Source of the DNA: Arion vulgaris
Taxonomy: Eukaryota > Mollusca > Gastropoda > Stylommatophora > Arionidae
Direction of reading: 5' to 3'
Length of the DNA stretch: 64,000 bases
Assembly (NCBI GenBank): GCA_020796225.1
Contig: CM036756.1
Coordinates: 64,223,644 to 64,287,643 of the forward strand
Position numbers and translations under genes: made by a program. The notes under the pieces were generated by a model, which had not been told where the DNA came from, ran no database searches, and was given only the letters and a program-made list of their open reading frames with translations. Position 1 is the first letter of the stretch; every line of letters starts with the position of its first letter. This document shows, one piece after another, positions 1-64,000 of the stretch.

Positions 1-130
1 ATTAGGACAAATAAACAACGAAAGAAAACAAATGACCAAAGAAATGATTAGGACAAATAAACAACGAAAGAAAACAAATGACCAAAGAAATGATTAGAAC
101 AAATAACCAAAGGATGAAGACAAATGGACA
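1..130. repeat. 46-bp tandem repeat, about 2.5 copies
   Basis: Two perfect 46-bp units beginning ATTAGGACAAATAAAC are followed by a diverged third. The array is cut by the window start, so its true length is unknown. Noisy copies of the same sequence reappear near 570-650. Confidence 0.85.
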
Positions 131-180
131 AAGAAAGAATGAAAACAAATAAGTAAAGAAAACACACATCAGTTGTTAAG

Positions 181-500
181 TTATACCAGTTAGTGCATGA
201 AACTCCAAATATTGCTATCCATTATTGACAACCTTGATGTGGAAATGACATGTGATATGATAGTAGCTCTGTAGCTATTATACCAGTTAGTGCATGAAAC
301 TCCAAATATTGCTATCCATTATTGACAACCTTGATGTGAAAATGACATGTGATATGATAGTAACTCTGTAGCTATTATACCAGTTAGTGCATGAAACTCC
401 AAATATTGCTATCCATTATTGACAACCTTGATGTGGAAATGACATGTGATATGATAGTAACTCTGTAGCTATTATACCAGTTAGTGCATGAAACTCCAAA
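181..500. repeat. 97-bp tandem repeat, about 3.3 copies
   Basis: Units starting TTATACCAGTTAGTGCATG recur at 181, 278, 375 and 472, an exact 97-bp spacing, with only a few substitutions between units. No coding signal is visible. Confidence 0.9.
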
Positions 501-1010
501 AAAAGATTTAACCTGATTGATACAGATATGATGTGAAGACATATGACCAGTTAGGACATAAACAACAAAAATATTACAATCCAAAGAAATTGATTAGACA
601 AATAACAAGGATGAAGATAAATGAGCAATAAGTTAAAGAATGAAACAAATAAGTAATATAAACAACCTTGTTAAGTTTATAGTAACCTAGTTAGTGCATG
701 AAACTCCAAATATTGCTATCCATTATTGACAACCTTGATGTGGAAATGACATTTTTGACCTTTTATCATTAGTCATGTAATATGCCTATTACAACCTTGA
801 TGTGGAAATGACATTGATATGATAGTTAGCTCCCGTTGTCATGCCTATTGCTATCCTATGACTGTTTTAAACATGTGATATGATAGTAGCTCTGTAGTAT
901 TGAACTGATGCGATGTTCTTAAACATGATGATATTTTATCAGTTTTTGTCCTTGTAAAGCTTATATTCTCTGCCGATGTTCTTAAACATCGATATGATAT
1001 AGCTCTTAGC
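501..1010. repeat. Indel-rich degenerate copies of the two preceding satellites
   Basis: Pieces of the 46-bp and 97-bp units are recognisable (for example TGCATGAAACTCCAAATATT near 700 and GATATGATAGTAGCTCTG near 880) but carry many indels, in contrast to the near-perfect units just upstream. Either an old array edge or poorly polished sequence. Confidence 0.7.
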
Positions 1011-1087
1011 TATACTTGCTGATGCTCTTATATATTATGTGTGGTATTCTATCTTTGATAACGATTTTTGGTCTATTTCTTTATCCA

Positions 1088-1213
1088 GTTGCTGGAGCTA
1101 CGGAGTTCGTGCTTTGTGCAATATCTCGGCAGGTGGCGTACCATTCGTGGAAAGGACCGAGTCGTATGGGTAAAACCGGTACAATGAAGTCAATCGTTAG
1201 GCTTTTAAACCCT
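1088..1213 (+). mobile_element. T3 SINE, 3' body only
   Basis: Matches the body of the T3 family (compare 48230-48350): GCTGGAGCTACGGAGTTCGT, a CTCGGCAGGTGGC segment, a GGACCGAG...AAAACCGG segment and a terminal CAATGAAGTCAAT. The tRNA-like head is missing, so this is a 5'-truncated copy. Confidence 0.8.
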
Positions 1214-1499
1214 TTTTTTTATCCAGGTGGATGATGTAATTGGTTGTCCACTTTTGCCGTTAAGCGTAGGGATGGATACTTTAATTTCCGTTCCAGGGCC
1301 AGATGAGTCGCTCTTGTTGGTACCCAAACAGTTATATTATACCTGTTTTAGTGTTTTTCAATGCAACCTTTTTCGTGTTTTGATATTTCGTTTTTCGTAA
1401 TTGTGTGAAATACTTTGCGTGTTTACAATTTTAAGAACCATGGTCTCATAAGATACGCAACAATTTATGTCGTATTGTCATTTGCTTAAGTATGACCTC

Positions 1500-1764
1500 T
1501 CGTGTGGTTCCAGGGCCCACAAGGGAACCAAAGAATAGTACCACTGCCACCTACAAGGAATATCGTAAGAGGCGACTGATGTATGAGCCTAGGGAAGCTA
1601 CCCTGATAAATAAATAGCGTTGGAGAAATAGGATGTGCAGGCTTACTTGTAAGCGCATAATTGGTACAACGTACAATCGCTCTTAGGCTCAGATCATATA
1701 CAAATCACACAGAGTTGTTAACAAGTGATCGATATGGCGCGTTCGAAGAAGAAGAAGAAGAAGC
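1500..1764 (+). mobile_element. Core1 SINE-like retroposon, near full length
   Basis: Starts CGTGTGGTTCCAGGGCCC, contains the core CGTAAGAGGCGACTGATG, then the Core1 body (CTACTTGTAAGCGCATAA, CTCTTAGGCTCAGATCA, AAGTGATCGATATGG) and ends in (GAA)n. No clear pol III B box is visible. Confidence 0.85.
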
Positions 1765-1891
1765 AGACGCATAAGTTAGACAATATACATTTCTACAGTC
1801 AGTTTTGTCGGCTGGTATGTAAAATAAATGGATCAACTACACTTCTGATTTACAACTTTAGCATGCATTGCCCTGTTTCATTGGTCTAATA

Positions 1892-2279
1892 CAGCGGTTC
1901 CCAAACTGTGCATGACCACGGACCCCTTTTTAAATACATCTTGCTGCCGCAGAACTCCAAAAGTTTATATATATGAAAATCTTCTAGCGATGGAGTTATT
2001 ATTACACCACACCAACAATCAAGCTGTCTCCAATTTTTCAGACTGAGAGAAACTAACAATAATCTTTCATTTTTTTCATGTCAGACATTTCGACTCCGGT
2101 CTGGTCGGGTCCTTTGATTTCGCAACGGAACTAGTTTTCCACTGTTTTTATACATATTTTTAACATTTATTTTTCAATTTGAAATGTCAAAGATTATAAT
2201 ATTTCTTCAAGCGCTTGAGGACCCCCTGTGAGTACACAGCGGACCCCAGGCGTCCGCAGACCCAGTTTGGGAAACGCTG
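1892..2279. mobile_element. hAT-M2 MITE with 8-bp target duplication
   Basis: Terminal inverted repeats CAGCGGTTCCCAAACTG and CCAGTTTGGGAAACGCTG bound a 388-bp element with no ORF. Flanks are GTCTAATA (1884-1891) and GTCTAACA (2280-2287), an 8-bp duplication with one mismatch. CAG-type ends and 8-bp duplications are the hAT hallmark. It carries no transposase and would need one in trans. Confidence 0.9.
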
Positions 2280-2614
2280 GTCTAACACACTGAACTAACA
2301 TGTTAAATCGTCAACCAAATAGATACTAACAGCTACCACTTCTTGGGTGATTATCATTTTAGAGACCACTTAAACAAAGGCCACTTAGCCGATATCCACT
2401 TAAACAAAAGCCACTTAGACAATATTCACTTAAATGTTAGGACATGACGTTACAACAGGTCAGGCCTAAGAATGTAAATCACATAAGTGACATCTGTGAA
2501 CGCTTTAATTAACGAACAGTGGCACACGGATATCAAATGAAGGGTTGTGAAAGTGTTGATTATTTTTGTGTTTCTTGTTTTAAATATTCCTTTCACATTT
2601 TCTGCCGGGGGAAG

Positions 2615-2800
2615 GTTGGTTTGTTGTAGTCTCTTTGGTGAAGTGGTTAAGCAGTTTACATTGCGTTATCATGGTCCTGGGTTCGAATCCAAACCGTATC
2701 GTAAATTACACGTGCGCGTTGTTTCAGGGCTGCTGATGGCGTGAGCAAGATCTTTATCCGCATCTCTCTCTAGAGAGTGTTTTCGCAAAGAGGATTTCCC
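2615..2800 (+). mobile_element. T4 tRNA-derived SINE
   Basis: A tRNA-like head shows an A-box-like TGGTGAAGTGGTTAAGC and a B box GGGTTCGAATCC 40-50 bp later. The acceptor stem does not pair convincingly, so this is a SINE promoter rather than a tRNA gene. A truncated relative lies at 7152. Confidence 0.65.
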
Positions 2801-2925
2801 TTTAAACCAATCAACATCAGCTACTAGATTTGCAGGAGCTTGGATTGAAGATTGGAGTAGCAAGAAAAGAACAGCACAATAGGTATATGAGTAGGCTCAT
2901 CAATCAAAATCCAACTAGTACGTCC

Positions 2926-3022
2926 AGTCGCTGGGCGTCGTTGGAGATATTGGTAAGAAAATAGGAACACATATGGACATGCCCAAAGTGCAATGAAGAT
3001 ATTCCAAACTGAAACTGAAACT
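2926..3022 (+). repeat. R5 dispersed repeat, ~90 bp
   Basis: Closely matches 32728-32822: both contain GTTGGAGATATTG, a CCAAAGTGCAATG/CCGGAGTGCAATG block and a terminal GAAGATATTCCAAACTGAAA. Family not recognised; possibly the 3' end of a retroposon. Confidence 0.6.
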
Positions 3023-3116
3023 CTCAAGAGAATGACTAAAGTACTAGATTACAAGAAAGGGAAATCATGTATCGATTAAATGTTCCTTATATGTTAAATT
3101 TTTAAACAGAGAAACT

Positions 3117-3345
3117 GAACCCTTTAGCTGCTACATACTTTCCGAAGACGGAGCTAAAGATAAGCTACTATTTGTTTCTAGGTCACAAACGGGATTGTAC
3201 GTTTATAACAGTTACAGTAGAAATGTATTACGTGTTAACACGTCTTTAGCCCACAGATGAGAGATAATAACAGACGTGTTAATGCGTCTTTAACAGTGAA
3301 TGGGAAAAACGTCTATACTCGTCCTTAACAGCTAAAAGGTGAAAG
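3117..3345 (+). mobile_element. PB-type TTAA element, degenerate ends
   Basis: Internal sequence is the reverse complement of the element at 45837-46054 (shared CGTCTTTAGCCCACAGA and AACAGACGTGTTAATGCGTC). The ends AACCCTTTAGCTGCTA and CAGCTAAAAGGTGAA are decayed and TTAA has become TGAA on both sides. Confidence 0.65.
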
Positions 3346-3836
3346 AAATCGTACATTTTATATGGACCTTGTTGATTTTGAAAAATTTTAGGCAGCCTAG
3401 ACATAGAATCTATGTTGAAGATCATATATCATTATGGAATACCACATAGAAAATTGTGAATATGATCAAAGCATTATATAAACAGAATATCAATGCAAGT
3501 CACTTTGCAATAATCAGCCGATACAAAGCTTTTTGGTCAACAATCGGGTCAGACAAGAATGTATAATATCATCCCTCTTTTTCATTAAATTTGGCTATTT
3601 ACTGGTTGATCAGCGAAGTCACTAAGAGAAGTCATACACGAATTAGATGGATATTTACTTCGACCTGGAGGATCGGAACTTTGTAGATGACTTTATCTTT
3701 ATCCAGACGTAATGCTGAAGCGCAGTAATAGACAAGAGAAATTATCAGAAGCAGTTCACAGTGGATCGAGTTCCTAGTCCTATAGCAGCTGATGATAAAA
3801 CACAGATCCGTGTTAAATTTGAGCAAGTAAAAGAAC

Positions 3837-4002
3837 CAGTGGCGGCTCGTCATTAAGGGCCAGTGGGACAGGGCCCCACCAAAAATAAGGTGTAACGTGT
3901 ATTTATTATTTTTTACATTAAAATATAACTTAACCAAAACCATGATTTTTCCGAAAATTTCTGTCTGGCCCCACAAACAAAATTTATCACGAGCCGCCAC
4001 TG
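3837..4002. mobile_element. hAT-M1 MITE, 166 bp, with target duplication
   Basis: Inverted ends CAGTGGCGGCTCGT and ACGAGCCGCCACTG bound 166 bp without coding capacity. Flanks AAAAGAAC (3829-3836) and AAAATAAC (4003-4010) agree at 7 of 8 bases, the hAT duplication length. Other copies: 28514, 36626, 55258 and 63886. Confidence 0.9.
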
Positions 4003-4194
4003 AAAATAACTATTGGCAGGTGAAAATTGATAAGAGTAAGCTTCAAAGTCGCCGCCTGTGCAAAACTAGACACAAATACTAAAACATTTAAAATCCTAAA
4101 CAAAGTGTTGCCATTCTGAAAAACAAGAACAAAATACATGGAAGACTCGCCGGTGTTAGGATGTTCGTGCAATACAGCTGAGATCTGTCTGTGT

Positions 4195-4290
4195 ATGAGA
4201 GAGATTGGAACAAACATGGATATTTACCCAAACTGCCATGATGATGGTCCTATCACTCAATAAAATCAATCAATCAATCAATCAAGTATG
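4195..4290 (+). mobile_element. T5 SINE 3' end with (AATC)n tail
   Basis: The segment CCATGATGATGGTCCTATCA followed by AATCAATCAATC is the reverse complement of the tail region of T5 copies at 35487 and 57218. Only the 3' end is present. Confidence 0.65.
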
Positions 4291-4363
4291 TTGTGGTATA
4301 TAAATCAATAAATCTATAAAATATATTTATGGTTTATAAAATACATAGTTTTATAATAACAAC

Positions 4364-4569
4364 TAGCTCGTCTGCCCAGCGTGTTCGTAGCGCGTTGGAC
4401 TACGGGTGACTATCCTCTGTGTGTGCAGGTTCAATTCCGCGGGATGGCAGAAAAGCCACAGATTCCCCAGATTTACGGTGTTCGTGACACCGAACCGAAG
4501 GGTTACGATGTTCATGGCACCGAGCCGAAGAGCTGAAAAGCTCAAGTGCTTCTGGATCGAAAAAAAATA
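4364..4569 (+). mobile_element. T1 tRNA-derived SINE, full length, with target duplication
   Basis: tRNA-like head with D-arm-like TTCGTAGCGCGTTGGACTAC and B box GGTTCAATTCC, then a body with tandem GGCACCGA-type motifs (TACGGTGTTCGTG, TACGATGTTCATGG) and an A-rich tail after TTCTGGATCG. Flanks ATAATAACAAC at 4353-4363 and 4570-4580 are a perfect 11-bp target duplication. Confidence 0.9.
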
Positions 4570-4895
4570 ATAATAACAACAACAAATTTAAATAAGAAAT
4601 AAAGAACAATATCAGAGCGTGCTTGCGTGAACAGGAATCTGATTTTGTGAGATATCAAGCGCTAACACTGCTGATACTCATCACGTGCTTGTGTGTGTAT
4701 GTCAATATATATGTGTGTGTTTTTGTGTTTATGTGGTAGTGTTTATACGTGTGTACTAGTATGTATATATGCCTGCGCGTGTATATGATGGAGAAAACAT
4801 GAAAGAGATACATCGATAAAATGTATGCCCCTAATTATAAGCTGATAAAAGTGCAGCACGACAGTGATGTAAATTATGTATATAATATCACAAAC

Positions 4896-5256
4896 CACAG
4901 CCAACTCTAGATAACTAGGCCAGACAACTGAGTGGGTGTTCCCTGACCTAGATCAGAAAAGGGGGACGGAAAATATAGTTGTTTGATAGAACACTGCAAG
5001 CTTTTTTGCAATTTTACTCAATTATGTGAGTCTATGGTTATTTATTGGTGAAAAATATTCATAATATTGATATTCCTTATTGTTAAACTTAACTTGTTGC
5101 ATAATATAACTTTGATTTAGCATTTTGTGTTGATTTTAAATTGAATTCGTCTATATACACCAATACTGGAATGCGAGGTCACGTGGTGTAGTTGTGGTCT
5201 GATTTCCCATAATTCTTACCTGAATCCAAAAGCCCATAAGTTTACAGTTGGCTCTG
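4896..5256 (+). mobile_element. M7 MITE, 361 bp, 7-bp target duplication
   Basis: Ends CACAGCCAAC and GTTGGCTCTG are inverted repeats. Flanks CACAAAC at 4889-4895 and 5257-5263 are a perfect 7-bp direct duplication. The interior has no ORF. A near-identical element of 359 bp (after removing a SINE) sits at 29687-30269. A 7-bp duplication is compatible with P-like or Dada-like elements; the superfamily is not assigned. Confidence 0.85.
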
Positions 5257-5317
5257 CACAAACACTCTAGTAAAAACATATGTTATATCTAGATCCGAAT
5301 CATGGTTATAAACGAAG

Positions 5318-5660
5318 CTAAATGAGACATAATACTTCTTCTTTTGTCGTCACACTGCTACCGGGTTGTTGCCCAGTGTTGTGGTTTTCTGTTTTTGTCT
5401 TGTGCTGTTCTGGTGGCTTGTGTGATTGTGTGATTATCTTTGCTCTTTCACAGGATTCTGCTACGCCATCTAACCATCTTTTCCGTGGTCTTCCTCTTGC
5501 CTTCTTTCCCGATGGTCTGTTGTAGAAGACTCTGTATACTGTGGAGTTTGGATGCATTCTTATTAAGTGGCCAAACTACTTCATTCTTTGTTTCTCTATG
5601 TAATTCAAGCACGGTTTTATGCCAACTTTCTTTCTTATGCTGATGCTAGTGATTCTGTCT
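5318..5660 (-). mobile_element. L-X LINE ORF2 C-terminal fragment
   Basis: The minus strand encodes, with breaks, a non-LTR reverse transcriptase C-terminal region: KKVG, YIEKQRMK, FGHLIRMHPNS, then ARGRPRKRWLDGVAESC. GRPRKRW following a W/YFGHL motif is typical of the region after the RT domain. The same segment occurs at 20900-21478 and 38895-39165. 5' truncated and inactive. Confidence 0.8.
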
Positions 5661-5938
5661 TTCTTATGCTGTAACCTACCAGCTAGCCCCACTAAGGCAC
5701 CCAAAATTTCAGAGACATAATACAGACTTGTGAAAACAGAGTCTTAAGACGAATCGTTGTGCCCAACAAAGACAAAGAGAATGAGAAACAATATGGTTAT
5801 TGAAAAAACAATTTTAATTCACCATTAATTATCATCATCATGAAGGCAAACATAGTATGATTGTTCGGGCATATTATTTAAGTTTTTGTAAAGTCATGTT
5901 TTTTCTTCTTTGAATTTCCTTCATCCCATTTCTATCTT

Positions 5939-6600
5939 ATGTTAGCAGTGAACCAATGTGATGTGATAGCAAAGCTAAGAATACCAAGAGCATGCATATT
6001 CACAGTGTCAACGTATGGGTGGGAAGCATGGACATTTAATAAAGCAGTGGAAAAACAAATATGTGCTTTTGAATATAAGTGTTACAGAAGAGTCCTCCGT
6101 ATATCATTGACAGAGAAGCGAACAAATAGATCTATCCAAAAAGAGCTCAAAATCAAATAAAACTGGCTAATGCTACAAATAAGAAGGAGAAAATTGAGAT
6201 ATTTTGGACATATAAAAAGGCACTAAGGGCTGGAGAAGACCATCATGGAAGGAGGCATACCGGTAAAGGGGAGAAGAGGAAGACTACGGTGAAGATGGAT
6301 TCAGGATGTATCTGATCGTTTGAACATGACGGCTGCAGAGGCAGGACATCTGGCATATGAGAGAGAAATTCCGAAGAACTTTTGGGATGGTAAAGATCCA
6401 GGGCCGTGCAGTGTTATGATACAGAGAGGCGACCGCATTAGGCTGCACCATAAAGGGGACGGCATAAGCAAGGAAATAGCGCAAGCTATTTTAAAGCATA
6501 AAACATTTCAGGGCGGCATTTCGAAAACTTGCATCAAACTGAGAAAATATACCGCACAGCCGTGCAAAGATCTGCTCAGGACAAACTAACTGATGATGAT
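5939..6600 (+). mobile_element. L-D LINE ORF2 C-terminal fragment with TGATGATGATGA 3' end
   Basis: The plus strand encodes TYGWEAWTF, EYKCYRRVLRIS, RRRKLRYFGHIKRH and RGRLR, broken by stops, which is the RT thumb and C-terminal tail of a non-LTR element. It ends near CTGATGATGATGAG, a tail shared with 10196, 40518, 50321 and 60019. Roughly 6390-6510 does not match the family and may be an insertion. Confidence 0.75.
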
Positions 6601-6837
6601 GAGAGCATATTGAAAGATTGGCAGAGAACGGACAGCCTAAAATAGTATATTCATAAAATATGAACTAGAGACCAGGAAGAAAAGGAAACAAACGATGGAA
6701 AGATAACATTGAAGTAAACCTAGAAATACTATAAGCCAACGACTTGGAAGACAAGGCTAAGAAAATATATAAATAAAGGTGGGTGATATCTGCAGTAATT
6801 AAATATTTGATTCTCCGAGCTGATTCTTATTTTTCAT

Positions 6838-6930
6838 GTTTATTGGCCTACACGCTCTGATATAACCATAACAAGGTTCGCCTTAGGTGGAAAGTGGTGT
6901 GTTTCGGCTTAAAGAGGCTTTGATTCACTA
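6838..6930 (-). repeat. R3 dispersed repeat, ~90 bp
   Basis: The reverse complement matches 16255-16345 and 47130-47222: CTCTTTAAGCCGA, CCTAAGGCGAA and GGTTATATCAGAGCGTGTA. No TIR or A/B box seen; family unknown. Confidence 0.6.
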
Positions 6931-7151
6931 CATAACAAAGAACGATGCAGCAATGAAGCACATAGGCTCGGAAAGCTGATCAAATGAATTATATATACAT
7001 GAAGAGGGCAGTAGAAAGGCGGGTAGGAACAAACTGAAGATCTTTCACACTACTAATCGATCTATAAATGTGTATCGATCTCATACGATCGCAAACGAAC
7101 TTAATTAATGAAGTAGCTGCTGTTAGCAACTACATACACGCTATGAAATGT

Positions 7152-7225
7152 GGGGTTTCTCTGTGGCGAAGTAGTCAAGGCGTTCGCATTGCGTTTTCTC
7201 TCTCTCTCGCGATCACCGCCCAGAC
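7152..7225 (+). mobile_element. T4-like tRNA-derived SINE head, truncated
   Basis: TTTCTCTGTGGCGAAGTAGT followed by CAAGGCGTTCGCATTGCGTT resembles the T4 head at 2635. It runs into a TCTCTCTC tract and no B box follows, so only the first half of the head is present. Confidence 0.5.
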
Positions 7226-7299
7226 CGATATACCAGATTTCCCCATAAACTCTATTGATGTGGAAATATGATTCATGCAGACATAGCACTGGTGTGTTT

Positions 7300-7550
7300 T
7301 ACGTCACATCTTCAGCACCATTTGGAGCTCTGGTGCTTATCCTTCGGCGATGTGTCCGGTTTCAGCCAGCGTTTACTCGGTTCGCTCTCCGTTCTGTAGC
7401 CATCTAGTGTTTTTACGGTGTGGGGTAACTAACCCCATGCCCAACCTCCTTAGCCGCCTCTTACGACATGCGTGGCAGGTAACAGTGGTTCTATTCTTTA
7501 CACTCCAATTAGGGCCCCGGGAACCACTCGAGTGGCACTGCGTTCTGAAT
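7300..7550 (-). mobile_element. Core3 SINE-like retroposon, partial
   Basis: Reverse complement: CGAGTGGTTCCCGGGGCCC, AAAGAATAGAACCACTG, GTCGTAAGAGGCGGC, then the Core3-specific ACCGTAAAAACACTAGATGG and GCTACAGAACGG. Matches the better copy at 36983-37306 through the first ~190 bp and then diverges. Confidence 0.7.
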
Positions 7551-7799
7551 ATCGTGGGTTCGAATCTGCATACATACCCTTATATATGTTTATATATATA
7601 TATATAATGATAACAATACAAAAATTACAATTGAGAATAAACTTGATATATCTTCAAACTTTTAAACTGTCGTAGTCCAGACGATATGTTGTCTTTAACA
7701 TGATCACATACATTTAATGTTTAATCTTCTAGCTATCATAGACCAGATCGCATTGTTCACTTTAAAATGAACATGTAAATGTATCATGCATGTATTTAT

Positions 7800-7975
7800 G
7801 CATATTTCCTTGGGGTAGAGGCAAGAAAATATCAAGAAGAAGGTGGCAGCAGGATATCAAAGAAACCTTGAACTTGACGTTAGAAGAGGCGGGAAAGTTT
7901 GCTAGAGTCAGAGAGTTTATCAGGCAGTATGTGATGAAAGTAACCTTCTGCAAGGAACATTCTACTTGATGATGA
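7800..7975 (+). mobile_element. L-D-like LINE C-terminal fragment
   Basis: The plus strand reads SRRRWQQDIKETLNLTLEEA, then KFARVREF, a typical terminal ORF2 segment, ending in TTGATGATGAG. A sister copy is at 8712-8885. Inserted in the ~85-bp satellite. Confidence 0.75.
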
Positions 7976-8231
7976 GATGTATCCTCTGTGTTCCGTTTGA
8001 TGCATACGGCTTCCACAAAATATGTCCATTGTTTGCGTTCTGCTTCTTACTCCTAATATGTAGATGTACAATATTCTATCTCTCATAAACGAAACCAGAT
8101 CGTACTGTTCATTTTATCATGAACAAATACATGTACAAATCTTCACAAATTAAAATTCTCATAGACCAGATCCGTACTGTTCATTTTATTTCTGAGAACA
8201 TGCATTTTCCCCTGTGGAAATATATGGATGT

Positions 8232-8476
8232 CTTCTTCTTCTTCTTTGAGTTCGTTCTTTACGACCAATTTAATCACTCTTTGTGATATGTTTGATCTTT
8301 GCCAAGAACGTGTATACGTTGCACTTGGTTTGTAGGCCCCTAAACGCATAGATTTCTACACGTTTAGGACATGTGCATCCGATTTCATTCAAGTCGCCTC
8401 TTGCGATATGCGTGGCAGGTAACAATGGTTCTATTCTTTACACCCCAAATTTGGCCCCGGTAACCACTTGGGCGAC
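8232..8476 (-). mobile_element. Core2 SINE-like retroposon with 10-bp target duplication
   Basis: Minus-strand element: 5' module with GGTTACCGGGGCCAAATTTG and GTCG/CGCAAGAGGCGACT-type core, a body with CGTATACACGTTCTTGGCAA and ATCAAACATATCACAAAGAG, and a (GAA)n tail. ATATGGATGT at 8222-8231 and 8477-8486 is a perfect target duplication, fixing both ends. Confidence 0.9.
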
Positions 8477-8711
8477 ATATGGATGTCAATCGTGGGCCAT
8501 AACACAAGCATTAAAGAATAAAATATAAGCTATAGAGACAAGTTGTTACATAAATGTTCTTAGAATATCCAGGACTGAGAAGAGACAAAGACATTCTACA
8601 AGACCTGTATATCGAGAAGCGTTGACTCTTAAACAATATCATGCCAAGGATAATTAAATACTTTAGCGACGTTAAACGTCACAGTTGTTTTGAGAGAACA
8701 GTAAATTAAGA

Positions 8712-8885
8712 CATGGTTCCTGGAGTGTGTGGCATGGGACGACCATAAGAAGGCGGCAACAGCAAATCAAAGAAACATTGAACATGACGCTGGAGGAGGA
8801 GGGAGAACCTGCTAGAAACAGAACATTTTTCAAGCGGGTTGTGATGAAAGCGATGCTCCGCAAAGGGACATGCTACAACTTGATT
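8712..8885 (+). mobile_element. L-D-like LINE C-terminal fragment
   Basis: Encodes IRRRQQQIKETLNMTLEEE followed by EPARNRTFFKRVVMKAMLRK, homologous to 7800-7975 and 38050-38175. Too short to hold any catalytic domain. Confidence 0.75.
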
Positions 8886-9014
8886 GTTCATTTTAAATGA
8901 ACACGTAGTTGTAAAATAGTTATGTTCTCATTTACTAAACCGTACAATTCACTTTACCATGAACACGTGGATGTATAACCTTCACAAATACAAATTCTCA
9001 TTTACTAAACTGTA

Positions 9015-9620
9015 CTATTCACTTTGGATGCCAAATACTTAGGTGCAATTTTCAATGCAGATGGAAGTATCGATAGCGAAATCAGCAATCGATGCACAAA
9101 AGCTACCAAGTACTGGACAGTTAACACCAATGTTGTCACATAAAGAGATACCGCTAACAACTAATGCAAATCTCATAAGAACGATTTTCTGGCCAACACT
9201 ATGTTACCAGTGTCAAACATGCCAATAACAGCAGCTAATGAGCGGAACATCATAACGACGAGATGAGTGTCTTAGAAGAGCTGCAGGTGTGACAATAAGA
9301 GACAAAATTAGAAATGAAGAAATCAGAAGAAGACTGGATGTGAAACCAGTCATGCAATTTGTAAAAGAACAACAGGTTTAAATGGTTTGGACACCTGACC
9401 AGAATGCTCTGGTATCGCCTACCACAGAAGCCACACAAAAAAGTATAATGAGTACAAAGCAAGAGGAAGACCACGCAAAAGATGGAGCGACGGCATCAAG
9501 AACAGTCTTATGAATATGAATATCAGCTTACAAAGTGCCTTAAAACAAGCACACACAAGATCACTACGTTTCACCCCCAACACTTCTATAATTAGAAGTA
9601 AATGGTGGAAGAGAAGAAGA
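9015..9620 (+). mobile_element. L-Y LINE ORF2 C-terminal region, broken
   Basis: Starts with AKYLGAIFNADGSIDSEISN, typical of the segment after RT (YLG...G), and continues through stops to RARGRPRKRWSDGIKNSL-like sequence. Shares over 250 bp with 10840-11155. Ends in a GAAGAAGAAG tract. Confidence 0.75.
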
Positions 9621-9734
9621 AGACTATTCACTTTCAAATACACATTGAATATGTTATATTTACAGACTATCATTTCTTCATAGACTAAACCGTACTGTTC
9701 CCTTTAACACGAACACGTAAATGTGTGGTATTTT

Positions 9735-10075
9735 TGCTGTAGCCACAGCTCAGAAATAAAGATAAGTTGTTTGTCGAGCTCGGCAAGAGAATTAGAGGAT
9801 TGTTCCGTTAGAAATATATCGCTGGCTATCTGTACACTTTTTAAATATGTATATAAAATTTAGCACGTAGTATTCTGGTTTAAGAATATTGAGATAGTTC
9901 CGAAACAAAGATTGTGTTGTCATGACTGCCATTTGTTTATGTAAACGTGTTTGCTTTATAAATCGCACCCTGGCATCTTCAACTAGGTTAACAATGGAGG
10001 TACAGTGTTTTCCGGCAAAGAAAAAGAAAGAAAATTTGAGCACATTTTTTTAAAAGAAAGTAATTTAGATGAGGG
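9735..10075. other. Unassigned AT-rich sequence
   Basis: I see no tandem repeat, TIR, tRNA-like head or convincing coding sequence here. Confidence 0.5.
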
Positions 10076-10079
10076 ATCA

Positions 10080-10460
10080 AATAACACACTTATACTGCAT
10101 CTATTTCTTGAACTTTATATTTGTAAATTAGTTGTAACATGCTAACACTGCATCATTTTTCAACTCTCTATGTGTAAATTAATTGTAACATGCTTCATCA
10201 TCATCAGGTGCGTATCCTTCATATGCCGTTGCTCTCTTTGCAGCGCATTTGAAATTCCCTCTGTCTCTATCCAGTTCACCCACTTCGTCGATGATCATAT
10301 TCATGGTTTCTTTAATATCTTGCAGCCATCTTCTTCTTGGTCTGCCTCTGCGTCCTGGGACCCTGCCCTCTAATATTGGTAACATGCTTACACTGCATCA
10401 ATTTCTTCAACGTTCTATGTGTAACATAGTTGTAACACGCTTACACTGCATCCAAAGTGT
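10080..10460. repeat. ~50-bp tandem repeat interrupted by a LINE
   Basis: Units containing GTAACATGCTAACACTGCATC and TTCTTCAAC occur at about 10085, 10136, 10185 (split by the LINE) and 10434. They resume at 10379 in register after the insertion. Confidence 0.75.
10196..10378 (-). mobile_element. L-D LINE 3' end, 5'-truncated, with 11-bp target duplication
   Basis: The minus strand encodes GRRGRPRRRWLQDIKETMNM and ends in the family tail TGATGATGATGA. GTAACATGCTT at 10185-10195 and 10379-10389 is a perfect duplication, so this 183-bp piece is a complete, severely 5'-truncated insertion into the ~50-bp satellite. Confidence 0.9.
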
Positions 10461-10839
10461 ATGCATATTATCCAACAGGATACAAATTTGTGCAGACATA
10501 ACTACGATTTTACAAACAGGAAAAATTCCACGTTTTAGTATCAAATCTGTAGCTATACTGTAGCATGATATCAGATCTATGTTGTTATAGCGAAGTCGTC
10601 AGAGCTGACTCATAGAAATGATGATTCAAATTACAACAATTATTATAACTTCGGGGATCTCCAATAGCTGAATTTAACTCGTTGCGCTTGTGACCACACA
10701 TTATAGACATTTCAGTGTTCAAGACCAGGATGGGCCTAAAATTATTGGTGTGCCCACGCTATAAAATTATTAGTGTGCACACGGTATGCTATTTTTTGGG
10801 GTAATACTTGTTACTGTCTGTAGTACCGCTTTTTTAAGT

Positions 10840-11155
10840 ATTGCAGGTGTGACAATAAGAGACAAAATTAGAAATGAAGAAATCAGAAGGAGACTGGATG
10901 TGAAACCAGTCACGCAATTCATAAAAGAACAACAGATTAAATGGTTTGGACACCTGACCAGAATGCTCTGGTAACGCCTACCACAGAGAGCCACACAGAA
11001 AAGTATAATGAGTACAAAGCAAGAGGAAGACCACGCAAAAGATGGAGCGATGGCATCAAGAACAGCCTTACGAACATGAATATCAGCTTACAAATTGCCT
11101 TAAAACCAGCACACACAAGATCACTACGTTTCACCCCCAACACTTCTATAAAGAA
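10840..11155 (+). mobile_element. L-Y LINE ORF2 C-terminal fragment
   Basis: Encodes GVTIRDKIRNEEIRRRLDVK, then QQIKWFGHLTRM and, after a frame change, ARGRPRKRWSDGIKNSL. Nearly identical to 9285-9600. The WFGHL motif and GRPRKRW block are standard for non-LTR ORF2 tails. Confidence 0.8.
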
Positions 11156-11159
11156 GTAA

Positions 11160-11685
11160 CTTTATGCCTTAGACAGAAAAAAATCATTGGCCTTACCGTA
11201 GAGTGAACACTGGTCTCCTATATGGGATCGCGCTCTAATCAATTTGACCAGACGCTCATACACGGTATACTATTGAACTAGGTAAAACCCTGAACCTTTA
11301 ATTTATTATCTAAATTACAAGCACCTCTGAAGTCGGAGTAAGGCTCTTCTGAATGACGATGGACGCTGGTGATAAGAAAAGCAGTACTGTACGCAAAAAT
11401 TAGTCACGGGTGTCATATTAGATGCGGTGACCACGCCTGAATTCCTAGAAAGCGAGCGTTTTTTTTTTTTTTTTTAAATATGATTTCGTCATCTGGATAT
11501 AAGCATCCTGAGCTGGAAATGACACAACTGATCTACGCTAACACAATATAGAGACGGTAGACTGTGACAAGAGACGTTGTGCAGTGGGCGGACTGGTTAA
11601 TGTTCTATTGGAACCACCATTGTGAAATAATTTTTTTTAGCAGGTTTGACATCAAGTTGGTAATTATAAAGGTGCTCTAATGTTA
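11160..11685. other. Unassigned sequence with a T15 tract
   Basis: Nothing recognisable apart from a poly(T) tract near 11460, which could be the tail of an unrecognised minus-strand retroposon. Confidence 0.5.
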
Positions 11686-11689
11686 CTAT

Positions 11690-12065
11690 AGAGGAGATAA
11701 AGGAAGGATGATTGACGAAATAAAGAAAAGTTAATAGTGAGAACACGCAAGAATGACGGAATGAAAAGAAAAATATTACTAGTTGAAGGATGGACAAAAA
11801 GAGAAATTGTGTGAGAGAGAACACGCAAGAATGACGGATTGAAAAGAGAAAGAATGAGATTGTGAGAGAGAACACGCAAGAATGACGGATTGAAAAGAGA
11901 AATTGTGTGAGAGAGAGATGACATTGAAGAATGTAGGGACATGAAAAGAGAATGAAAATATACAGTTGAAGGATGGACAAAAGAGAAATTGTGTGAGAGA
12001 GGACACGCAAGAATGACGGAATGAAAAGAGAAATAGTACAAGTTGAAGGTTGGACGAAAAGATAT
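11690..12065. repeat. Irregular ~45-60-bp minisatellite
   Basis: Segments ACACGCAAGAATGACGGA, TTGAAAAGAGAAATTGTG and TGAGAGAGA recur about six times with variable spacing. Similar sequence follows the L-K fragment near 13150-13230, so the array may derive from L-K 3' sequence. Confidence 0.7.
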
Positions 12066-12269
12066 ATGGACGATAGTCACTTCAGATATGAATGAAGTGT
12101 CTAAGCAGAATGTTGTGGTTAACAAGAAGAGACCGGTTGAGAAATAGACATCATGAAAAAAGTGGGTACACCATCAGTACTAAACATCATCATGAAACAA
12201 CACATTTAAAGGGTTCGGCCACATTAGCAGATTACCAACAGACAGTGCACCTCAAGGAGCAATGTTTTA

Positions 12270-12508
12270 AAGGGTTTTAAAGCCGAAGGATTGACTTCAT
12301 TACACCGGTTTTACCCCATATGGCTCGGTCCCTCTCCGCAGAAATGGCAAGCCACCTGCCGAGAGTATTGCAAAAGCACGAACTCCGTAGCTCCAGCAAC
12401 AATCCTAGGGTCTCTGGAAAAACTGCACTCGTGAACAGAACGGCGCGGTCCGGATTCGAACCCACGACCTTCGACTCACAAGGCAAAGGCTTAACCACTC
12501 AGCCAACG
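12270..12508 (-). mobile_element. T3 tRNA-derived SINE, full length
   Basis: Minus-strand head CGTTGGCTGAGTGGTTAAGC, CTTGTGAGTCGAAGGTCGTG and B box GGGTTCGAATCC, then CTAGGATTGTTGCTGGAGCT, CTCGGCAGGTGGC and a 3' end TTAAAACCCTTTAAAA. It lies immediately 3' of the L-K LINE fragment. Confidence 0.85.
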
Positions 12509-12524
12509 TTGCTCCGATACAATG

Positions 12525-13240
12525 GATACAAAGGAAAAGGCTAACCTCAGAGGTAAACAGAAGGGACGGAAAGACACGATTTATGAAGCTCACACAAGGA
12601 CTCGTTTATGAAGCTCACACAAGGACTCGTTTATGAAGCTCACACAAGGACTCGTTTATGAAGCTCACACAAGGACTCGTTTATGAAGCTCACACAAGGA
12701 CTCGTTTATGAAGCTCACACAAGGACTCGTTTATGAAGCTCACACAGAGACTCGTTTATGAAGCTCACACAAGGACTCGTTTATGAAGCTCCACAAGGAC
12801 TCGTTATCCACAAGACCTTTTGAAGCTCACACAAGGACTCGTTTATGAAGCTCACACAAGGACTCGTTTATGAAGCTCACACAGGACTCGTTTATGAAGC
12901 TCACACAAGGACTCTTTAAGCTCACACAGGACTCGTTATGAAGCTCACACAAGGACTCGTTTATGAAGCTCACACAAGGACTCGTTTATGAAGCTCACAC
13001 AAGGACTCGTTTATGAAGCTCACACAAGGACTCGTTTATGAAGCTCACACAAGGACTCGTTTATGAAGCTCACACAAGGACTCGTTTATGAAGCTCACAC
13101 AAGGACTCGTTCAAGAATATTCTTTATATTCTGACGATGTGAAACAAAACTGGATTGAAGAAAAGAAAGGTGAACAGAGAAATTGTGATAGAGAGAGAAA
13201 CAAAAACTCAGAAGAATGTTGGATTGAAAGAAGAAAGATG
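12525..13240 (+). mobile_element. L-K LINE C-terminal fragment carrying an internal 25-bp array
   Basis: The left flank of the array encodes LTSEVNRRDGK and then TIYEAHTRTR. The right flank resumes with YEAHTRTR, SRI and an ETKLDWIEEKK-like tail in another frame. Copies without the array at 46885-47075, 41268-41425 and 19415-19575 run straight through this point, so the array is a local expansion inside the LINE. Confidence 0.8.
12573..13112 (+). repeat. 25-bp minisatellite derived from L-K, about 21 copies
   Basis: Unit TTTATGAAGCTCACACAAGG plus ACTCG, strictly 25 bp except for a corrupted block around 12785-12945. As 25 is not a multiple of three the LINE frame is lost. The unit corresponds to the YEAHTRTR codons of the surrounding LINE. 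Confidence 0.95.
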
Positions 13241-13504
13241 ATATATAATCATAACGGCTTTCTTTCATTTCAGACCTCAGTGAACTTAACCACGCAATCA
13301 AGTAAGAAACTGAACACCAGAAATATTACAAAAACAGTACAAATTAATAGGTCACAAAAAGAGCATGTTGTAATGTATAGACTCTACACAGACCACAACA
13401 GAATTAGATACCAGTAATTTAATGGATAAAGGTGCACTGCAAAAAACCATCAATATTGAAACGTCACGGAATCTCTTATTCATTTTCGGTTGAATTTTTC
13501 CTGC

Positions 13505-13760
13505 CCGTGAGTTGTGTGGGAAGCAAAGAATAGTAACACTGCGGCCTACTAAGTAAAAGTCGACTGAGGTAGGGGCATATGGAAGATACCTTAGTAAATA
13601 AATGCGTCGCAGAAATCGGATATGCTGGCCTACTTTAAGGCGCATAACTGGCACAACGTGCAGTGTCTCTTAGGCTCAAATCGCATACAAATAAAAAATA
13701 GTGGTTTAACAATTGGTCAATATGGAGCTCTCGAAGAAGAAGAAGAAGAAAAAGAAGAAG
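13505..13760 (+). mobile_element. Core1 SINE-like retroposon, slightly rearranged
   Basis: 5' end CCCGTGAGTTGTGTGGGAAG lacks the GGGGCCC block. The body GCTGGCCTACTTTAAGGCGC, CTCTTAGGCTCAAATCGCAT and a GAAGAAGAAG tail are normal. Confidence 0.8.
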
Positions 13761-13796
13761 GATGTATTTTCAGGGGGAATGTTGTCGAATTATTAT

Positions 13797-14765
13797 GTTT
13801 AATAGATGCAGCAGCTGTAGAGTATTAGGTGAATGATTGGGGGAACTAGGATGACTAATAGATGCAGCAGCTATAGAGTATTAGATGAATGATTGGGGGA
13901 ACTAGGATGACTAACAGATGCAGTAGCTGTAGAGTATTAGATGAATGATTGGGGGAACTATGATGACTAACAGATGCAGTAGCTGTAGAGTATTAGATGA
14001 ATGATTGGGGGAACTATGATGACTAACAGATGTAACAAATGTAGAACATTAGGTGAATGATTGGGGGAACTAGGATGACTAATAGATGCAGCAGCTATAG
14101 AGTATTAGATGAATGATTGGGGGAACTAGGATGATTAACAGATGCAGTAGCTGTAGAGTATTAGATGAATGATTGGGGGAACTATGATGACTAACAGATG
14201 CAGTAGCTGTAGAGTATTAGATGAATGATTGGGGGAACTATGATGACTAACAGATGTAACAAATGTAGAACATTAGGTGAATAATTGGGAACTAGGATGA
14301 CTACAGTCGTTAAAAGATTGAACGATGCGAGCAGCTGTAGAGATAGTATGATTGGAAGATGAAAAATGTATGTGACGGGGAACTAGGATGACTAATAGAT
14401 GCAGCAGCTGTAGAGTATTAGGTGAATGATTGGGGGAACTAGGATGACTAATAGATGCAGCAGCTGTAGAGTATTAGGTGAATGATTGGGGAGGGTACTA
14501 TGATGCACTATTAGGAGATTGTAAGCAGGCAGCTGTAAGTAAGGTGATTGATGATGAGTGAATTGATTGAGAGGGAACTAGGATGACTAACAGATGCAGT
14601 AGCTGTAGAGTATTAGATGCATGATTGGGGGAACTATGATGACTAACAGATGTAACAAATGTAGAACATTAGGTGAATGATTGGGGGAACTATGTGACTA
14701 ACAGATGTAACAAATGTAGAATATTAGATGAATGATTGGGGGAACTAGGATAACTAACAGAAATG
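13797..14765. repeat. 56-bp minisatellite, about 17 copies
   Basis: Units with GAATGATTGGGGGAACTAGG and GATGCAGCAGCTGTAGAG recur every 56 bp (13831, 13887, 13943 and on). Variants (AACAAATGTAGAACATTAGG) recur periodically, indicating higher-order blocks. Indel-rich segments occur at 14290-14380 and 14490-14580. Confidence 0.95.
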
Positions 14766-15008
14766 ACAGATGCAGAACTGTTTTAGATGAGAGAAGCAAA
14801 TTTTAACAGACTAGCACAGAAAATCAATAACAAGTTAATGAAAGTGCTGCAGATTTACTGACCATGCACGTCAAACATACAATGTGTGAGCATGCAAGTT
14901 ATAGCTGTTATCTATCTCGTACGTTTCTCTGGCAAGACTACGATCGAACAAAGTGGACTTCTATTTTACAGTTGTCAGTTTGATGTACAATATGATGATA
15001 GTTTATAT

Positions 15009-15796
15009 TATTTACTTATTAATTCCTCTCCGCTCCTCGTGGAGCATAGGGTCTCAACAGTTGTTTGCCACTTATCCGGTCTTTATTGTTTTGTTTATGG
15101 TCTCCCAGGATAGACCAGCATCCTTCAGTTCCTCAAGGAGACTTCGTCTCCAGGTTAGTTTAGGACTGCCCGGTTTTCCGTTTTCCTTGCGGGTTCCACT
15201 CAATTGCTTGTCTAGTAACACTCGACTGTATCTTCTTATCATGGGTCATCACGGGTTCCTGTCATGTTCTTATACACAGGTCTGTGTTTGTAACTCTGTC
15301 GTACCATCTCAGTCTGAGAATCCGCAGAAGACATCCGTTGACAAAGGTCTGAATCTTATTTGTATTTAACTTGGTGACTCGCCACTTTTCCGAGCCATAC
15401 AGCAACACAGATTTCACATTTGAGCTGAATATCCTGAGCTTTGTTTTCGTGGAGATGGCAGTAGATTTCTACACTGTGTGCAGGATAGCAAAGGCTTGTC
15501 GGACTTCCCTAATCCTGGCGTCTTCATATGTACATCCTGATTTGCTGAACTTGCTTCCAAGGTAGACAAATTCACCAACATCTTCTATATGCCTTCCTTC
15601 AATCAGTATTGTCTGACTATGTCAAAATTAGAGTACCTCGACTTCGCGGATGATATTGTCTTGCTCTCACACAGGCTACAAGACACTCAGGAAAAAGTGG
15701 ATACTCTGGCAGAAACAGCACAACGGGTTGGTCTTAAATAAAGCTAAGAGAAAACAAAAATACTGCCAAACAACAACATACAGCAAGACCCGATAT
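15009..15796 (-). mobile_element. RTE/SR2-like LINE with 5' inversion (twin-primed insertion)
   Basis: Minus strand 15618-15009 encodes TILIEGRHIEDVGEFVYLGS, YEDARIREV, SSNVKSVLLYGSEKWRV, FVNGCLLRILRLRWYDRV and EWNPQGKRK with a few stops, which is the post-catalytic RT region. Plus strand 15627-15797 encodes the upstream catalytic block LEYLDFADDIVLLS (FADD box), then AETAQRVGLK and KTKILPNNN. The outer edge of the inverted part (DPILI) abuts in LINE order the first residues of the 3' part (TILIEG). Perfect 13-bp flanks TGATAGTTTATAT at 14996-15008 and 15797-15809 prove one insertion. RTE/SR2-like assignment is by motif style only. Confidence 0.9.
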
Positions 15797-15809
15797 TGAT
15801 AGTTTATAT

Positions 15810-16250
15810 AGACGTTACTATATTAATTTAGTGCAGAACTAGCAGTTCTTTCGTGAAGAGAAACAATCACACTGTTTACGAGACGTTATTGATGAGCATT
15901 CTGTTACCTTCAAATATCTGTAAGGTATTCAAAAATATAGTTCATAAGTTCATAGTTCATAAGGACGGTTCCAACTTCACTGCAACGGGTCACCCCATAA
16001 TTGCTACGTTCCTGTGCCAATGAAAATCACACGAAATGCTAACAACTGTGAAATGTTTCCTGTGTGAACTAATTCCAGAATGAAACAGCCGCGTACCACC
16101 ACAAAAATCAACCTGCTCCGCATAAAATGCATATGGCCGTCGCTAATGTAGCAACACAAAACTGTTCATCAAGAAACATATCGTTAGCTATATAAGCCAA
16201 AAATGGCTTGTCACAATGAGCATATCCCGAATAATTCTTTGTTTTATTTG
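15810..16250. other. Unassigned sequence
   Basis: I see no repeat structure, RNA gene or coding signal here. Confidence 0.5.
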
Positions 16251-16254
16251 TTAT

Positions 16255-16345
16255 GTAGGTGATTTAAACGTCTTTAAGCCGAGTCACGCACTTTTAACCT
16301 AAGTACGGTCCCTTTATTGGTTATATCAAAGAGTGTAGTTAGGCC
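16255..16345 (+). repeat. R3 dispersed repeat
   Basis: GTCTTTAAGCCGAGTCACGC, CAACCTAAG-like block and TTGGTTATATCAAAGAGTGT match 47130-47222 and the reverse complement of 6838-6930. Confidence 0.65.
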
Positions 16346-16389
16346 AACAAACATCAACAAGATTTTTTTAATTTCCCGAATAACCAATT

Positions 16390-17105
16390 TAATCTTCATT
16401 TGTATACCAGGGCAATAGGGAGAACAAGTTAATGAGCTCGCAGATCAAATGGCAGAGACAGCAGTGATTGACGAATGGCGAAACACGTAATACCAAAGTA
16501 CTGTAGTTTTACAAAATCCAGAAACAATGACAATACATAGCAACGTTTCGATCAAAGTGCCTTTATCAAGCACACACATACAACAGGAGGAGTGACGAAT
16601 TTCACAGCACACTACATTTAGACTTTCACAAAGATATTACAACGGTCATTTTTTTGGGTCTATATGTAGTTTGCTGTGAAATTCGTCAGTCCTGTTGTAT
16701 CGTTTGTTTGATAAAGGCCTTTTGATCGAAACGTTGCTGTGTATTGTCATTGTTTTGTATTTTGTAAAACTACAGTACTATGTTATTACGTATTTGACGA
16801 AGGAGTGTCAGTGGACAGTGCATATATCATCTATGTCATAAAAGAAACAGGTTATACAGATGACTTTAAAATTATTTATAAATCAGTTTCCCTATCCAGA
16901 GAGAAGATGAAATGATGAAAGATAGGGATGAAAATGAGAATTGCCAGACACAGCATTTTGTTAGAGGCACACGACATTTAATTAATCACCACAGAACCGG
17001 TGTGATTAATCATACGCTGGTAACGATATTGGGGAGGAGATCTGGTCACCTACAGACCTGCCCAGAGTGTAATTATGCTGATCCCACCAATCCTAATTTG
17101 TAACG
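16390..17105 (+). mobile_element. L-H LINE: RNase H end plus C-terminal CPxC tail, split by a foldback element
   Basis: Encodes an IPGQ-stop-GEQVNELADQMA segment resembling the last RNase H motif (GNExADxLA), AETAVIDE, then after the insertion GVSVDSAYIIYVIK. Further on come CQTQHFVRGTRHLINHHRTG, VTILGRRSGHLQTCPEC and NYAD. The same order is seen at 23465-24480 and 63395-63880. RNase H with a CPxC tail places it among RNase H-bearing non-LTR clades; the exact clade is undetermined. Stops make it inactive. Confidence 0.8.
16476..16793. mobile_element. Foldback-type element, 318 bp, inside L-H
   Basis: Two ~140-bp arms are inverted copies: ACTGTAGTTTTACAAAAT, AACAATGACAATACA, AGCAACGTTTCGATCAAA, ACGAATTTCACAGCA on the left mirror the right arm around a spacer at ~16625-16665. 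TTGACGAA flanks it at 16468-16475 and 16794-16801. Removing the element and one TTGACGAA restores the LINE frame (AVIDEGVSVDS). An 8-bp duplication suggests hAT-like mobilisation. Confidence 0.85.
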
Positions 17106-17129
17106 GGTCTTTTTGCGCAATTGCTGTTG

Positions 17130-17215
17130 CAGTTTTAACTACTTTGCAATCGTTATTTGCCAATCGTTACTTTGCAATCGTTACTTTGCAATCGTTACTT
17201 TGCAATCGTTATTTA
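17130..17215. repeat. Short 15-bp tandem repeat, about 4 copies
   Basis: TTTGCAATCGTTACT recurs head to tail four times, with one diverged unit at the left. Confidence 0.8.
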
Positions 17216-17299
17216 GTATTTATTTTCTTGATTATCATGCACCGTTCTAACACTGTGATTATTAAATCATATCCAGAGAATTTACAAACTTAAAACGTC

Positions 17300-17550
17300 T
17301 TTTTCAAACGTTCCATATTGACCACTTGTTAACCACTCTATGTGATTTGTATGTGAATCTAAGAGGGATTGTACGTTGCGCCAGTTATGCGCCTACAAGT
17401 AGGTCAGTACATCCGATTTATGCGACGCTTTTTATTTACTAGATTAGCTTCCCTAGGTCCTTCATCAGTCGTCTCTTACGATCCATGCCTCGTAGGTCGT
17501 AGTCGTACTAATCTTTGCTTCCCTTGCGGCCCCGGCACCACACGGACGCA
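17300..17550 (-). mobile_element. Core1 SINE-like retroposon
   Basis: Reverse-strand copy: left end AACGTTCCATATTGACCACT, then CAGTTATGCGCCTACAAGTA, TTTTTATTTACTAGATTAGC, the core as GTCGTCTCTTACGATCCATG, and CGGCCCCGGCACCACACG at the right. Confidence 0.85.
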
Positions 17551-17689
17551 ATATTAGTATATGATTCGGTAAATCTAATGAATAGAATATGAACAAGAAA
17601 AATATCAAGATCTGCATTTCGTTACCGATTTGAACAGTAGTATAAAAATGTGTTAAAACCATCCATTGCTCTATTATCATCTGTCATCC

Positions 17690-17925
17690 TTCGTTGTTCT
17701 ATCATCCTTCTCTAATCTTGCTCTATCATCATCATTTCATATATCCATTGCCTTTACCTTGCTATCATCATCCTTTGCTCTATCATCATCCTTTGTTCTA
17801 TCATCATCCTTTGCTCTATCATCATCCTTTGTTCTATCATCATCCTTTGCTCTATCATCATCCTTTGTTCTATTACCATCCTTTGCTCTATCATCATCCT
17901 TTGTTCTATCATCATCCTTTGCTCT
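17690..17925. repeat. 18-bp minisatellite, TATCATCATCCTTTGCTC type, left block
   Basis: About a dozen 18-bp units with G/T variation (GCTC/GTTC). The block is interrupted by a Core2 SINE and resumes at 18194. The period is a multiple of three, so ORFs on both strands are by-products. Confidence 0.95.
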
Positions 17926-18193
17926 TCTTCTTCTTCTTCTTCTTCTTCTTCTTCTTGCGTTCGTTCTTTACAACCAATTTTAATCACTCTGTGATATGTT
18001 TGATCTTTGCCAAGAACGTGTATACGTTGCACATTGGTTTAGTAGGCCCCTAAACGCATAGACTTCTACACGCTTAGGACACATGCATCCGATTTCAGCC
18101 AAACCTCCTTAGTCGCCTCTTACGACATGAGTGGCAAGTAACAGTGGTTCTATTCTTTACACCCCAACTTTGGGCCCGGTAACCACTCGGGCG
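17926..18193 (-). mobile_element. Core2 SINE-like retroposon inside the 18-bp array
   Basis: Begins at a long (TCT)n tract, the reverse complement of the (GAA)n tail, then AACGTGTATACGTTGCACAT, GTCGCCTCTTACGACATGAG and ends GGTAACCACTCGGGCG. Array units continue directly on both sides, so it inserted into a pre-existing array. Confidence 0.9.
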
Positions 18194-18360
18194 TATCGTT
18201 TGCTCTATTACCATCCTTTGTTCTATCATCATCCTTTGCTCTATCATCATCCTTTGTTCTATCATCATCCTTTGTTCTATCATCATCCTTTGCTCTATCA
18301 TCATCCTTTGCTCTATCATCATCCTTTGTTCTATTACCATCCTTTGCTCTATCACATCCT
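18194..18360. repeat. 18-bp minisatellite, right block
   Basis: Continuation of the TATCATCATCCTTTGCTC array after the Core2 insertion, about nine units, ending in an indel-rich transition at 18345-18440. Confidence 0.9.
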
Positions 18361-18439
18361 TTGCTCTATCATCTCCTTTGCCTATCCCACTTTTTCCATC
18401 ATCCCTTTTCCTGTATCCCCTTTCGTTACCCATCACCTT

Positions 18440-19165
18440 TCCTATATCGCCTCCTTTCCTCTACCATCCTCCTTTCGTCTACCATCCTCCTTTCCTCTAC
18501 CATCCTCCTTTCCTCTACCATCCTCCTTTCCTCTACCATCCTCCTTTCCTCTACCATCCTCCTTTCCTCTACCATCCTCCTTTCGTCTACCATCCTTCGT
18601 TCCTCTACCATCCTCCTTTCCTCTACCATCCTCCTTTCCTCTACCATCCTCCTTTCCTCTACCATCCTCCTTTCCTCTACCATCCTCCTTTCTCTACCAT
18701 CCTCCTTTCGTCTACCATCCTCTTTCGTCTACCATCCTCCTTTCGTCTACCATCCTCCTTTCGTCTACCATCCTTCGTTCCTCTACCATCCTCCTTTCCT
18801 CTACCATCCTCCTTTCCTCTACCATCCTCCTTTCCTCTACCATCCTCCTTTCCTCCACCATCCTCCTTTCGTCTACCATCCTCCTTTCCTCTACCATCCT
18901 CCCTTTCCTCTACCATCCTCCTTCCTCCACCATCCCCCTTTTCCTCTACCATCCTCCTTTCCTCTACCATCCTCCTTCCTCTACCATCCTCCTTTACTCT
19001 ACCATCCTCCTTTCCTCTACCATCCTCCTTTCCTCTACCATCCTCCTTTCCTCTACCATCCTCCTTTCGTCTACCATCCTCCTTCGTCTACCATCCTCCT
19101 TTCGTCTACCATCCTCCTTTCTCTACCATCCTCCTTTCCTCTACCATCCTCCTTTCGTCTACCAC
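18440..19165. repeat. 18-bp pyrimidine-strand minisatellite, TACCATCCTCCTTTCCTC type, ~40 copies
   Basis: Units differ from the neighbouring array at three positions of 18, so both arrays share an origin. The strand is almost purely C/T plus two A per unit, giving long asymmetric pyrimidine runs. The three overlapping plus-strand frames of 290-377 codons (Pro/Ser/Phe-rich) are artefacts of the period. Confidence 0.95.
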
Positions 19166-19414
19166 GTTCCTCTTCATCAAGCCCTGGGCATTCCAGTCCG
19201 CTTCAATCAAAACATTACACTATCATATTATAAAAACACTCAACAAATGAGAACAGAAAGCTAATCAACGGAAGAAGTACACTTAGTGAATTAATGATAC
19301 TATTGCTTGATATGTGGTCGTACTACACACTGTGCAATTAATACAGTAACATTTGTTGAGCGAATTCAATACAAGACAGAGCGAACAAAAACTCATCAAT
19401 GTGCCAGAATATCA

Positions 19415-19575
19415 ATCTTCTTCTTCTTTCTTTCTTTCTTTCGAATCCTGTTGCTCACAGCGTCAGGTCAAGAAGAGATTTCTAAAACGGGCCCTTGTAT
19501 GCGCTTCGTAGATATTGTCTCTGTTATCTCTGAGGTTCATCTTTGCAAGGATATCAATGCAAGGGACAAATCCAA
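19415..19575 (-). mobile_element. L-K LINE 3' end fragment
   Basis: The reverse complement encodes an L-K C terminus related to 46885-47075, with a (GAAA/GAA)n-rich 3' end at the left and a diverged IYEAHT-like region. Confidence 0.65.
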
Positions 19576-19599
19576 ATGGTCAAAGTCAAGAATTACCTT

Positions 19600-19815
19600 C
19601 ATTGCAACGGGTTTCCCCATATGGTTCCGTCTCTTTCGGCATAGATAGCATGGCATCTGCCGAAAGCATTGCACAAAGCAATAACTCCGCAGCTTCGGCA
19701 AAAATCCTAGGAATTTCATGAAAATATTGCACATGTTTTTCGATCCGGATTCGAACCAAAAACCTTCATTACGACAGACAAACGACTTAGCCACTTCACC
19801 ATTGAGACGCCCAAA
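19600..19815 (-). mobile_element. T3 tRNA-derived SINE, full length
   Basis: Minus-strand head TGGTGAAGTGGCTAAGTCG, B box GGTTCGAATCC, body CTAGGATTTTTGCCGAAGCT, TTTCGGCAGATGCCATG and 3' end GAAACCCGTTGCAATGAAGG. Diverged from the 12270 copy. Confidence 0.8.
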
Positions 19816-19923
19816 TATATAAATGTATGGGACAAATAAAAGATTATAATATGCGATGTTGTACATTGATGGTGAAACAACAATACGATGAAGTAATTGA
19901 TTCTCCAAATGGCTCCCTCGTGG

Positions 19924-20893
19924 ACTACTACTACTAGCAACTACTACTACTAGCAACGACTACTACTACTAGCAACTACTACTACGAGCAACTACTACTA
20001 GCAACTACTACTACTAGCAACTACTACTACTAGCAACTACTACTACTAGCAACTACTACTACTAGCAACTACTACTACTAGCAACTACTACTACTAGCAA
20101 CTACTACAACTATCAACTACTACTACTTCAACTCATTACTATTATCAACTACTACTACTAGCAACTACTACAACTATCAACTACTACTACTATCAACTAC
20201 TACAACTATCAACTACTACTACTATCAACTACTACAACTATCAACTACTACTACTATCAACTACTACTACTATCAACATACTACTAGCACTACTACTACT
20301 ATCAACTACTATACTAGCAACTTACTACTACTAGCAACTACTACTACTAGCAACTACTACTACTATCAACTACTACTACTATCAACTACTACTACTATCA
20401 ACTACTACTACTAACTCACTACTACTATCAACTACTACAACTATCAACTACTACTACTATCAACTACTACTACTAGCAACTACTACTACTATCAACTACT
20501 ACTACTATCAACTACTACTACTATCAACTACTACTACTAGCAACTACTACTACTATCAATACTATGCTACTAGCAACCATACTACTATCAACTACTACTA
20601 CTATCAACTACTACTACTAGCAACTACTACTACTATCAACTACTACTACTACTAGCAACTACTACTACTAGCAACTACTACTACTATCAACTACTACTAC
20701 TATCAACTACTACTACTATCAACTACTACTACTAGCAACTACTACTACTATCAACTACTACTACTAGCAACTACTACTACTAGCAACTACTACTACTATC
20801 AACTACTACTACTATCAACTACTACTACTAGCAACTACTACTACTAGCAACTACTACTACTATCAACTACTACTACTAGCAACTACTACTACT
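19924..20893. repeat. 16-bp (CTACTACTACTAGCAA)n array, ~60 copies
   Basis: Units are 16 bp with two interspersed variants, AGCAA and ATCAA. Short corrupted stretches occur at 20130-20150, 20270-20330, 20410 and 20560-20590. The array ends at the 3' end of an L-X LINE. Confidence 0.95.
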
Positions 20894-20894
20894 A

Positions 20895-21478
20895 TTCTTC
20901 TTCTTCTGTCTTCTTTTGTTGTCACACTGCTACCGGGTTGTTGCACAGTGTCGTGGTTTTCTGTTTTTGTCTTGAGCTGTTCTGGTGGCTTGGGTGATTG
21001 TTATTTTTGCTCTTTGACAGGATTCTGCTACGCCATCTAACCATCTTTTCGTGGTCTTCCTCGCCTTCTTTCCTGATGTTCTGTTGTAGAAGACTCTGTA
21101 TACTTTGGAGTTTGGATGCATTCTTATTAAGTGGCCAAACCATTTCATTCTTTGTTTCTCAATGTAATTCAAGCAAGGTGCTGTGCCAACTTTCTTTCTT
21201 ATGCTGATGTTGGTGACTCTGTCTTTTCTAGTGTTGTTGTAACTTTTCGCAGGCAACCATTTCACATGTAGTTATTTTTGTGACTGCGCTTTGCTCAATG
21301 TCCATGTTTGGCTCTGGTAACACAAAGTAGGTATAAAAATGCTGTTGATCATCTGTTGCTTAGCTGCCTGTGAAATTTGTGGGTGCTTTAACAATGAGGC
21401 TAGCTGGTAGGTTACAGCATTTGCTTTTTGCACTCTAGCCTCTATCTCTCTATCTAGTCTTCCGTCTTCTGTGAATAT
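20895..21478 (-). mobile_element. L-X LINE ORF2 C-terminal region, longest copy
   Basis: Minus strand encodes FTEDGRLDREIEARVQKANA, QLASLLKHPQ, QQMINSIFIPTLCYQSQTW, ISIRKKVGTAPCLNYIEKQR, MKWFGHLIRMHPNSKVY and TTKRWLDGVAESCQRAK. This is the standard RT thumb to C-terminal order. No catalytic FADD box remains. It is bounded on both sides by (CTA)n-derived arrays. Confidence 0.85.
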
Positions 21479-21665
21479 GACTACTACTATTACTACTGCT
21501 ATTACTATTACTACTACTACTCATTACTACTACTATTACCTGATTACTGCTACTACTATTATTGATACTACTGATAGTATTACTCCTACTACTATTACTA
21601 CTATTATTATTACTACTATTGCTACATCTGGTACTATTACTCCTCTGCTATTACCACTACTTTAT

Positions 21666-21700
<35 letters not shown>

Positions 21701-21787
21701 TTACTATTATTACTACTATTACTACTATTACTACTATTACTACTACTACTACTAACTACTACTACTACTACTAACTACTACTACTAC
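21479..21787. repeat. (ACT/ATT)n trinucleotide array
   Basis: Imperfect (TTACTACTA)n becoming pure (CTA)n near 21660-21790. It may be the same original tract as the 16-bp array, now separated by the L-X insertion. Confidence 0.9.
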
Positions 21788-21852
21788 TGTCGCACATTTT
21801 CGCTTCTTATCAAGATTCCGTTTGATTAGTGGAAACTCAAGGATTCTAAGAA

Positions 21853-22115
21853 ATTAAAGGATTACCCCGCACGAGTGGTTACCGGGGCCCAAATTTGGTG
21901 TGTAAAGAATAGAACAACCGTTACCTGCCACGCATGTTGTAAGAAGCGACTAAGGAGGTTTGGTTGAAATCGGATGCATGTGTCCTAAACGTGTAGAAGT
22001 CTATGCGTTTAGGGGCCTACCAAACAATGTGCAACGTATACACGTTCTTGGCAAAGATCAAACATATCACAAAGAGTGATTAAAATTGGTTTAAAGAATG
22101 ACGCAAAGAAGAAGA
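21853..22115 (+). mobile_element. Core2 SINE-like retroposon
   Basis: GCACGAGTGGTTACCGGGGC, AAAGAATAGAACAACCG, GTTGTAAGAAGCGACTAAGG, the Core2 body and a GAAGAAGAG tail. The core hairpin is mutated at two positions. Confidence 0.85.
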
Positions 22116-22119
22116 GACA

Positions 22120-22940
22120 TGATTATCCTCAATTTAACTGAGAATTATGTTTCTGAACTGAATGAGAACAATATCGTAACAAAGATAATACATCTCATGA
22201 GTCACTGACGGTGCAAGATATTTATTGCAGAGAGTAATGGGGATAACGAAACAAACACGGACATTAAATATAAATACCAGGCGGTTGTTAGAGGTCGCTC
22301 AAGTTATGTTTTACAGAAGAGTATTGAGAATGCGGTAGATAGTCTAAAATACAATTGACGAAGTGCTGAATAATGTCGGTAATGGTCAGCGCACAAAGAA
22401 AAAGTGACTAGGTACTGAGTATGGGCAATGCACAAAAATAGTACAGAAAGGACAAGTGACTAGGTACTGATTATGGACAAGTGACAGAGTTCTGAATAAG
22501 GTCGGTGCACAAAGTGACGAGGGTTTTTAATAAGCTCAAACAACCATCCTTGATCCTCTTTGTCATGCTCATAGAGTCAGCACGTCTGTATGAGTGAACC
22601 TTTGAGCTTTGAAATAACTATTCTATCGAGATTCTGTCACCGTCATGATCTTCCATAGAGGCTGGTAGTCCTCGCTTAGATCGACACAGCCTTCACCAAA
22701 TCCTAGAGAAACCACAGGGAAGTGAAAACTGCGGACGTAATGTTGACCACATCATTTATTTTGTGTTGTTGGTTGCTATTTTTGTTGTTGTTTAAAGCGG
22801 TACAACATCGCATTACTCAATATACTACATAGCATGAAACAGCTTAAGTTTGGTATTAATGTTCTCATCTGTAGCTTCTGAATGAGGACAGTATTATCAT
22901 AATTAGGAAAACCCGACACGCCTCTGCTATCCTGTACACA
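22120..22940. other. Unassigned sequence with weak short-period repetition
   Basis: Around 22370-22520 GTGACTAGGTACTGA and ACAAAGTGAC-like pieces recur loosely (~45-60 bp). Otherwise I see no gene or element. Confidence 0.5.
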
Positions 22941-22944
22941 GTAT

Positions 22945-23395
22945 GGACATCTACTTCCGTCTACACTAAAATGAAGCTCAGGATGTTCAGCTAAAATGTG
23001 AAATCTTAAGTTAAATACAAAAAGATTTAGACCTTTGTCAACGGATGTATTCGGCGTATTCTCAGACTGAGATGGTATGGCAGAGTGGCAAACACAGACC
23101 TGTTGATGAGAACAGGACAGTAACCCATGATGACCCAGGTTAAGAGGAGAATGATGGCAATGGTCGGGTACAGCCTATTTAAGACAAAGTCGTGTCACTA
23201 GACCTAGCACTTGAGTGAAACCCGCAAGGAAAACGGAAAATGAGACGTTTTAACCAGACCTCAGGAATTTGTCTTCTTATGGAACTGAGGGTGCTGGACT
23301 ATTCTGGGAGACCATAAAAAAAGACCCACAGAGATCGGGAAAAGTGGCGAACAACTATTGAGGCACTAACCTCTACGAGGAGAGGAATAAGTCAA
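22945..23395 (+). mobile_element. L-SR2 LINE ORF2 C-terminal fragment
   Basis: DNA-level match to the twin-primed element: CTACACTAAAATGAAGCTCA, CCTTTGTCAACGGATGT, CTCAGACTGAGATGGTATGG and GAAACCCGCAAGGAAAACGG, giving WYGRVANTDLLMRTGQ-like and NPQGKRK motifs with frameshifts. Inactive. Confidence 0.8.
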
Positions 23396-23464
23396 ATAAG
23401 CACTAAAAAAACACCTTCACTAAATGTTACCTTATAAGACTATTTCTATTCAAATTTTACAAGA

Positions 23465-24480
23465 TGTTGGTTATGTTATGTTATGCGATCGACGTCATGG
23501 CACATTGGGCATTCCCATTCGTGCTCTGTCCTCCGTTGCAACAGCCATCCCAAAGTCCATTTGCTCACAGTACCCATGAGAGTTGATTACTATATCTTCT
23601 CTCTACCACGAAGACGACACTGTCTGGCATGTCCAAACTTAACGCCTAATTCTCGAACTCGTTCCAGTGTCTGAGACCCGCCCATGTCACACAATTGAGA
23701 GCGTACCGCATTGATGATATCGGCTCTGTCCAATACTTCTGCCCACTTGAGTCGGGCACTGTTTGCAAGAGAGTCAGCACGCTCGTTACCCCGCACTCCA
23801 GCATTTCCAGGCGTCTACAGCCAAGTCATTTTCTTGAGATGTGATCTCCTAATGATGTCCACCCATTCCACACGCATTCTTCCAGATTCAATCAGTTGAA
23901 GCATATTCATCGAGTCTGATATGATGATCGTATGGGTAACCTGTTGCTCAGCCACCCATGACAGTGCTCGGGACGCAGCGGTGATCTCCATAGTCATGAT
24001 CGATGTCGTTGTCTCAAAAGCCCCACAGTCGTCATGAAGTGTTTCGTTGTGCTGAGTAAGCCCAAGATGATCTGGCGCCACGATTGACAGAGCCATCGGT
24101 GTAGATAATGATATCACCTGGATGGGAGTGCTGATCCACGAGTGCAAGAATTTCCGCATTGACGACGCCGGGGCCCATTCTCTACAGCGGCGTCCAAGTG
24201 TGCTGATAAACCTGGCGTAAGCAGTCATATCCTCTGATATAGGCATCCATTCGTCACAGTGCCTCAGCTCATCTAAAGTACAGACCTGTTTAATAACATC
24301 CTCTGCCTCAGTCATCCAGGATCGACCTCTCCAATCGCCTGCCCTTGTTCCCATTTATGGATTTGTGCAGAGGATGATTTGTGTCCGCAGAAACTCTCAG
24401 ATACGCTTTACCTGTGCGACTTTGTGTCTCGTGGCCATCGTTGGCAATCCAAGGACATAGCGCATTGCCTCACAAGAAGT
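23465..24480 (-). mobile_element. L-H LINE: RT end, RNase H and CPxC tail, frameshifted
   Basis: Minus strand from 24480: an EAMRYVLGLPTM segment (post-RT), MGTRAGDWRGRSWMTEAEDV, then an RNase H domain with MEITAASRALSWVAEQQ (catalytic E), IIISDSMNMLQLIESG (catalytic D) and MRGNERADSLA (last acidic residue). It continues ERVRELGVKFGHARQ, TVSKWTLGWLLQRRTEHEW and ECPMCHDVD. The 3' end is a short (ATAAC)n tail at 23466-23482. At least two frameshifts separate the blocks. Confidence 0.85.
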
Positions 24481-24499
24481 GTCGCGTGTGCAACCGAGT

Positions 24500-24640
24500 A
24501 TAAGCCGTGTGCAGGTCAGCTACAAGACTATTTCAACTCAAGTTGTACATTATATGTTGGTAAATGTGTGCAGGTCAGCTACAAGACAATTTCTACTCAA
24601 GTCTTACAAGATGTTGGTAAATGTGTGCAGGTCAGCTATA
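24500..24640. repeat. ~59-bp tandem repeat, about 2.5 copies
   Basis: GTGTGCAGGTCAGCTACAAG recurs at about 24508, 24567 and 24625. A related half-unit (TTACAAGATGTTGG) lies at 23458 on the far side of L-H, so the LINE sits inside this repeat. Confidence 0.8.
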
Positions 24641-24910
24641 ATTTACAAGGATTTAGTGTCATGTGTACTAAGCGAAGACGGTGATATAGACCAGGTCCAG
24701 TGAGTTAAACCTTTGCAATGTGACAAGTTCACGAAGGTAAGTCTGCTTATAATCACGTGGTAGGGACGACACTAACTGATGTTACATCTAAAAATTGTGG
24801 GATCTATCATAACCCTTCCCCTCTTTCAACAGGTCATCTTTTCCACCTTTTCTTGACCCCATTCAAGTCTTACCTTACTGTTTGAGAACACGCGCAAATA
24901 ACAGCTTTAA

Positions 24911-25239
24911 CCCTTTTCATTCCGTCACTTTTTTTTTTACGTGAGAACGCAGTCACGATCGCCCACCACTTAAAGACAAAAGGGGACAAATGTCACCTAC
25001 TGGAACATTTCTTTTTAATAACAACATTTTCATCCGAATCTCGTCCTCTCAATTTCCACGTAGTAGACTTTCAACTAAAATTATTTTAAAAGTAATTTTG
25101 CTACCTTGTGGAAAAATGTAGGTGAACACCCAAGGATTCAAGTCATATTGCATTGTATATCGAATTAGCCACTGTACTGATTGTGAGTCATCTTAAACAG
25201 AAATGTTAGCCAGCTTATCTGCTTTGTAGGCGAAAGGGG
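24911..25239. mobile_element. PB-type element, 329 bp, TTAA flanks
   Basis: Inverted ends CCCTTTTCATTC and GGCGAAAGGGG next to TTAA at 24907-24910 and 25240-25243. TTAACCCTTT ends with TTAA duplication fit piggyBac-like MITEs. No ORF. Confidence 0.7.
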
Positions 25240-25384
25240 TTAAGACAAATATAGCATGACGTTTATCCATGAAAGAGCACAATACATTTGTTTAAAGACT
25301 TGATAAATTGACACAATGCTAAAGATCAAATAAATACACTGTTGTAAGCTATACCAAGAGATAAAGACACAGTGAAATTTCTCT

Positions 25385-25900
25385 AAAATGCTAGGACAGA
25401 CAACGAAAGTCTCGTTAAAAGCTAGGACAGACAACATTGCAAAAGTCTCGTTAAAAGTTAGGACAGACAACACAAAATCTCGTTAAGCTAGACAAAGATT
25501 CGTTAAAGCTGACAGACAACACAAAATCTCGTTAAAAGCTAGGACAGACAACAAAATCTTAACTAGCAGACAATCTGTTAAAGCTAGGACAAACACAAAA
25601 TCTCGTTAAAAGCCAAGAGGAGACAACAACAAAATCTCGTTAAAAGCTAGGACAGACAACGCAAAATCTTGTTAAAAGCTAGGACAGAGAGCACAAAATC
25701 TTGTTAAAAGCTAGGACAGAGAGCACAAAATCTTGTTAAAAGCTAGGACAGAGAGCACAAAATCTTGTTAAAAGCTAGGACAGACAATGCAAAACCTTGT
25801 TAAAAGCTAGGACAGACAATGCAAAATCTTGTTAAAAGCTAGGACAGACAACGCAAATCTTGTTAAAAGCTAGAACAGAGAGCGCGAAGTCTTTCTAAAA
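25385..25900. repeat. ~32-bp minisatellite, about 15 copies
   Basis: Units GTTAAAAGCTAGGACAGA plus CAACGCAAAATCTC/TT. A block at 25485-25600 is full of indels while both flanks are regular. Confidence 0.9.
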
Positions 25901-26087
25901 GATCTCTTATTTATTAACTCAAAAAATATTCCCATATCGAAAGTTATTCTTAATCATATAACAAGTTTCACTAAACAATTAAGCTTCAGTCATGTCTATA
26001 CAAAGCGTACAGATATACCTGCCCCACCAGGATGACATCATAAACCTTCATCCTAAACCCTGGTACATGCTTTCTTCAAATGCATGC

Positions 26088-26295
26088 TCGCCCCCGCGTG
26101 CCCAGCGTGTTCGTAGCGCGTTGGACTACGGGTGACTTGTCCTCTGTAAGTGGGGGTTCAACTCCGCGGACTGGCATAAAAGCTACAGGTTCCCCAGATT
26201 TACGGTGTTCGTGGCACCGAGCCGAAGGGTTACGATGTCCATGACACCGAGACGAAGAGCTTTCAGCTCAAGTGCTTCTGGATCGGGAAAAAAAA
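26088..26295 (+). mobile_element. T1 tRNA-derived SINE
   Basis: Head GTGTTCGTAGCGCGTTGGAC, B-box-like GGTTCAACTCC, body ACGGTGTTCGTGGCACCGA, GGATCG and an A tail. Flanks ATGCATGCT / ATACATGCT suggest a short target duplication. Confidence 0.85.
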
Positions 26296-26702
26296 AATAC
26301 ATGCTTATCATGTCGTGACATATCAATACAAATCGAACACAACAACTCCTTTCCCAACCAATTTCTCAGTCCCAAGGTTAAGAAAATGCAAAACACACAC
26401 TGAGAACATACCACCAACATAAGACATTTAAAAAAAATAAAAGTAATGAAACCGCTTTGTTAAGTACATGTACATTGTAGTCATGTGGTTGCGATGTACG
26501 AAAATCAACAAATCTGAGGTAGTCAGACTGGATCAGATCAGATCTGGAGAAAATCGTTAGGGTGGCTGCGGTAATCAGAAATGTAACATGAGAACATGTT
26601 AGATCGGAATATAAGCCAAGAACGGAAGAAAGTATTTGGTTAAAAAACATGCCCTCCTCAACAATCCATGTAGAGGTTAATTCTGTTTGTTCATGTTTTT
26701 AT

Positions 26703-26795
26703 GGTCAACACGCCCTTATTTGACCACAACAAAACTCGTTCTCAAGTGTGAAAGGTCATGCCACGGCTTAAAGAAGGGTTAATCTTCTATACAAC
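26703..26795 (-). repeat. Diverged R3-like repeat
   Basis: CGGCTTAAAGAAGGGTTAAT and CAACACGCCCTTATTTGACC resemble the reverse complement of R3, but with many changes. Confidence 0.4.
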
Positions 26796-26954
26796 AAACA
26801 ATCAAGTGTTTGGTTCAGTGGTATTCAACCTGTGATATGCATAGCCACCATTGTGTATGTATGCACAAAATTCAATACATTATTTCGTAAAACTGGAACA
26901 AAAAAACACACGATATATAATGTGTTATTTCTTTTTTGATAACTCCTTTGTAGT

Positions 26955-26998
26955 CAAGGATAGAGCGCTATGCAGAAATTGCTTGCAGGCTATATTAG
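26955..26998 (+). mobile_element. L-SR2-type LINE, last ~44 bp only
   Basis: AGGATAGAGCGCTATGCAGA and AATTGCTTGCAGGC match the 3' end of the LINE at 58370-58610. It is joined directly to a T5 SINE head. Confidence 0.55.
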
Positions 26999-27255
26999 GG
27001 GGGCTCTGTGGCGTAGAAGTTAGGTGCTCGCTTCCTGTGACAAAGTTACTCGGTTCGTTCACTGTTGGAGTCATCTGAATATTTTTCCAGCGATCCCTGA
27101 TCTCAGACATTTTATCGTCTGTCTCCCATAGGACTAGGAACTCTATTTCACCTACACTGACATCAGGAATCTCTGGAAAAATACCCTGATGGCTCCACAA
27201 GGCACCGAACCGAGTACCTTTGGAACTAGAGACGAGCTCCTCATCTCTATGCCAC
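26999..27255. mobile_element. Two T5 SINE heads in inverted orientation
   Basis: Plus strand 26999-27110: tRNA-like CTCTGTGGCGTAGAAGTTAG, GTGCTCGCTTC and the body start TTTTTCCAGCGATCCCTGAT. From ~27115 to 27255 the same sequence is on the minus strand (CTCTGGAAAAATACC, GACGAGCTCCTCATCTCTAT, GCCACAG). The arms can fold into a long hairpin. Confidence 0.8.
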
Positions 27256-27520
27256 AGGTCACAAACTTTGAACTATGACCTAATTGATGAAAAAATCAGT
27301 TTTCCACAATTGCACCACAAAGGCCAGCAGCAGAAAAAAATGTTACTTACTTCCCTTTTTTGTAGATGTAACGATTGTACATGATCTCATCAGATGGAGT
27401 GCTAATTATTTTAAATTTTACAGAGCAAACAGAATAATAAATCCAGACTACTTTTTGTTGCATTGTATGTTGTTTGGTAGTTTGTTTATTAAGTAAGAGA
27501 TTACAGTCAATGTGTTAGTT

Positions 27521-27982
27521 AATTGCATATACTTTACAGGACTTTGCATGCCCACCTGACCAGCGTGTTCGTAGCGCGTTGGACTACGGGTGATAAGCCC
27601 TCTGTGAGTACGGTTCAATTCCGCGGACTGGCAGAAAAGCCACAGATTCCCAGATTTACGGTGTTCGTGGCACCGAACCGAAGGGTTACGATGTCCATGA
27701 CACCGAGTCGAAGAGCTTTCAGCTCAAGTGCTTCTGGATCGAAAAAACACACACAAAACAGGACTTTGCGAATCAACTTCCAGCTTTTTAAGGCTGTTTG
27801 TGATTTTTCTAGGCATTATTACGTTCAGTAGTTTGCCATTGCTTTCTGAACGGTGGTGCCATCGTCCTTTTTGTAAAAATCCACGCGAAACAATTTGCAA
27901 CAAAACTGTCCGCAGCATGATTTGAACTCAGAAGATCGGGGTTAATAGACTGAGTCACTATCCCCTAAGCCACAGTCGATGT
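27521..27982 (-). mobile_element. T2 tRNA-derived SINE split by a T1 SINE
   Basis: Minus-strand tRNA-like head at the right end (GTGGCTTAGGGGATAGTGAC, B-box-like GAGTTCAAATCAT) and body CGTTCAGAAAGCAATGGC. At the left GCATATACTTTACAGGAC continues, after the T1 insertion, as GACTTTGCGAATCAACTTCC, exactly as in the uninterrupted copy at 49928-50182. Confidence 0.85.
27548..27757 (+). mobile_element. T1 SINE inserted in T2, 12-bp target duplication
   Basis: Full T1 with head, body and A-rich tail. ACAGGACTTTGC at 27536-27547 and 27758-27769 is a perfect duplication of T2 sequence. Confidence 0.95.
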
Positions 27983-28513
27983 ACAACACGAATTCTTGTA
28001 ACGACAATAGGAAAATCATCGTATATGACAGACGGATTTTTGTCGCGATAGTAGGGAAGTTATCATACATGATGACCCAACTTTAGTCCTCGTTCCTTTT
28101 AAGTTGCCAGGATCTATCAGCGGCAGAGCACTTACACAGTAACCCTTTAAACAATTTCTTATCTTTCCAAACTCATACAATAGCGATATCTTCATTCAGC
28201 TTGATGACTAGAGAATCAAATGCACCATTTTGAAAACAGTCGAAAGATCGAGCCCGAACAAAAAGGCTCATGACTAAACCGAGTGGCAGATACAAGAGAC
28301 GTAGCTATTGCAGTTATGCTGTAAACATAGTACAACGCATAGTACAAAGTACTTAACACTCAAATTACAAAGGATCATCACAAAGAGTGGTTTATAAAAT
28401 AGTTGTGCTAGGGCGAACGAAGAAGGAGTACAACAGGAACTGAACATCGACCACTTGTGTGAAAAATGCAGATCAATGATAATAAGCAATGGCGAAAACC
28501 TGATACGTAAAGT

Positions 28514-28676
28514 CAGTGGCGGCTCGTAGTCAGTTTTATTGGTTGGGCCAGACACAAATTTTCGGAAAAATCATGGTTTTTTGGGGTATTTACTATTATT
28601 TGTCTATTCCGGGAAGCTATTCTCCCTTTTGATTATTGGTGGGGCTCCACTGGCCCTCAGTGACGAGCCGCCCCTG
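28514..28676. mobile_element. hAT-M1 MITE with perfect 8-bp target duplication
   Basis: 163-bp element, CAGTGGCGGCTCGT at the left and ACGAGCCGCCCCTG at the right. CGTAAAGT at 28506-28513 and 28677-28684 is identical on both sides. The best-preserved duplication of this family in the window. Confidence 0.95.
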
Positions 28677-28829
28677 CGTAAAGTATTGTCTGTGTTTACA
28701 GACAAATCCAGATCTTTCTCTGAGCATGTTCACCAGTTACCAGATTAGACAGATTTCAATTGAATCATGCATAAAGAGTAGCTCTAAACTTAATAGATGT
28801 TTAGTAGATACAGTACAGCTTAAGTAGTA

Positions 28830-28995
28830 GTGAGCTCGATCACAACTCACACGTACTTGGTTCAAACTCCGCGGCAGACAAGTATGAAAGCAAATCAGTT
28901 CCCTTAGACTTTTTTACGAACTGTAAAAATAGACTTCGCCGTTCAGAAACCAATGGCAGACTACTGAACGTATAAATGGTGCCTCGAAAATGGAC
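28830..28995 (+). mobile_element. T2 tRNA-derived SINE, plus strand, diverged
   Basis: B-box-like TTGGTTCAAACTCC followed by ACGAACTGTAAAAATAGACT, CGTTCAGAAACCAATGGCAG and GGTGCCTCGAAAATGGACGA, matching the T2 body. Confidence 0.7.
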
Positions 28996-29033
28996 GAATC
29001 GTTTACTGTTGTTGATGACTAAGTTCTGTAGAG

Positions 29034-29341
29034 CAGCGGTTCCCAAACATTGCATTACCTCAGACCCCCTTTTTAATACATTTTGCTGCAACCGACCCCC
29101 AAAAGCTTATATATATGAAAATGGACAGGAAAAAATTATCTTATGTTACAATAGTAAACAATGTCTGCAATAAAACATTTTAATAAACAACAAAGAAAAC
29201 ATTAAGCCTATAATTAGGTTTAACATTTATTTTTCTGTTTTATATGTAAAATATCATAATATTTCTTCAAGCGCTCGAGGACACACTGTGAGTACCTCGC
29301 GGATCTCAGGGGCTCCACGGACACCTGTTTAGGAAACGCTG
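29034..29341. mobile_element. hAT-M2 MITE, ~308 bp
   Basis: Ends CAGCGGTTCCCAAAC and TTAGGAAACGCTG, with interior CAGACCCCCTTTTTAATACA and TTCTTCAAGCGCTCGAGGA as in the copy at 1892. Flanks CTGTAGAG and CTGTAAGT share only five bases. Confidence 0.8.
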
Positions 29342-29686
29342 CTGTAAGTTGATATGCCACGATTTTCATTTTCAGATACAGTATAAAGAGAGAGAGAAAA
29401 CTATATTTTAATTAATTAGCTATAAATAATCAAGTCTGTATAGCTTACAGATAAACAAATAAGGAAAGGTCAGAGGTCGCTTAATTTATAAAACAAAAAT
29501 AACCATTTAAAATATGCGATTGCTCCATGTGTTCAGTTAGAATATACGATTAGACATACAAGTTTAACTACGTGTTATAATTAGAGATACAATTGTAACA
29601 TCGTCTGATAATGCAGATATTCTTCTTCCAACACTCCATATCGATCAATTGTAAACCACTCTTTGGGATTTGTATGTGAACTGAGC

Positions 29687-30269
29687 CAGAGCCAATTGTA
29701 AAATTATTGGCCTTCGGATTCAGGTAAGAATTATGGGAAATCAGACCATAACTACACCACGTGACCTCGCATTCCAGTTTTGGTGTATATAGACGAATTC
29801 ATTTTAAAATCAACTCAAAATGCTAAATCGAAGTTATATTAGGCAACAAGTTGTTTTTTTGGTGTTTTTTCGATCCAGAAGCACTTGAGCTGAAACCTCT
29901 TCGGCTCGGTGTCATGGACATCGTAACCCTTCGGCTCGGTGCCACGAACACCGTAAATCTGGGGAACCTGTAGCTTTTCTGCCAGTCCGTGGAGTTGAAC
30001 CTGCACTTACAGAGGACTTGTCACCAGTAGTCCAACGCGCTACGAACACGCTGGGCACGAGGGCAGGCAACAAGTTAAGTTTAACAATAATGAATATCCG
30101 TATTATGAATATTTTCACCAATAAATAACCATAGACTCAAAGAATTGAGTAAAATTGCAAAAAGCTTGCAATGTTCTATCAAACATATATAATTTCCAGC
30201 CCCTTCTCTGATCTAGGTCAGGGAATCCCCGGTCAGTTTGTCTGTCCTAGTTATATAGAGCTGGCTGTG
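29687..30269 (-). mobile_element. M7 MITE inserted in Core1, itself carrying a T1 SINE
   Basis: Ends CAGAGCCAAT and AGCTGGCTGTG, flanked by ACTGAGC (29680-29686) and TCTGAGC (30270-30276), a 7-bp duplication with one mismatch whose single-copy form is seen in other Core1 copies. Minus the SINE and one SINE duplication the element is 359 bp, collinear with 4896-5256. Confidence 0.9.
29853..30064 (-). mobile_element. T1 SINE inserted in M7, 12-bp target duplication
   Basis: Minus-strand T1 with T-rich left end then CGATCCAGAAGCACTTGAGC and GTCCAACGCGCTACGAACAC. AGGCAACAAGTT at 29841-29852 and 30065-30076 is identical. The uninterrupted M7 at 4896-5256 gives the empty site. Confidence 0.95.
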
Positions 30270-30449
30270 TCTGAGCCTATCAGTGATTGTGCGTTGTGCA
30301 GTTATGCGCCTACAAGTAGACCAGCCCATCCGATTTCTGCAACCCTTTTTATTTACAAGTGTAATTTCCCTAGGTTCCTATCTCAGTCGCCTCTTACGAC
30401 ATGCTTTGTAGGTTGCAGTGCTACTATTCTTTGCTCCCCCTGTGAGCGC

Positions 30450-31045
30450 AGTTAACACAAGTGTGACTAAGAATATACATTAGACATACAAGTCTAACAA
30501 CGGGGATTATTAGATATATACATGTAACAACGTCTGACAATGTGGATTTGAACCCATGACTTTCAGAACGGGGAGCAAACTGTCAAATCACTTCGCTACA
30601 GAGACATATCCGCCACAGTTATATTAAAAGGTGCTGTGGTCACGAAAAGTATAACTGTCGTAAAGTAGCCGTAGACTAAGCAGGTCTAGGTGTTAGACAA
30701 GAAGGCATCAATCTGGGAAGTGGTCAACAGAGACAGGACACGCTGGGGACAGACTGAACATACACCTCACCACACCTACCTTTCAGTTATCTAACCACTA
30801 AGAACCCTCAAACAACATGAACCCTCAGCTACGCATACAATATAATTATCTTGCACAAACGTTTGCTACACAAAAAGACTTTTGCCTGTTATCGATTTAC
30901 ATGCTCGAGTATTGACTAATCTGTAGCTACTTGTTCGCTTCAACCTTCTCATCGATTACCTAAACAATATTCAATAACATAACCTAATCAGATAGTTCAT
31001 TGAACCTTTGTGAAATATAAACACAGGTGAAGATGTTAGAGAAAT
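30450..31045. other. Mostly unassigned; tRNA-like SINE head at 30541-30610
   Basis: Minus strand of 30541-30610 reads CTCTGTAGCGAAGTGATTTG and, 35 bp on, a B box ATGGGTTCAAATCC, so a fragment of a tRNA-derived SINE is present. The rest shows no structure. Confidence 0.55.
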
Positions 31046-31049
31046 AAGT

Positions 31050-31303
31050 AATCTTCTTCTTCTTCTTTGCTGTCGTTCTTTACGACCAATTTGAATCACT
31101 CTTTGTGATATGTTTGATCTTTGCCAAGAACGTGATACGTTGCACATTGGTTTGGTAGGCCCTAAACGCATAGACTTGTACATGTTTAGGACACATGCAT
31201 CCGATTTCAGACAAATCTCCTTAGTCGCCTCTTACGACTGGCAAGTAACAGTGGTTCTATTCTTTACACCCCAAATTTGGGCCCCCATAACCACTTGGGA
31301 GAA
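31050..31303 (-). mobile_element. Core2 SINE-like retroposon
   Basis: Left (CTT)n, CGTTCTTTACGACCAATTTG, GATCTTTGCCAAGAACGTG, TTAGTCGCCTCTTACGAC, right end GGGCCCCCATAACCACTTGG. A small deletion removes the CATGCG after the core. Confidence 0.85.
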
Positions 31304-31439
31304 AAAATAATGATTTTACATTTAATTGAAATTTCTCTGATGTGTAAAGGGTCGAGTGACTAGGATACCGGTCTTTACAATGGTGGGGATACTGGTTCAA
31401 ATACTGGTCCATTACAGAACGTAGCTCTCCTCACGACCC

Positions 31440-31600
31440 ACCAGAAAAGTTCTCGATCTCTCAAATTTATTTGCTTTCTCCAACATTTAAGGCTTATATT
31501 TGCCACTGTTGTCTTGGTCGTCCTCTGTCTCTATTTCCAGGAACCATACCCTCCATTGCTGTTCTCTCTCAAAAATAATGAGACATTAAGTGTGACCAAA
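31440..31600 (-). mobile_element. L-D-like LINE C-terminal fragment
   Basis: Minus strand encodes ERTAMEGMVPGNRDRGRPRQ followed by QWQI and ALNVGESK, the GRPR...W region of a non-LTR ORF2. Only ~50 codons. Confidence 0.65.
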
Positions 31601-31774
31601 ATATTTCAGTTTTCGGGGCGTTGGCATTGTTTATGAGCCAATGTTCCACGTTTTTTATGTCTTGTAGGGTGTATTTTCTTTATTTACTTTCTTCAAGGCG
31701 TTCTAAGAAACGTGTCTGCAGTACTTTCTTTCAAGAGAATTGTTGTTTTCCTTTAAAGTTTGTGTTATGCTACA

Positions 31775-32431
31775 TGATTCACAACCAGATGTTACCACAG
31801 GAGAATGACATGCCTTGAGTCATGATTCACAATCATATGTTACCACAGGAGAATGACATGCCTTGAGTCATGATTCACAACCAGATGTTACCACAGGAGA
31901 ATGACATGCCTTGAGTCATGATTCACAATCATATGTTACCACAGGAGAATGACATGCCTTCAGTCATGATTCACAACCAGATGTTACCACAGGAGAATGG
32001 CATGCCTTGAGTCATGATTCACAATCATATGTTACCACAGGAGAATGACATGCCTTGATCATGATTACTCATATGTTCTAAGAATACAGTGCTCAGTCAC
32101 TGATTCTCAACAGATGTTATTTCCTAGAAGTTTGTGTATGCCTCATCATGATTCACAACCAGATGTTACCACAGGAGAATGACATGCCTTGAGTCATGAT
32201 TCACAATCATGTTACCACAGGAGAATGACATGCCTTCAGTCATGATTCACAATCATATGTTACCACAGGAGAATGACATGCCTTGAGTCATGATTCACAA
32301 TCATATGTTACCACAGGAGAATGACATGCCTTGAGTCATGATTCACAATCATATGTTACCACAGGAGAATGACATGCCTTGAGTCATGATTCACAATCAT
32401 ATGTTACCACAGGAGAATGACATGCCTTCAG
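31775..32431. repeat. 48-bp minisatellite, about 13 copies
   Basis: Units TGATTCACAACCAGATGTTA, CCACAGGAGAATGACATGCC and TTGAGTCA repeat at exactly 48 bp, with a corrupted block at 32055-32145. Two variants (CCAGATG and TCATATG) alternate in the left half. Confidence 0.95.
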
Positions 32432-32434
32432 AAG

Positions 32435-33325
32435 TTTTACTTTTATCAAAAGTGATTTACTTTCATTCTGGGTAGTGTTGGTGCAGCGCTGTTGAGAATA
32501 AGCGAATGATCCCCGCCTACACGCACGACCTCCGTTGCGAGGCAGAGAATACATTTCCACGTTAAGGACAGGCTATACCGCAGTCATTCAGCTCATCGGC
32601 ACGTGGACACACCTAAAGCTTAGGTTGATTTGATTACATCATCCCTCTACAGAGTATAACAGTGCGAAAATTACGTTGTTGAAAAGAATTTTGCGTACGC
32701 CATATTGTTGACACCGGAAGCTAAACGAAAAGTCGCTGGACGCTGTTGGAGATATTGCGAAGGAGATCGGAGCACCTATGAACATGTCCGGAGTGCAATG
32801 AAGATATTCCAAACTGAAACTGTTTTACTTTGAATGTTAAATTCAAAAAGAACTTAAACGTCTCACAAGGTTTCAAAGGTTTATGTAGCTGGACAAGATA
32901 AGACAGGCAATAACTAGCACAACAAGTTACACTGCAAGATAGCATTATCAAGTTAAGCGAATTTAATTGAAAAATTGTACCAGCTTTCGAATAAATTTCA
33001 AAACGTTGCCGAAGCAACGGATTAAGTTCTCTAACCCTGGCAAATTGAAGCATATTGAACATATATAATTGTGCTTTGATTAAAATGTTGTTAATGTTAA
33101 TTAGTACTTCAGTTTATACAGAACAATGCTATTAAGGTACAGTAGATACAAAGTAAAAGGTTGTCAACACAAAAGATGGACTACAAAAATAATAGAGATA
33201 GTAAAAGTCATATACACAGTGCATACAATTGTCCGTTCTAAAAATCTCTTCTAAATGTAACGCTGTGTGGCAACCCAGGTTTAAAGTTATGAAGTGAAAG
33301 AAGACTCCAGTTTATGTGATACGTT
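32435..33325. other. Mostly unassigned; R5 dispersed repeat at 32728-32822
   Basis: 32728-32822 matches 2926-3022 (GAGATATTG, AGTGCAATGAAGATATTCCA). A minus-strand ORF of 113 codons at 32721-33062 has no recognisable motif and overlaps R5, so I do not call it a gene. Confidence 0.5.
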
Positions 33326-33328
33326 ACA

Positions 33329-34205
33329 CCCGAGTGGTTACCGGGGCCCAAATTTGGGGTGTAAAGAATAGAACCACTGTTACCTGCCACGCATGTCGTA
33401 AGAGGCGACTAAGGAGGTTTGGCTGAAATCGGATGCACATGTCCTAAACATGTAGAAGGCTATGCGTTTAGGGGCCTACTGTTACAGTCCGAGGGTCTTC
33501 TCTTCATATCCCATAGGTGCGTTCGGTCATCCCCTTTTTATGTGGTTTTCCTTTTCCGTATTATCATCAATCAATGTTGTAGCTGTAAGTTTCTTATGGA
33601 CAGACAGTGAGTCCCTTTTTTTCCCTTGGTAATGGTTGCAGTCCTTTTACAGGGATGGAGTCCTTGTTGGCGGAGTAGTGGTAGTAGTTGTTGTTTCACC
33701 GAAATGTTGATCGTTTGATGTAATTTATTCACTCACTCTAGTTGTACAGTACATGTTACAAGATGGTAAATGACACAAACTTCATTCCGATAGTTATATA
33801 ACATGTTTATTGACTCTGTTATTTACTGACAACCAAAGCACGTCCGCTCAGGTCTAATATTATTGTTCGTCTCTCCTTTGTTTACTAACGTCGCTACGCC
33901 GTCACTACCCAACCCTACGTCCCTTGGTTTGACTACGTCAGGTCTCGTTTAGTGTTGCCACTCTGCTGTTAGTGAACATATGCAGATTTAGTGCGCAAAA
34001 CACTACAGTCAACTAATAAAATATCTAACTATCTACATGCTATACAATAAAGCTAACTGTCTGGTCCATCAGCTGCCACTTGAGGGGGCTGGCTTCTACA
34101 CTACCAACCCAATGTGCAATGTATACACGTTCTTGGCAAAGATCAAACATATCTCAAAGAGTGATTAAAATTGGTCATAAAGAACGAACGCAAAGAAGAA
34201 GATGT
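33329..34205 (+). mobile_element. Core2 SINE-like retroposon split by an LTR
   Basis: Left part 33329-33479 (CCCGAGTGGTTACCGGGGCC, GTCGTAAGAGGCGACTAAGG, up to GGGGCCTAC). Right part 34101-34205 (CTACCAACCCAATGTGC, CGTTCTTGGCAAAGATCAAA, GAAGAAG tail). Together they form one normal Core2. Confidence 0.9.
33480..34100 (+). mobile_element. Probable solo LTR, 621 bp
   Basis: The insert begins TGTTACAGTCC and ends CTTCTACA (TG...CA termini), is flanked by CTAC on both sides (33476-33479 and 34101-34104), and has an AATAAA signal about 55 bp before its end. No coding sequence or second LTR is present. A 4-bp duplication fits Gypsy, BEL or retrovirus-like integration; family unknown. Confidence 0.75.
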
Positions 34206-34574
34206 GATAGGTTTATTCTTCCTCCCTCCCCCTTTTTCCCCCATTCCCTATCTCTCTCTACCTCTCCAACCCCACCCCATTCTCCCCTCCCCATTCTCTA
34301 TCTCGCTTCCCCCTCTCTGCATTTATATCTTATTTCCATCGACTCGAATCTGTTGCGTGCAATAAAGTATTATGGGTATCATAATATGTTAGTATAGGAC
34401 GTTGTTAGCTTCTTACCAGTGTAAACTTCTCTTGCACACAAACCTCAAACAGTACATATTGTGCCAGTTAATTTACAAAAACTATTACGTCCCAATCTTC
34501 AAACTAAATGTTTGTTTAATGACACAACAGAACTGCGAACATCTTTCATTACAAAAATGTTTCGGCAACTTTGG

Positions 34575-35468
34575 TAGCATAGAGTTTACTGTTACTTTGT
34601 CAGAATATTGCTGAAGTCGGCAACTTGGATACTTTGTTATAGCATAGAGTTTACTGTTACTTTTGTCAGAATATGTAAGGTGGAAGTTGGCAACTTTGAT
34701 AGCATAGAGTTTACTGTTACTTTTGTCAGAGTCTGTAAGGTGGAAGTTGGCAACTTTGGTAGCATAGAGTTTACTGTTACTTTTGTCAAAATATGTAAGG
34801 TGGAAGTTGGCAACTTTGATAGCATAGAGTTTACTGTTACTTTTGTCAGAATATGTAAGGTGGAAGTCGGCAACTTTTGTAGCATAGAGTTTACTGTTAC
34901 TTTTGTCAGAATATGTAAGCTGGAAGTGGCAACTTTGATAGCATAGAGTTTACTGTTACTTTGTCAAGTCTGTAAGGTGGAAGTTGGCAACTTTGGTAGC
35001 ATAGAGTTTACTGTTACTTATGTCACAGTCTGTAAGGTGGAAGTTGGCAACTTTGATAGCATAGAGTTTACTGTTACTTTTGTCACAGTCTGTAAGGTGG
35101 AAGTTGGCAACTTTGATAGCATAGAGTTTACTGTTACTTTTGTCACAGTCTGTAAGGTGGAAGTTGGCAACTTTGATAGCATAGAGTTTACTGTTACTTT
35201 TGTCACAGTCTGTAAGGTGGAAGTTGGCAACTTTGATAGCATAGAGTTTACTGTTACTTTTGTCACAGTCTGTAAGGTGGAAGTTGGCAACTTTGATAGC
35301 ATAGAGTTTACTGTTACTTTTGTCACAGTCTGTAAGGTGGAAGTCGGCAACTTTGATAGCATAGAGTTTACTGTTACTTTTGTCACAGTCTGTAAGGTGG
35401 AAGTTGGCAACTTTGATAGCATAGAGTTTACTGTTACTTTTGTCACAGTCTGTAAGGTGGAAGTCGGA
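34575..35468. repeat. 60-bp minisatellite, 15 copies
   Basis: Units AGCATAGAGTTTACTGTTAC, TTTTGTCACAGTCTGTAAGG and TGGAAGTTGGCAACTTTGAT at exactly 60 bp. The right half is almost perfectly homogeneous, the left has more variants (AGAATATG, GGTAGC). The period of 60 opens long frames on both strands; these are not genes. Confidence 0.97.
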
Positions 35469-35486
35469 AAACGAACACATAACTTG

Positions 35487-35835
35487 ATTAGTTGATTGAT
35501 AGGACTATCATCATTGCACTTTGTTGAATAACCATGCGTTCTTTTTTACTCTCTCTCTGTTTTACACAGGAAGACCTTAGTGCACAACCTCAGTAGAAAG
35601 GGCAAGGGTGCCGGTTGTAATTTTGAAGATGATAAAAATTGTTTGGAGTAATTTTATTAAAATGTTTTTAACGAATGTTGCTCTGGCAGCAGCTCTACAG
35701 ATTACTCTTATCAATTTTTTCAACTGCGAAGGTTTTCTATGAACTCAATTTGAAAACGTGAATTACCTTTTATTGTCCGTCTCCGATAAGACAAGGAAAA
35801 GACCTATAGTGAGAATGAGAACTATTGAAAAATAG
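35487..35835 (-). mobile_element. T5 SINE, head missing
   Basis: TTGATTGATAGGACTATCAT, CAGGAAGACCTTAGTGCACA and TTGTCCGTCTCCGATAAGAC follow the same order as the full T5 at 57218-57715. The tRNA-like head is absent, as expected for a 5' truncation. Confidence 0.7.
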
Positions 35836-35839
35836 CCAG

Positions 35840-36620
35840 TTCGTCCTACGCAGGGAACAAACTGAGAATCGTTGGAAGAAAATAAGGCAAGCACCTCAGA
35901 GACATCAAACAAAGAACAACAAAAATGTGTCCCTGTATCCATCATCTGTCATTAAAATTGTTTCTAAATGCAACGTCAATAGTTCAGTGCTTTGTCCTAA
36001 AGTTATTAGTGGAGAAACGATGTTGCTCACATGCAGAAATGGCCATATCCATGTAGACAATTTAACGTCTATTTCAGATATTATTTTATACAAGCTGTAA
36101 AATGCTAGTAAAAAATAGAATTTAAATTGACTACGTGTTTTCCTGCACACACCAGGAAAAATAAACCACAACACAATAAGAGCAAAACACTATTGACTAA
36201 ATAAAGAACAACAAAATCCAGGGACATCACAAAAGGACTCACAATCTGTCTTCTCGCATAGCAGACGTTAGTTATAATCGTGTGATTTTTTCACAATAAC
36301 TCAAAAGAAGTGACGTAGTGCGCAAAATAAAAGACTCGTACTACTATAAAAATACGTCTACACAAAAGCTGTTTTTTTAATGTTCATCTTCTGTTGTTAG
36401 TGTTCAGAGTAGACCTTCATAAAGTAAATGTGCTTTACAAAAGAAAACAAAAACCCCCATTAAAATCACGTTTCCGTAAAGAATGATTTATTAAGCAAAG
36501 GGTAAAAGACAATACCAAAATCGTCCTCTATGGAGGACGACATAAACCCAAGGATACAGTTAGGGATTGGATGTCTTTCTTCCTAGATAATGAAAATATT
36601 ATAAGCTGTAATATGTGAAA
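35840..36620. other. Unassigned AT-rich sequence
   Basis: No element, repeat or convincing coding region seen. Confidence 0.5.
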
Positions 36621-36625
36621 TAATC

Positions 36626-36791
36626 CAATGGCGGCTGGCGATCCTTTCTGTTGGTGGGACCAGGCACAAATATTCGGGAAAATCATGGAATTGGATTAGA
36701 TTATATTTAATTTATTAAATAATAAATGCACGTTACACATTATTTTTGATGGGATCTGGCCCCACTGGCCCTTTATGAAGAGCCGCCACTG
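36626..36791. mobile_element. hAT-M1 MITE
   Basis: Ends CAATGGCGGCTGGCG and AAGAGCCGCCACTG, interior GGCACAAATATTCGGGAAAA and CCCCACTGGCCCTTTATG as in other copies. Flanking AAATAATC and GAAATATC are only partly alike, so the duplication has decayed. Confidence 0.85.
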
Positions 36792-36982
36792 GAAATATCC
36801 ATCACTTCATATTTCTAATCCCAAGTATGCAGGACTTGGGAAAATGTATTTCCTCAATTCAATCATTTTTTTTGGTGGTGATTTATAAAAGAGTGAGGAA
36901 ATAATATTACAGAATATGACAGGGAAAGAACTTGGAGGATGCGTTGGTTACGGCAGATTTAGTATGTCTTAATACAGGACAA

Positions 36983-37306
36983 CGCCCTAGTAGTTTCCGG
37001 GGCCCAAATTAGGGGTGTAAAGAATAGAACCATTGTTACCTGCCAAGCGTTGTCGTAAGAGCCGAATAAGGTTGAGCGTGTGGCTATCTACCTCACCCGT
37101 AAAAACACTAGATAGCTACAGAAACCACAACCAAGAAAATTCATAGCTCGCCACTCAAGGAAGAAGAACTCCGCAATGAGGGACTCATGGAAAATGGGGA
37201 GAGAGTAGAGAGATCTGGAAAAGATGGCCTTGGATAGGCGGGCTTGTAAGGCTTTGGTTGCGGACCTATGCTTCCCTAGCGGCGAAGGGTGAAGAAGAAG
37301 AAGAAG
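36983..37306 (+). mobile_element. Core3 SINE-like retroposon, full length, 12-bp target duplication
   Basis: Shared 5' module (TTTCCGGGGCCCAAATTAGG, AAAGAATAGAACCATTG, GTCGTAAGAGCCGA), then a Core3-only body (CCGTAAAAACACTAGATAGC, CAATGAGGGACTCATGGA, GACCTATGCTTCCCTAGCGG) and (GAA)n tail. AATACAGGACAA at 36971-36982 and 37307-37318 is perfect. This fixes the family's ends and shows it moves as a retroposon. Confidence 0.9.
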
Positions 37307-37555
37307 AATACAGGACAAGCAGACAGACTGTCTAAATGATCGAACGATTCACATGGGGCAATAGATCTGTCATTGGTACGGTATCATCAACCTTTGCATC
37401 ATTTTGTAGATGGTATGTCTTAGGATACCACAGTAGTGATCACTGCACACGCGTTGTCTTGATCGAGAGGAGCCGATTGGGCAGAAGTAAGATTACATCA
37501 AAAGATTTCACGTATAACAACACGGTACAAACACAACTGGTAAATTTAGGTATGC

Positions 37556-37655
37556 CCGGCCTTAAGAATATCAACACAGGCAGAAGAATATCAACACAGG
37601 CAGAAGAATATCAACACAGGCAGAAGAATATCAACACAGGCAGAAGAATATAGCA
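37556..37655. repeat. 20-bp tandem repeat, about 5 copies
   Basis: GAATATCAACACAGGCAGAA repeats head to tail with no variation. Confidence 0.95.
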
Positions 37656-37754
37656 CAGCTACTGTGGTAGAATGGGGAGGTTGAAACTATTTGGCTCCCC
37701 AAACATAGAGCGGTAAATGCATGTCAAATTACCAAACGAGCAACAATAGCCTTG

Positions 37755-37945
37755 TGATCTGAGCCTGAGTAATTGTTCGTTGTGTCAGTTATGCGCCCAC
37801 TAGTAGGCCAGCAAATCCGATTTCAGCGACACATTTTATTTACTAGGTAGATTCCTAGACCCTACGGCAATCCCTCTTACAACATGTCTTGTAGATCGCT
37901 ATATTACTATTCTTTATTGCCCATGAGGGCCCCGGGAAATCACGG
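37755..37945 (-). mobile_element. Core1 SINE-like retroposon, tail lost
   Basis: Starts inside the body at GATCTGAGCCTGAGT, then CAGTTATGCGCCCACTAGTA and ends GAGGGCCCCGGGAAATCACG. The (GAA)n tail end is missing on the left. Confidence 0.75.
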
Positions 37946-38049
37946 CGTAACAGACACATCGAAATGATAGAGGCAAGACTCCGTATGATTTCGTTGTTAT
38001 CTGATCAATGTCATGCCACGGAGTGGAACTAAGAGCTTGAATTTACAAT

Positions 38050-38175
38050 CCATGAAATGCTTAAGAAATCACTAAGAAATATTCAACAAGACAATGGATG
38101 AGACGGTAGAACTGGCTAGAGGTCGAGTATCTTTCATACAGGCTGCAATAGCTGCTACGTTCTGCAAAAGGACAT
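38050..38175 (+). mobile_element. L-D-like LINE C-terminal fragment
   Basis: Encodes TMDETVELARGRVSFIQAAI followed by AATFCKRTC, homologous to 7800-7975 and 8712-8885. Confidence 0.6.
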
Positions 38176-38461
38176 GTTTATATCAAGAGAAGAGATATTG
38201 ATGTCAATATCATTAGACTAATTAGAATATAGACACGATTGGATAAATCAGCTTATAATCAGCGTAAACAATGTGTTACACGTGTAGGAACTGGCAAAGT
38301 TCAATGTGTAGTCCATAGGGAATATCTCCGTGGTTCACACAAAATAGTTCCGGCACCATCGAGCTATCTATAATATAATATGCACAGACAACTCTAGCAT
38401 CACAGTGGGAAAACAGCTGTTCGATATTAGTTAGAGTAATCCTTGTTTTGATTGTTAGCTC

Positions 38462-38723
38462 CGCCTATGTGGTGTTGGGGCCCGGAAGGGAAGCAACGAA
38501 TAGTAATAATGCAACCTACAAAGCATGTCGTAAGAGGTGACTGAAGTATGGACCTAGAGAAGCTTCTCTAGTAAATAAAAGCATCGCAGAAATCGGATGT
38601 GGTGGCCTACTTGTAGGCGCATAACTGGCGCAACGTACAATCGCTCTTAGACTCAAATCACATACAAAACTCACAGAGTGGTTAACAAGTGGTCGATATG
38701 GAGCGTTTGAAGAAGAAGAAAAC
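38462..38723 (+). mobile_element. Core1 SINE-like retroposon, full length with target duplication
   Basis: Starts CGCCTATGTGGTGTTGGGGC and ends with GAAGAAGAAGAAAAC. TGTTAGCTC at 38453-38461 and 38724-38732 flanks it. Core GTCGTAAGAGGTGACTGAAG, body TACTTGTAGGCGCATAACTG. Best-defined Core1 boundaries in the window. Confidence 0.9.
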
Positions 38724-38894
38724 TGTTAGCTCTGAGAATAGAGGATCTTGTTGAAAGACTTATGACCTCAGTATTTCCCTATTGTGTTCCAAAAGAGCTC
38801 TTTATTTACCTGTAATCATACGTGTAACATAAAGCACAGTGAATGACATAATAGAAGATAATGTCATCATAGCTGATAATAACTTTTATAAATG

Positions 38895-39165
38895 GTGGTC
38901 CTGTACCCTGGAATTAAGTGATTCGGCCACTTAATAAAAATGCAACCAAACTTTACTGTATACAGTTTTCTACAACATAACACCATGAAGGAAGGCGAGA
39001 GGAAGACCACGAAAACGAGGGCAGAGGACATAGCAGAAACCTTGTCAAACCGCAAAAATAACTATCAAGCAGGGCATTAGAACAGCGCAAGACAAAAATA
39101 GAAAAACCACGACTCTGGACAACAGCCCGGTAACAGTGTGACGGTTCGAATCCTGTGTTTGTCTA
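38895..39165 (+). mobile_element. L-X LINE C-terminal fragment
   Basis: CGGCCACTTAATAAAAATGC, ACAGTTTTCTACAACA, GGCGAGAGGAAGACCACGAA and ACAGCCCGGTAACAGTGTGA match the reverse complements of 20920-21150 and 5330-5590. Frame broken. Confidence 0.8.
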
Positions 39166-39169
39166 TTTG

Positions 39170-40310
39170 TTTTTCGGAAGCTCTTAATACCTGTACATTG
39201 TTTATTTATTGGACAACAAAAGATGGACATTTATCAATGCTGTCGGGCGGAGCAAAGGAACTATAGATTCTATACAAAAGTACGGTCTACAATGGATGTT
39301 CTGCACACATCTCTTCATCCACAAGAGTTGAAATCGGCTAATCTTTCTTAGGAAGAGCGAATTGTAAAATTTAATATCCTACTGACGACCCGTAGAACAC
39401 ACACGCCAACTCCATCTATCAGTGGTGTAGAATGGGACTGACCACGATATCCTAAGCTAACGACACTCTGGGGCGCATAGTGAAATAGACTCAGCTATGT
39501 CAGGGTTTTTGGGTCCTCAACCTGCACTTAGGAAGTGAACCGGAATAAAAGCATGCAGAAACCTGTATGTGCTCACCTATGGTTCTGCAAACGTCTAGAT
39601 CGCACAACTCACTCTGTCTCTCTAATGTACAAATGACATACAGACCAACAAAGAATGTCTTAACAAGTGGTTTATGCAGAACGAACGAATGAAGAAGAAG
39701 ATAGAATAAATAATATGCTGTCTTCGGACAGAAAGTTGCATTATTTATTTCAACTTGGCTGTAAACTGTGTCATTACGTAACAAACACCCTGTTCAGGAC
39801 CTGCTAGGAAAGCAGATATCGATGGTTATGTGATAAAAGTATAGAAATAAAATGCATATCAAAATAGATATATGAGAAATGTGTATAAGTACAACAGTAT
39901 AGAATGAAATAAATGTTATCTTCTGATGGATACAAGGATTCATTTGTGCATTCATTTACGGTTTCAAATTGTGTTGTACTATTTTTAACCTGTTTTTATC
40001 TTACATCTTGCCCTTTTTTTAAACCTTGTTTTATATTACATGTTATGTTGCACTTCCTGAATCCATTTTCTCCGTTGTCTTCCTCTTCTCCTCTTTGCTG
40101 GATGCTCCTTCTAAAATAGTCTTGTGTAATCTTCGTGTCTTATGACATGTCTAAAAAACGACAATTTCCCCGTTCTATTTTTATAGCATCACCCAGTATT
40201 CTGTGATTTTGAGTTATGTCCAGGATGGCCCGTAGACTAGTGGAGGCGGTTACATTTCCTTTGGTAGAGATATACTTTTACAAGTCCCATACATACTTAT
40301 ACTAATATGA
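39170..40310. other. Unassigned sequence
   Basis: No family recognised. 40020-40130 (CTTCCTCTTCTCCTC, minus-strand Lys/Arg-rich) could be the edge of a LINE C terminus, but it is too short to claim. Confidence 0.45.
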
Positions 40311-40316
40311 ATAAAA

Positions 40317-40680
40317 GTCGTGGCATATCCTTTACAGGACGTAGCCATCAACCACAGTAAACCAGTCGTTGATTTTCTAGGCACCACTTATACGTTCAGT
40401 AGTTTGCCATTGCTTTCTGAACGGTTAGGTCTATTTTTACCTTTCGTAAAAATCCCACTGAAACGAATTTTCTTCCACCTTTGCCCACCGCGCAGTTTGG
40501 ACCAGGTATGTTTCTAGAAATGGACAGGTAACAATCTGGCAGAGTGCTACACCAAGGCAAAAACAGAGGATGCTAGAGATTCATTGCAGCCAACCTTCGA
40601 TGTGGAGAAGGCACCTGATGATGATGATGTTTCTAGTTTGTGATCGAGCACACTACCGCTTAAGCTATAGACACTCACTA
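40317..40680 (-). mobile_element. T2 tRNA-derived SINE split by a LINE 3' end
   Basis: GGCATATCCTTTACAGGACG, CGTTCAGTAGTTTGCCATTG and GTAAAAATCCCACTGAAACG match T2 at 49928. After the LINE, GTTTGTGATCGAGCACACTA continues the T2 head. Confidence 0.8.
40518..40626 (+). mobile_element. L-D LINE 3' end, ~109 bp, inserted in T2
   Basis: AAATGGACAGGTAACAATCT, GGATGCTAGAGATTCATTGC, CCAACCTTCGATGTGGAGAA and CACCTGATGATGATG match the reverse complement of 50321-50440. ATGTTTCTAG at 40508-40517 and 40627-40636 is a perfect duplication. Confidence 0.9.
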
Positions 40681-40689
40681 ATATAACAT

Positions 40690-41265
40690 TTTTTAATAGA
40701 TAATCATAATAGTATCACGTATAAATGAGAAAAGTGTTTATAGGCTAAATATAACAATACATATTTGTAGAGATTTAACATCGTAGACTACTAACTTTCA
40801 TCAACATTTACTGAGAGATAATTTCGTTAGATGGTTATTTTAAGCATCATCAAATAATGTTACTGTGGGGAAACACAAGCAATCAAACATACTCTGAAAG
40901 AAGTCTTTGTATTAAAATAAGATAAAGAAGACACAGATAGACTGAGAAACATTAAAACAAAAGGCAGCATTGATTTAACGCGTACAGCACTCACGAACAG
41001 GCTTTCAGACCAGGCATACTATTATCTGAACATTTTGTGAATAAATTAAATAGCAATGTGGAGGAGAAGTTGGTTGCAATGTGATAACAATGGCACTTTT
41101 CAGTGTTGTTGTACAAATGCTGAGTTGATGGGGAATGCAGGGATGACAGAATGAATACAAAAGATGGTGTTGATAATGGTATAAATAAATTACTCATATC
41201 TTTTTTCGAATCAAAAATGTCTGGTGTTCTGAAACGAAGAGAGTTTTAATACTTAATTATTTTAC
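40690..41265. other. Unassigned AT-rich sequence
   Basis: Nothing recognised. Confidence 0.5.
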
Positions 41266-41267
41266 AC

Positions 41268-41425
41268 CTTCTTCTTTCTGTCTTCTTCTTCTTCTTCTCT
41301 AATTATGTTTTGCCTCACAGCTTCTGTGCGCTTCATAAACAGTGTCTTTCGTCGCCTCTGTTATCTCTGATGTCCACCTTTTGTGTGGACGATATTTTGC
41401 TTTGTATCAACTGTATCGGAATAAC
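41268..41425 (-). mobile_element. L-K LINE 3' end fragment
   Basis: Matches 46885-47075: GTTTTGCCTC, GTGTGCTTCAT/GTGCGCTTCATAAA, CTTTCGTCGCCTCTGTTATC and CTTTGTATC. The array seen at 12573 is absent here. Confidence 0.75.
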
Positions 41426-41489
41426 ATTGCTCTTTGAGAAGCCTTGTCTGTTGGTAATCTGCTTAACTGGCAGAATAATATCTCTACTC

Positions 41490-41735
41490 CTTCTTTACGT
41501 TCGTTCTTTACGACCAATTTGAATCCCTTTTTGTGATATGTTTGATCTTGGCCAAGAACGTTTATACGTTGCACATTGGTTTGTAGGCCCTTAAACACAT
41601 AGACTTCTACACGCTTATGACACGTACATCCGATTACAGCCTAACCTTCTTAGTCGCCTCTTACGACATGCGTGGCTGGTAACAGTGGTTCTATTCTTTA
41701 CGCCCCAAATTTGGGCGCCGGTAACCACTCGGGCG
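41490..41735 (-). mobile_element. Core2 SINE-like retroposon
   Basis: ACGTTCGTTCTTTACGACCA, GGCCAAGAACGTTTATACG, AGTCGCCTCTTACGACATGC and GGTAACCACTCGGGCGG. The (GAA)n end is short. Confidence 0.85.
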
Positions 41736-41744
41736 GTGGAATAA

Positions 41745-42305
41745 TTTAATTTGTTGTTTCTTGATTAAATTCAGTACTAATAATGTACCTACTTTTTACC
41801 TGATGTCTTCATATCTAAACCATAATAAAATCTAACTCAACCCTCAAAAGTCAGGGTATTCAAATAACATTATTTTGTCGATATATAACGAGTCATACAG
41901 TGGCGTATTTGTTATTTAAGTTGAAATGCATGCAATGTATGTTTACTAATACAAAACATATGCAAGTAGAATCATTTATAAATGTGATTTTTAAAAACGT
42001 TATTTTACGAACTTTATAATATTTTTGAAATTAAGACGCTTCAACCGAAGCATGGTTGATTTATACAGCCATTTTAGATTTTCCATGTTATTATATTTTG
42101 ACTCGATCCTGAAAAAAATCACGTTTTCTGATAAAATTGCATCTGAGGGTTCTAATTACTGTCCCGATTCAAACACCAGTGATGATTCAGCGACTTGGAC
42201 ATTGGAAGCTGACACATACGGTTAACGTCAGTTGAGGATAAGAACAAGACAGTATTATAAATGAGAAATAAACTTAAAGAGACTGATGATGATATTAACG
42301 TCAGA
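41745..42305. other. Unassigned AT-rich sequence
   Basis: No repeats, RNA or coding signature recognised. A 66-codon frame at 42025-42225 has no motif. Confidence 0.5.
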
Positions 42306-42309
42306 ACTA

Positions 42310-42840
42310 GGAACACTAGAAAGTCTTTATCTCTCCTCGTACAGTGTGGAAATCTGTTGCCATCTCCACTAAAACAAAGCTCTTAATATTTAGCTTAAAT
42401 GGGAAATCTATCTTGTTGTATGGCTCGTAACCGTGACGGAAAGTCATCGCGTTAAATTTCGTTACAAATAATATTCAGACCTTTGTCAACAGATATCATT
42501 GGCGTATATACTGAGATGGCATGACATAGTTGCAAACAAAAACCTGTGGATAAGAAATGGGGAAAGAACACACAATGACCCAGATTAAGATTAGAAAATG
42601 GTGATGGGTCAGGCCTATCATGGGGAAGACACAGTAAAGTGTCACTAGACAAGCACTTGAGAGGAACCCGCAAGGAAAAGTGAAAACTGGACGTACTAAA
42701 CAGACACAAAGAGGAGTCTTCTTGATGAACTGAAGGTTGCTGGACTATTCTGGGAATTGAAAAAGAAAACAGCAAGTGATAGGAAATAATGGAGAACAAC
42801 TGTTGAGGCCGTACGCTTCTCGAAGAGTGGTGAGGAATAA
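42310..42840 (+). mobile_element. L-SR2 LINE ORF2 C-terminal fragment
   Basis: CATCTCCACTAAAACAAAGC, TCTTGTTGTATGGCTCG, CAGACCTTTGTCAACAGAT and GAGGAACCCGCAAGGAAAAG follow the same order as 15009-15618 and 22945-23395 (encoding KTKL, LLYGS, NPQGK). Frameshifted. Confidence 0.8.
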
Positions 42841-42944
42841 CTCATGTATGTCTATGCGTACCAGTAGGAAAAATTACAGCTACAAAAAACCGAGGCCCTC
42901 AGCAACATAAGGTCGACTAGCTCAGACGGAAAAAGAAAATTCCT

Positions 42945-43230
42945 GTTTAATGGGGGATGGTTTTTGTATATGTTTGATAGAACACTGTACGTTTTTTGTG
43001 TTTGGATGCAATTTTACTCAATTTTATGCGTTCATGGTTACTTATTTATGAAAATTGTTAATAATACAGATATTTCTTAGCTTGAAACTTAATTTGTAAC
43101 GTAATATAACCTTCAATTAGCATTTTGTATTGTTTCTAATATGAATTAATCTATATACAACAAAACTGAAATACGAGGATCATGCGATAGTTGTGGTCTT
43201 ATTTACTAGAATTATTACATGAGCCCGCCG
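42945..43230 (+). mobile_element. M7 MITE interior, ends lost
   Basis: GTTTGATAGAACACTGTACG, GCAATTTTACTCAATTTTAT, GTTAATAATACAGATAT and TAGTTGTGGTCTTATTT align with 4975-5215. Neither terminal repeat is recognisable. Confidence 0.75.
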
Positions 43231-43234
43231 TCCG

Positions 43235-43945
43235 TATGTTAACGGAGGTCACGCAAAAAAACCCAACACACTTTTTGTAAGTAACCTTCGATGTTAAGAA
43301 GACCATGAATCTGATGGGAATGAAGGTCACAGGTATGTCTTTCATACAACACAGTATACGGACACACTGTTGACTTTAACGAGACACACTACGCATAAAC
43401 CAACTCAAGAACATATCACGTTTCTATATCTGATATACCAACAGAAATGGTAAGTATTGTTCTGTAGTCAGACTGGAGAATGAGTATTAGATATCAGAAA
43501 CTGTTCTTTGCAAGACAGTATAAACGCAGTTTAGATATTATATATAATTACGTCGTATCATGAACAATGGGATAACGTCTCCCCATCCCAGGAATGTTAC
43601 TGAACTGCAACAACAATCGTTTTATGACACTATAAGTTTTTATCCTTTAAAGGTTATCTGTTTACGTGGTTTACAGTAGATATATATATATATATATTCG
43701 GCATTTTTCGCCTTTACAGACGGTCAGTTAGCAAGTGTTCTACAGTGACATCTTCTGAGTGTGCGCTAGTATCACTTGTCTTCAGCTCATCCCTAAGTCT
43801 CGCTTGATTCTTGATTTCCGGGTTGTGTCCGAGCCGAAAGCAAGGATGAAGTGTTCTCTTCATTTATACCTAGCCTGGACAGATGATATGGGGAATGTGC
43901 CTTGCCCACTTTTCACAAACCTTCTCTCTACCTTACTGTTTCAAT
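43235..43945. other. Unassigned; (AT)n at 43679-43696
   Basis: Only a short TATATA tract is recognisable. Confidence 0.5.
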
Positions 43946-43949
43946 GAAA

Positions 43950-44118
43950 GAATTTTAAAGTGATATGCTCTTCATACGCTTTGTTGAAACTTTTTCTTCA
44001 ACAAATCTGAACATGCACTTAACAGTAAATTAAGCGCATGACCAGAGATCGCTGAAGATCGCTGAAGAAGAAATTTCAACAAAAGACAAAGCATATGAAA
44101 AGCATGTCACTTCAACAT
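43950..44118. repeat. Imperfect inverted repeat, ~50-bp arms
   Basis: Left arm AAGTGATATGCTCTTCATAC, GCTTTGTTGAAAC mirrors right arm GACAAAGCATATGAAAAGCA, TGTCACTT. No clear target duplication. Confidence 0.6.
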
Positions 44119-44124
44119 TCTAGG

Positions 44125-44490
44125 CCTCAGTGGTTTTTTTGCTATTTGTATTAGAACTCTGTAGTCTTTTCAGACCTTAGAATATGAAATACTTGTCACT
44201 TCACACTTCTACCCTCACCGGTCTTACGCAACAAGTAAAACAAGGTAATAGTATGTCACAAAATAAATGTAACACTATGGAATAGCAGCATTAATAACAC
44301 ATTTGAAAAAATAAATAAAAATCGATTTACAAAATCCTGTAAAATTACAAAGATAGCTCAAATGTTGTATCATACATATGTAAAACCCCGCCTACTCTAC
44401 CGGGAAATTCCGATTTCCCAACTGAGCTAAATGTGCTTTTGTTTCAAGGTGACGTGTTTGGTGTATTTATTTCAAGCACCTTCGAGTCTC
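44125..44490. other. Unassigned sequence
   Basis: 44168-44215 (TTTTCAGACCTTAGAATATG) resembles 55070-55105, suggesting a small dispersed repeat. Otherwise nothing is seen. Confidence 0.4.
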
Positions 44491-44498
44491 GCTTTTAC

Positions 44499-44544
44499 CA
44501 GAGCCAACTATAAACTTATAAACTTAAAGTTAGAGTTGGCTGTG
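44499..44544 (-). mobile_element. Minimal M7 element, 46 bp, with perfect 7-bp target duplication
   Basis: CAGAGCCAAC at the left and GTTGGCTGTG at the right enclose only 26 bp. CTTTTAC at 44492-44498 and 44545-44551 is identical. The interior TATAAACTTATAAACTT matches the fused M7 ends of the array at 48362. Confidence 0.9.
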
Positions 44545-44837
44545 CTTTTACAGACGTGACGTGACGTCTGTGTAGAGAAGGTAAGGCCGTTGCAAAATCC
44601 GATCTATGCATAGGATATTCTTTTGGATCCTGCTTTACTTAATCCGGGGCAGGTGACCCAGCCATCTTAAACGGTGTTGGAGTAAGAGAGTGACCCTGCT
44701 GGAAACCGCATTATTTTAAAGCTTTTCATTATTTGTCACTCCAGTCCAGGAGACCCCGAGTACACGTCCCATTCAACACATGTGAAATTACCATGTTTAA
44801 GTATAGTATTGGTGTGTTTCTACACAGTTAACACTTC

Positions 44838-45085
44838 TTCGAGCGCTCCATATCGACCACTTGTTAAACACTCTGTGTGATTTGTATGTAATCTGAGCCT
44901 AAGAGCGATTGTACGTTGTGCTAGTTATGCGACTACAAGTAGGCCAGCACATTCGATTTCTGTGCGCTTTTTATTTACTAGGTTAGCTTCTCTAGGTCTT
45001 ACATCAGTCGCCTCTTACGACATGCCTTATAGGTCCCAGTGGTACTATTCTTTGTTTCCCTTGCGGGCCCCGGCAGCATACGGGT
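44838..45085 (-). mobile_element. Core1 SINE-like retroposon
   Basis: CTTCTTCGAGCGCTCCATAT, CTGAGCCTAAGAGCGATTGT, TACTAGGTTAGCTTCTCTAG, GTCGCCTCTTACGACATGCC and CGGGCCCCGGCAGCATACGG. Confidence 0.9.
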
Positions 45086-45162
45086 GAAGCTAGCACTTGA
45101 ACATATTGATAAAATCAAAGATCGCTCAACGAAATTATTTTCAATACTAGAGGATATAAAGA

Positions 45163-45352
45163 TGGATTTCGCTATCCGGGTTTCCCTATGGTCCCGTTCT
45201 TCTCGGCATAACTGTGGGGTGATCTACCATAGCAACTTCCTATCTCCACCAGCAAACCTTCGATCTCCGAAACAAATGCACATGAACATGCGAGTTGAGA
45301 TTCAAACTCAAACCTTTAAACTCAAGGCAAATGTCTAACCAAATCGTTAGAC
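45163..45352 (-). mobile_element. T3-like tRNA-derived SINE, diverged
   Basis: Left end GGGTTTCCCTATGGTCCCGT and right-end B-box-like GATTCAAACTC with CTTTAAACTCAAGGCAAATG and TCTAACCAAATCGTTAGACC parallel the minus-strand T3 at 19600-19815. Confidence 0.65.
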
Positions 45353-45374
45353 CCAATACTAAAAACTGTGTTTA

Positions 45375-45640
45375 TTAGGAGTTTTATTCTAAAAATCTCT
45401 CAACGAAATTGTACCCAATACTGAAGAGACCTGGTGTTTAAGTGATTTTTTTTTTCTAAAATATCTCTCAACGAAATTGTACCCAATACTGAAGAAACCT
45501 AGTGTTTAAGTGATATTTCTCATAAATCTCTCAACGAAATTGTACACAATAGTGAAGAGACCTAGAACTTGACGTATTTTCTAAAAATAAATCTCGACAA
45601 AATTATACACAAAACTTGAAGAGAACAAGAAGTTTTGTTT
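45375..45640. repeat. Degenerate ~75-bp tandem repeat, about 4 copies
   Basis: TCTCTCAACGAAATTGTACC, CAATACTGAAGAGACCT and GTGTTTAAGTGAT-type pieces recur with many indels. CAATACTGAAAAGACC at 45812 is a stray unit. Confidence 0.8.
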
Positions 45641-45836
45641 GTAAGAACACTAGAGGAAACAACAAAAATGATCAATAAATACAGAGTGTACAGGTATAAG
45701 GAGCTTCCGAAAAGACAAATTACCAAACTCGAACTATTTACTCTTATTTCTTACGGCACCCATTGTCTAACCTAGCAATATGAGCGTTGTTACGAATATA
45801 ACCAGTGACACAATACTGAAAAGACCTGTTACTTAA

Positions 45837-46054
45837 CCGTTTAGCTGCTAAGGACGTATATATACGTTTCCCCAATTCACTTCTAAAGACGCATTAATAC
45901 GTCTGTTATTATCTCTTCTCTGTGGGCTAAAGACGTGTTAAAACGTTATATATTGCTACTGTCACTGTTATAGACGTACATTCACGTCTGTGACTTAGAA
46001 ACAAAGAGTAGCTATTTTAGCTCAGCCTTCAGAAAGTATGTAGCAGCGAAAGGG
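45837..46054. mobile_element. PB-type TTAA element, 218 bp
   Basis: TTAA at 45833-45836 and 46055-46058 flank ends CCGTTTAGCTGCTAA and TGTAGCAGCGAAAGGG, which are inverted repeats. The interior is the reverse complement of 3117-3345. No ORF. Confidence 0.8.
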
Positions 46055-46189
46055 TTAAGAGCTGTTCTGCTAAACGAAACGAGTAATATACAACGGTGAA
46101 GATATAGATAAAGTGATATAGAAAATGTTGACAAAGACAAATATTAGGAAAACTAGCATCTTCTGATTCTAACGATATTCTTTGTTTTA

Positions 46190-46330
46190 CAAGTAAGGTC
46201 ACACAGAATGAAATTGGCGGCAATGGGTGACTTACCAGTAAGGTCACACAGAATGAAATTGGCGGCAATGGGTGACTTACCAGTAAGGTCACAGAGAATG
46301 CAATTGTGGGCAATGAGTGACTTACCTGTA
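46190..46330. repeat. 45-bp tandem repeat, 3 copies
   Basis: GGTCACACAGAATGAAATTG, GCGGCAATGGGTGACTTACC and AGTAA repeat at 45 bp; the third unit is diverged. The period of 45 keeps a minus-strand frame open. Confidence 0.9.
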
Positions 46331-46334
46331 TTAC

Positions 46335-46880
46335 TGTGCTTGGATCTACTTCAATGTCACGCTTGACAGGTGAAAGGACGACTGACAGTCCGGTGGAAGT
46401 GACACCTAGACGTTTTACGCCAGATGCTGGTCGAGTCACAATCCGGAAAGTACGGCCGTGACCGTCTGCAAGCATCAGAGAAGCTGGAATGATAGCTCAA
46501 GGCTGAGATATTTGACAATTGTTGGACGTCTTCGGTTTAACTTTCTCAGATTATTTTGAAATACTCAGAAAAAAAACTCTTCTTGGAAATAGCCACTAGT
46601 TCTGGGTCAAATGTGGCTTGAAACTGATCAGCATCAGATCATGAAATTATCCAATTAGTTCGTTATCTGGAATAAAGTATGTCTGTTTATGTGTTATTAT
46701 CTGAAACTGGTGACAACTTTCAAGGCAGCACTAGCTGGAGAAGCAGTTTCTAAGTTTGTATCAGACGAGCTGAACACACCTGTAATTAGATATATGAAAT
46801 ACCTGATTGATCAAATGATCAACTTATTCTAATTGGAGTACAATAACATATGTATAAATACAGCGACTTAACTAGTCTCA
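46335..46880. other. Unassigned sequence
   Basis: Nothing recognised. The minus-strand frame 46029-46475 includes the 45-bp repeats and shows no family motif in its remaining part. Confidence 0.45.
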
Positions 46881-46884
46881 GTCG

Positions 46885-47075
46885 ACCTGGTATGTCTTTC
46901 TTTTTTTTCTATCCAATCCTGTTTTGCCTCCCAGCGTCAAGATAATGAGAGATTTCTAGAATGAGCTCCGGTGTGTGCTTCATAAATAATATCTTTCGTC
47001 TCCTCTCTTATCTCTGAGGTCCACCGTTTGCGTGGCCGTCTTTTTTTTGCTTTGTATCCATTGTCCTGGTGTCAA
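46885..47075 (-). mobile_element. L-K LINE ORF2 C-terminal fragment without array
   Basis: Minus strand encodes RRPRKRWTSEIREETKDIIY followed by EAHTGAHSRNLS, a stop, and EAKQDWIEKK, i.e. the GRPRKRW tail of a non-LTR ORF2. This is the reference showing that L-K has one IYEAHT segment, in contrast to 12573-13112. Confidence 0.8.
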
Positions 47076-47129
47076 GATTATAAGGGTTTTATGTTTTATC
47101 AAGTTTTGTTTGTTTGTTTATTAGGGGAT

Positions 47130-47222
47130 TAAAGTCTCTTTAAGCCGAGGCACGCCCTTTCAACCTAAGGCGAATCATTTATTGGTTATATCAGAGCGTG
47201 TATGCCAACACACAAGAAAAAT
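47130..47222 (+). repeat. R3 dispersed repeat
   Basis: GTCTCTTTAAGCCGAGGCAC, GCCCTTTCAACCTAAGGCGA and GGTTATATCAGAGCGTGTAT match 16255 and 6838. Confidence 0.7.
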
Positions 47223-47229
47223 AAGAATT

Positions 47230-48105
47230 AACTCCTTTCGGAGAATCCAGTACCTTTTATTTTTATTAAGTAAACATTAACTCGGAATTTAAACCGAAAC
47301 AAAACAACACTGTTATCGATAACAGAAATGGGACATTGAAACTATAGTAACATTTACTACTTACTTTCTCAGAAATTAATAACTTGAAAAGAACACTAAA
47401 TCAACGTTCTTCATGAACACTTAGATGCTGTAATCACAGATTTATAAAGTTAAGTTACAACCAACTGTTGGTGTTAGTGTGAAGGCAGATTAAAAGTAAT
47501 AAAACTTGGCAATATAACAGTGTTACTATAATAAAGCAATGTAGATAGAACTTAAAAAGTGTTTACCGGTGTCATGTGAGATTTGTTCACTGTTATAATT
47601 ATATCCAATTCTGGAATCAAATTCGAAATTAGTTGTAACTATTGAAACGAATTGTGTTGTAAATAGTGCATAAATTATTGTATATGTACCCAGGCCACTT
47701 CGAGTTTCTTGAACACATTGAAGGAGAAATGAGAACAGAAGGTTGTTTGCGAAATTAGACTGACACTGACACAGTAAACTGCCTTCTCCCGTATGCTTTT
47801 TGTGGACACCGACAGACGGGAGACGAGAGATACTAGCGTCTAACGTCCGCGTGCGCGTGGTGGGGGTATGTAACTAACAAATACACCCGCCCCCCCCAAC
47901 ATTTAAGAGTGGTCGGACCAGGCACTTCGCCTTATGTATATTGCATTGGCAGTTGGTGTAGGAATGTGATGTTGACATATTTTGCTCAAGATGAAGGTAA
48001 GAAAACGGTGACAATATGAAACACAACTCTCATCCCAGAATGCAACTTTTGTATAAACTGCTTAATATTTGTTGAAATGTCAGAGTACATAGATTTCAAC
48101 ACAAG
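47230..48105. other. Unassigned sequence
   Basis: Includes a C-rich CCCGCCCCCCCC tract near 47887 and GCGTGCGCGTGG near 47850, otherwise featureless. No coding signal supported. Confidence 0.45.
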
Positions 48106-48112
48106 AAAGCTA

Positions 48113-48350
48113 CGCTGTGGCTCAGTGGTTAAGCTCTTTGCCTTGCGAGTCGAAGGTCGTGGGTTCCAATTCGGACTGTACCGTTCTGTTCAAGAATGCA
48201 TTTTTCCCAGAGATCCTAGTATTGTTGCCAGAGATACGGAGTTCGTGCTTTGTGCAATACTCTCGGTAGGTGGCGTGCCATTTTGCGGCGAGGACCGAGC
48301 CACGAGGAATAAAACCCAGTGCAATGAAGTCAATACTTCGGCTTAAACCA
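48113..48350 (+). mobile_element. T3 tRNA-derived SINE, full length
   Basis: Head CGCTGTGGCTCAGTGGTTAA, CTTGCGAGTCGAAGGTCGTG and a B-box-like GGTTCCAATTC, then CAGAGATCCTAGTATTGTTG, CTCGGTAGGTGGC and 3' GCAATGAAGTCAATAC. The B box carries mutations. Confidence 0.85.
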
Positions 48351-48361
48351 GACAGCTATAC

Positions 48362-48975
48362 CACAGCCAACACTAGATAACTTATTTTTATTTATTTTTT
48401 TATTTCGATCCAGAAGCACTTGAGCTTTCAGCTCTTCGGCTCGGTGCCATGAACATCGTAACCCTTCGGTTTGGTGCCACGAACACCGTTAATTGGGAAC
48501 CTGTGGCTTTTCTGCCAGTCCGCGGAATTGAACCCGCACACACAGAGGACTAGTCACCCGCAGTCCAACGCGATACGAACACGCTGGGCAGGCGGGCTAG
48601 ATAACTTATAAGTTTATAGTTGGCTCTGGCTATACCACAGCCAACTCTAGATAACTTATAAGTTTATAGTCTGGCTCTTGCTATACCACAGCCAACTCTA
48701 GATAACTTATAAGTTTATAGTCTGGCTCTTGCTATATCACAGCCAACTCTAGATAACTTGTAAGTTTATAGTCTGGCTCTTGCTATATCACAGCCAACTC
48801 TAGATAACTGAAGTTTATAGTTGGCTCTTGCTATATCACAGCCAACTCTAGATAACATAAGTTTATAGTTGGTTCTTGCTATATCACAGCCAACTCTATA
48901 TAACTTATAAGTTTATAGTTGGCTCTGGCTATACCACAGCCAACTCTAGATAACATAAGTTTATAGTTGGCTCTT
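48362..48975 (+). repeat. Array of eight minimal M7 elements, 51-bp period
   Basis: Each unit is a shortened M7 (CACAGCCAACTCTAGATAAC, TTATAAGTTTATAG, TTGGCTCTTG) followed by GCTATAC/GCTATAT, a 7-bp spacer equal to the target duplication. The outer flanks are also GCTATAC (48355-48361 and 48976-48982). So (element + one duplication) is the amplified unit. A T1 SINE interrupts the first unit. Confidence 0.85.
48385..48596 (-). mobile_element. T1 SINE in the first M7 unit, 12-bp target duplication
   Basis: Left T-rich tail, CGATCCAGAAGCACTTGAGC, right head GTCCAACGCGATACGAACAC and GGGCAGGCGGG. CTAGATAACTTA at 48373-48384 and 48597-48608 is identical. Confidence 0.95.
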
Positions 48976-49139
48976 GCTATACCATCCAAATGTAATATGC
49001 AGCCCAGAAACAGATTAGAATAGGCAAATCAAAAAGAAGATGACATAATGAAATGATAAACCTCATTGTATGCAACAAGTATCAAAGAAAATCAGAATTC
49101 TTCAGTACTAAGTAAAGCAAATCATGTCTTACGGATTGA

Positions 49140-49290
49140 GTTCGTTATTGTCGTTACTGTCGTTACTGTCATTACTGTTATTACTGTCATTACTGCCGTT
49201 ACTGTCATTACTGCCGTTACTGTCATTACTGCCGTTACTGTCATTACTGCCGTTACTGTCATTACTGCCGTTACTGTCATTACTGTCTGT
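49140..49290. repeat. 18-bp tandem repeat, GTTACTGTCATTACTGCC
   Basis: About eight units, the right six nearly perfect. Open frames over it are artefacts of the period. Confidence 0.95.
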
Positions 49291-49299
49291 AATATCGCT

Positions 49300-49820
49300 T
49301 TGTCAGGGCAATGTAGGACAGGGGTAACATGTGGAATTGAATGATCGCATGGCTAGTGCAGTTGCCACGAACCTGTTCAATTTATGATTTTTCTTCATGC
49401 CCCGACAGAAAAAGACTTTAGTTGTCAATGAAGAAAGGAAGCGCCGATAGTGAAAACGATAACACGCTTCGTTAGTAACCATGGACCGTGTTAGTTCCAG
49501 ACTTCAATGCCTACAGGTTTCTTGATCCCTTACTTGAAGATATAAATTACAAGTGCCTCAGAAGTTAGAATAAGGTTTGCCTGAGTGGAAAGAAATACTG
49601 ATAAGGAAAGCAAGCCTTCCTGCAAAAATCAGCCAGTTGCCATTTTAGACACTGGTTAAACGGGAGAAAAAAAATAAAATGGAAGCAAGGATTCGTCTGC
49701 TTACTTGGTGTACTTCCTGCCTTGTTGTGTATACAAATCAAGGACAATAAGTTTGCAGGTATAAGTGCCACACAGATATATATCTATATATATACTTTAA
49801 ATATGAACACTATATTTACG
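49300..49820. other. Unassigned sequence
   Basis: Apart from (TA)n at 49777-49795 nothing is recognised. 49500-49640 (AAGATATAAATTACAAGTGC, CTCAGAAGTTAGAATAAGG, GATAAGGAAAGCA) weakly resembles 11310-11390, so a small dispersed repeat is possible. Confidence 0.4.
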
Positions 49821-49825
49821 AAGAG

Positions 49826-49852
49826 CGCTACGGACACGCTGGGCAGGCGGGC
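49826..49852 (-). mobile_element. T1 SINE 5' end scrap, 27 bp
   Basis: TACGGACACGCTGGGCAGGC plus GGGC is identical in type to the 5' extremity of minus-strand T1 copies such as 48575-48596. Confidence 0.6.
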
Positions 49853-49927
49853 TAGAACCACATATGGAGTTATACTGCTGCACAAATATCAGATCTAGTT
49901 GGTCATAAGAGCCCTTCCTAGTTGTTA

Positions 49928-50182
49928 TCGTTGCAAAAAAGTTCATTGCATATCCTTTACAGGACTTTGCGAACCAACTCCAGCTTTTTTAACGCTGTTT
50001 GTGATTTTTCTAGGCATTATTACGTTCAGTAGTTTGTCATTGCTTTCTGAAGGAACGCCGCAGAAATGCCATCGTCCTTTGTAAAATCCACGCGAAACAA
50101 TTTGCAACCCGCAGCGTGATTCGAACTCAAAACGTCGGGGTTAAGAGATCGAGTCACTAACCCCTAAGCCACAGACGCCACC
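49928..50182 (-). mobile_element. T2 tRNA-derived SINE, uninterrupted copy
   Basis: Minus-strand head GTGGCTTAGGGGTTAGTGAC, B box GAGTTCGAATCACG, body CGTTCAGTAGTTTGTCATTG (shown on plus strand) and CTTTACAGGACTTTGCGAAC at the 3' end. It serves as the empty-site reference for the nests at 27521 and 40317. Confidence 0.85.
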
Positions 50183-50320
50183 TATCCTTGCAAACAATGT
50201 TTAAATATTAAATGATATATTCATGTGATACCTACTGAAATGACGTCAACACAACATCTTTTTGTGATAAAAATCATACATGTTATAAAACACTTGCAGT
50301 GAGAATTCAGTAACGTTCAT

Positions 50321-50645
50321 CATCATCAGGTGCCGTCTCCACATCGAAGGTTGGCTGCAATGAATCTCCAGCATCCTCTGTCTTTCGCCTTGGCGTTGCA
50401 CTCTGCCAGACTGTAACCTGTCCATTTCTTAAAGTTTCCCTCCCACTTATCTCTCGGTCTTCCTCTTGCTCTTCGCCCTTCATCTTTCCCCTCTAGTAAA
50501 GATTTTATCAAGGTGTCATGTCCTTTTATGTACCCAAAATACTTTATTTTTCTGAATTTTATTTCTCTTATTAATTGCTTCTTCATACCTAGTTTTCCTA
50601 AACCTTGTTCATTTGTCTGTTTTTATGTCCATGAAACTCTGCCTA
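50321..50645 (-). mobile_element. L-D LINE 3' end, 325 bp, with 10-bp target duplication
   Basis: Minus strand encodes EIKFRKIKYFGYIKGHDTLI, ARGRPRDKWEGNFKKWTGYS, LAECNAKAKDRGCWRFIAAN and LRCGDGT, stop, followed by TGATGATGATGA. TAACGTTCAT at 50311-50320 and 50646-50655 flanks it. The C terminus is intact; RT is lost by 5' truncation. Confidence 0.92.
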
Positions 50646-50683
50646 TAACGTTCATAGTATGGTAATAATTGAGATTGTTATAT

Positions 50684-50927
50684 GTTATGTTATGTTATGC
50701 GATCGACGTCATGACACATTGGGCATTCCCATTCGTGCTCTGTCCTCCGTTGCAGCAGCCATCCCAAAGTCCATTTGCTCACAGTACCCATGAGAAGTTG
50801 ATTACTATATCTCTCTCTCTACCACGAAGACGACACTGTCTGCATGTCCAAACTTAACGCCTAATTCTCGAACTCGTTCCAGTGTCTGAGACCCGCCCAT
50901 GTCACACAATTGAGAGCGTACCGCATT
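50684..50927 (-). mobile_element. L-H LINE 3' end, 244 bp, with 11-bp target duplication
   Basis: Nearly identical to 23466-23713, including the (ATAAC)n tail and the CPxC-encoding segment. GATTGTTATAT at 50673-50683 and 50928-50938 is perfect. It is 5'-truncated just after the RNase H region. Confidence 0.93.
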
Positions 50928-50948
50928 GATTGTTATATAGCTACATAA

Positions 50949-51146
50949 GCCCGTCTGCCAGCGTGTTCGTAGCGCGTTGGACTACGGGTGACTATCCCTC
51001 TGTGTGTGCGGTTCAATTCCGTGGGATGGCAGAAAATCCACAGATTCCCCAGATTTACGGTGTTCGTGGCACCGAACCGAAGGGTTACGATGTCCATGGC
51101 ACCGAGCGAAGAGCTGAAAAGCTCAAGTGCTTCTGGATCGGAAAAA
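50949..51146 (+). mobile_element. T1 SINE with 12-bp target duplication
   Basis: GCCCGTCTGCCAGCGTGTTC start, B box GGTTCAATTCC, GGATCGG then A-run. ATAGCTACATAA at 50937-50948 and 51147-51158 is identical and overlaps by two bases the duplication of the adjacent L-H insertion. Confidence 0.95.
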
Positions 51147-51196
51147 ATAGCTACATAAACGACCAACTATTGAAGAAGAACACTGCATGCGTTTTA

Positions 51197-51480
51197 ATAT
51201 AGCTTACATAAACGCTTAGGCTCAGATCATATACAAATCCCACAGAGGGGTTAACAAGTGATTGATATGGAGCGTGCGAAGAACAAGAATATAGCTTACA
51301 TAAACGCTTAGGCTCAGATCATATACAATCCCACAGAGGGTTAACAAGTGATTGATATATAGCGTGCGAAGAAGAAGAAGAATATAGCTTACATAAACGC
51401 TTAGGCTCAGATCATATACAAATCCCACAGAGGGGTTAACAAGTGATTGATATGGAGCGTGCGAAGAACAAGAAGAATAT
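51197..51480 (+). repeat. Core1 tail in tandem, three copies, ~93-bp period
   Basis: Each unit has a flank copy ATATAGCTTACATAAACG, the last part of Core1 (CTTAGGCTCAGATCATATAC, GGGTTAACAAGTGATTGATA, GGAGCGTGCGAAG) and a GAA tail. A fourth flank copy follows at 51479. Looks like one 5'-truncated Core1 insertion amplified together with its target duplication. Confidence 0.85.
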
Positions 51481-51541
51481 AGCTTACATAAACGATCAAT
51501 TATTGCAACAGAACACTGCGTGCGTTTTTATATAGCTTACA

Positions 51542-51786
51542 CGCCCGTGTGTTGGCGGGGCTTGCAAGGGGAGCAAAGAATAGTAACGCTGTGACCTACA
51601 AGACTTGTTGTAAGACGTGACAGAGGTAGGGGTCTAGGAAGCTACCTAGTAAATAAAAAGCGTAGCAGATATCGGATGTGCTGGCCTACTTGTTGCGCAT
51701 AACTGGCGCAACATACAATCGCTCTTAGGCTTGAATCACATATAAATCACAATAAATGGTTAACAAGTGGTCGATATGGAGCGTTG
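51542..51786 (+). mobile_element. Core1 SINE-like retroposon
   Basis: CGCCCGTGTGTTGGCGGGGC, GAGCAAAGAATAGTAACG, TTGTTGTAAGACGTGAC (mutated core), TACTTGTTGCGCATAACTGG and GTGGTCGATATGGAGCG. The GAA tail is replaced by TTGGATTAAACG. Confidence 0.85.
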
Positions 51787-51843
51787 GATTAAACGATCAA
51801 GTATTGAAACAGAAAATTGCATATGTTTTTTATTCAGCATGTC

Positions 51844-52099
51844 GCCCAAGTGGTTACCGGGGCCCAAATTTGGGATGTAAAGAATAGAACCACTGTTACC
51901 TGCCATGCATGTCGTAAGAGGCGACTAAGGATGTTTGGCTGAAATCGGATGCACGTGTCCTAAACGTGTAGAAGTCTATGCGTTTAGGGGCCTACCAAAC
52001 CAATGTGCAACGTATACACGTTCTTGGCAAAGATCAAACATATCACAAAGAGTGATTAAAATTGGTCGTAAAGAACGAACGCAAAGAAGAAGAAGAAGA
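51844..52099 (+). mobile_element. Core2 SINE-like retroposon, well preserved
   Basis: GCCCAAGTGGTTACCGGGGC, GTCGTAAGAGGCGACTAAGG, CCAATGTGCAACGTATACAC, GGTCGTAAAGAACGAACGCA and (GAA)n. Flanks TTCAGCATGT and ATACAGCATGT suggest an 8-10-bp duplication. Confidence 0.92.
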
Positions 52100-52112
52100 A
52101 TACAGCATGTAT

Positions 52113-52316
52113 GCCCGTCTGCCCAGCGTGTTCGTAGCGCGTTGGACTACGGGTGACTATCCCTCTGTGTGTGCGGGTTCAATTCCACGGTATGGCAGAA
52201 AAGCCACAGATTCCCCAGATTTACGGTGTTCGTGGCATCGAACCGAAGGATTACGATGTTCATGGCACCGAGCCGAAGAGCTGAAAAGCTCAAGTGCTTC
52301 TGGAAAAAAAAAAAAA
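52113..52316 (+). mobile_element. T1 SINE with target duplication, adjacent to Core2
   Basis: GCCCGTCTGCCCAGCGTGTT start, GGTTCAATTCC B box, A12 tail. ATACAGCATGTA (52100-52111) and ATACAGCATGCA (52317-52328) flank it, so it used the same target sequence as the neighbouring Core2. Confidence 0.93.
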
Positions 52317-52574
52317 ATACAGCATGCATAAACGATCACTGCTTTTGTAGATAAGACGACTGTCTGCTATATCCTTATACAATTGACACCACTTCTCTAA
52401 CCCGGAACTCACAAAGTGCGGGGACACAAGGAGACGACTCAGTCACTTTAACTTGTAAAGAATAACTAGCGACAAACTCCGGACACACCTAGCTGCTGTG
52501 TTCTAGGCAGGGACAATAGATCGCTGTTATTGTTCAGTTAACTTACTCTGTAATTTGATATATCTTAAACATAG

Positions 52575-54744
52575 GTGTTACACATCTTAATTCTCAAGTT
52601 GAAGTTCGCTGTGTTAGTGTGTGTGCATACTGGCTGGCTTCTGACAATTAGATTGTTGCATATCTATCTCAAGTTGAAGTTCGCTGTGTTAGTGTTTGTG
52701 CATACTGGCTGGCTTCTGACAATTAGATTGTTGCATATCTATCTCAAGTTGAAGTTGGCTGTGTTAGTGTTTGTGCATACTGGCTGGCTTCTGACAATTA
52801 GATTGTTGCATATCTATCTCAAGTTGAAGTTGGCTGTGTTAGTGTTTGTGCATACTGGCTGGCTTCTGACAATTAGATTGTTACATATCTATCTCAAGTT
52901 GAAGTTGGCCGTGTTAGTGTTTGTGCATACTGGCTGACTTCTGACAATTAGATTGTTACATATCTATCTCAAGTTGAAGTTCGCTGTGTTAGTGTTTGTG
53001 CATACTGGCTGACTTCTGACAATTAGATTGTTAGATATCTATCTCAAGTTGAAGTTGGCCGTGTTAGTGTTTGTGCATACTGGCTGGCTTCTGACAATTA
53101 GATTGTTACATATCTATCTCAAGTTCAAGTTGGCCGTGTTAGTGTTTGTGCATACTGGCTGACTTCTGACAATTAGATTGTTACATATCTATCTCAAGTT
53201 GAAGTTGGCTGTGTTAGTGTTTGTGCGTACTGGCTGGCTTCTGACAATTAGATTGTTACATATCTATCTCAAGTTGAAGTTGGCTGTGTTAGTGTTTGTG
53301 CATACTGGCTGGCTTCTGACAATTAGTTTGTTACATATCTATCTCAAGTTGAAGTTGGCTGTGTTAGTGTTTGTGCATACTGGCTGGCTTCTGACAATTA
53401 GATTGTTACATATCTATCTCAAGTTGAAGTTGGCTGTGTTAGTGTTTGTGCATACTGGCTGGCTTCTGACAATTAGATTGTTACATATCTATCTCAAGTT
53501 GAAGTTGGCTGTGTTAGTGTTTGTGCATACTGGCTGGCTTCTGACAATTAGATTGTTGCATATCTATCTCAAGTTGAAGTTGGCTGTGTTAGTGTTTGTG
53601 CATACTGGCTGGCTTCTGACAATTAGATTGTTACATATCTATCTCAAGTTGAAGTTGGCCGTGTTAGTGTTTGTGCATACTGGCTGGCTTCTGACAATTA
53701 GATTGTTGCATATCTATCTCAAGTTGAAGTTGGCTGTGTTAGTGTTTGTGCGTACTGGCTGGCTTCTGACAATTAGATTGTTACATATCTATCTCAAGTT
53801 GAAGTTGGCTGTGTTAGTGTTTGTGCATACTGGCTGGCTTCTGACAATTAGATTGTTACATATCTATCTCAAGTTGAAGTTGGCTGTGTTAGTGTGTGTG
53901 CATACTGGCTGGCTTCTGACAATTAAATTGTTACATATCTATCTCAAGTTGAAGTTGGCTGTGTTAGTGTTTGTGCGTACTGGCTGGCTTCTGACAATTA
54001 GATTGTTACATATCTATCTCAAGTTGAAGTTGGCTGTGTTAGTGTTTGTGCATACTGGCTGGCTTCTGACAATTAAATTGTTACATATCTATCTCAAGTT
54101 GAAGTTGGCTGTGTTAGTGTTTGTGCGTACTGGCTGGCTTCTGACAATTAGATTGTTACATATCTATCTCAAGTTGAAGTTGGCTGTGTTAGTGTTTGTG
54201 CATACTGGCTGGCTTCTGACAATTAGATTGTTACATATCTATCTCAAGTTGAAGTTGGCTGTGTTAGTGTTTGTGCATACTGGCTGGCTTCTGACAATTA
54301 GATTGTTACATATCTATCTCAAGTTGAAGTTGGCTGTGTTAGTGTGTGTGCATACTGGCTGGCTTCTGACAATTAGATTGTTACATATCTATCTCAAGTT
54401 GAAGTTGGCTGTGTTAGTGTTTGTGCATACTGGCTGGCTTCTGACAATTAGATTGTTACATATCTATCTCAAGTTGAAGTTGGCTGTGTTAGTGTTTGTG
54501 CATATTGGCTGGCTTCTGACAATTAGATTGTTGCATATCTATCTCAAGTTGAAGTTCGCTGTGTTAGTGTTTGTGCATACTGGCTGGCTTCTGACAATTA
54601 GATTGTTACATATCTATCTCAAGTTGAAGTTCGCTGTGTTAGTGTTTGTGCATACTGGCTGGCTTCTGACAATTAGATTGTTACATATCTATCTCAAGTT
54701 GAAGTTGGCTGTGTTAGTGTTTGTGCTGGCTTTCTGACAATTAG
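52575..54744 (+). repeat. 75-bp satellite, about 29 copies
   Basis: Units TTGAAGTTGGCTGTGTTAGT, GTTTGTGCATACTGGCTGGC, TTCTGACAATTAGATTGTTA, CATATCTATCTCAAG at exactly 75 bp with almost no indels. One frame stays open for 519 codons and repeats LKLAVLVFVHTGWLLTI. I treat it as non-coding satellite: no codon-position bias in the substitutions is apparent and there is no gene context. Confidence 0.97.
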
Positions 54745-54749
54745 ATCTT

Positions 54750-54995
54750 CTTCTTCGAACGCGCTATATCGACCACTTCTTAACCACTCTGTGTGATTTG
54801 TTTCAGATCTGAGCCTAAGAGCGATTGTTGCGCCAGCTATGCGCCTACAAGTAGGCCAGCACATCCGATTTCTACGATATTTTATATTTACTAGGGTAGC
54901 TTCCCTAGTTCCTACATCATTCGCCTCTTACGACATGCCTTTTAGGTCGCAGTGGTACTATTCTTTGCTTCCTTATGGGCCCGGGACCACAACGG
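54750..54995 (-). mobile_element. Core1 SINE-like retroposon at the array edge
   Basis: TCTTCTTCTTCGAACGCGCT, CGCCTACAAGTAGGCCAGCA, CGCCTCTTACGACATGCC and ATGGGCCCGGGACCACAACG. It begins exactly where the 75-bp array breaks off (GACAATTAGA). Confidence 0.9.
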
Positions 54996-55257
54996 CTTGC
55001 AGTTTGATTAAACATAGCCACTAAAGTTAGATTATCGTATAATAAATAATAGCATTTCCCGCTGCCTTTTCAGACCTTATGGTATGAGATCTCAGCCACT
55101 TCGCATTGTTAAATAACTATTGTACAGGAGGTAGAAAGGCCAATTTCTTTCCTCAGTGTGAAACGTCGAGTGTTATATTGAACCCAATAACTCTCTTGTG
55201 TCCGAGTCCATAGGAAGAACGCTTATGCATTACGCTAATCGAACCCATATATTATAG

Positions 55258-55340
55258 CAGTGGCGGATCGTCATTAAAGACCATTGGGGCCAGACATCAA
55301 ATGTAATGTGCAACTTATATTTATTATGTTATAAATGATG
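55258..55340 (+). mobile_element. hAT-M1 MITE, one end only
   Basis: CAGTGGCGGATCGTCATTAA, GACCATTGGGGCCAGACATC and GTAATGTGCAACTTATATTT match the left part of 3837-4002. No matching right end is found. Confidence 0.75.
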
Positions 55341-55344
55341 TGTT

Positions 55345-55850
55345 CATATCTAATACTTTTAACGTGATACTCATTAGATTTGTAAGTTGAATATATAACG
55401 TTAAAAAATATCATATACATTCTGAAAATCAGCGTCTCTCCTTAGTAATTAGTATACTCCACACATTTCCAGCACACTACTTTTAGGGCCATTAGAAATG
55501 TGGTCTATTTAGAGTGTCTGTCAACTACGCGACCTCTGACCTCTCTCTCTCTCGATTGGTTATTAAGCATAGACAAATATGTGATTTTCATACATTCGGT
55601 AGGGAAATTCTTACGTTGCCAAAGCCAGTTCGCAGTTAAACGGTATTTTTACGATTAACAATTAGTCAGAATGCGTATGAAATTATATATAAAAATAATA
55701 GAAAAAATATAAATAATGACCTAACCATCATAGAATAGTTTACGGTAATCACCCGTTCCATCAATGACGTCTGTGTACGACAATGTACGTTCTAGTTAAG
55801 GGGATAACTTCAAGAATAGACAAATAATAGTAAATACTAAAATATGTGTA
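55345..55850. other. Unassigned AT-rich sequence
   Basis: Only a CTCTCTCTCTC tract near 55540 stands out. Confidence 0.5.
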
Positions 55851-55854
55851 GTTC

Positions 55855-56105
55855 TGGGGCTTGCAAGGGAAGCAAAGAATAGTACCACTGCAACCTACAA
55901 TGCATGTCGTAAGAGACGACTGATGTAGGCCCTAAGGATGCTACCCTAGTAAATAAAAAGCAGCGCAGAAATCAAAAATGCTGGTCTTCTAGTTGGCGCA
56001 TAACTGCCACAATGTAAAATTGCTCTTAGGCTCAGATCACATACAAATCACACAGACTGCTTAACAAGTGGTCGATATGGAGCGTTAGAAGAAGAAGAAG
56101 AAGAA
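55855..56105 (+). mobile_element. Core1 SINE-like retroposon
   Basis: GGGGCTTGCAAGGGAAGCAA, GTCGTAAGAGACGACTGATG, CTAGTAAATAAAAAGC, CTCTTAGGCTCAGATCACAT and (GAA)n. The first ~10 bp are missing. Confidence 0.88.
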
Positions 56106-56109
56106 TACA

Positions 56110-56575
56110 AAAATATAATACAACCCAAAAATTGTTATTTTACCCAACCAACAACAATGATCACCAACCGCGACTGGATTATTTTAAACTCTTGATTATT
56201 TTGAATATGATGCCAAATTTTTTTTTTAAACGAAATATAATTGAATGATTGATTTAATTGATTAAGGGACCCCACGGGGATACATGTTTGCACTCATTAA
56301 TCCCAGTGCCGGGATCCTTACAAATATTCATATCATTGTAATGGAGTTTCCTGGTGGCAACATTTGAACTGGGTTAAAGCTTTCTCCCAAACACGAGACG
56401 GTTGCTTGACTGAATAGAGCGGATTGAGTAATATCACGAGCTGGGCGAGCTTCTACCTTAGCATGGACATTTTACAACATCTAAGACAAACTAAACATAA
56501 CAGGATTGATTTTCTTCAAATAGTTCAGCATTGGCCTCCTGCAAAGAAATGAATTTTCAATTTGATATTTTATCC
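56110..56575. other. Mostly unassigned; possible tRNA-like SINE head near 56340-56420
   Basis: Minus strand has a B-box-like CCAGTTCAAATGTTG and, ~35 bp on the 5' side, ATTCAGTCAAGCAACCGTC. Weak evidence for a tRNA-derived SINE. Confidence 0.35.
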
Positions 56576-56579
56576 TTCT

Positions 56580-56835
56580 GTTTTCTTCGAACGCTCCATA
56601 TCGACAACTTGTTAACAACTCTGTGTGATTTATATGTGATCTGAGCCTAAGAACGAGTGTACATTGTGCCAGTTATGCGCCTAGAAGTAGGTCAGAACAT
56701 CCGATTTCTGCGATGTATTTTATTTCCTAGGGTAGCTTCACTAGGTCCTACATCAGTCGCCTCTTACGACATGCCTTGTAGGTCACAGTGGTACTATTCT
56801 TTGCTTACTTTACGTGCCCCGGCAGCACACGGGGG
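56580..56835 (-). mobile_element. Core1 SINE-like retroposon
   Basis: TTTTCTTCGAACGCTCCATA, CAGTTATGCGCCTAGAAGTA, AGTCGCCTCTTACGACATGC and TGCCCCGGCAGCACACGGG. Confidence 0.9.
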
Positions 56836-57071
56836 CTATTTTAGTCAAAACATTTGATAGGGAACTGCTTGATATTGAATTATATGTGTAATACATAAGT
56901 CAGTGCTGTTTCTTTATTATGTGTTTATTTATTGACATGATAAAGACTATGTTGTTGAGACGTGGATACGGTTTATGTTAGTTTGTGAAATTACCTTATA
57001 ATTTGTGTATATGTGTTATGTCTCACGTAATATTGTTGCTGTAGCTAACTGTAGCTTTCATTACAGAAGAT

Positions 57072-57185
57072 ATGTATATATATATATATATGTGTGTGTT
57101 GTGTGTTTGCTTGTGTGTGTGCAGCCTGCGCGCATGCGTACTTGTGCGTGTGCAGCGGGCACGTGTGTGGGTGTGTGTGTGTTTA
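57072..57185. repeat. TA/TG-rich simple repeat
   Basis: (TA)n leads into GTGTGTGT with GCGCATGCGTA and TGCGTGTGCAG, an alternating purine-pyrimidine tract. Confidence 0.85.
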
Positions 57186-57217
57186 GACAGACTTGTTCCC
57201 GTTAAAGTATATATGAT

Positions 57218-57715
57218 TGATTTCTTGGTAAGACCATCATTATTGTACTTCAGTGGAATAGCCATGTGTGCTCCCATCAAATTCTTGCACAGGAAGATCT
57301 CAACAACAGTGCACAAACTGCGTAGACTCGGCGAGGTCATCTTTAGTAGATTATTTAGAAGATGGTGAAAATATTTTTGCGGAATTTTTATTTTGTAATC
57401 TTTTCTACTGTGGTTGATGGCTACGTCCTTTGGGATATGCCACGATTTTCATTTTCAATCTTTTCTAATGAATTTTTCCCGGGCAGTGGCTTTCCAGCCT
57501 GCTTTTCTCGATTTTGAATTGCAAATGGTTCTTTTACGTGCTCAAATTGAACACGGGACCTATGTTTTAATGTCCATCTCCGATAGGACTTGAAACTCGT
57601 TCTCACCTACACTGAGATCAGATATCTCTGGAAAAATATGCCAATGGTTTCACGAGGGATCGAACCCTTTGGCACGAGAAGCGAGCTCCTAACATCTACG
57701 CCACTGAGGCCATCT
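57218..57715 (-). mobile_element. T5 tRNA-derived SINE, full length, ~490 bp
   Basis: Minus-strand head GGCCTCAGTGGCGTAGATGT, GAGCTCGCTTCTCGTGCC and B box GGGTTCGATCCC. The long body includes TTTTTCCAGAGATATCTGAT, CCTATCGGAGATGGACA and GAGATCTTCCTGTGCAAGAA and ends near ATCAATCA. Unusually long for a SINE, so it could be a tRNA head fused to another element's 3' end. Confidence 0.8.
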
Positions 57716-57788
57716 GAGTAATGTCAAGTTAAATCAGCCCATCTTATTAACTACAATAACTGCATTCAAATACGGGCCAGTTATACTA

Positions 57789-58145
57789 TAAGTCTACGTG
57801 GTGAAGCGGGTAAGACGTTTGCCTTGCGTTCTAAAGGTCGTAGGTTCGAATTTGGATTGCGTTATTCTGTTTAACTCATTGTGGACCAAACGCTACACTA
57901 CATGACTTTGGGTTGGGAACCTTTTCACCAGGAGCCACTCTAGAGTGCGTTTTTTATTCTAAAAACAAATGATTTGTAAAAACTCTGGTCCACTAAGCGT
58001 GTATAATTTTCCGGAGATCCCCTAAGATCGTTCGTGTTTGTGCTACACTGCTACACTCTCGGTAGGTCACATGCCATTTCTGTGGAAAGTAGCAAAGCCA
58101 CATTAGGAAACTCAGTGCCATGAAATGAATTCTTCGCCTTTAGAC
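57789..58145 (+). mobile_element. T3 tRNA-derived SINE with an extra internal segment
   Basis: Head GTCTACGTGGTGAAGCGGGT, B box GTAGGTTCGAATTTGG and 3' body CACTCTCGGTAGGTCACATG, CCATGAAATGAATTCTTCGC. About 100 bp between head and body (57880-57990) is not in other T3 copies. Confidence 0.75.
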
Positions 58146-58164
58146 TCTTTAAAAAATATTTGTT

Positions 58165-58365
58165 ACGAAATAAAACTAGAATATAACAGAGTTTACTTTT
58201 TATAGATAACATGGGACGGAATAAAACTAGACTATAACAGAGTTTACTTTTTATAGATAACATGGGACGGAATAAAACTAGAATATAACAGAGTTTACTT
58301 TTTATAGATAACATGGGACGGAATAAAACTAGACTATAACAGAGTTTACTTTTTATAGATAACAA
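58165..58365. repeat. 51-bp tandem repeat, 4 copies
   Basis: GGAATAAAACTAGAATATAA, CAGAGTTTACTTTTTATAGA, TAACATGGGAC repeats at 51 bp. A decayed unit lies at 58650-58705, beyond the adjacent LINE, so the LINE probably inserted into this array. Confidence 0.93.
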
Positions 58366-58369
58366 CTGT

Positions 58370-58610
58370 TATCAGAAGGAGAAGATGGAGATATGTTGGA
58401 CACGCCTTGAGAAGAAATTATCAAAGAATATCAAAGCAGACATTGGAATGGGATGCAGAGGGTTCAAGAAAGAGAGGATGACCTAAAGAGACCATGAAAC
58501 GAACTTTGCTGAAATAGGCAAGAAATATCGGTCTCATGTCAATGGGGGAGATTGAGCGAGTTGACCAGGATAGAGCGGTTTGGAGAAATTGCTTGTAGGC
58601 CCTATATAAC
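58370..58610 (+). mobile_element. L-SR2-type LINE ORF2 C terminus
   Basis: Encodes IRRRRWRYVGHALRRNYQ, TLEWDAEGSRKRG, then ETMKRTLLK and RVDQDRAVWRNCL, a stop after ALYNE. The WIGHAL...KRGRPK...DR..W order is typical of RTE-type ORF2 ends. One in-frame stop. Confidence 0.82.
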
Positions 58611-58709
58611 GAATAATGGTACGAGATGAATTATTAATATTATAACATACTTTACTTTCTATAGATAACATGTGAGGAAATAAAACCAGAATAGATTAAT
58701 ACTTACTGC

Positions 58710-59325
58710 CTCTAGACAAATTTAGGCTGCGTAGAAAAATACTGAACAACAGAGCTTATTTTCTACGAAAGACTTCAGAAAAACATAGATCGAACAAAAT
58801 TAACGCGCAAATAAGAACTTAGTAAAAGCAATTGTTAACGAAACTCATTTATCATGCAGATATAATGTATGACTATCGTAGCTGACAGAACTGAAAATAT
58901 TTTTGAGGAATCGAATCTACCCACGCTAAGCATTAATCTAAATGACAATGCAATCTCTCTCTCTCATTACACGCCATCTTGAAACTATCGAATCAGTGGC
59001 TTAGGATCGTCAACGAATGACACAAATACTTTGTTGGAGATATTTCTTCACCAGGCATATCCCTATTAAGTCGCTGTGAAGAAATCACAGGACTTCTGCC
59101 TTGATCCGCTCAGGGAGCTGGTCAAAGAGCCACCTGACTATTTCAGCTCTCTTTATGTGTGTGTGTGTTTGTTTGTTAGAGTGTTTGTGAGAATGCGTGT
59201 ACGTGTGCCTCTGTGCTTGGTGTGTCTATATGTGTGTCTGCTTGTGTGTTCGCTTATTATGTGCCTGTAAGCATATCTGTTCTTTTATGTATTTATCGTG
59301 TGATGTATATATCTCGTTATATTTA
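58710..59325. other. Unassigned; TG-rich tract at 59150-59270
   Basis: GTGTGTGTGTTTGTTTGTTA and GTGTGTCTGCTTGTGTG are low-complexity sequence. No gene seen. Confidence 0.5.
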
Positions 59326-59329
59326 CAGC

Positions 59330-59518
59330 AAAAAACCATATCGATACAAGAGACCATATCGATCAAAGATACCGTATCGATACAATAGACCGTATCGATA
59401 CATGAGACCATATCGATCAAAGATACCGTATCGATACAATAGACCGTATCGATACATCAGACCAAATCGATACAAGAGACCATATCTATACAAGAGATCG
59501 TATCGATACAAGAGAAGA
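59330..59518. repeat. 18-bp tandem repeat built on CCGTATCGATACAATAGA, ten units
   Basis: Units share the palindrome TATCGATA (or TATCGATC). Units 2-4 reappear in the same order as units 5-7, a 54-bp higher-order repeat. Frames with KRPYRY-like repeats on both strands are by-products. Confidence 0.93.
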
Positions 59519-59544
59519 CTGAAGTAAAAATATATATCAAAACC

Positions 59545-59605
59545 TACAGGACTAGGAACACGATCTTACCCACACTGAGATCAGGGATTTCTGGAAAAAT
59601 ATCCC
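59545..59605 (-). mobile_element. T5 SINE internal fragment
   Basis: CAGGACTAGGAACACGATCT, ACCCACACTGAGATCAGGGA and TTTCTGGAAAAATATCCCAA match the T5 body at 57590-57640. No head or tail. Confidence 0.65.
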
Positions 59606-59609
59606 AATG

Positions 59610-60015
59610 AGTTAGAGGGATATTGTTCGGTAATGGAGGAAACATCTACGCCTCTGAAACAGTATACGCAAATCGCCCTTAGAAATGAGGGAAGTGAGAA
59701 AAGAATAGATGAGAGTCAGGACAACAAATATGTCAACATTTCTTCATCTCTTAATGATGGTTTCTCTACCAATCTGAAGTTGAAAACCTCTCTCGACCTT
59801 CTAGGTCAACATTGTCAGTACCTGAGCTCTTAATAACAGTCATCGATCACTTGAGAAATGTATAGAATATAATTTCTTCAAACATGGTGCCTACCATTGA
59901 CCAGGTAAAACAGTCATTAATTCTTCTCCAAACCCGATAATCTGTAGAACCCTATTTACTGTTTAACGATTCAGTGCCTAGTGCATACATTTAACTAAAC
60001 TGCGGTTTTTTCTAC
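59610..60015. other. Unassigned sequence
   Basis: A 66-codon plus-strand frame at 59633-59833 lacks any motif. Nothing else is recognised. Confidence 0.45.
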
Positions 60016-60018
60016 TAT

Positions 60019-60215
60019 TCATTATCATCATCACCAAACAGCTTGTTTTGAGCAGAACTTTGTCACTCTAACAGTTTTTCGGAATTTCTTTATCTTATAG
60101 GTCAGATGTTCCACGACTGCAGCCATCATACTGAAATCATCAGTCCCATCCTGAATCCATTTTTTCTGTAGTCTTCCTCTTCTCGTCTTTGTCAGGATGC
60201 CTCCTTTCATAATGG
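60019..60215 (-). mobile_element. L-D LINE 3' end
   Basis: Minus strand encodes TKTRRGRLQKKWIQDGTDDF, SMMAAVVEHLTYKIKKFRK and VTKFCSKQAVW, then TGATGATGATAATG. Same family tail as 6585 and 50321. The right edge abuts a Core1 tail. Confidence 0.8.
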
Positions 60216-60216
60216 A

Positions 60217-60283
60217 CATACAAATCAGAAAGAGTGGTTAACAAGTGGTCGATATGAAGCGTTTGAAGAAAAAGAAGAATTGT
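60217..60283 (+). mobile_element. Core1 tail, 5'-truncated
   Basis: CATACAAATCAGAAAGAGTG, GTTAACAAGTGGTCGATATG and GAAGCGTTTGAAGAAAAAGA are the last ~65 bp of Core1. Confidence 0.75.
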
Positions 60284-60474
60284 GTCGTAGCTATTTTGCA
60301 CACACTACACGCACTAGAATGAATGCCCTTAACCCCACAAGCATGTTCTTTGGATATAGTTGGCTCAGTTGGTTCTTGAACAAAAGGTGTAAGTCGAGAT
60401 GTTGTTATATGTATTATTTTTAAGAGATTTAAGCCGAGCTATCATTAGTTTTAGTATGAGCTATTAGTAAGACT

Positions 60475-60960
60475 AAGTCTAGCAAATGTAGGATGGCGTA
60501 TGTGCTATTCAACAAACGTAAGTCGAGCCTTTGTAGAATGAAGTCTGTTGTATTCCACAGATGTAAGTCGAGCCTTTGTAGAATGAAGTCTGTTGTATTC
60601 CACAGATGTAGGTCGAGCCTTTGTAGAATTAAGTCTGTTGTATTCCACAGATGTAAGTCGAGCCTTTGTAGAATGAAGTCTGTTGTATTCCACAGATGTA
60701 AGTCGAGCCATTGTAAGATGCAGTTTGTGCTTTTCAGCAGACATAACTCTAGACTCAGTTAGCTTTGATTTGTTATATTCACCAAACTTAGACATATACA
60801 ATCTATGATAGCATATGTTCAGCTGGTGTATGCAACAGACGTAAATCTAGGCATGTTCAAGATGAAATCTGCTCAGCTTCTGTAGGCAACAGACGTAGTC
60901 TATACATTCTAAATTGGAATCTGTTCAGCTGTGGTAAACACCAGACCTTAAGTCGCGCCA
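60475..60960. repeat. 45-bp tandem repeat, ~5 good copies plus degenerate ones
   Basis: GTAAGTCGAGCCTTTGTAGA, ATGAAGTCTGTTGTATTCCA, CAGAT at 45 bp between about 60520 and 60725. Outer units (60475-60520, 60740-60960) are progressively diverged, the usual edge decay of a satellite. Confidence 0.9.
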
Positions 60961-60984
60961 TTCTAAGGTAGGATTTGTAGTATT

Positions 60985-61085
60985 CACAAGACGAAAGTTG
61001 ATCTCACAAGACGAAAGTTGATCACACAAGACGAAAGTTGATCTCACAAGACGAAAGTTGATCTCACAAGACGAAAGTTGATCTT
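60985..61085. repeat. 20-bp tandem repeat, 5 copies
   Basis: CACAAGACGAAAGTTGATCT repeats nearly perfectly. AGACGAAAGTTGA recurs once more at 61117. Confidence 0.93.
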
Positions 61086-61089
61086 TCAT

Positions 61090-61780
61090 GACTCTACTAT
61101 TTTCAATAGACGAAAGTTGAGACAGCGTCAGTTAATCTTCTACCACATTCAGCAGCGAATAAAGGAACATACGGTAAAGTATCTAATAATATGTAAATTA
61201 AACAATATATCGACTAATAACAAATGCAGAGATATACGTAAATTAGTGTAGCTAGGCCTACTGGTAATTATTTTTTCCTTTTTATTTACTACAGGCCTGA
61301 AACCGAAATCTACAACACAGGGGTTAGCTTGGTAAATTCAGAAAAAAAGGGATTGTGTGGAGAGACAGACATATCTAGTGTTTAATTATTCTAGATGTAA
61401 ATATATTTTATAGTTAAACCCGTGAGATAGGAAGATATGAATTAACAATGCATCATGGGCGTTCACAACAAAAATTTTCCAGGGAGGGACAAAGTGATGA
61501 CAAATATTTTATTTGGTAGATTACTACGTGGAAATGAAGAAGACCAGATTCGCATACAACTATTTTCTTTTAAATATATTTTCCAGTGGGTAGCTCTCAC
61601 ACCCCCCACCCCCTCTTTGCCTTACCAAATGGACGCCCCTGCACTGTACCAACTGCTTATATACCAGCACATGACCATACAAGTAATGCATACTATGTCT
61701 TAATTAACTCAGCATAAATCTAAGTTGTGTGTTATTTGCAAACTGTAGAAAATAAATTTTAGAAGACAGAGCTTAGAACA
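61090..61780. other. Unassigned sequence
   Basis: No element recognised. A plus-strand frame 61455-61703 has no motif I know. Confidence 0.45.
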
Positions 61781-62330
61781 TGTCATTTAGACCACAGAGT
61801 TTAGTTTACAATACATTATTTAGTGTATAGAATTTAGAATACATAATTTAACCCTTTCACTCCGTAATTTTTGTTTACCTCCGGACGCATTTGTTTTGCA
61901 ATGTATACTGTCTTTGCTTCATCTTAAAAATACTGCCAGCCAGTATATCAGCTCCAAAGGGTTAAGGCGTTAGTGTGCAGAGTTTAGAAAACATAATTTA
62001 GTGTACAGAGTTTAGAACATATAATTTAGTGTACAGAGTTTAGAAAACATAATTTAGTGTACAGAGTTTAGAAAATATAATTTAGTGTACAGAGTTTACA
62101 ATACATAATTTAGTGTACAGAGTTTAGAAAACATAATTTAGTGTACAGAGTTTAGAAAACATAATTTAGTGTACAGAGTTTAGAAAATATAATTTAGTGT
62201 AACGAGTTTAGAACATATAATTTAGTGTACAGAGTTTAGAAAATATAATTTAGTGTAACGAGTTTAGAACATATAATTTAATGTACAGAGTTTAGTGTAC
62301 AGAGTTTAGAACACATAGTTTAGAACATAT
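61781..62330. repeat. 28-bp minisatellite, ATAATTTAGTGTACAGAGTT type
   Basis: Regular 28-bp units (ending TAGAAAAC) at 61975-62300, with decayed units out to 61781 and 62400. A PB element splits the left part. Confidence 0.9.
61852..61961. mobile_element. PB-type TTAA MITE, 110 bp, inside the 28-bp array
   Basis: TTAA at 61848-61851 and 61962-61965. Ends CCCTTTCACTCCGTA and AGCTCCAAAGGG. Array sequence (ACATAATTTA) runs up to the left TTAA. Confidence 0.8.
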
Positions 62331-62449
62331 ACAATTAGCTCACAATTTAGAACGCATAAATTTGAGCAGATAATTTGGAATACATAGTTCTCATATGTGA
62401 AAAGAATGTAGAACATATAGTTTATATGTAAATCCTAGTCGCATCCCGT

Positions 62450-63196
62450 TTGACACATAATACTCTCACAAGAGATTTCTATTGCTGTAAATCAGCAACC
62501 TTTCTATCAAACGTTCTCCATAACAGCTCACTATCGTGCCACTGCAAGAAGGCGGACATGACGGCAGAGCACATGCTGCAAGACTGCCAACTACTAGCAG
62601 GCATGAGACACGTCACCAGGTCGGAAAATACAGAGCTAAATCTAGCAGGCCTGAGACACGTCACCAGGTCGGAAAATACAGAGCTAAATCTAGCAGGCAT
62701 GAGACACGTCACCAGGTCGGAAAATACAGAGCTAAATCTAGCAGGCATGAGACACGTCACCAGGTCGGAAAATACAGAGCTAAATCTAGCAGGCATGAGA
62801 CACGTCACCAGGTCGGAAAATACAGAGCTAAATCTAGCAGGCATGAGACACGTCACCAGGTCGGAAAATACAGAGCTAAATCTAGCAGGCATGAGACACG
62901 TCACCAGGTCGGAAAATACAGAGCTAAATCTAGCAGGCCTGAGACACGTCACCAGGTCGGAAAATACAGAGCTAAATCTAGCAGGCCTGAGACACGTCAC
63001 CAGGTCGGAAAATACAGAGCTAAATCTAGCAGGCCTGAGACACGTCACCAGGTCGGAAAATACAGAGCTAAATCTAGCAGGCATGAGACACGTCACCAGG
63101 TCGGAAAATACAGAGCTAAATGAGAATCTGTACGGAGGGACGGAGTCCCTAAAATTAAAAGCAGAATTTATGAGGAAATATTGTATATCAATCTAA
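62450..63196 (+). pseudogene. L-Z LINE ORF2 C terminus with in-frame 16-aa repeats
   Basis: The open frame reads SLSCHCKKADMTAEHMLQDC, a C-x-C...H...C arrangement found near the C terminus of RNase H-bearing non-LTR ORF2 proteins, then eleven copies of LAGMRHVTRSENTELN, then ENLYGGTESLKLKAEFMRKY and a stop at 63194-63196. Without the extra repeats the flanks join as QLLAGMRHV...ELNENLYGG, the spacing I expect for this domain. The frame is intact throughout. Upstream RT is absent, so the fragment is probably inactive. Confidence 0.75.
62597..63120 (+). repeat. 48-bp minisatellite inside the L-Z ORF, 11 copies
   Basis: CTAGCAGGCATGAGACACGT, CACCAGGTCGGAAAATACAG, AGCTAAAT at exactly 48 bp. The only recurrent variation is CAT/CCT (Met or Leu) at one codon: units 2 and 8-10 have Leu. 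No indels. Confidence 0.97.
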
Positions 63197-63204
63197 GCGG
63201 GATC

Positions 63205-63210
63205 ACGGGG

Positions 63211-63244
<34 letters not shown>

Positions 63245-63251
63245 GAGAGAG
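63205..63251. repeat. (GA)n microsatellite just 3' of the L-Z stop
   Basis: GAGAGAGAGA with one GGGAGA interruption. It may be the LINE's 3' tail. Confidence 0.9.
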
Positions 63252-63394
63252 CTCACTATCGTTTAACTCTCGTTTCACAGTTGTTCTCCATAGTTTCTTT
63301 GTACGTCCATGCCTTCTTTTGCCATCCGTTATCAGTTGTTAGTAGATTCACAAACAAGAAAAATGCATACATTGACAACAACATCGACGGTGTT

Positions 63395-63880
63395 TAGTTA
63401 TTAGTCAGGATGATCATAACATCAATCCTTACATATCTTTATGTGCTCAGATCTCCTCCGCAATATCTTTACCAATATGTAACGACTAATCACACCCGTT
63501 CTATGTTGATTAACTCTTTCACTGCTCTGAGTCTATATAATGTTTTCTGGTATTGTTTAACATGACGCAAAGTCAGTACACTGACTAATTCGGTATACAT
63601 TGCAATATAAATGTGTTCAAATATGAAATAAAAATACGAAGCGAAAGAGTTAATCAAATGTATTGTGCCTTTAATGAAGGGTTCATGTCTGGCAGTTCCT
63701 AGTCTCCCTCCTATCTCTTTCACTCTGGATAGGGTAGCAGACCTATCATGATTTTAACGTCATATATACGATCCCCATTTCTTATATCGTTGATGATATA
63801 TGCACTATCTATTTGACTGTGTTCCTCGACCATCAGCCAGGTGATCAACACGTTCATTACCTTATACTCCAGCATACCCT
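63395..63880 (-). mobile_element. L-H LINE RNase H end and C terminus, split by a TTAA MITE
   Basis: Minus strand: GYAGV-stop-GNERVDHLADG (last RNase H motif), RVKEIGGRLGTARHEPFIKG, TIHLI, then after the MITE NQHRTGVISRY, LVKILRRRSEHIKIC. Same order as 16390-17105. Several stops and frame changes. Confidence 0.8.
63514..63649. mobile_element. PB-type TTAA MITE, 136 bp, inside L-H
   Basis: TTAA at 63510-63513 and 63650-63653, ends CTCTTTCACTGC and GAAGCGAAAGAG. Taking out the element and one TTAA rejoins the LINE frame as HLINQHRTGV, matching HLINHHRTGV at 16980. Confidence 0.88.
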
Positions 63881-63885
63881 GATAC

Positions 63886-64000
63886 CAGTGGGGACTCGTC
63901 ATTAAGGGCCATTGGGACCGGGCCCCACCAAAAATAATGTATTACGTGTATTTATTATTTTATAAATTAAAATATAGCAACCAAAACCATGATTTATCCT
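63886..64000 (+). mobile_element. hAT-M1 MITE, cut by the window end
   Basis: CAGTGGGGACTCGTCATTAA, GGGCCATTGGGACCGGGCCC and AACCAAAACCATGATTTATC follow the 3837 copy base for base until the sequence stops. It interrupts the L-H fragment. Confidence 0.85.

Follow-up and report, generated by a model that had tools for sequence, protein, structure and literature searches.

An excision scar of an M7-type transposon as the probable seed of a tandem array in Arion vulgaris

Tandem repeats seeded by transposons are well known (excerpts of PMC12628747 and PMC9659126). When double insertion seeds a satellite (McGurk and Barbash 2018, as relayed in excerpts of PMC12628747 and PMC9659126), the product likewise consists of tandem units with target-site-duplication junctions. 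When the Drosophila P transposase cuts, the donor ends keep 3′ tails of 17 nt (excerpts of PMC2895639), and P-element joints consist, in order, of the duplication, up to 17 nt, a microhomology or an insertion (some of them templated), up to 17 nt, and the duplication again, with some joints losing more (PMC2895639, Table 1). In the open-licence literature searched, no description was found of a repaired excision joint as the seed of a tandem array. Here, an array from Arion vulgaris is described that, judging from its sequence, is probably a multiplied excision scar of an M7-type transposon, left by a putative transposase that cuts with a stagger. The same scar-to-array process seems to have occurred separately at many other places in the genome.

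The window, the whole stretch of 64,000 nucleotides that was analysed (contig CM036756.1 of assembly GCA_020796225.1, positions 64,223,644 to 64,287,643 of the forward strand), contains at 48355-48982 eight head-to-tail units enclosed by nine 7-bp spacers, GCTATAC or GCTATAT, with GCTATAC as the outer flank on both sides (Table 1). The array is present as described in an earlier note on this DNA, and TRF called it independently (48597-48981, period 51, score 638). The unit length of about 44 bp given in that note holds in part: the eight units are there, with lengths of 41-44 bp that are not uniform and with unit 1 split by a SINE. The units begin and end with CACAGCCAAC and GTTGGCTCTG/T, except for TCTGGCTCTT in units 2-4 and GTTGGTTCTT in unit 6, and their assignment to the ends of the 361-bp M7 at 4896 was borne out. 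Unit 3 is an exact repeat of unit 2, and a private end, GTCTGGCTCTT, is common to units 2-4, which indicates that neighbouring units are copies of one another. Unit 7 is one base off a simple composition of 21 nt of the M7 left end, 1 nt, and 21 nt of the M7 right end; for the count of retained lengths given below, a composite of the array's units was used rather than unit 7 itself.

Table 1. Coordinates of the array, its units and related elements within the window
Feature	Position	Strand	Basis
Full-length M7, 361 bp, 7-bp duplication CACAAAC; type of the retained ends	4896..5256	+	sequence
Second full-length M7, 583 bp with nested SINE, duplication GCTCAGA/GCTCAGT	29687..30269	-	sequence
Lone scar-like copy, 46 bp, CTTTTAC on both sides; absent from the earlier note	44499..44544	-	sequence
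Left outer 7-bp target-site duplication GCTATAC	48355..48361	+	sequence
Unit 1, 267 bp, excision-scar-like, split by a SINE	48362..48628	+	sequence
tRNA-type SINE inside unit 1; 13-bp duplication CTAGATAACTTAT at 48373-48385 and 48597-48609	48386..48596	-	orientation and SINE name are a reading of the sequence
Unit 2, 44 bp; spacer before it GCTATAC 48629-48635	48636..48679	+	sequence
Unit 3, 44 bp, identical to unit 2; spacer GCTATAC 48680-48686	48687..48730	+	sequence
Unit 4, 44 bp; spacer GCTATAT 48731-48737	48738..48781	+	sequence
Unit 5, 41 bp; spacer GCTATAT 48782-48788	48789..48829	+	sequence
Unit 6, 41 bp; spacer GCTATAT 48830-48836	48837..48877	+	sequence
Unit 7, 43 bp; spacer GCTATAT 48878-48884	48885..48927	+	sequence
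Unit 8, 41 bp; spacer GCTATAC 48928-48934	48935..48975	+	sequence
Right outer 7-bp target-site duplication GCTATAC	48976..48982	+	sequence

Several other features of the window were recorded. The SINE nested in the M7 at 29687-30269 is of the tRNA type and, by eye, matches in kind the one that splits array unit 1. The window (1-64000) is rich in minisatellites, with 60 TRF rows, some of them overlapping. A 75-bp satellite (52592-54726, 28.5 copies) was considered as a second case and rejected; AAGTTGGCTGTG, similar to one M7 end, recurs in many of its units, and no second end was seen. Rfam at gathering thresholds gave no match within the window. Pfam comparison of five window ORFs left four without a match and pointed to a transposase in none; the ORF at 62432-63196, which lies inside a 48-bp repeat array, matches DUF4694 and, weakly, Attacin_C.

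The genome assembly searched for related sequences comprises 1.52 Gb. The short-copy pattern CACAGCCAAC-N5..35-GTTGGCT, which captures total lengths only up to about 55 bp, matched 478 times on the forward and 515 times on the reverse strand, with elements whose two ends are alike counted on both, and the head-to-tail junction pattern matched 56 and 45 times, or 101 in all. Both patterns read backwards gave 0 matches genome-wide, excluding chance as the source of these counts. Among the 100 of the 101 junction matches that were listed, a hand count found spacers of 5-8 bp in 87 rows at 29 loci, of 1-2 bp in 10 rows and of 19-20 bp in 3 rows. Examples of arrays include four 36-bp units with spacer GTTCTAT (L013), three identical 55-bp units with GCCTTAC (L026), about ten 40-bp units with ACTTAAC (L027), two identical 36-bp units with GTTTTGT (L138) and about 21 units with GCTGTAG (L130). 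Less regular arrangements were also observed. At L141 (C21:10.58M), the units measure 44, 36, 44 and 44 bp, probably reflecting an 8-bp internal loss in one of them; at L025 (C3:70.44M), a 62-bp unit consists of a 36-bp scar-like copy and 26 bp, with an M7 end at the left border of the array; and at L086 (C1:106.88M, 397-835), units of ~38 bp alternate with the spacer CTCACAG, the right end lying beyond the sampled stretch and the left flank TTCACGA matching the spacer at 4/7 positions. At L019 (1152-1874), two M7 elements stand head to tail with a 1-bp joint, forming a 723-bp unit between 7-bp repeats ATCTGAG, as if a dimer had moved as one.

The spacers vary with the locus in the way expected of target-site duplications. 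Of the 18 array loci covered at both outer ends, no two have the same spacer, and the outer flanks match their own spacer at 6/7 positions or better in 30 of 36 ends, compared to 13 of 1224 when the spacers of other loci are used. Counted by locus, both flanks agree with the spacer in 13 of the 18 arrays and at least one flank does so in 17, with failure on at least one side at five (L016, L112, L128, L131 and L139); the left flanks of L024 and L086 also lack a match to their own spacer. Between loci, 6/7 agreement of spacers on either strand was observed for three pairs (L020a/L133, L027/L112 and L128/L130). Spacers and outer flanks were copied by hand, with the right flank of L020a read with the last unit 2 bp short and the spacer of L133 (6 bp as parsed) written with a shared G; with L020a as parsed, the count becomes 29/36 (control 12/1224), and with L133 also omitted it becomes 27/34 at 17 loci (control 9/1088). 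The comparison was confined to loci other than L024, L086, L125, L132, L140 and L141 (one end beyond the sampled stretch), L041 (second unit partial), and L010 and L025 (20- and 26-bp spacers). Because spacers differ by locus and mostly equal their own outer flanks, the array spacer is the target-site duplication. The proposal that the unit comprises the element ends and one target-site duplication is thus upheld (30/36 own flanks against 13/1224), and arrays elsewhere, predicted in the earlier note to have different spacers equal to their own outer flanks, behaved accordingly at most loci examined. The contrary outcome named there, a GCTATAC built into the element, did not occur (18/18 spacers differ), and the distinct spacers together with the own-flank matches rule out a spacer that belongs to the element.

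The short copies carry the same signature. The sample was drawn from the matches listed on contig C1 and part of C2 (87 loci), and the removal of L046, which has no strict core, left 86; two listed places, C1:100706694 and C2:37510804, are not part of it. The short copies are 28-54 bp long, 28 of the 86 being exactly 36 bp, and the 7-mers flanking them are identical in 36 and alike at 6/7 or better in 58, leaving 28 without a 6/7 duplication. For comparison, exchanging flanks between the 58 loci that had no neighbour called gave 6/7 likeness in 135 of 17065 combinations. A loose neighbour call, with 3 mismatches tolerated, picked up chance neighbours and was not relied on for array counts. Inverted ends and a duplication, as in a MITE, are therefore found in these copies; the homogeneity of sequence and size of a MITE family is not (69 distinct cores in 86, 28-54 bp). 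The target duplication has the palindromic consensus GTTNAAC, taken from the 34 perfect 7-mers among 78 non-array loci; at position 2, A occurs almost as often as T. Related repeats having the same site and no insert were found for L030, L039 (one base longer), L050, L053, L055, L066 and L077 (one base different), while for L036 and L090 related repeats align across the site and the 7-mer is not kept. L030 and L055 lie in two copies of the same host repeat that agree at 81% over 304 bp, and carry 36- and 44-bp short copies at the same site, GTATAGC; a third copy of this host repeat is empty at the site (L005, 2204-2353). Either independent excisions of one ancestral M7 or two insertions could have produced the L030/L055 pair.

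The anatomy of the short copies points to how the M7 interior was lost. Retained length was scored strictly against full-length M7 ends, with no mismatch accepted after position 10. On the right side, 30 of the 86 copies reach 21 nt and none reaches 22; on the left side, 21 extend to 21 nt, four to 22, two to 23 and none to 24. A tolerant count that included the second end type gave a similar picture, with a single copy (L059) keeping 23 and 24 nt. Since the M7 inverted repeats are alike over their first 11 positions (one mismatch) and beyond that only patchily, 21 nt does not simply mark the end of the repeat. The joints between the retained ends comprise inserted bases in 42 copies, microhomology of at least 2 in 32, and blunt or nearly blunt junctions in 12. 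The commonest core, present at 14 loci, is a 36-mer joined at the 4-bp microhomology ATAA, which lies at the 3′ end of the presumed right stub (as TTAT) and two bases away from where the left stub ends; for the second M7 end type, a 37-mer with a matching kind of join occurs at 5 of the 86 loci. The joint insertions are only mildly templated, their longest match to the stubs averaging 4.26 compared to 3.63 in shuffles (31 fillers). Within 281 kb, a small sample centred on the short copies, no non-array element of 59-346 bp with M7-type ends and a duplication was seen, and the next size class after the short copies consists of elements of 347-363 bp. Because retention on either side ends at around 21 nt and the cores resemble repair joints, the M7 interior was more likely lost through cutting of M7 out on site and joining of stubs of ~21 nt than through insertion of a minimal M7. 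The earlier suggestion of a minimal M7 inserted once is, for the same reasons, probably wrong.

The strongest competitor is nevertheless a tiny mobile element, that is, an internally deleted M7 of about 36-44 bp that was mobilised in trans, inserted in GCTATAC and then tandemly amplified. Such an element would explain the presence of the same 36-mer core at 14 of the 86 loci, with different duplications where these are readable, and of a second 36-mer core at four, as well as the existence of empty paralogous sites; a single founder of 21+1+21 nt would also give the 21-nt limit. However, a mobile family should be more clonal than 69 distinct cores in 86 copies, and the most frequent core represents the simplest join for its end type, with a matching join for the second end type. 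A length of 36 bp would also leave almost no room for two transposase-bound ends. None of the papers listed by a literature search on the smallest transposons concerned eukaryotic MITE size. Finally, different cores (36 and 44 bp) occupy the same site in the L030/L055 host repeat, although two insertions could also have placed them there. A tiny mobile element is thus considered unlikely, and it is kept at that level because of the 28 of 86 copies without a clear duplication, the flank failures, the recurrence of the 36-mer at 14 loci and the option of a 21+1+21 founder.

Aborted gap repair after excision, in which M7 would be deleted internally in situ rather than reduced to joined staggered stubs, is distinctly improbable. 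P-element breaks do show partial repair synthesis followed by end joining (excerpts of PMC2895639), and at L125 about 45 bp of one M7 end is preserved in a unit of ~67 bp. Yet gap repair should give variable and often asymmetric lengths, and none of the 86 short copies keeps 25 nt or more on either side, nor were non-array intermediate lengths seen in 281 kb. In-situ gap repair was rejected as the main route on the grounds of the 21-nt limit and the missing intermediate lengths in 281 kb, and the joining of ~21-nt stubs is retained.

The growth of a joined scar into an array can be followed through comparison of units. In the eight arrays compared, mean unit identity is 0.91-1.00 within arrays (one L024 pair being as low as 0.73) and 0.74 between arrays, and one unit per array, chosen by hand, gave 18 distinct founder cores in 23 arrays. 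Near-identity of units within arrays, together with these distinct founders, makes it most likely that each array grew from one scar by local copying. Local multiplication, as the earlier note had supposed, is therefore supported; of the two multipliers it offered, unequal exchange between duplications is kept, alongside replication slippage, as the presumed route, whereas aberrant transposition is not favoured for the short arrays, in which the units are near-copies. The array unit can be traced to a transposon and its duplication, as in a transposon-derived tandem repeat.

This pattern also bears on double insertion, in which repeated insertion into the same duplication would have built the array element by element and for which only a very slight chance remains. 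For Drosophila tandems it is the route given in the literature (McGurk and Barbash 2018, via excerpts of PMC12628747 and PMC9659126), and full-length M7 elements that, as we read them, share 7-bp duplications were found tail to tail (L134), with two end types (L135) and as three long units (L127), along with what reads as a short unit beside an M7 with an 8-bp joint (L116). In the short arrays, by contrast, the units are near-copies (in 8 of the 8 arrays compared) and all in one orientation. Genome-wide, an exact tail-to-tail junction spaced by 5-9 bp was found at one place, compared to head-to-tail junctions with 5-8 bp at 29 loci (100 listed of 101), and identical unusual cores, for example the three identical 55-mers at L026, disfavour separate insertions. 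End letters alone can misread orientation: L023 and L134 match the head-to-tail pattern, and their inner sequence runs tail to tail. Head-to-head pairs with 6-8 bp among the matches listed are L015, L018 and L022, with L018 and L022 each consisting of a short copy beside a longer M7 end. Double insertion was rejected for the short arrays on the near-copy units and the single tail-to-tail place; for some full-length M7 pairs (L134, L135 and L127), a transposition-like double insertion is likely from their sequence. That GCTATAC is part of an ordinary satellite unit, unrelated to insertion, would suit the regular period of 48-51 bp but is refuted by spacers that change between loci and mostly equal the outer flanks, and its probability is practically nil.

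Taken together, a three-step route from transposon to scar to array is proposed. M7-type elements insert and duplicate 7 bp of their target, as observed. A transposase would then cut M7 out with a stagger, such that about 21 nt of each M7 end stays on the chromosome ends, and end joining would fuse these stubs via microhomology or short insertions, as their anatomy suggests, giving a partly palindromic scar of 28-55 bp between two 7-bp duplications. The pattern of the third step, a scar and one 7-bp duplication copied head to tail, is seen directly; the simplest mechanism would be unequal exchange between the 7-bp repeats on either side, or slippage from one to the other during replication, with the scar hairpin possibly bringing them close. 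Slippage or exchange between the two duplications would yield a unit made of the scar plus one duplication, and later exchange would homogenise the array. In the window, M7 would at one time have occupied GCTATAC and left a scar of about 43 bp that grew to eight units, with a SINE splitting unit 1. Palindromes have been proposed as a cause of slippage in a beet minisatellite (excerpts of PMC2820488). Fold energies of short single units are modest here (-4.5 to -10.3 kcal/mol, DNA parameters), and the hairpin-slippage step is accordingly inferential. The spacers of L010 and L025, at 20 and 26 bp, indicate that amplification is not always bounded by the 7-mer. On balance, we lean towards a more general proposal: excision scars, not transposons, may be a recurrent minisatellite seed, with a P-like transposase of 21-nt stagger leaving partly palindromic 28-55 bp scars between 7-bp direct repeats, an anatomy that would dispose each scar to tandem growth, so that the departure of transposons keeps creating satellites, each with its own spacer.

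The birth of a tandem repeat is usually lost after homogenisation, and at many of the present loci its marks are preserved. A site-specific target duplication bounds the unit, whose core records what looks like a single repair event. Arrays of this kind would allow the founding event of a satellite to be read and independent births in one genome to be counted, and would permit testing of whether hairpin and direct-repeat anatomy sets the chance of growth. They would also document, in a genome other than that of Drosophila, several hundred excision joints left by a P-like element.

Among described systems, several resemble the present arrays in their tandem form. Coral CMITE arrays likewise consist of tandem short inverted-repeat elements and are ascribed to replication slippage (excerpts of PMC2872659); in contrast to the copies described here, they are about 100-bp piggyBac-related elements at TTAA, and the excerpted text gives no scar origin (PMC2872659). 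The SaTar elements of guayule and rice likewise form linear multimers of small non-autonomous elements, but they are unrelated and are targeted to microsatellites (excerpts of PMC5907723). A hAT-type MITE with tandem accumulation is also similar, differing in its repeat units of 167-169 bp inside ~600-bp inverted repeats. As we read the literature, the closest published end product is that of double insertion into one duplication, and the difference here lies in the seed, a repaired excision joint: in the route of McGurk and Barbash (2018), whole elements are inserted repeatedly (excerpts of PMC12628747 and PMC9659126), whereas here a scar of about 40 bp would have been copied locally.

With respect to the transposon itself, Galileo, a member of the P superfamily, generates 7-bp palindromic duplications of GTANTAC (excerpts of PMC4168063), to which GTTNAAC may be likened, although its inverted repeats, up to kilobases, are much longer than those of M7 (excerpts of PMC4168063). 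M7 shares with the P superfamily a 7-8 bp duplication with a palindromic consensus (GTTNAAC), and its 21-nt limit on both sides compares with a stagger of 17 nt in P, the cut in M7 being deduced from sequence. By analogy, placement of M7 in the P superfamily is a lead. P-element excision joints repaired by polymerase theta in Drosophila have the same order of duplication, stub, microhomology or insertion, stub and duplication as the short copies here (PMC2895639), with 17-nt tails and an 8-bp duplication in place of about 21 nt and 7 bp (PMC2895639). Unlike the P-element joints of PMC2895639, the joint-like copies described here number several hundred in one assembly, and some of them have grown into arrays.
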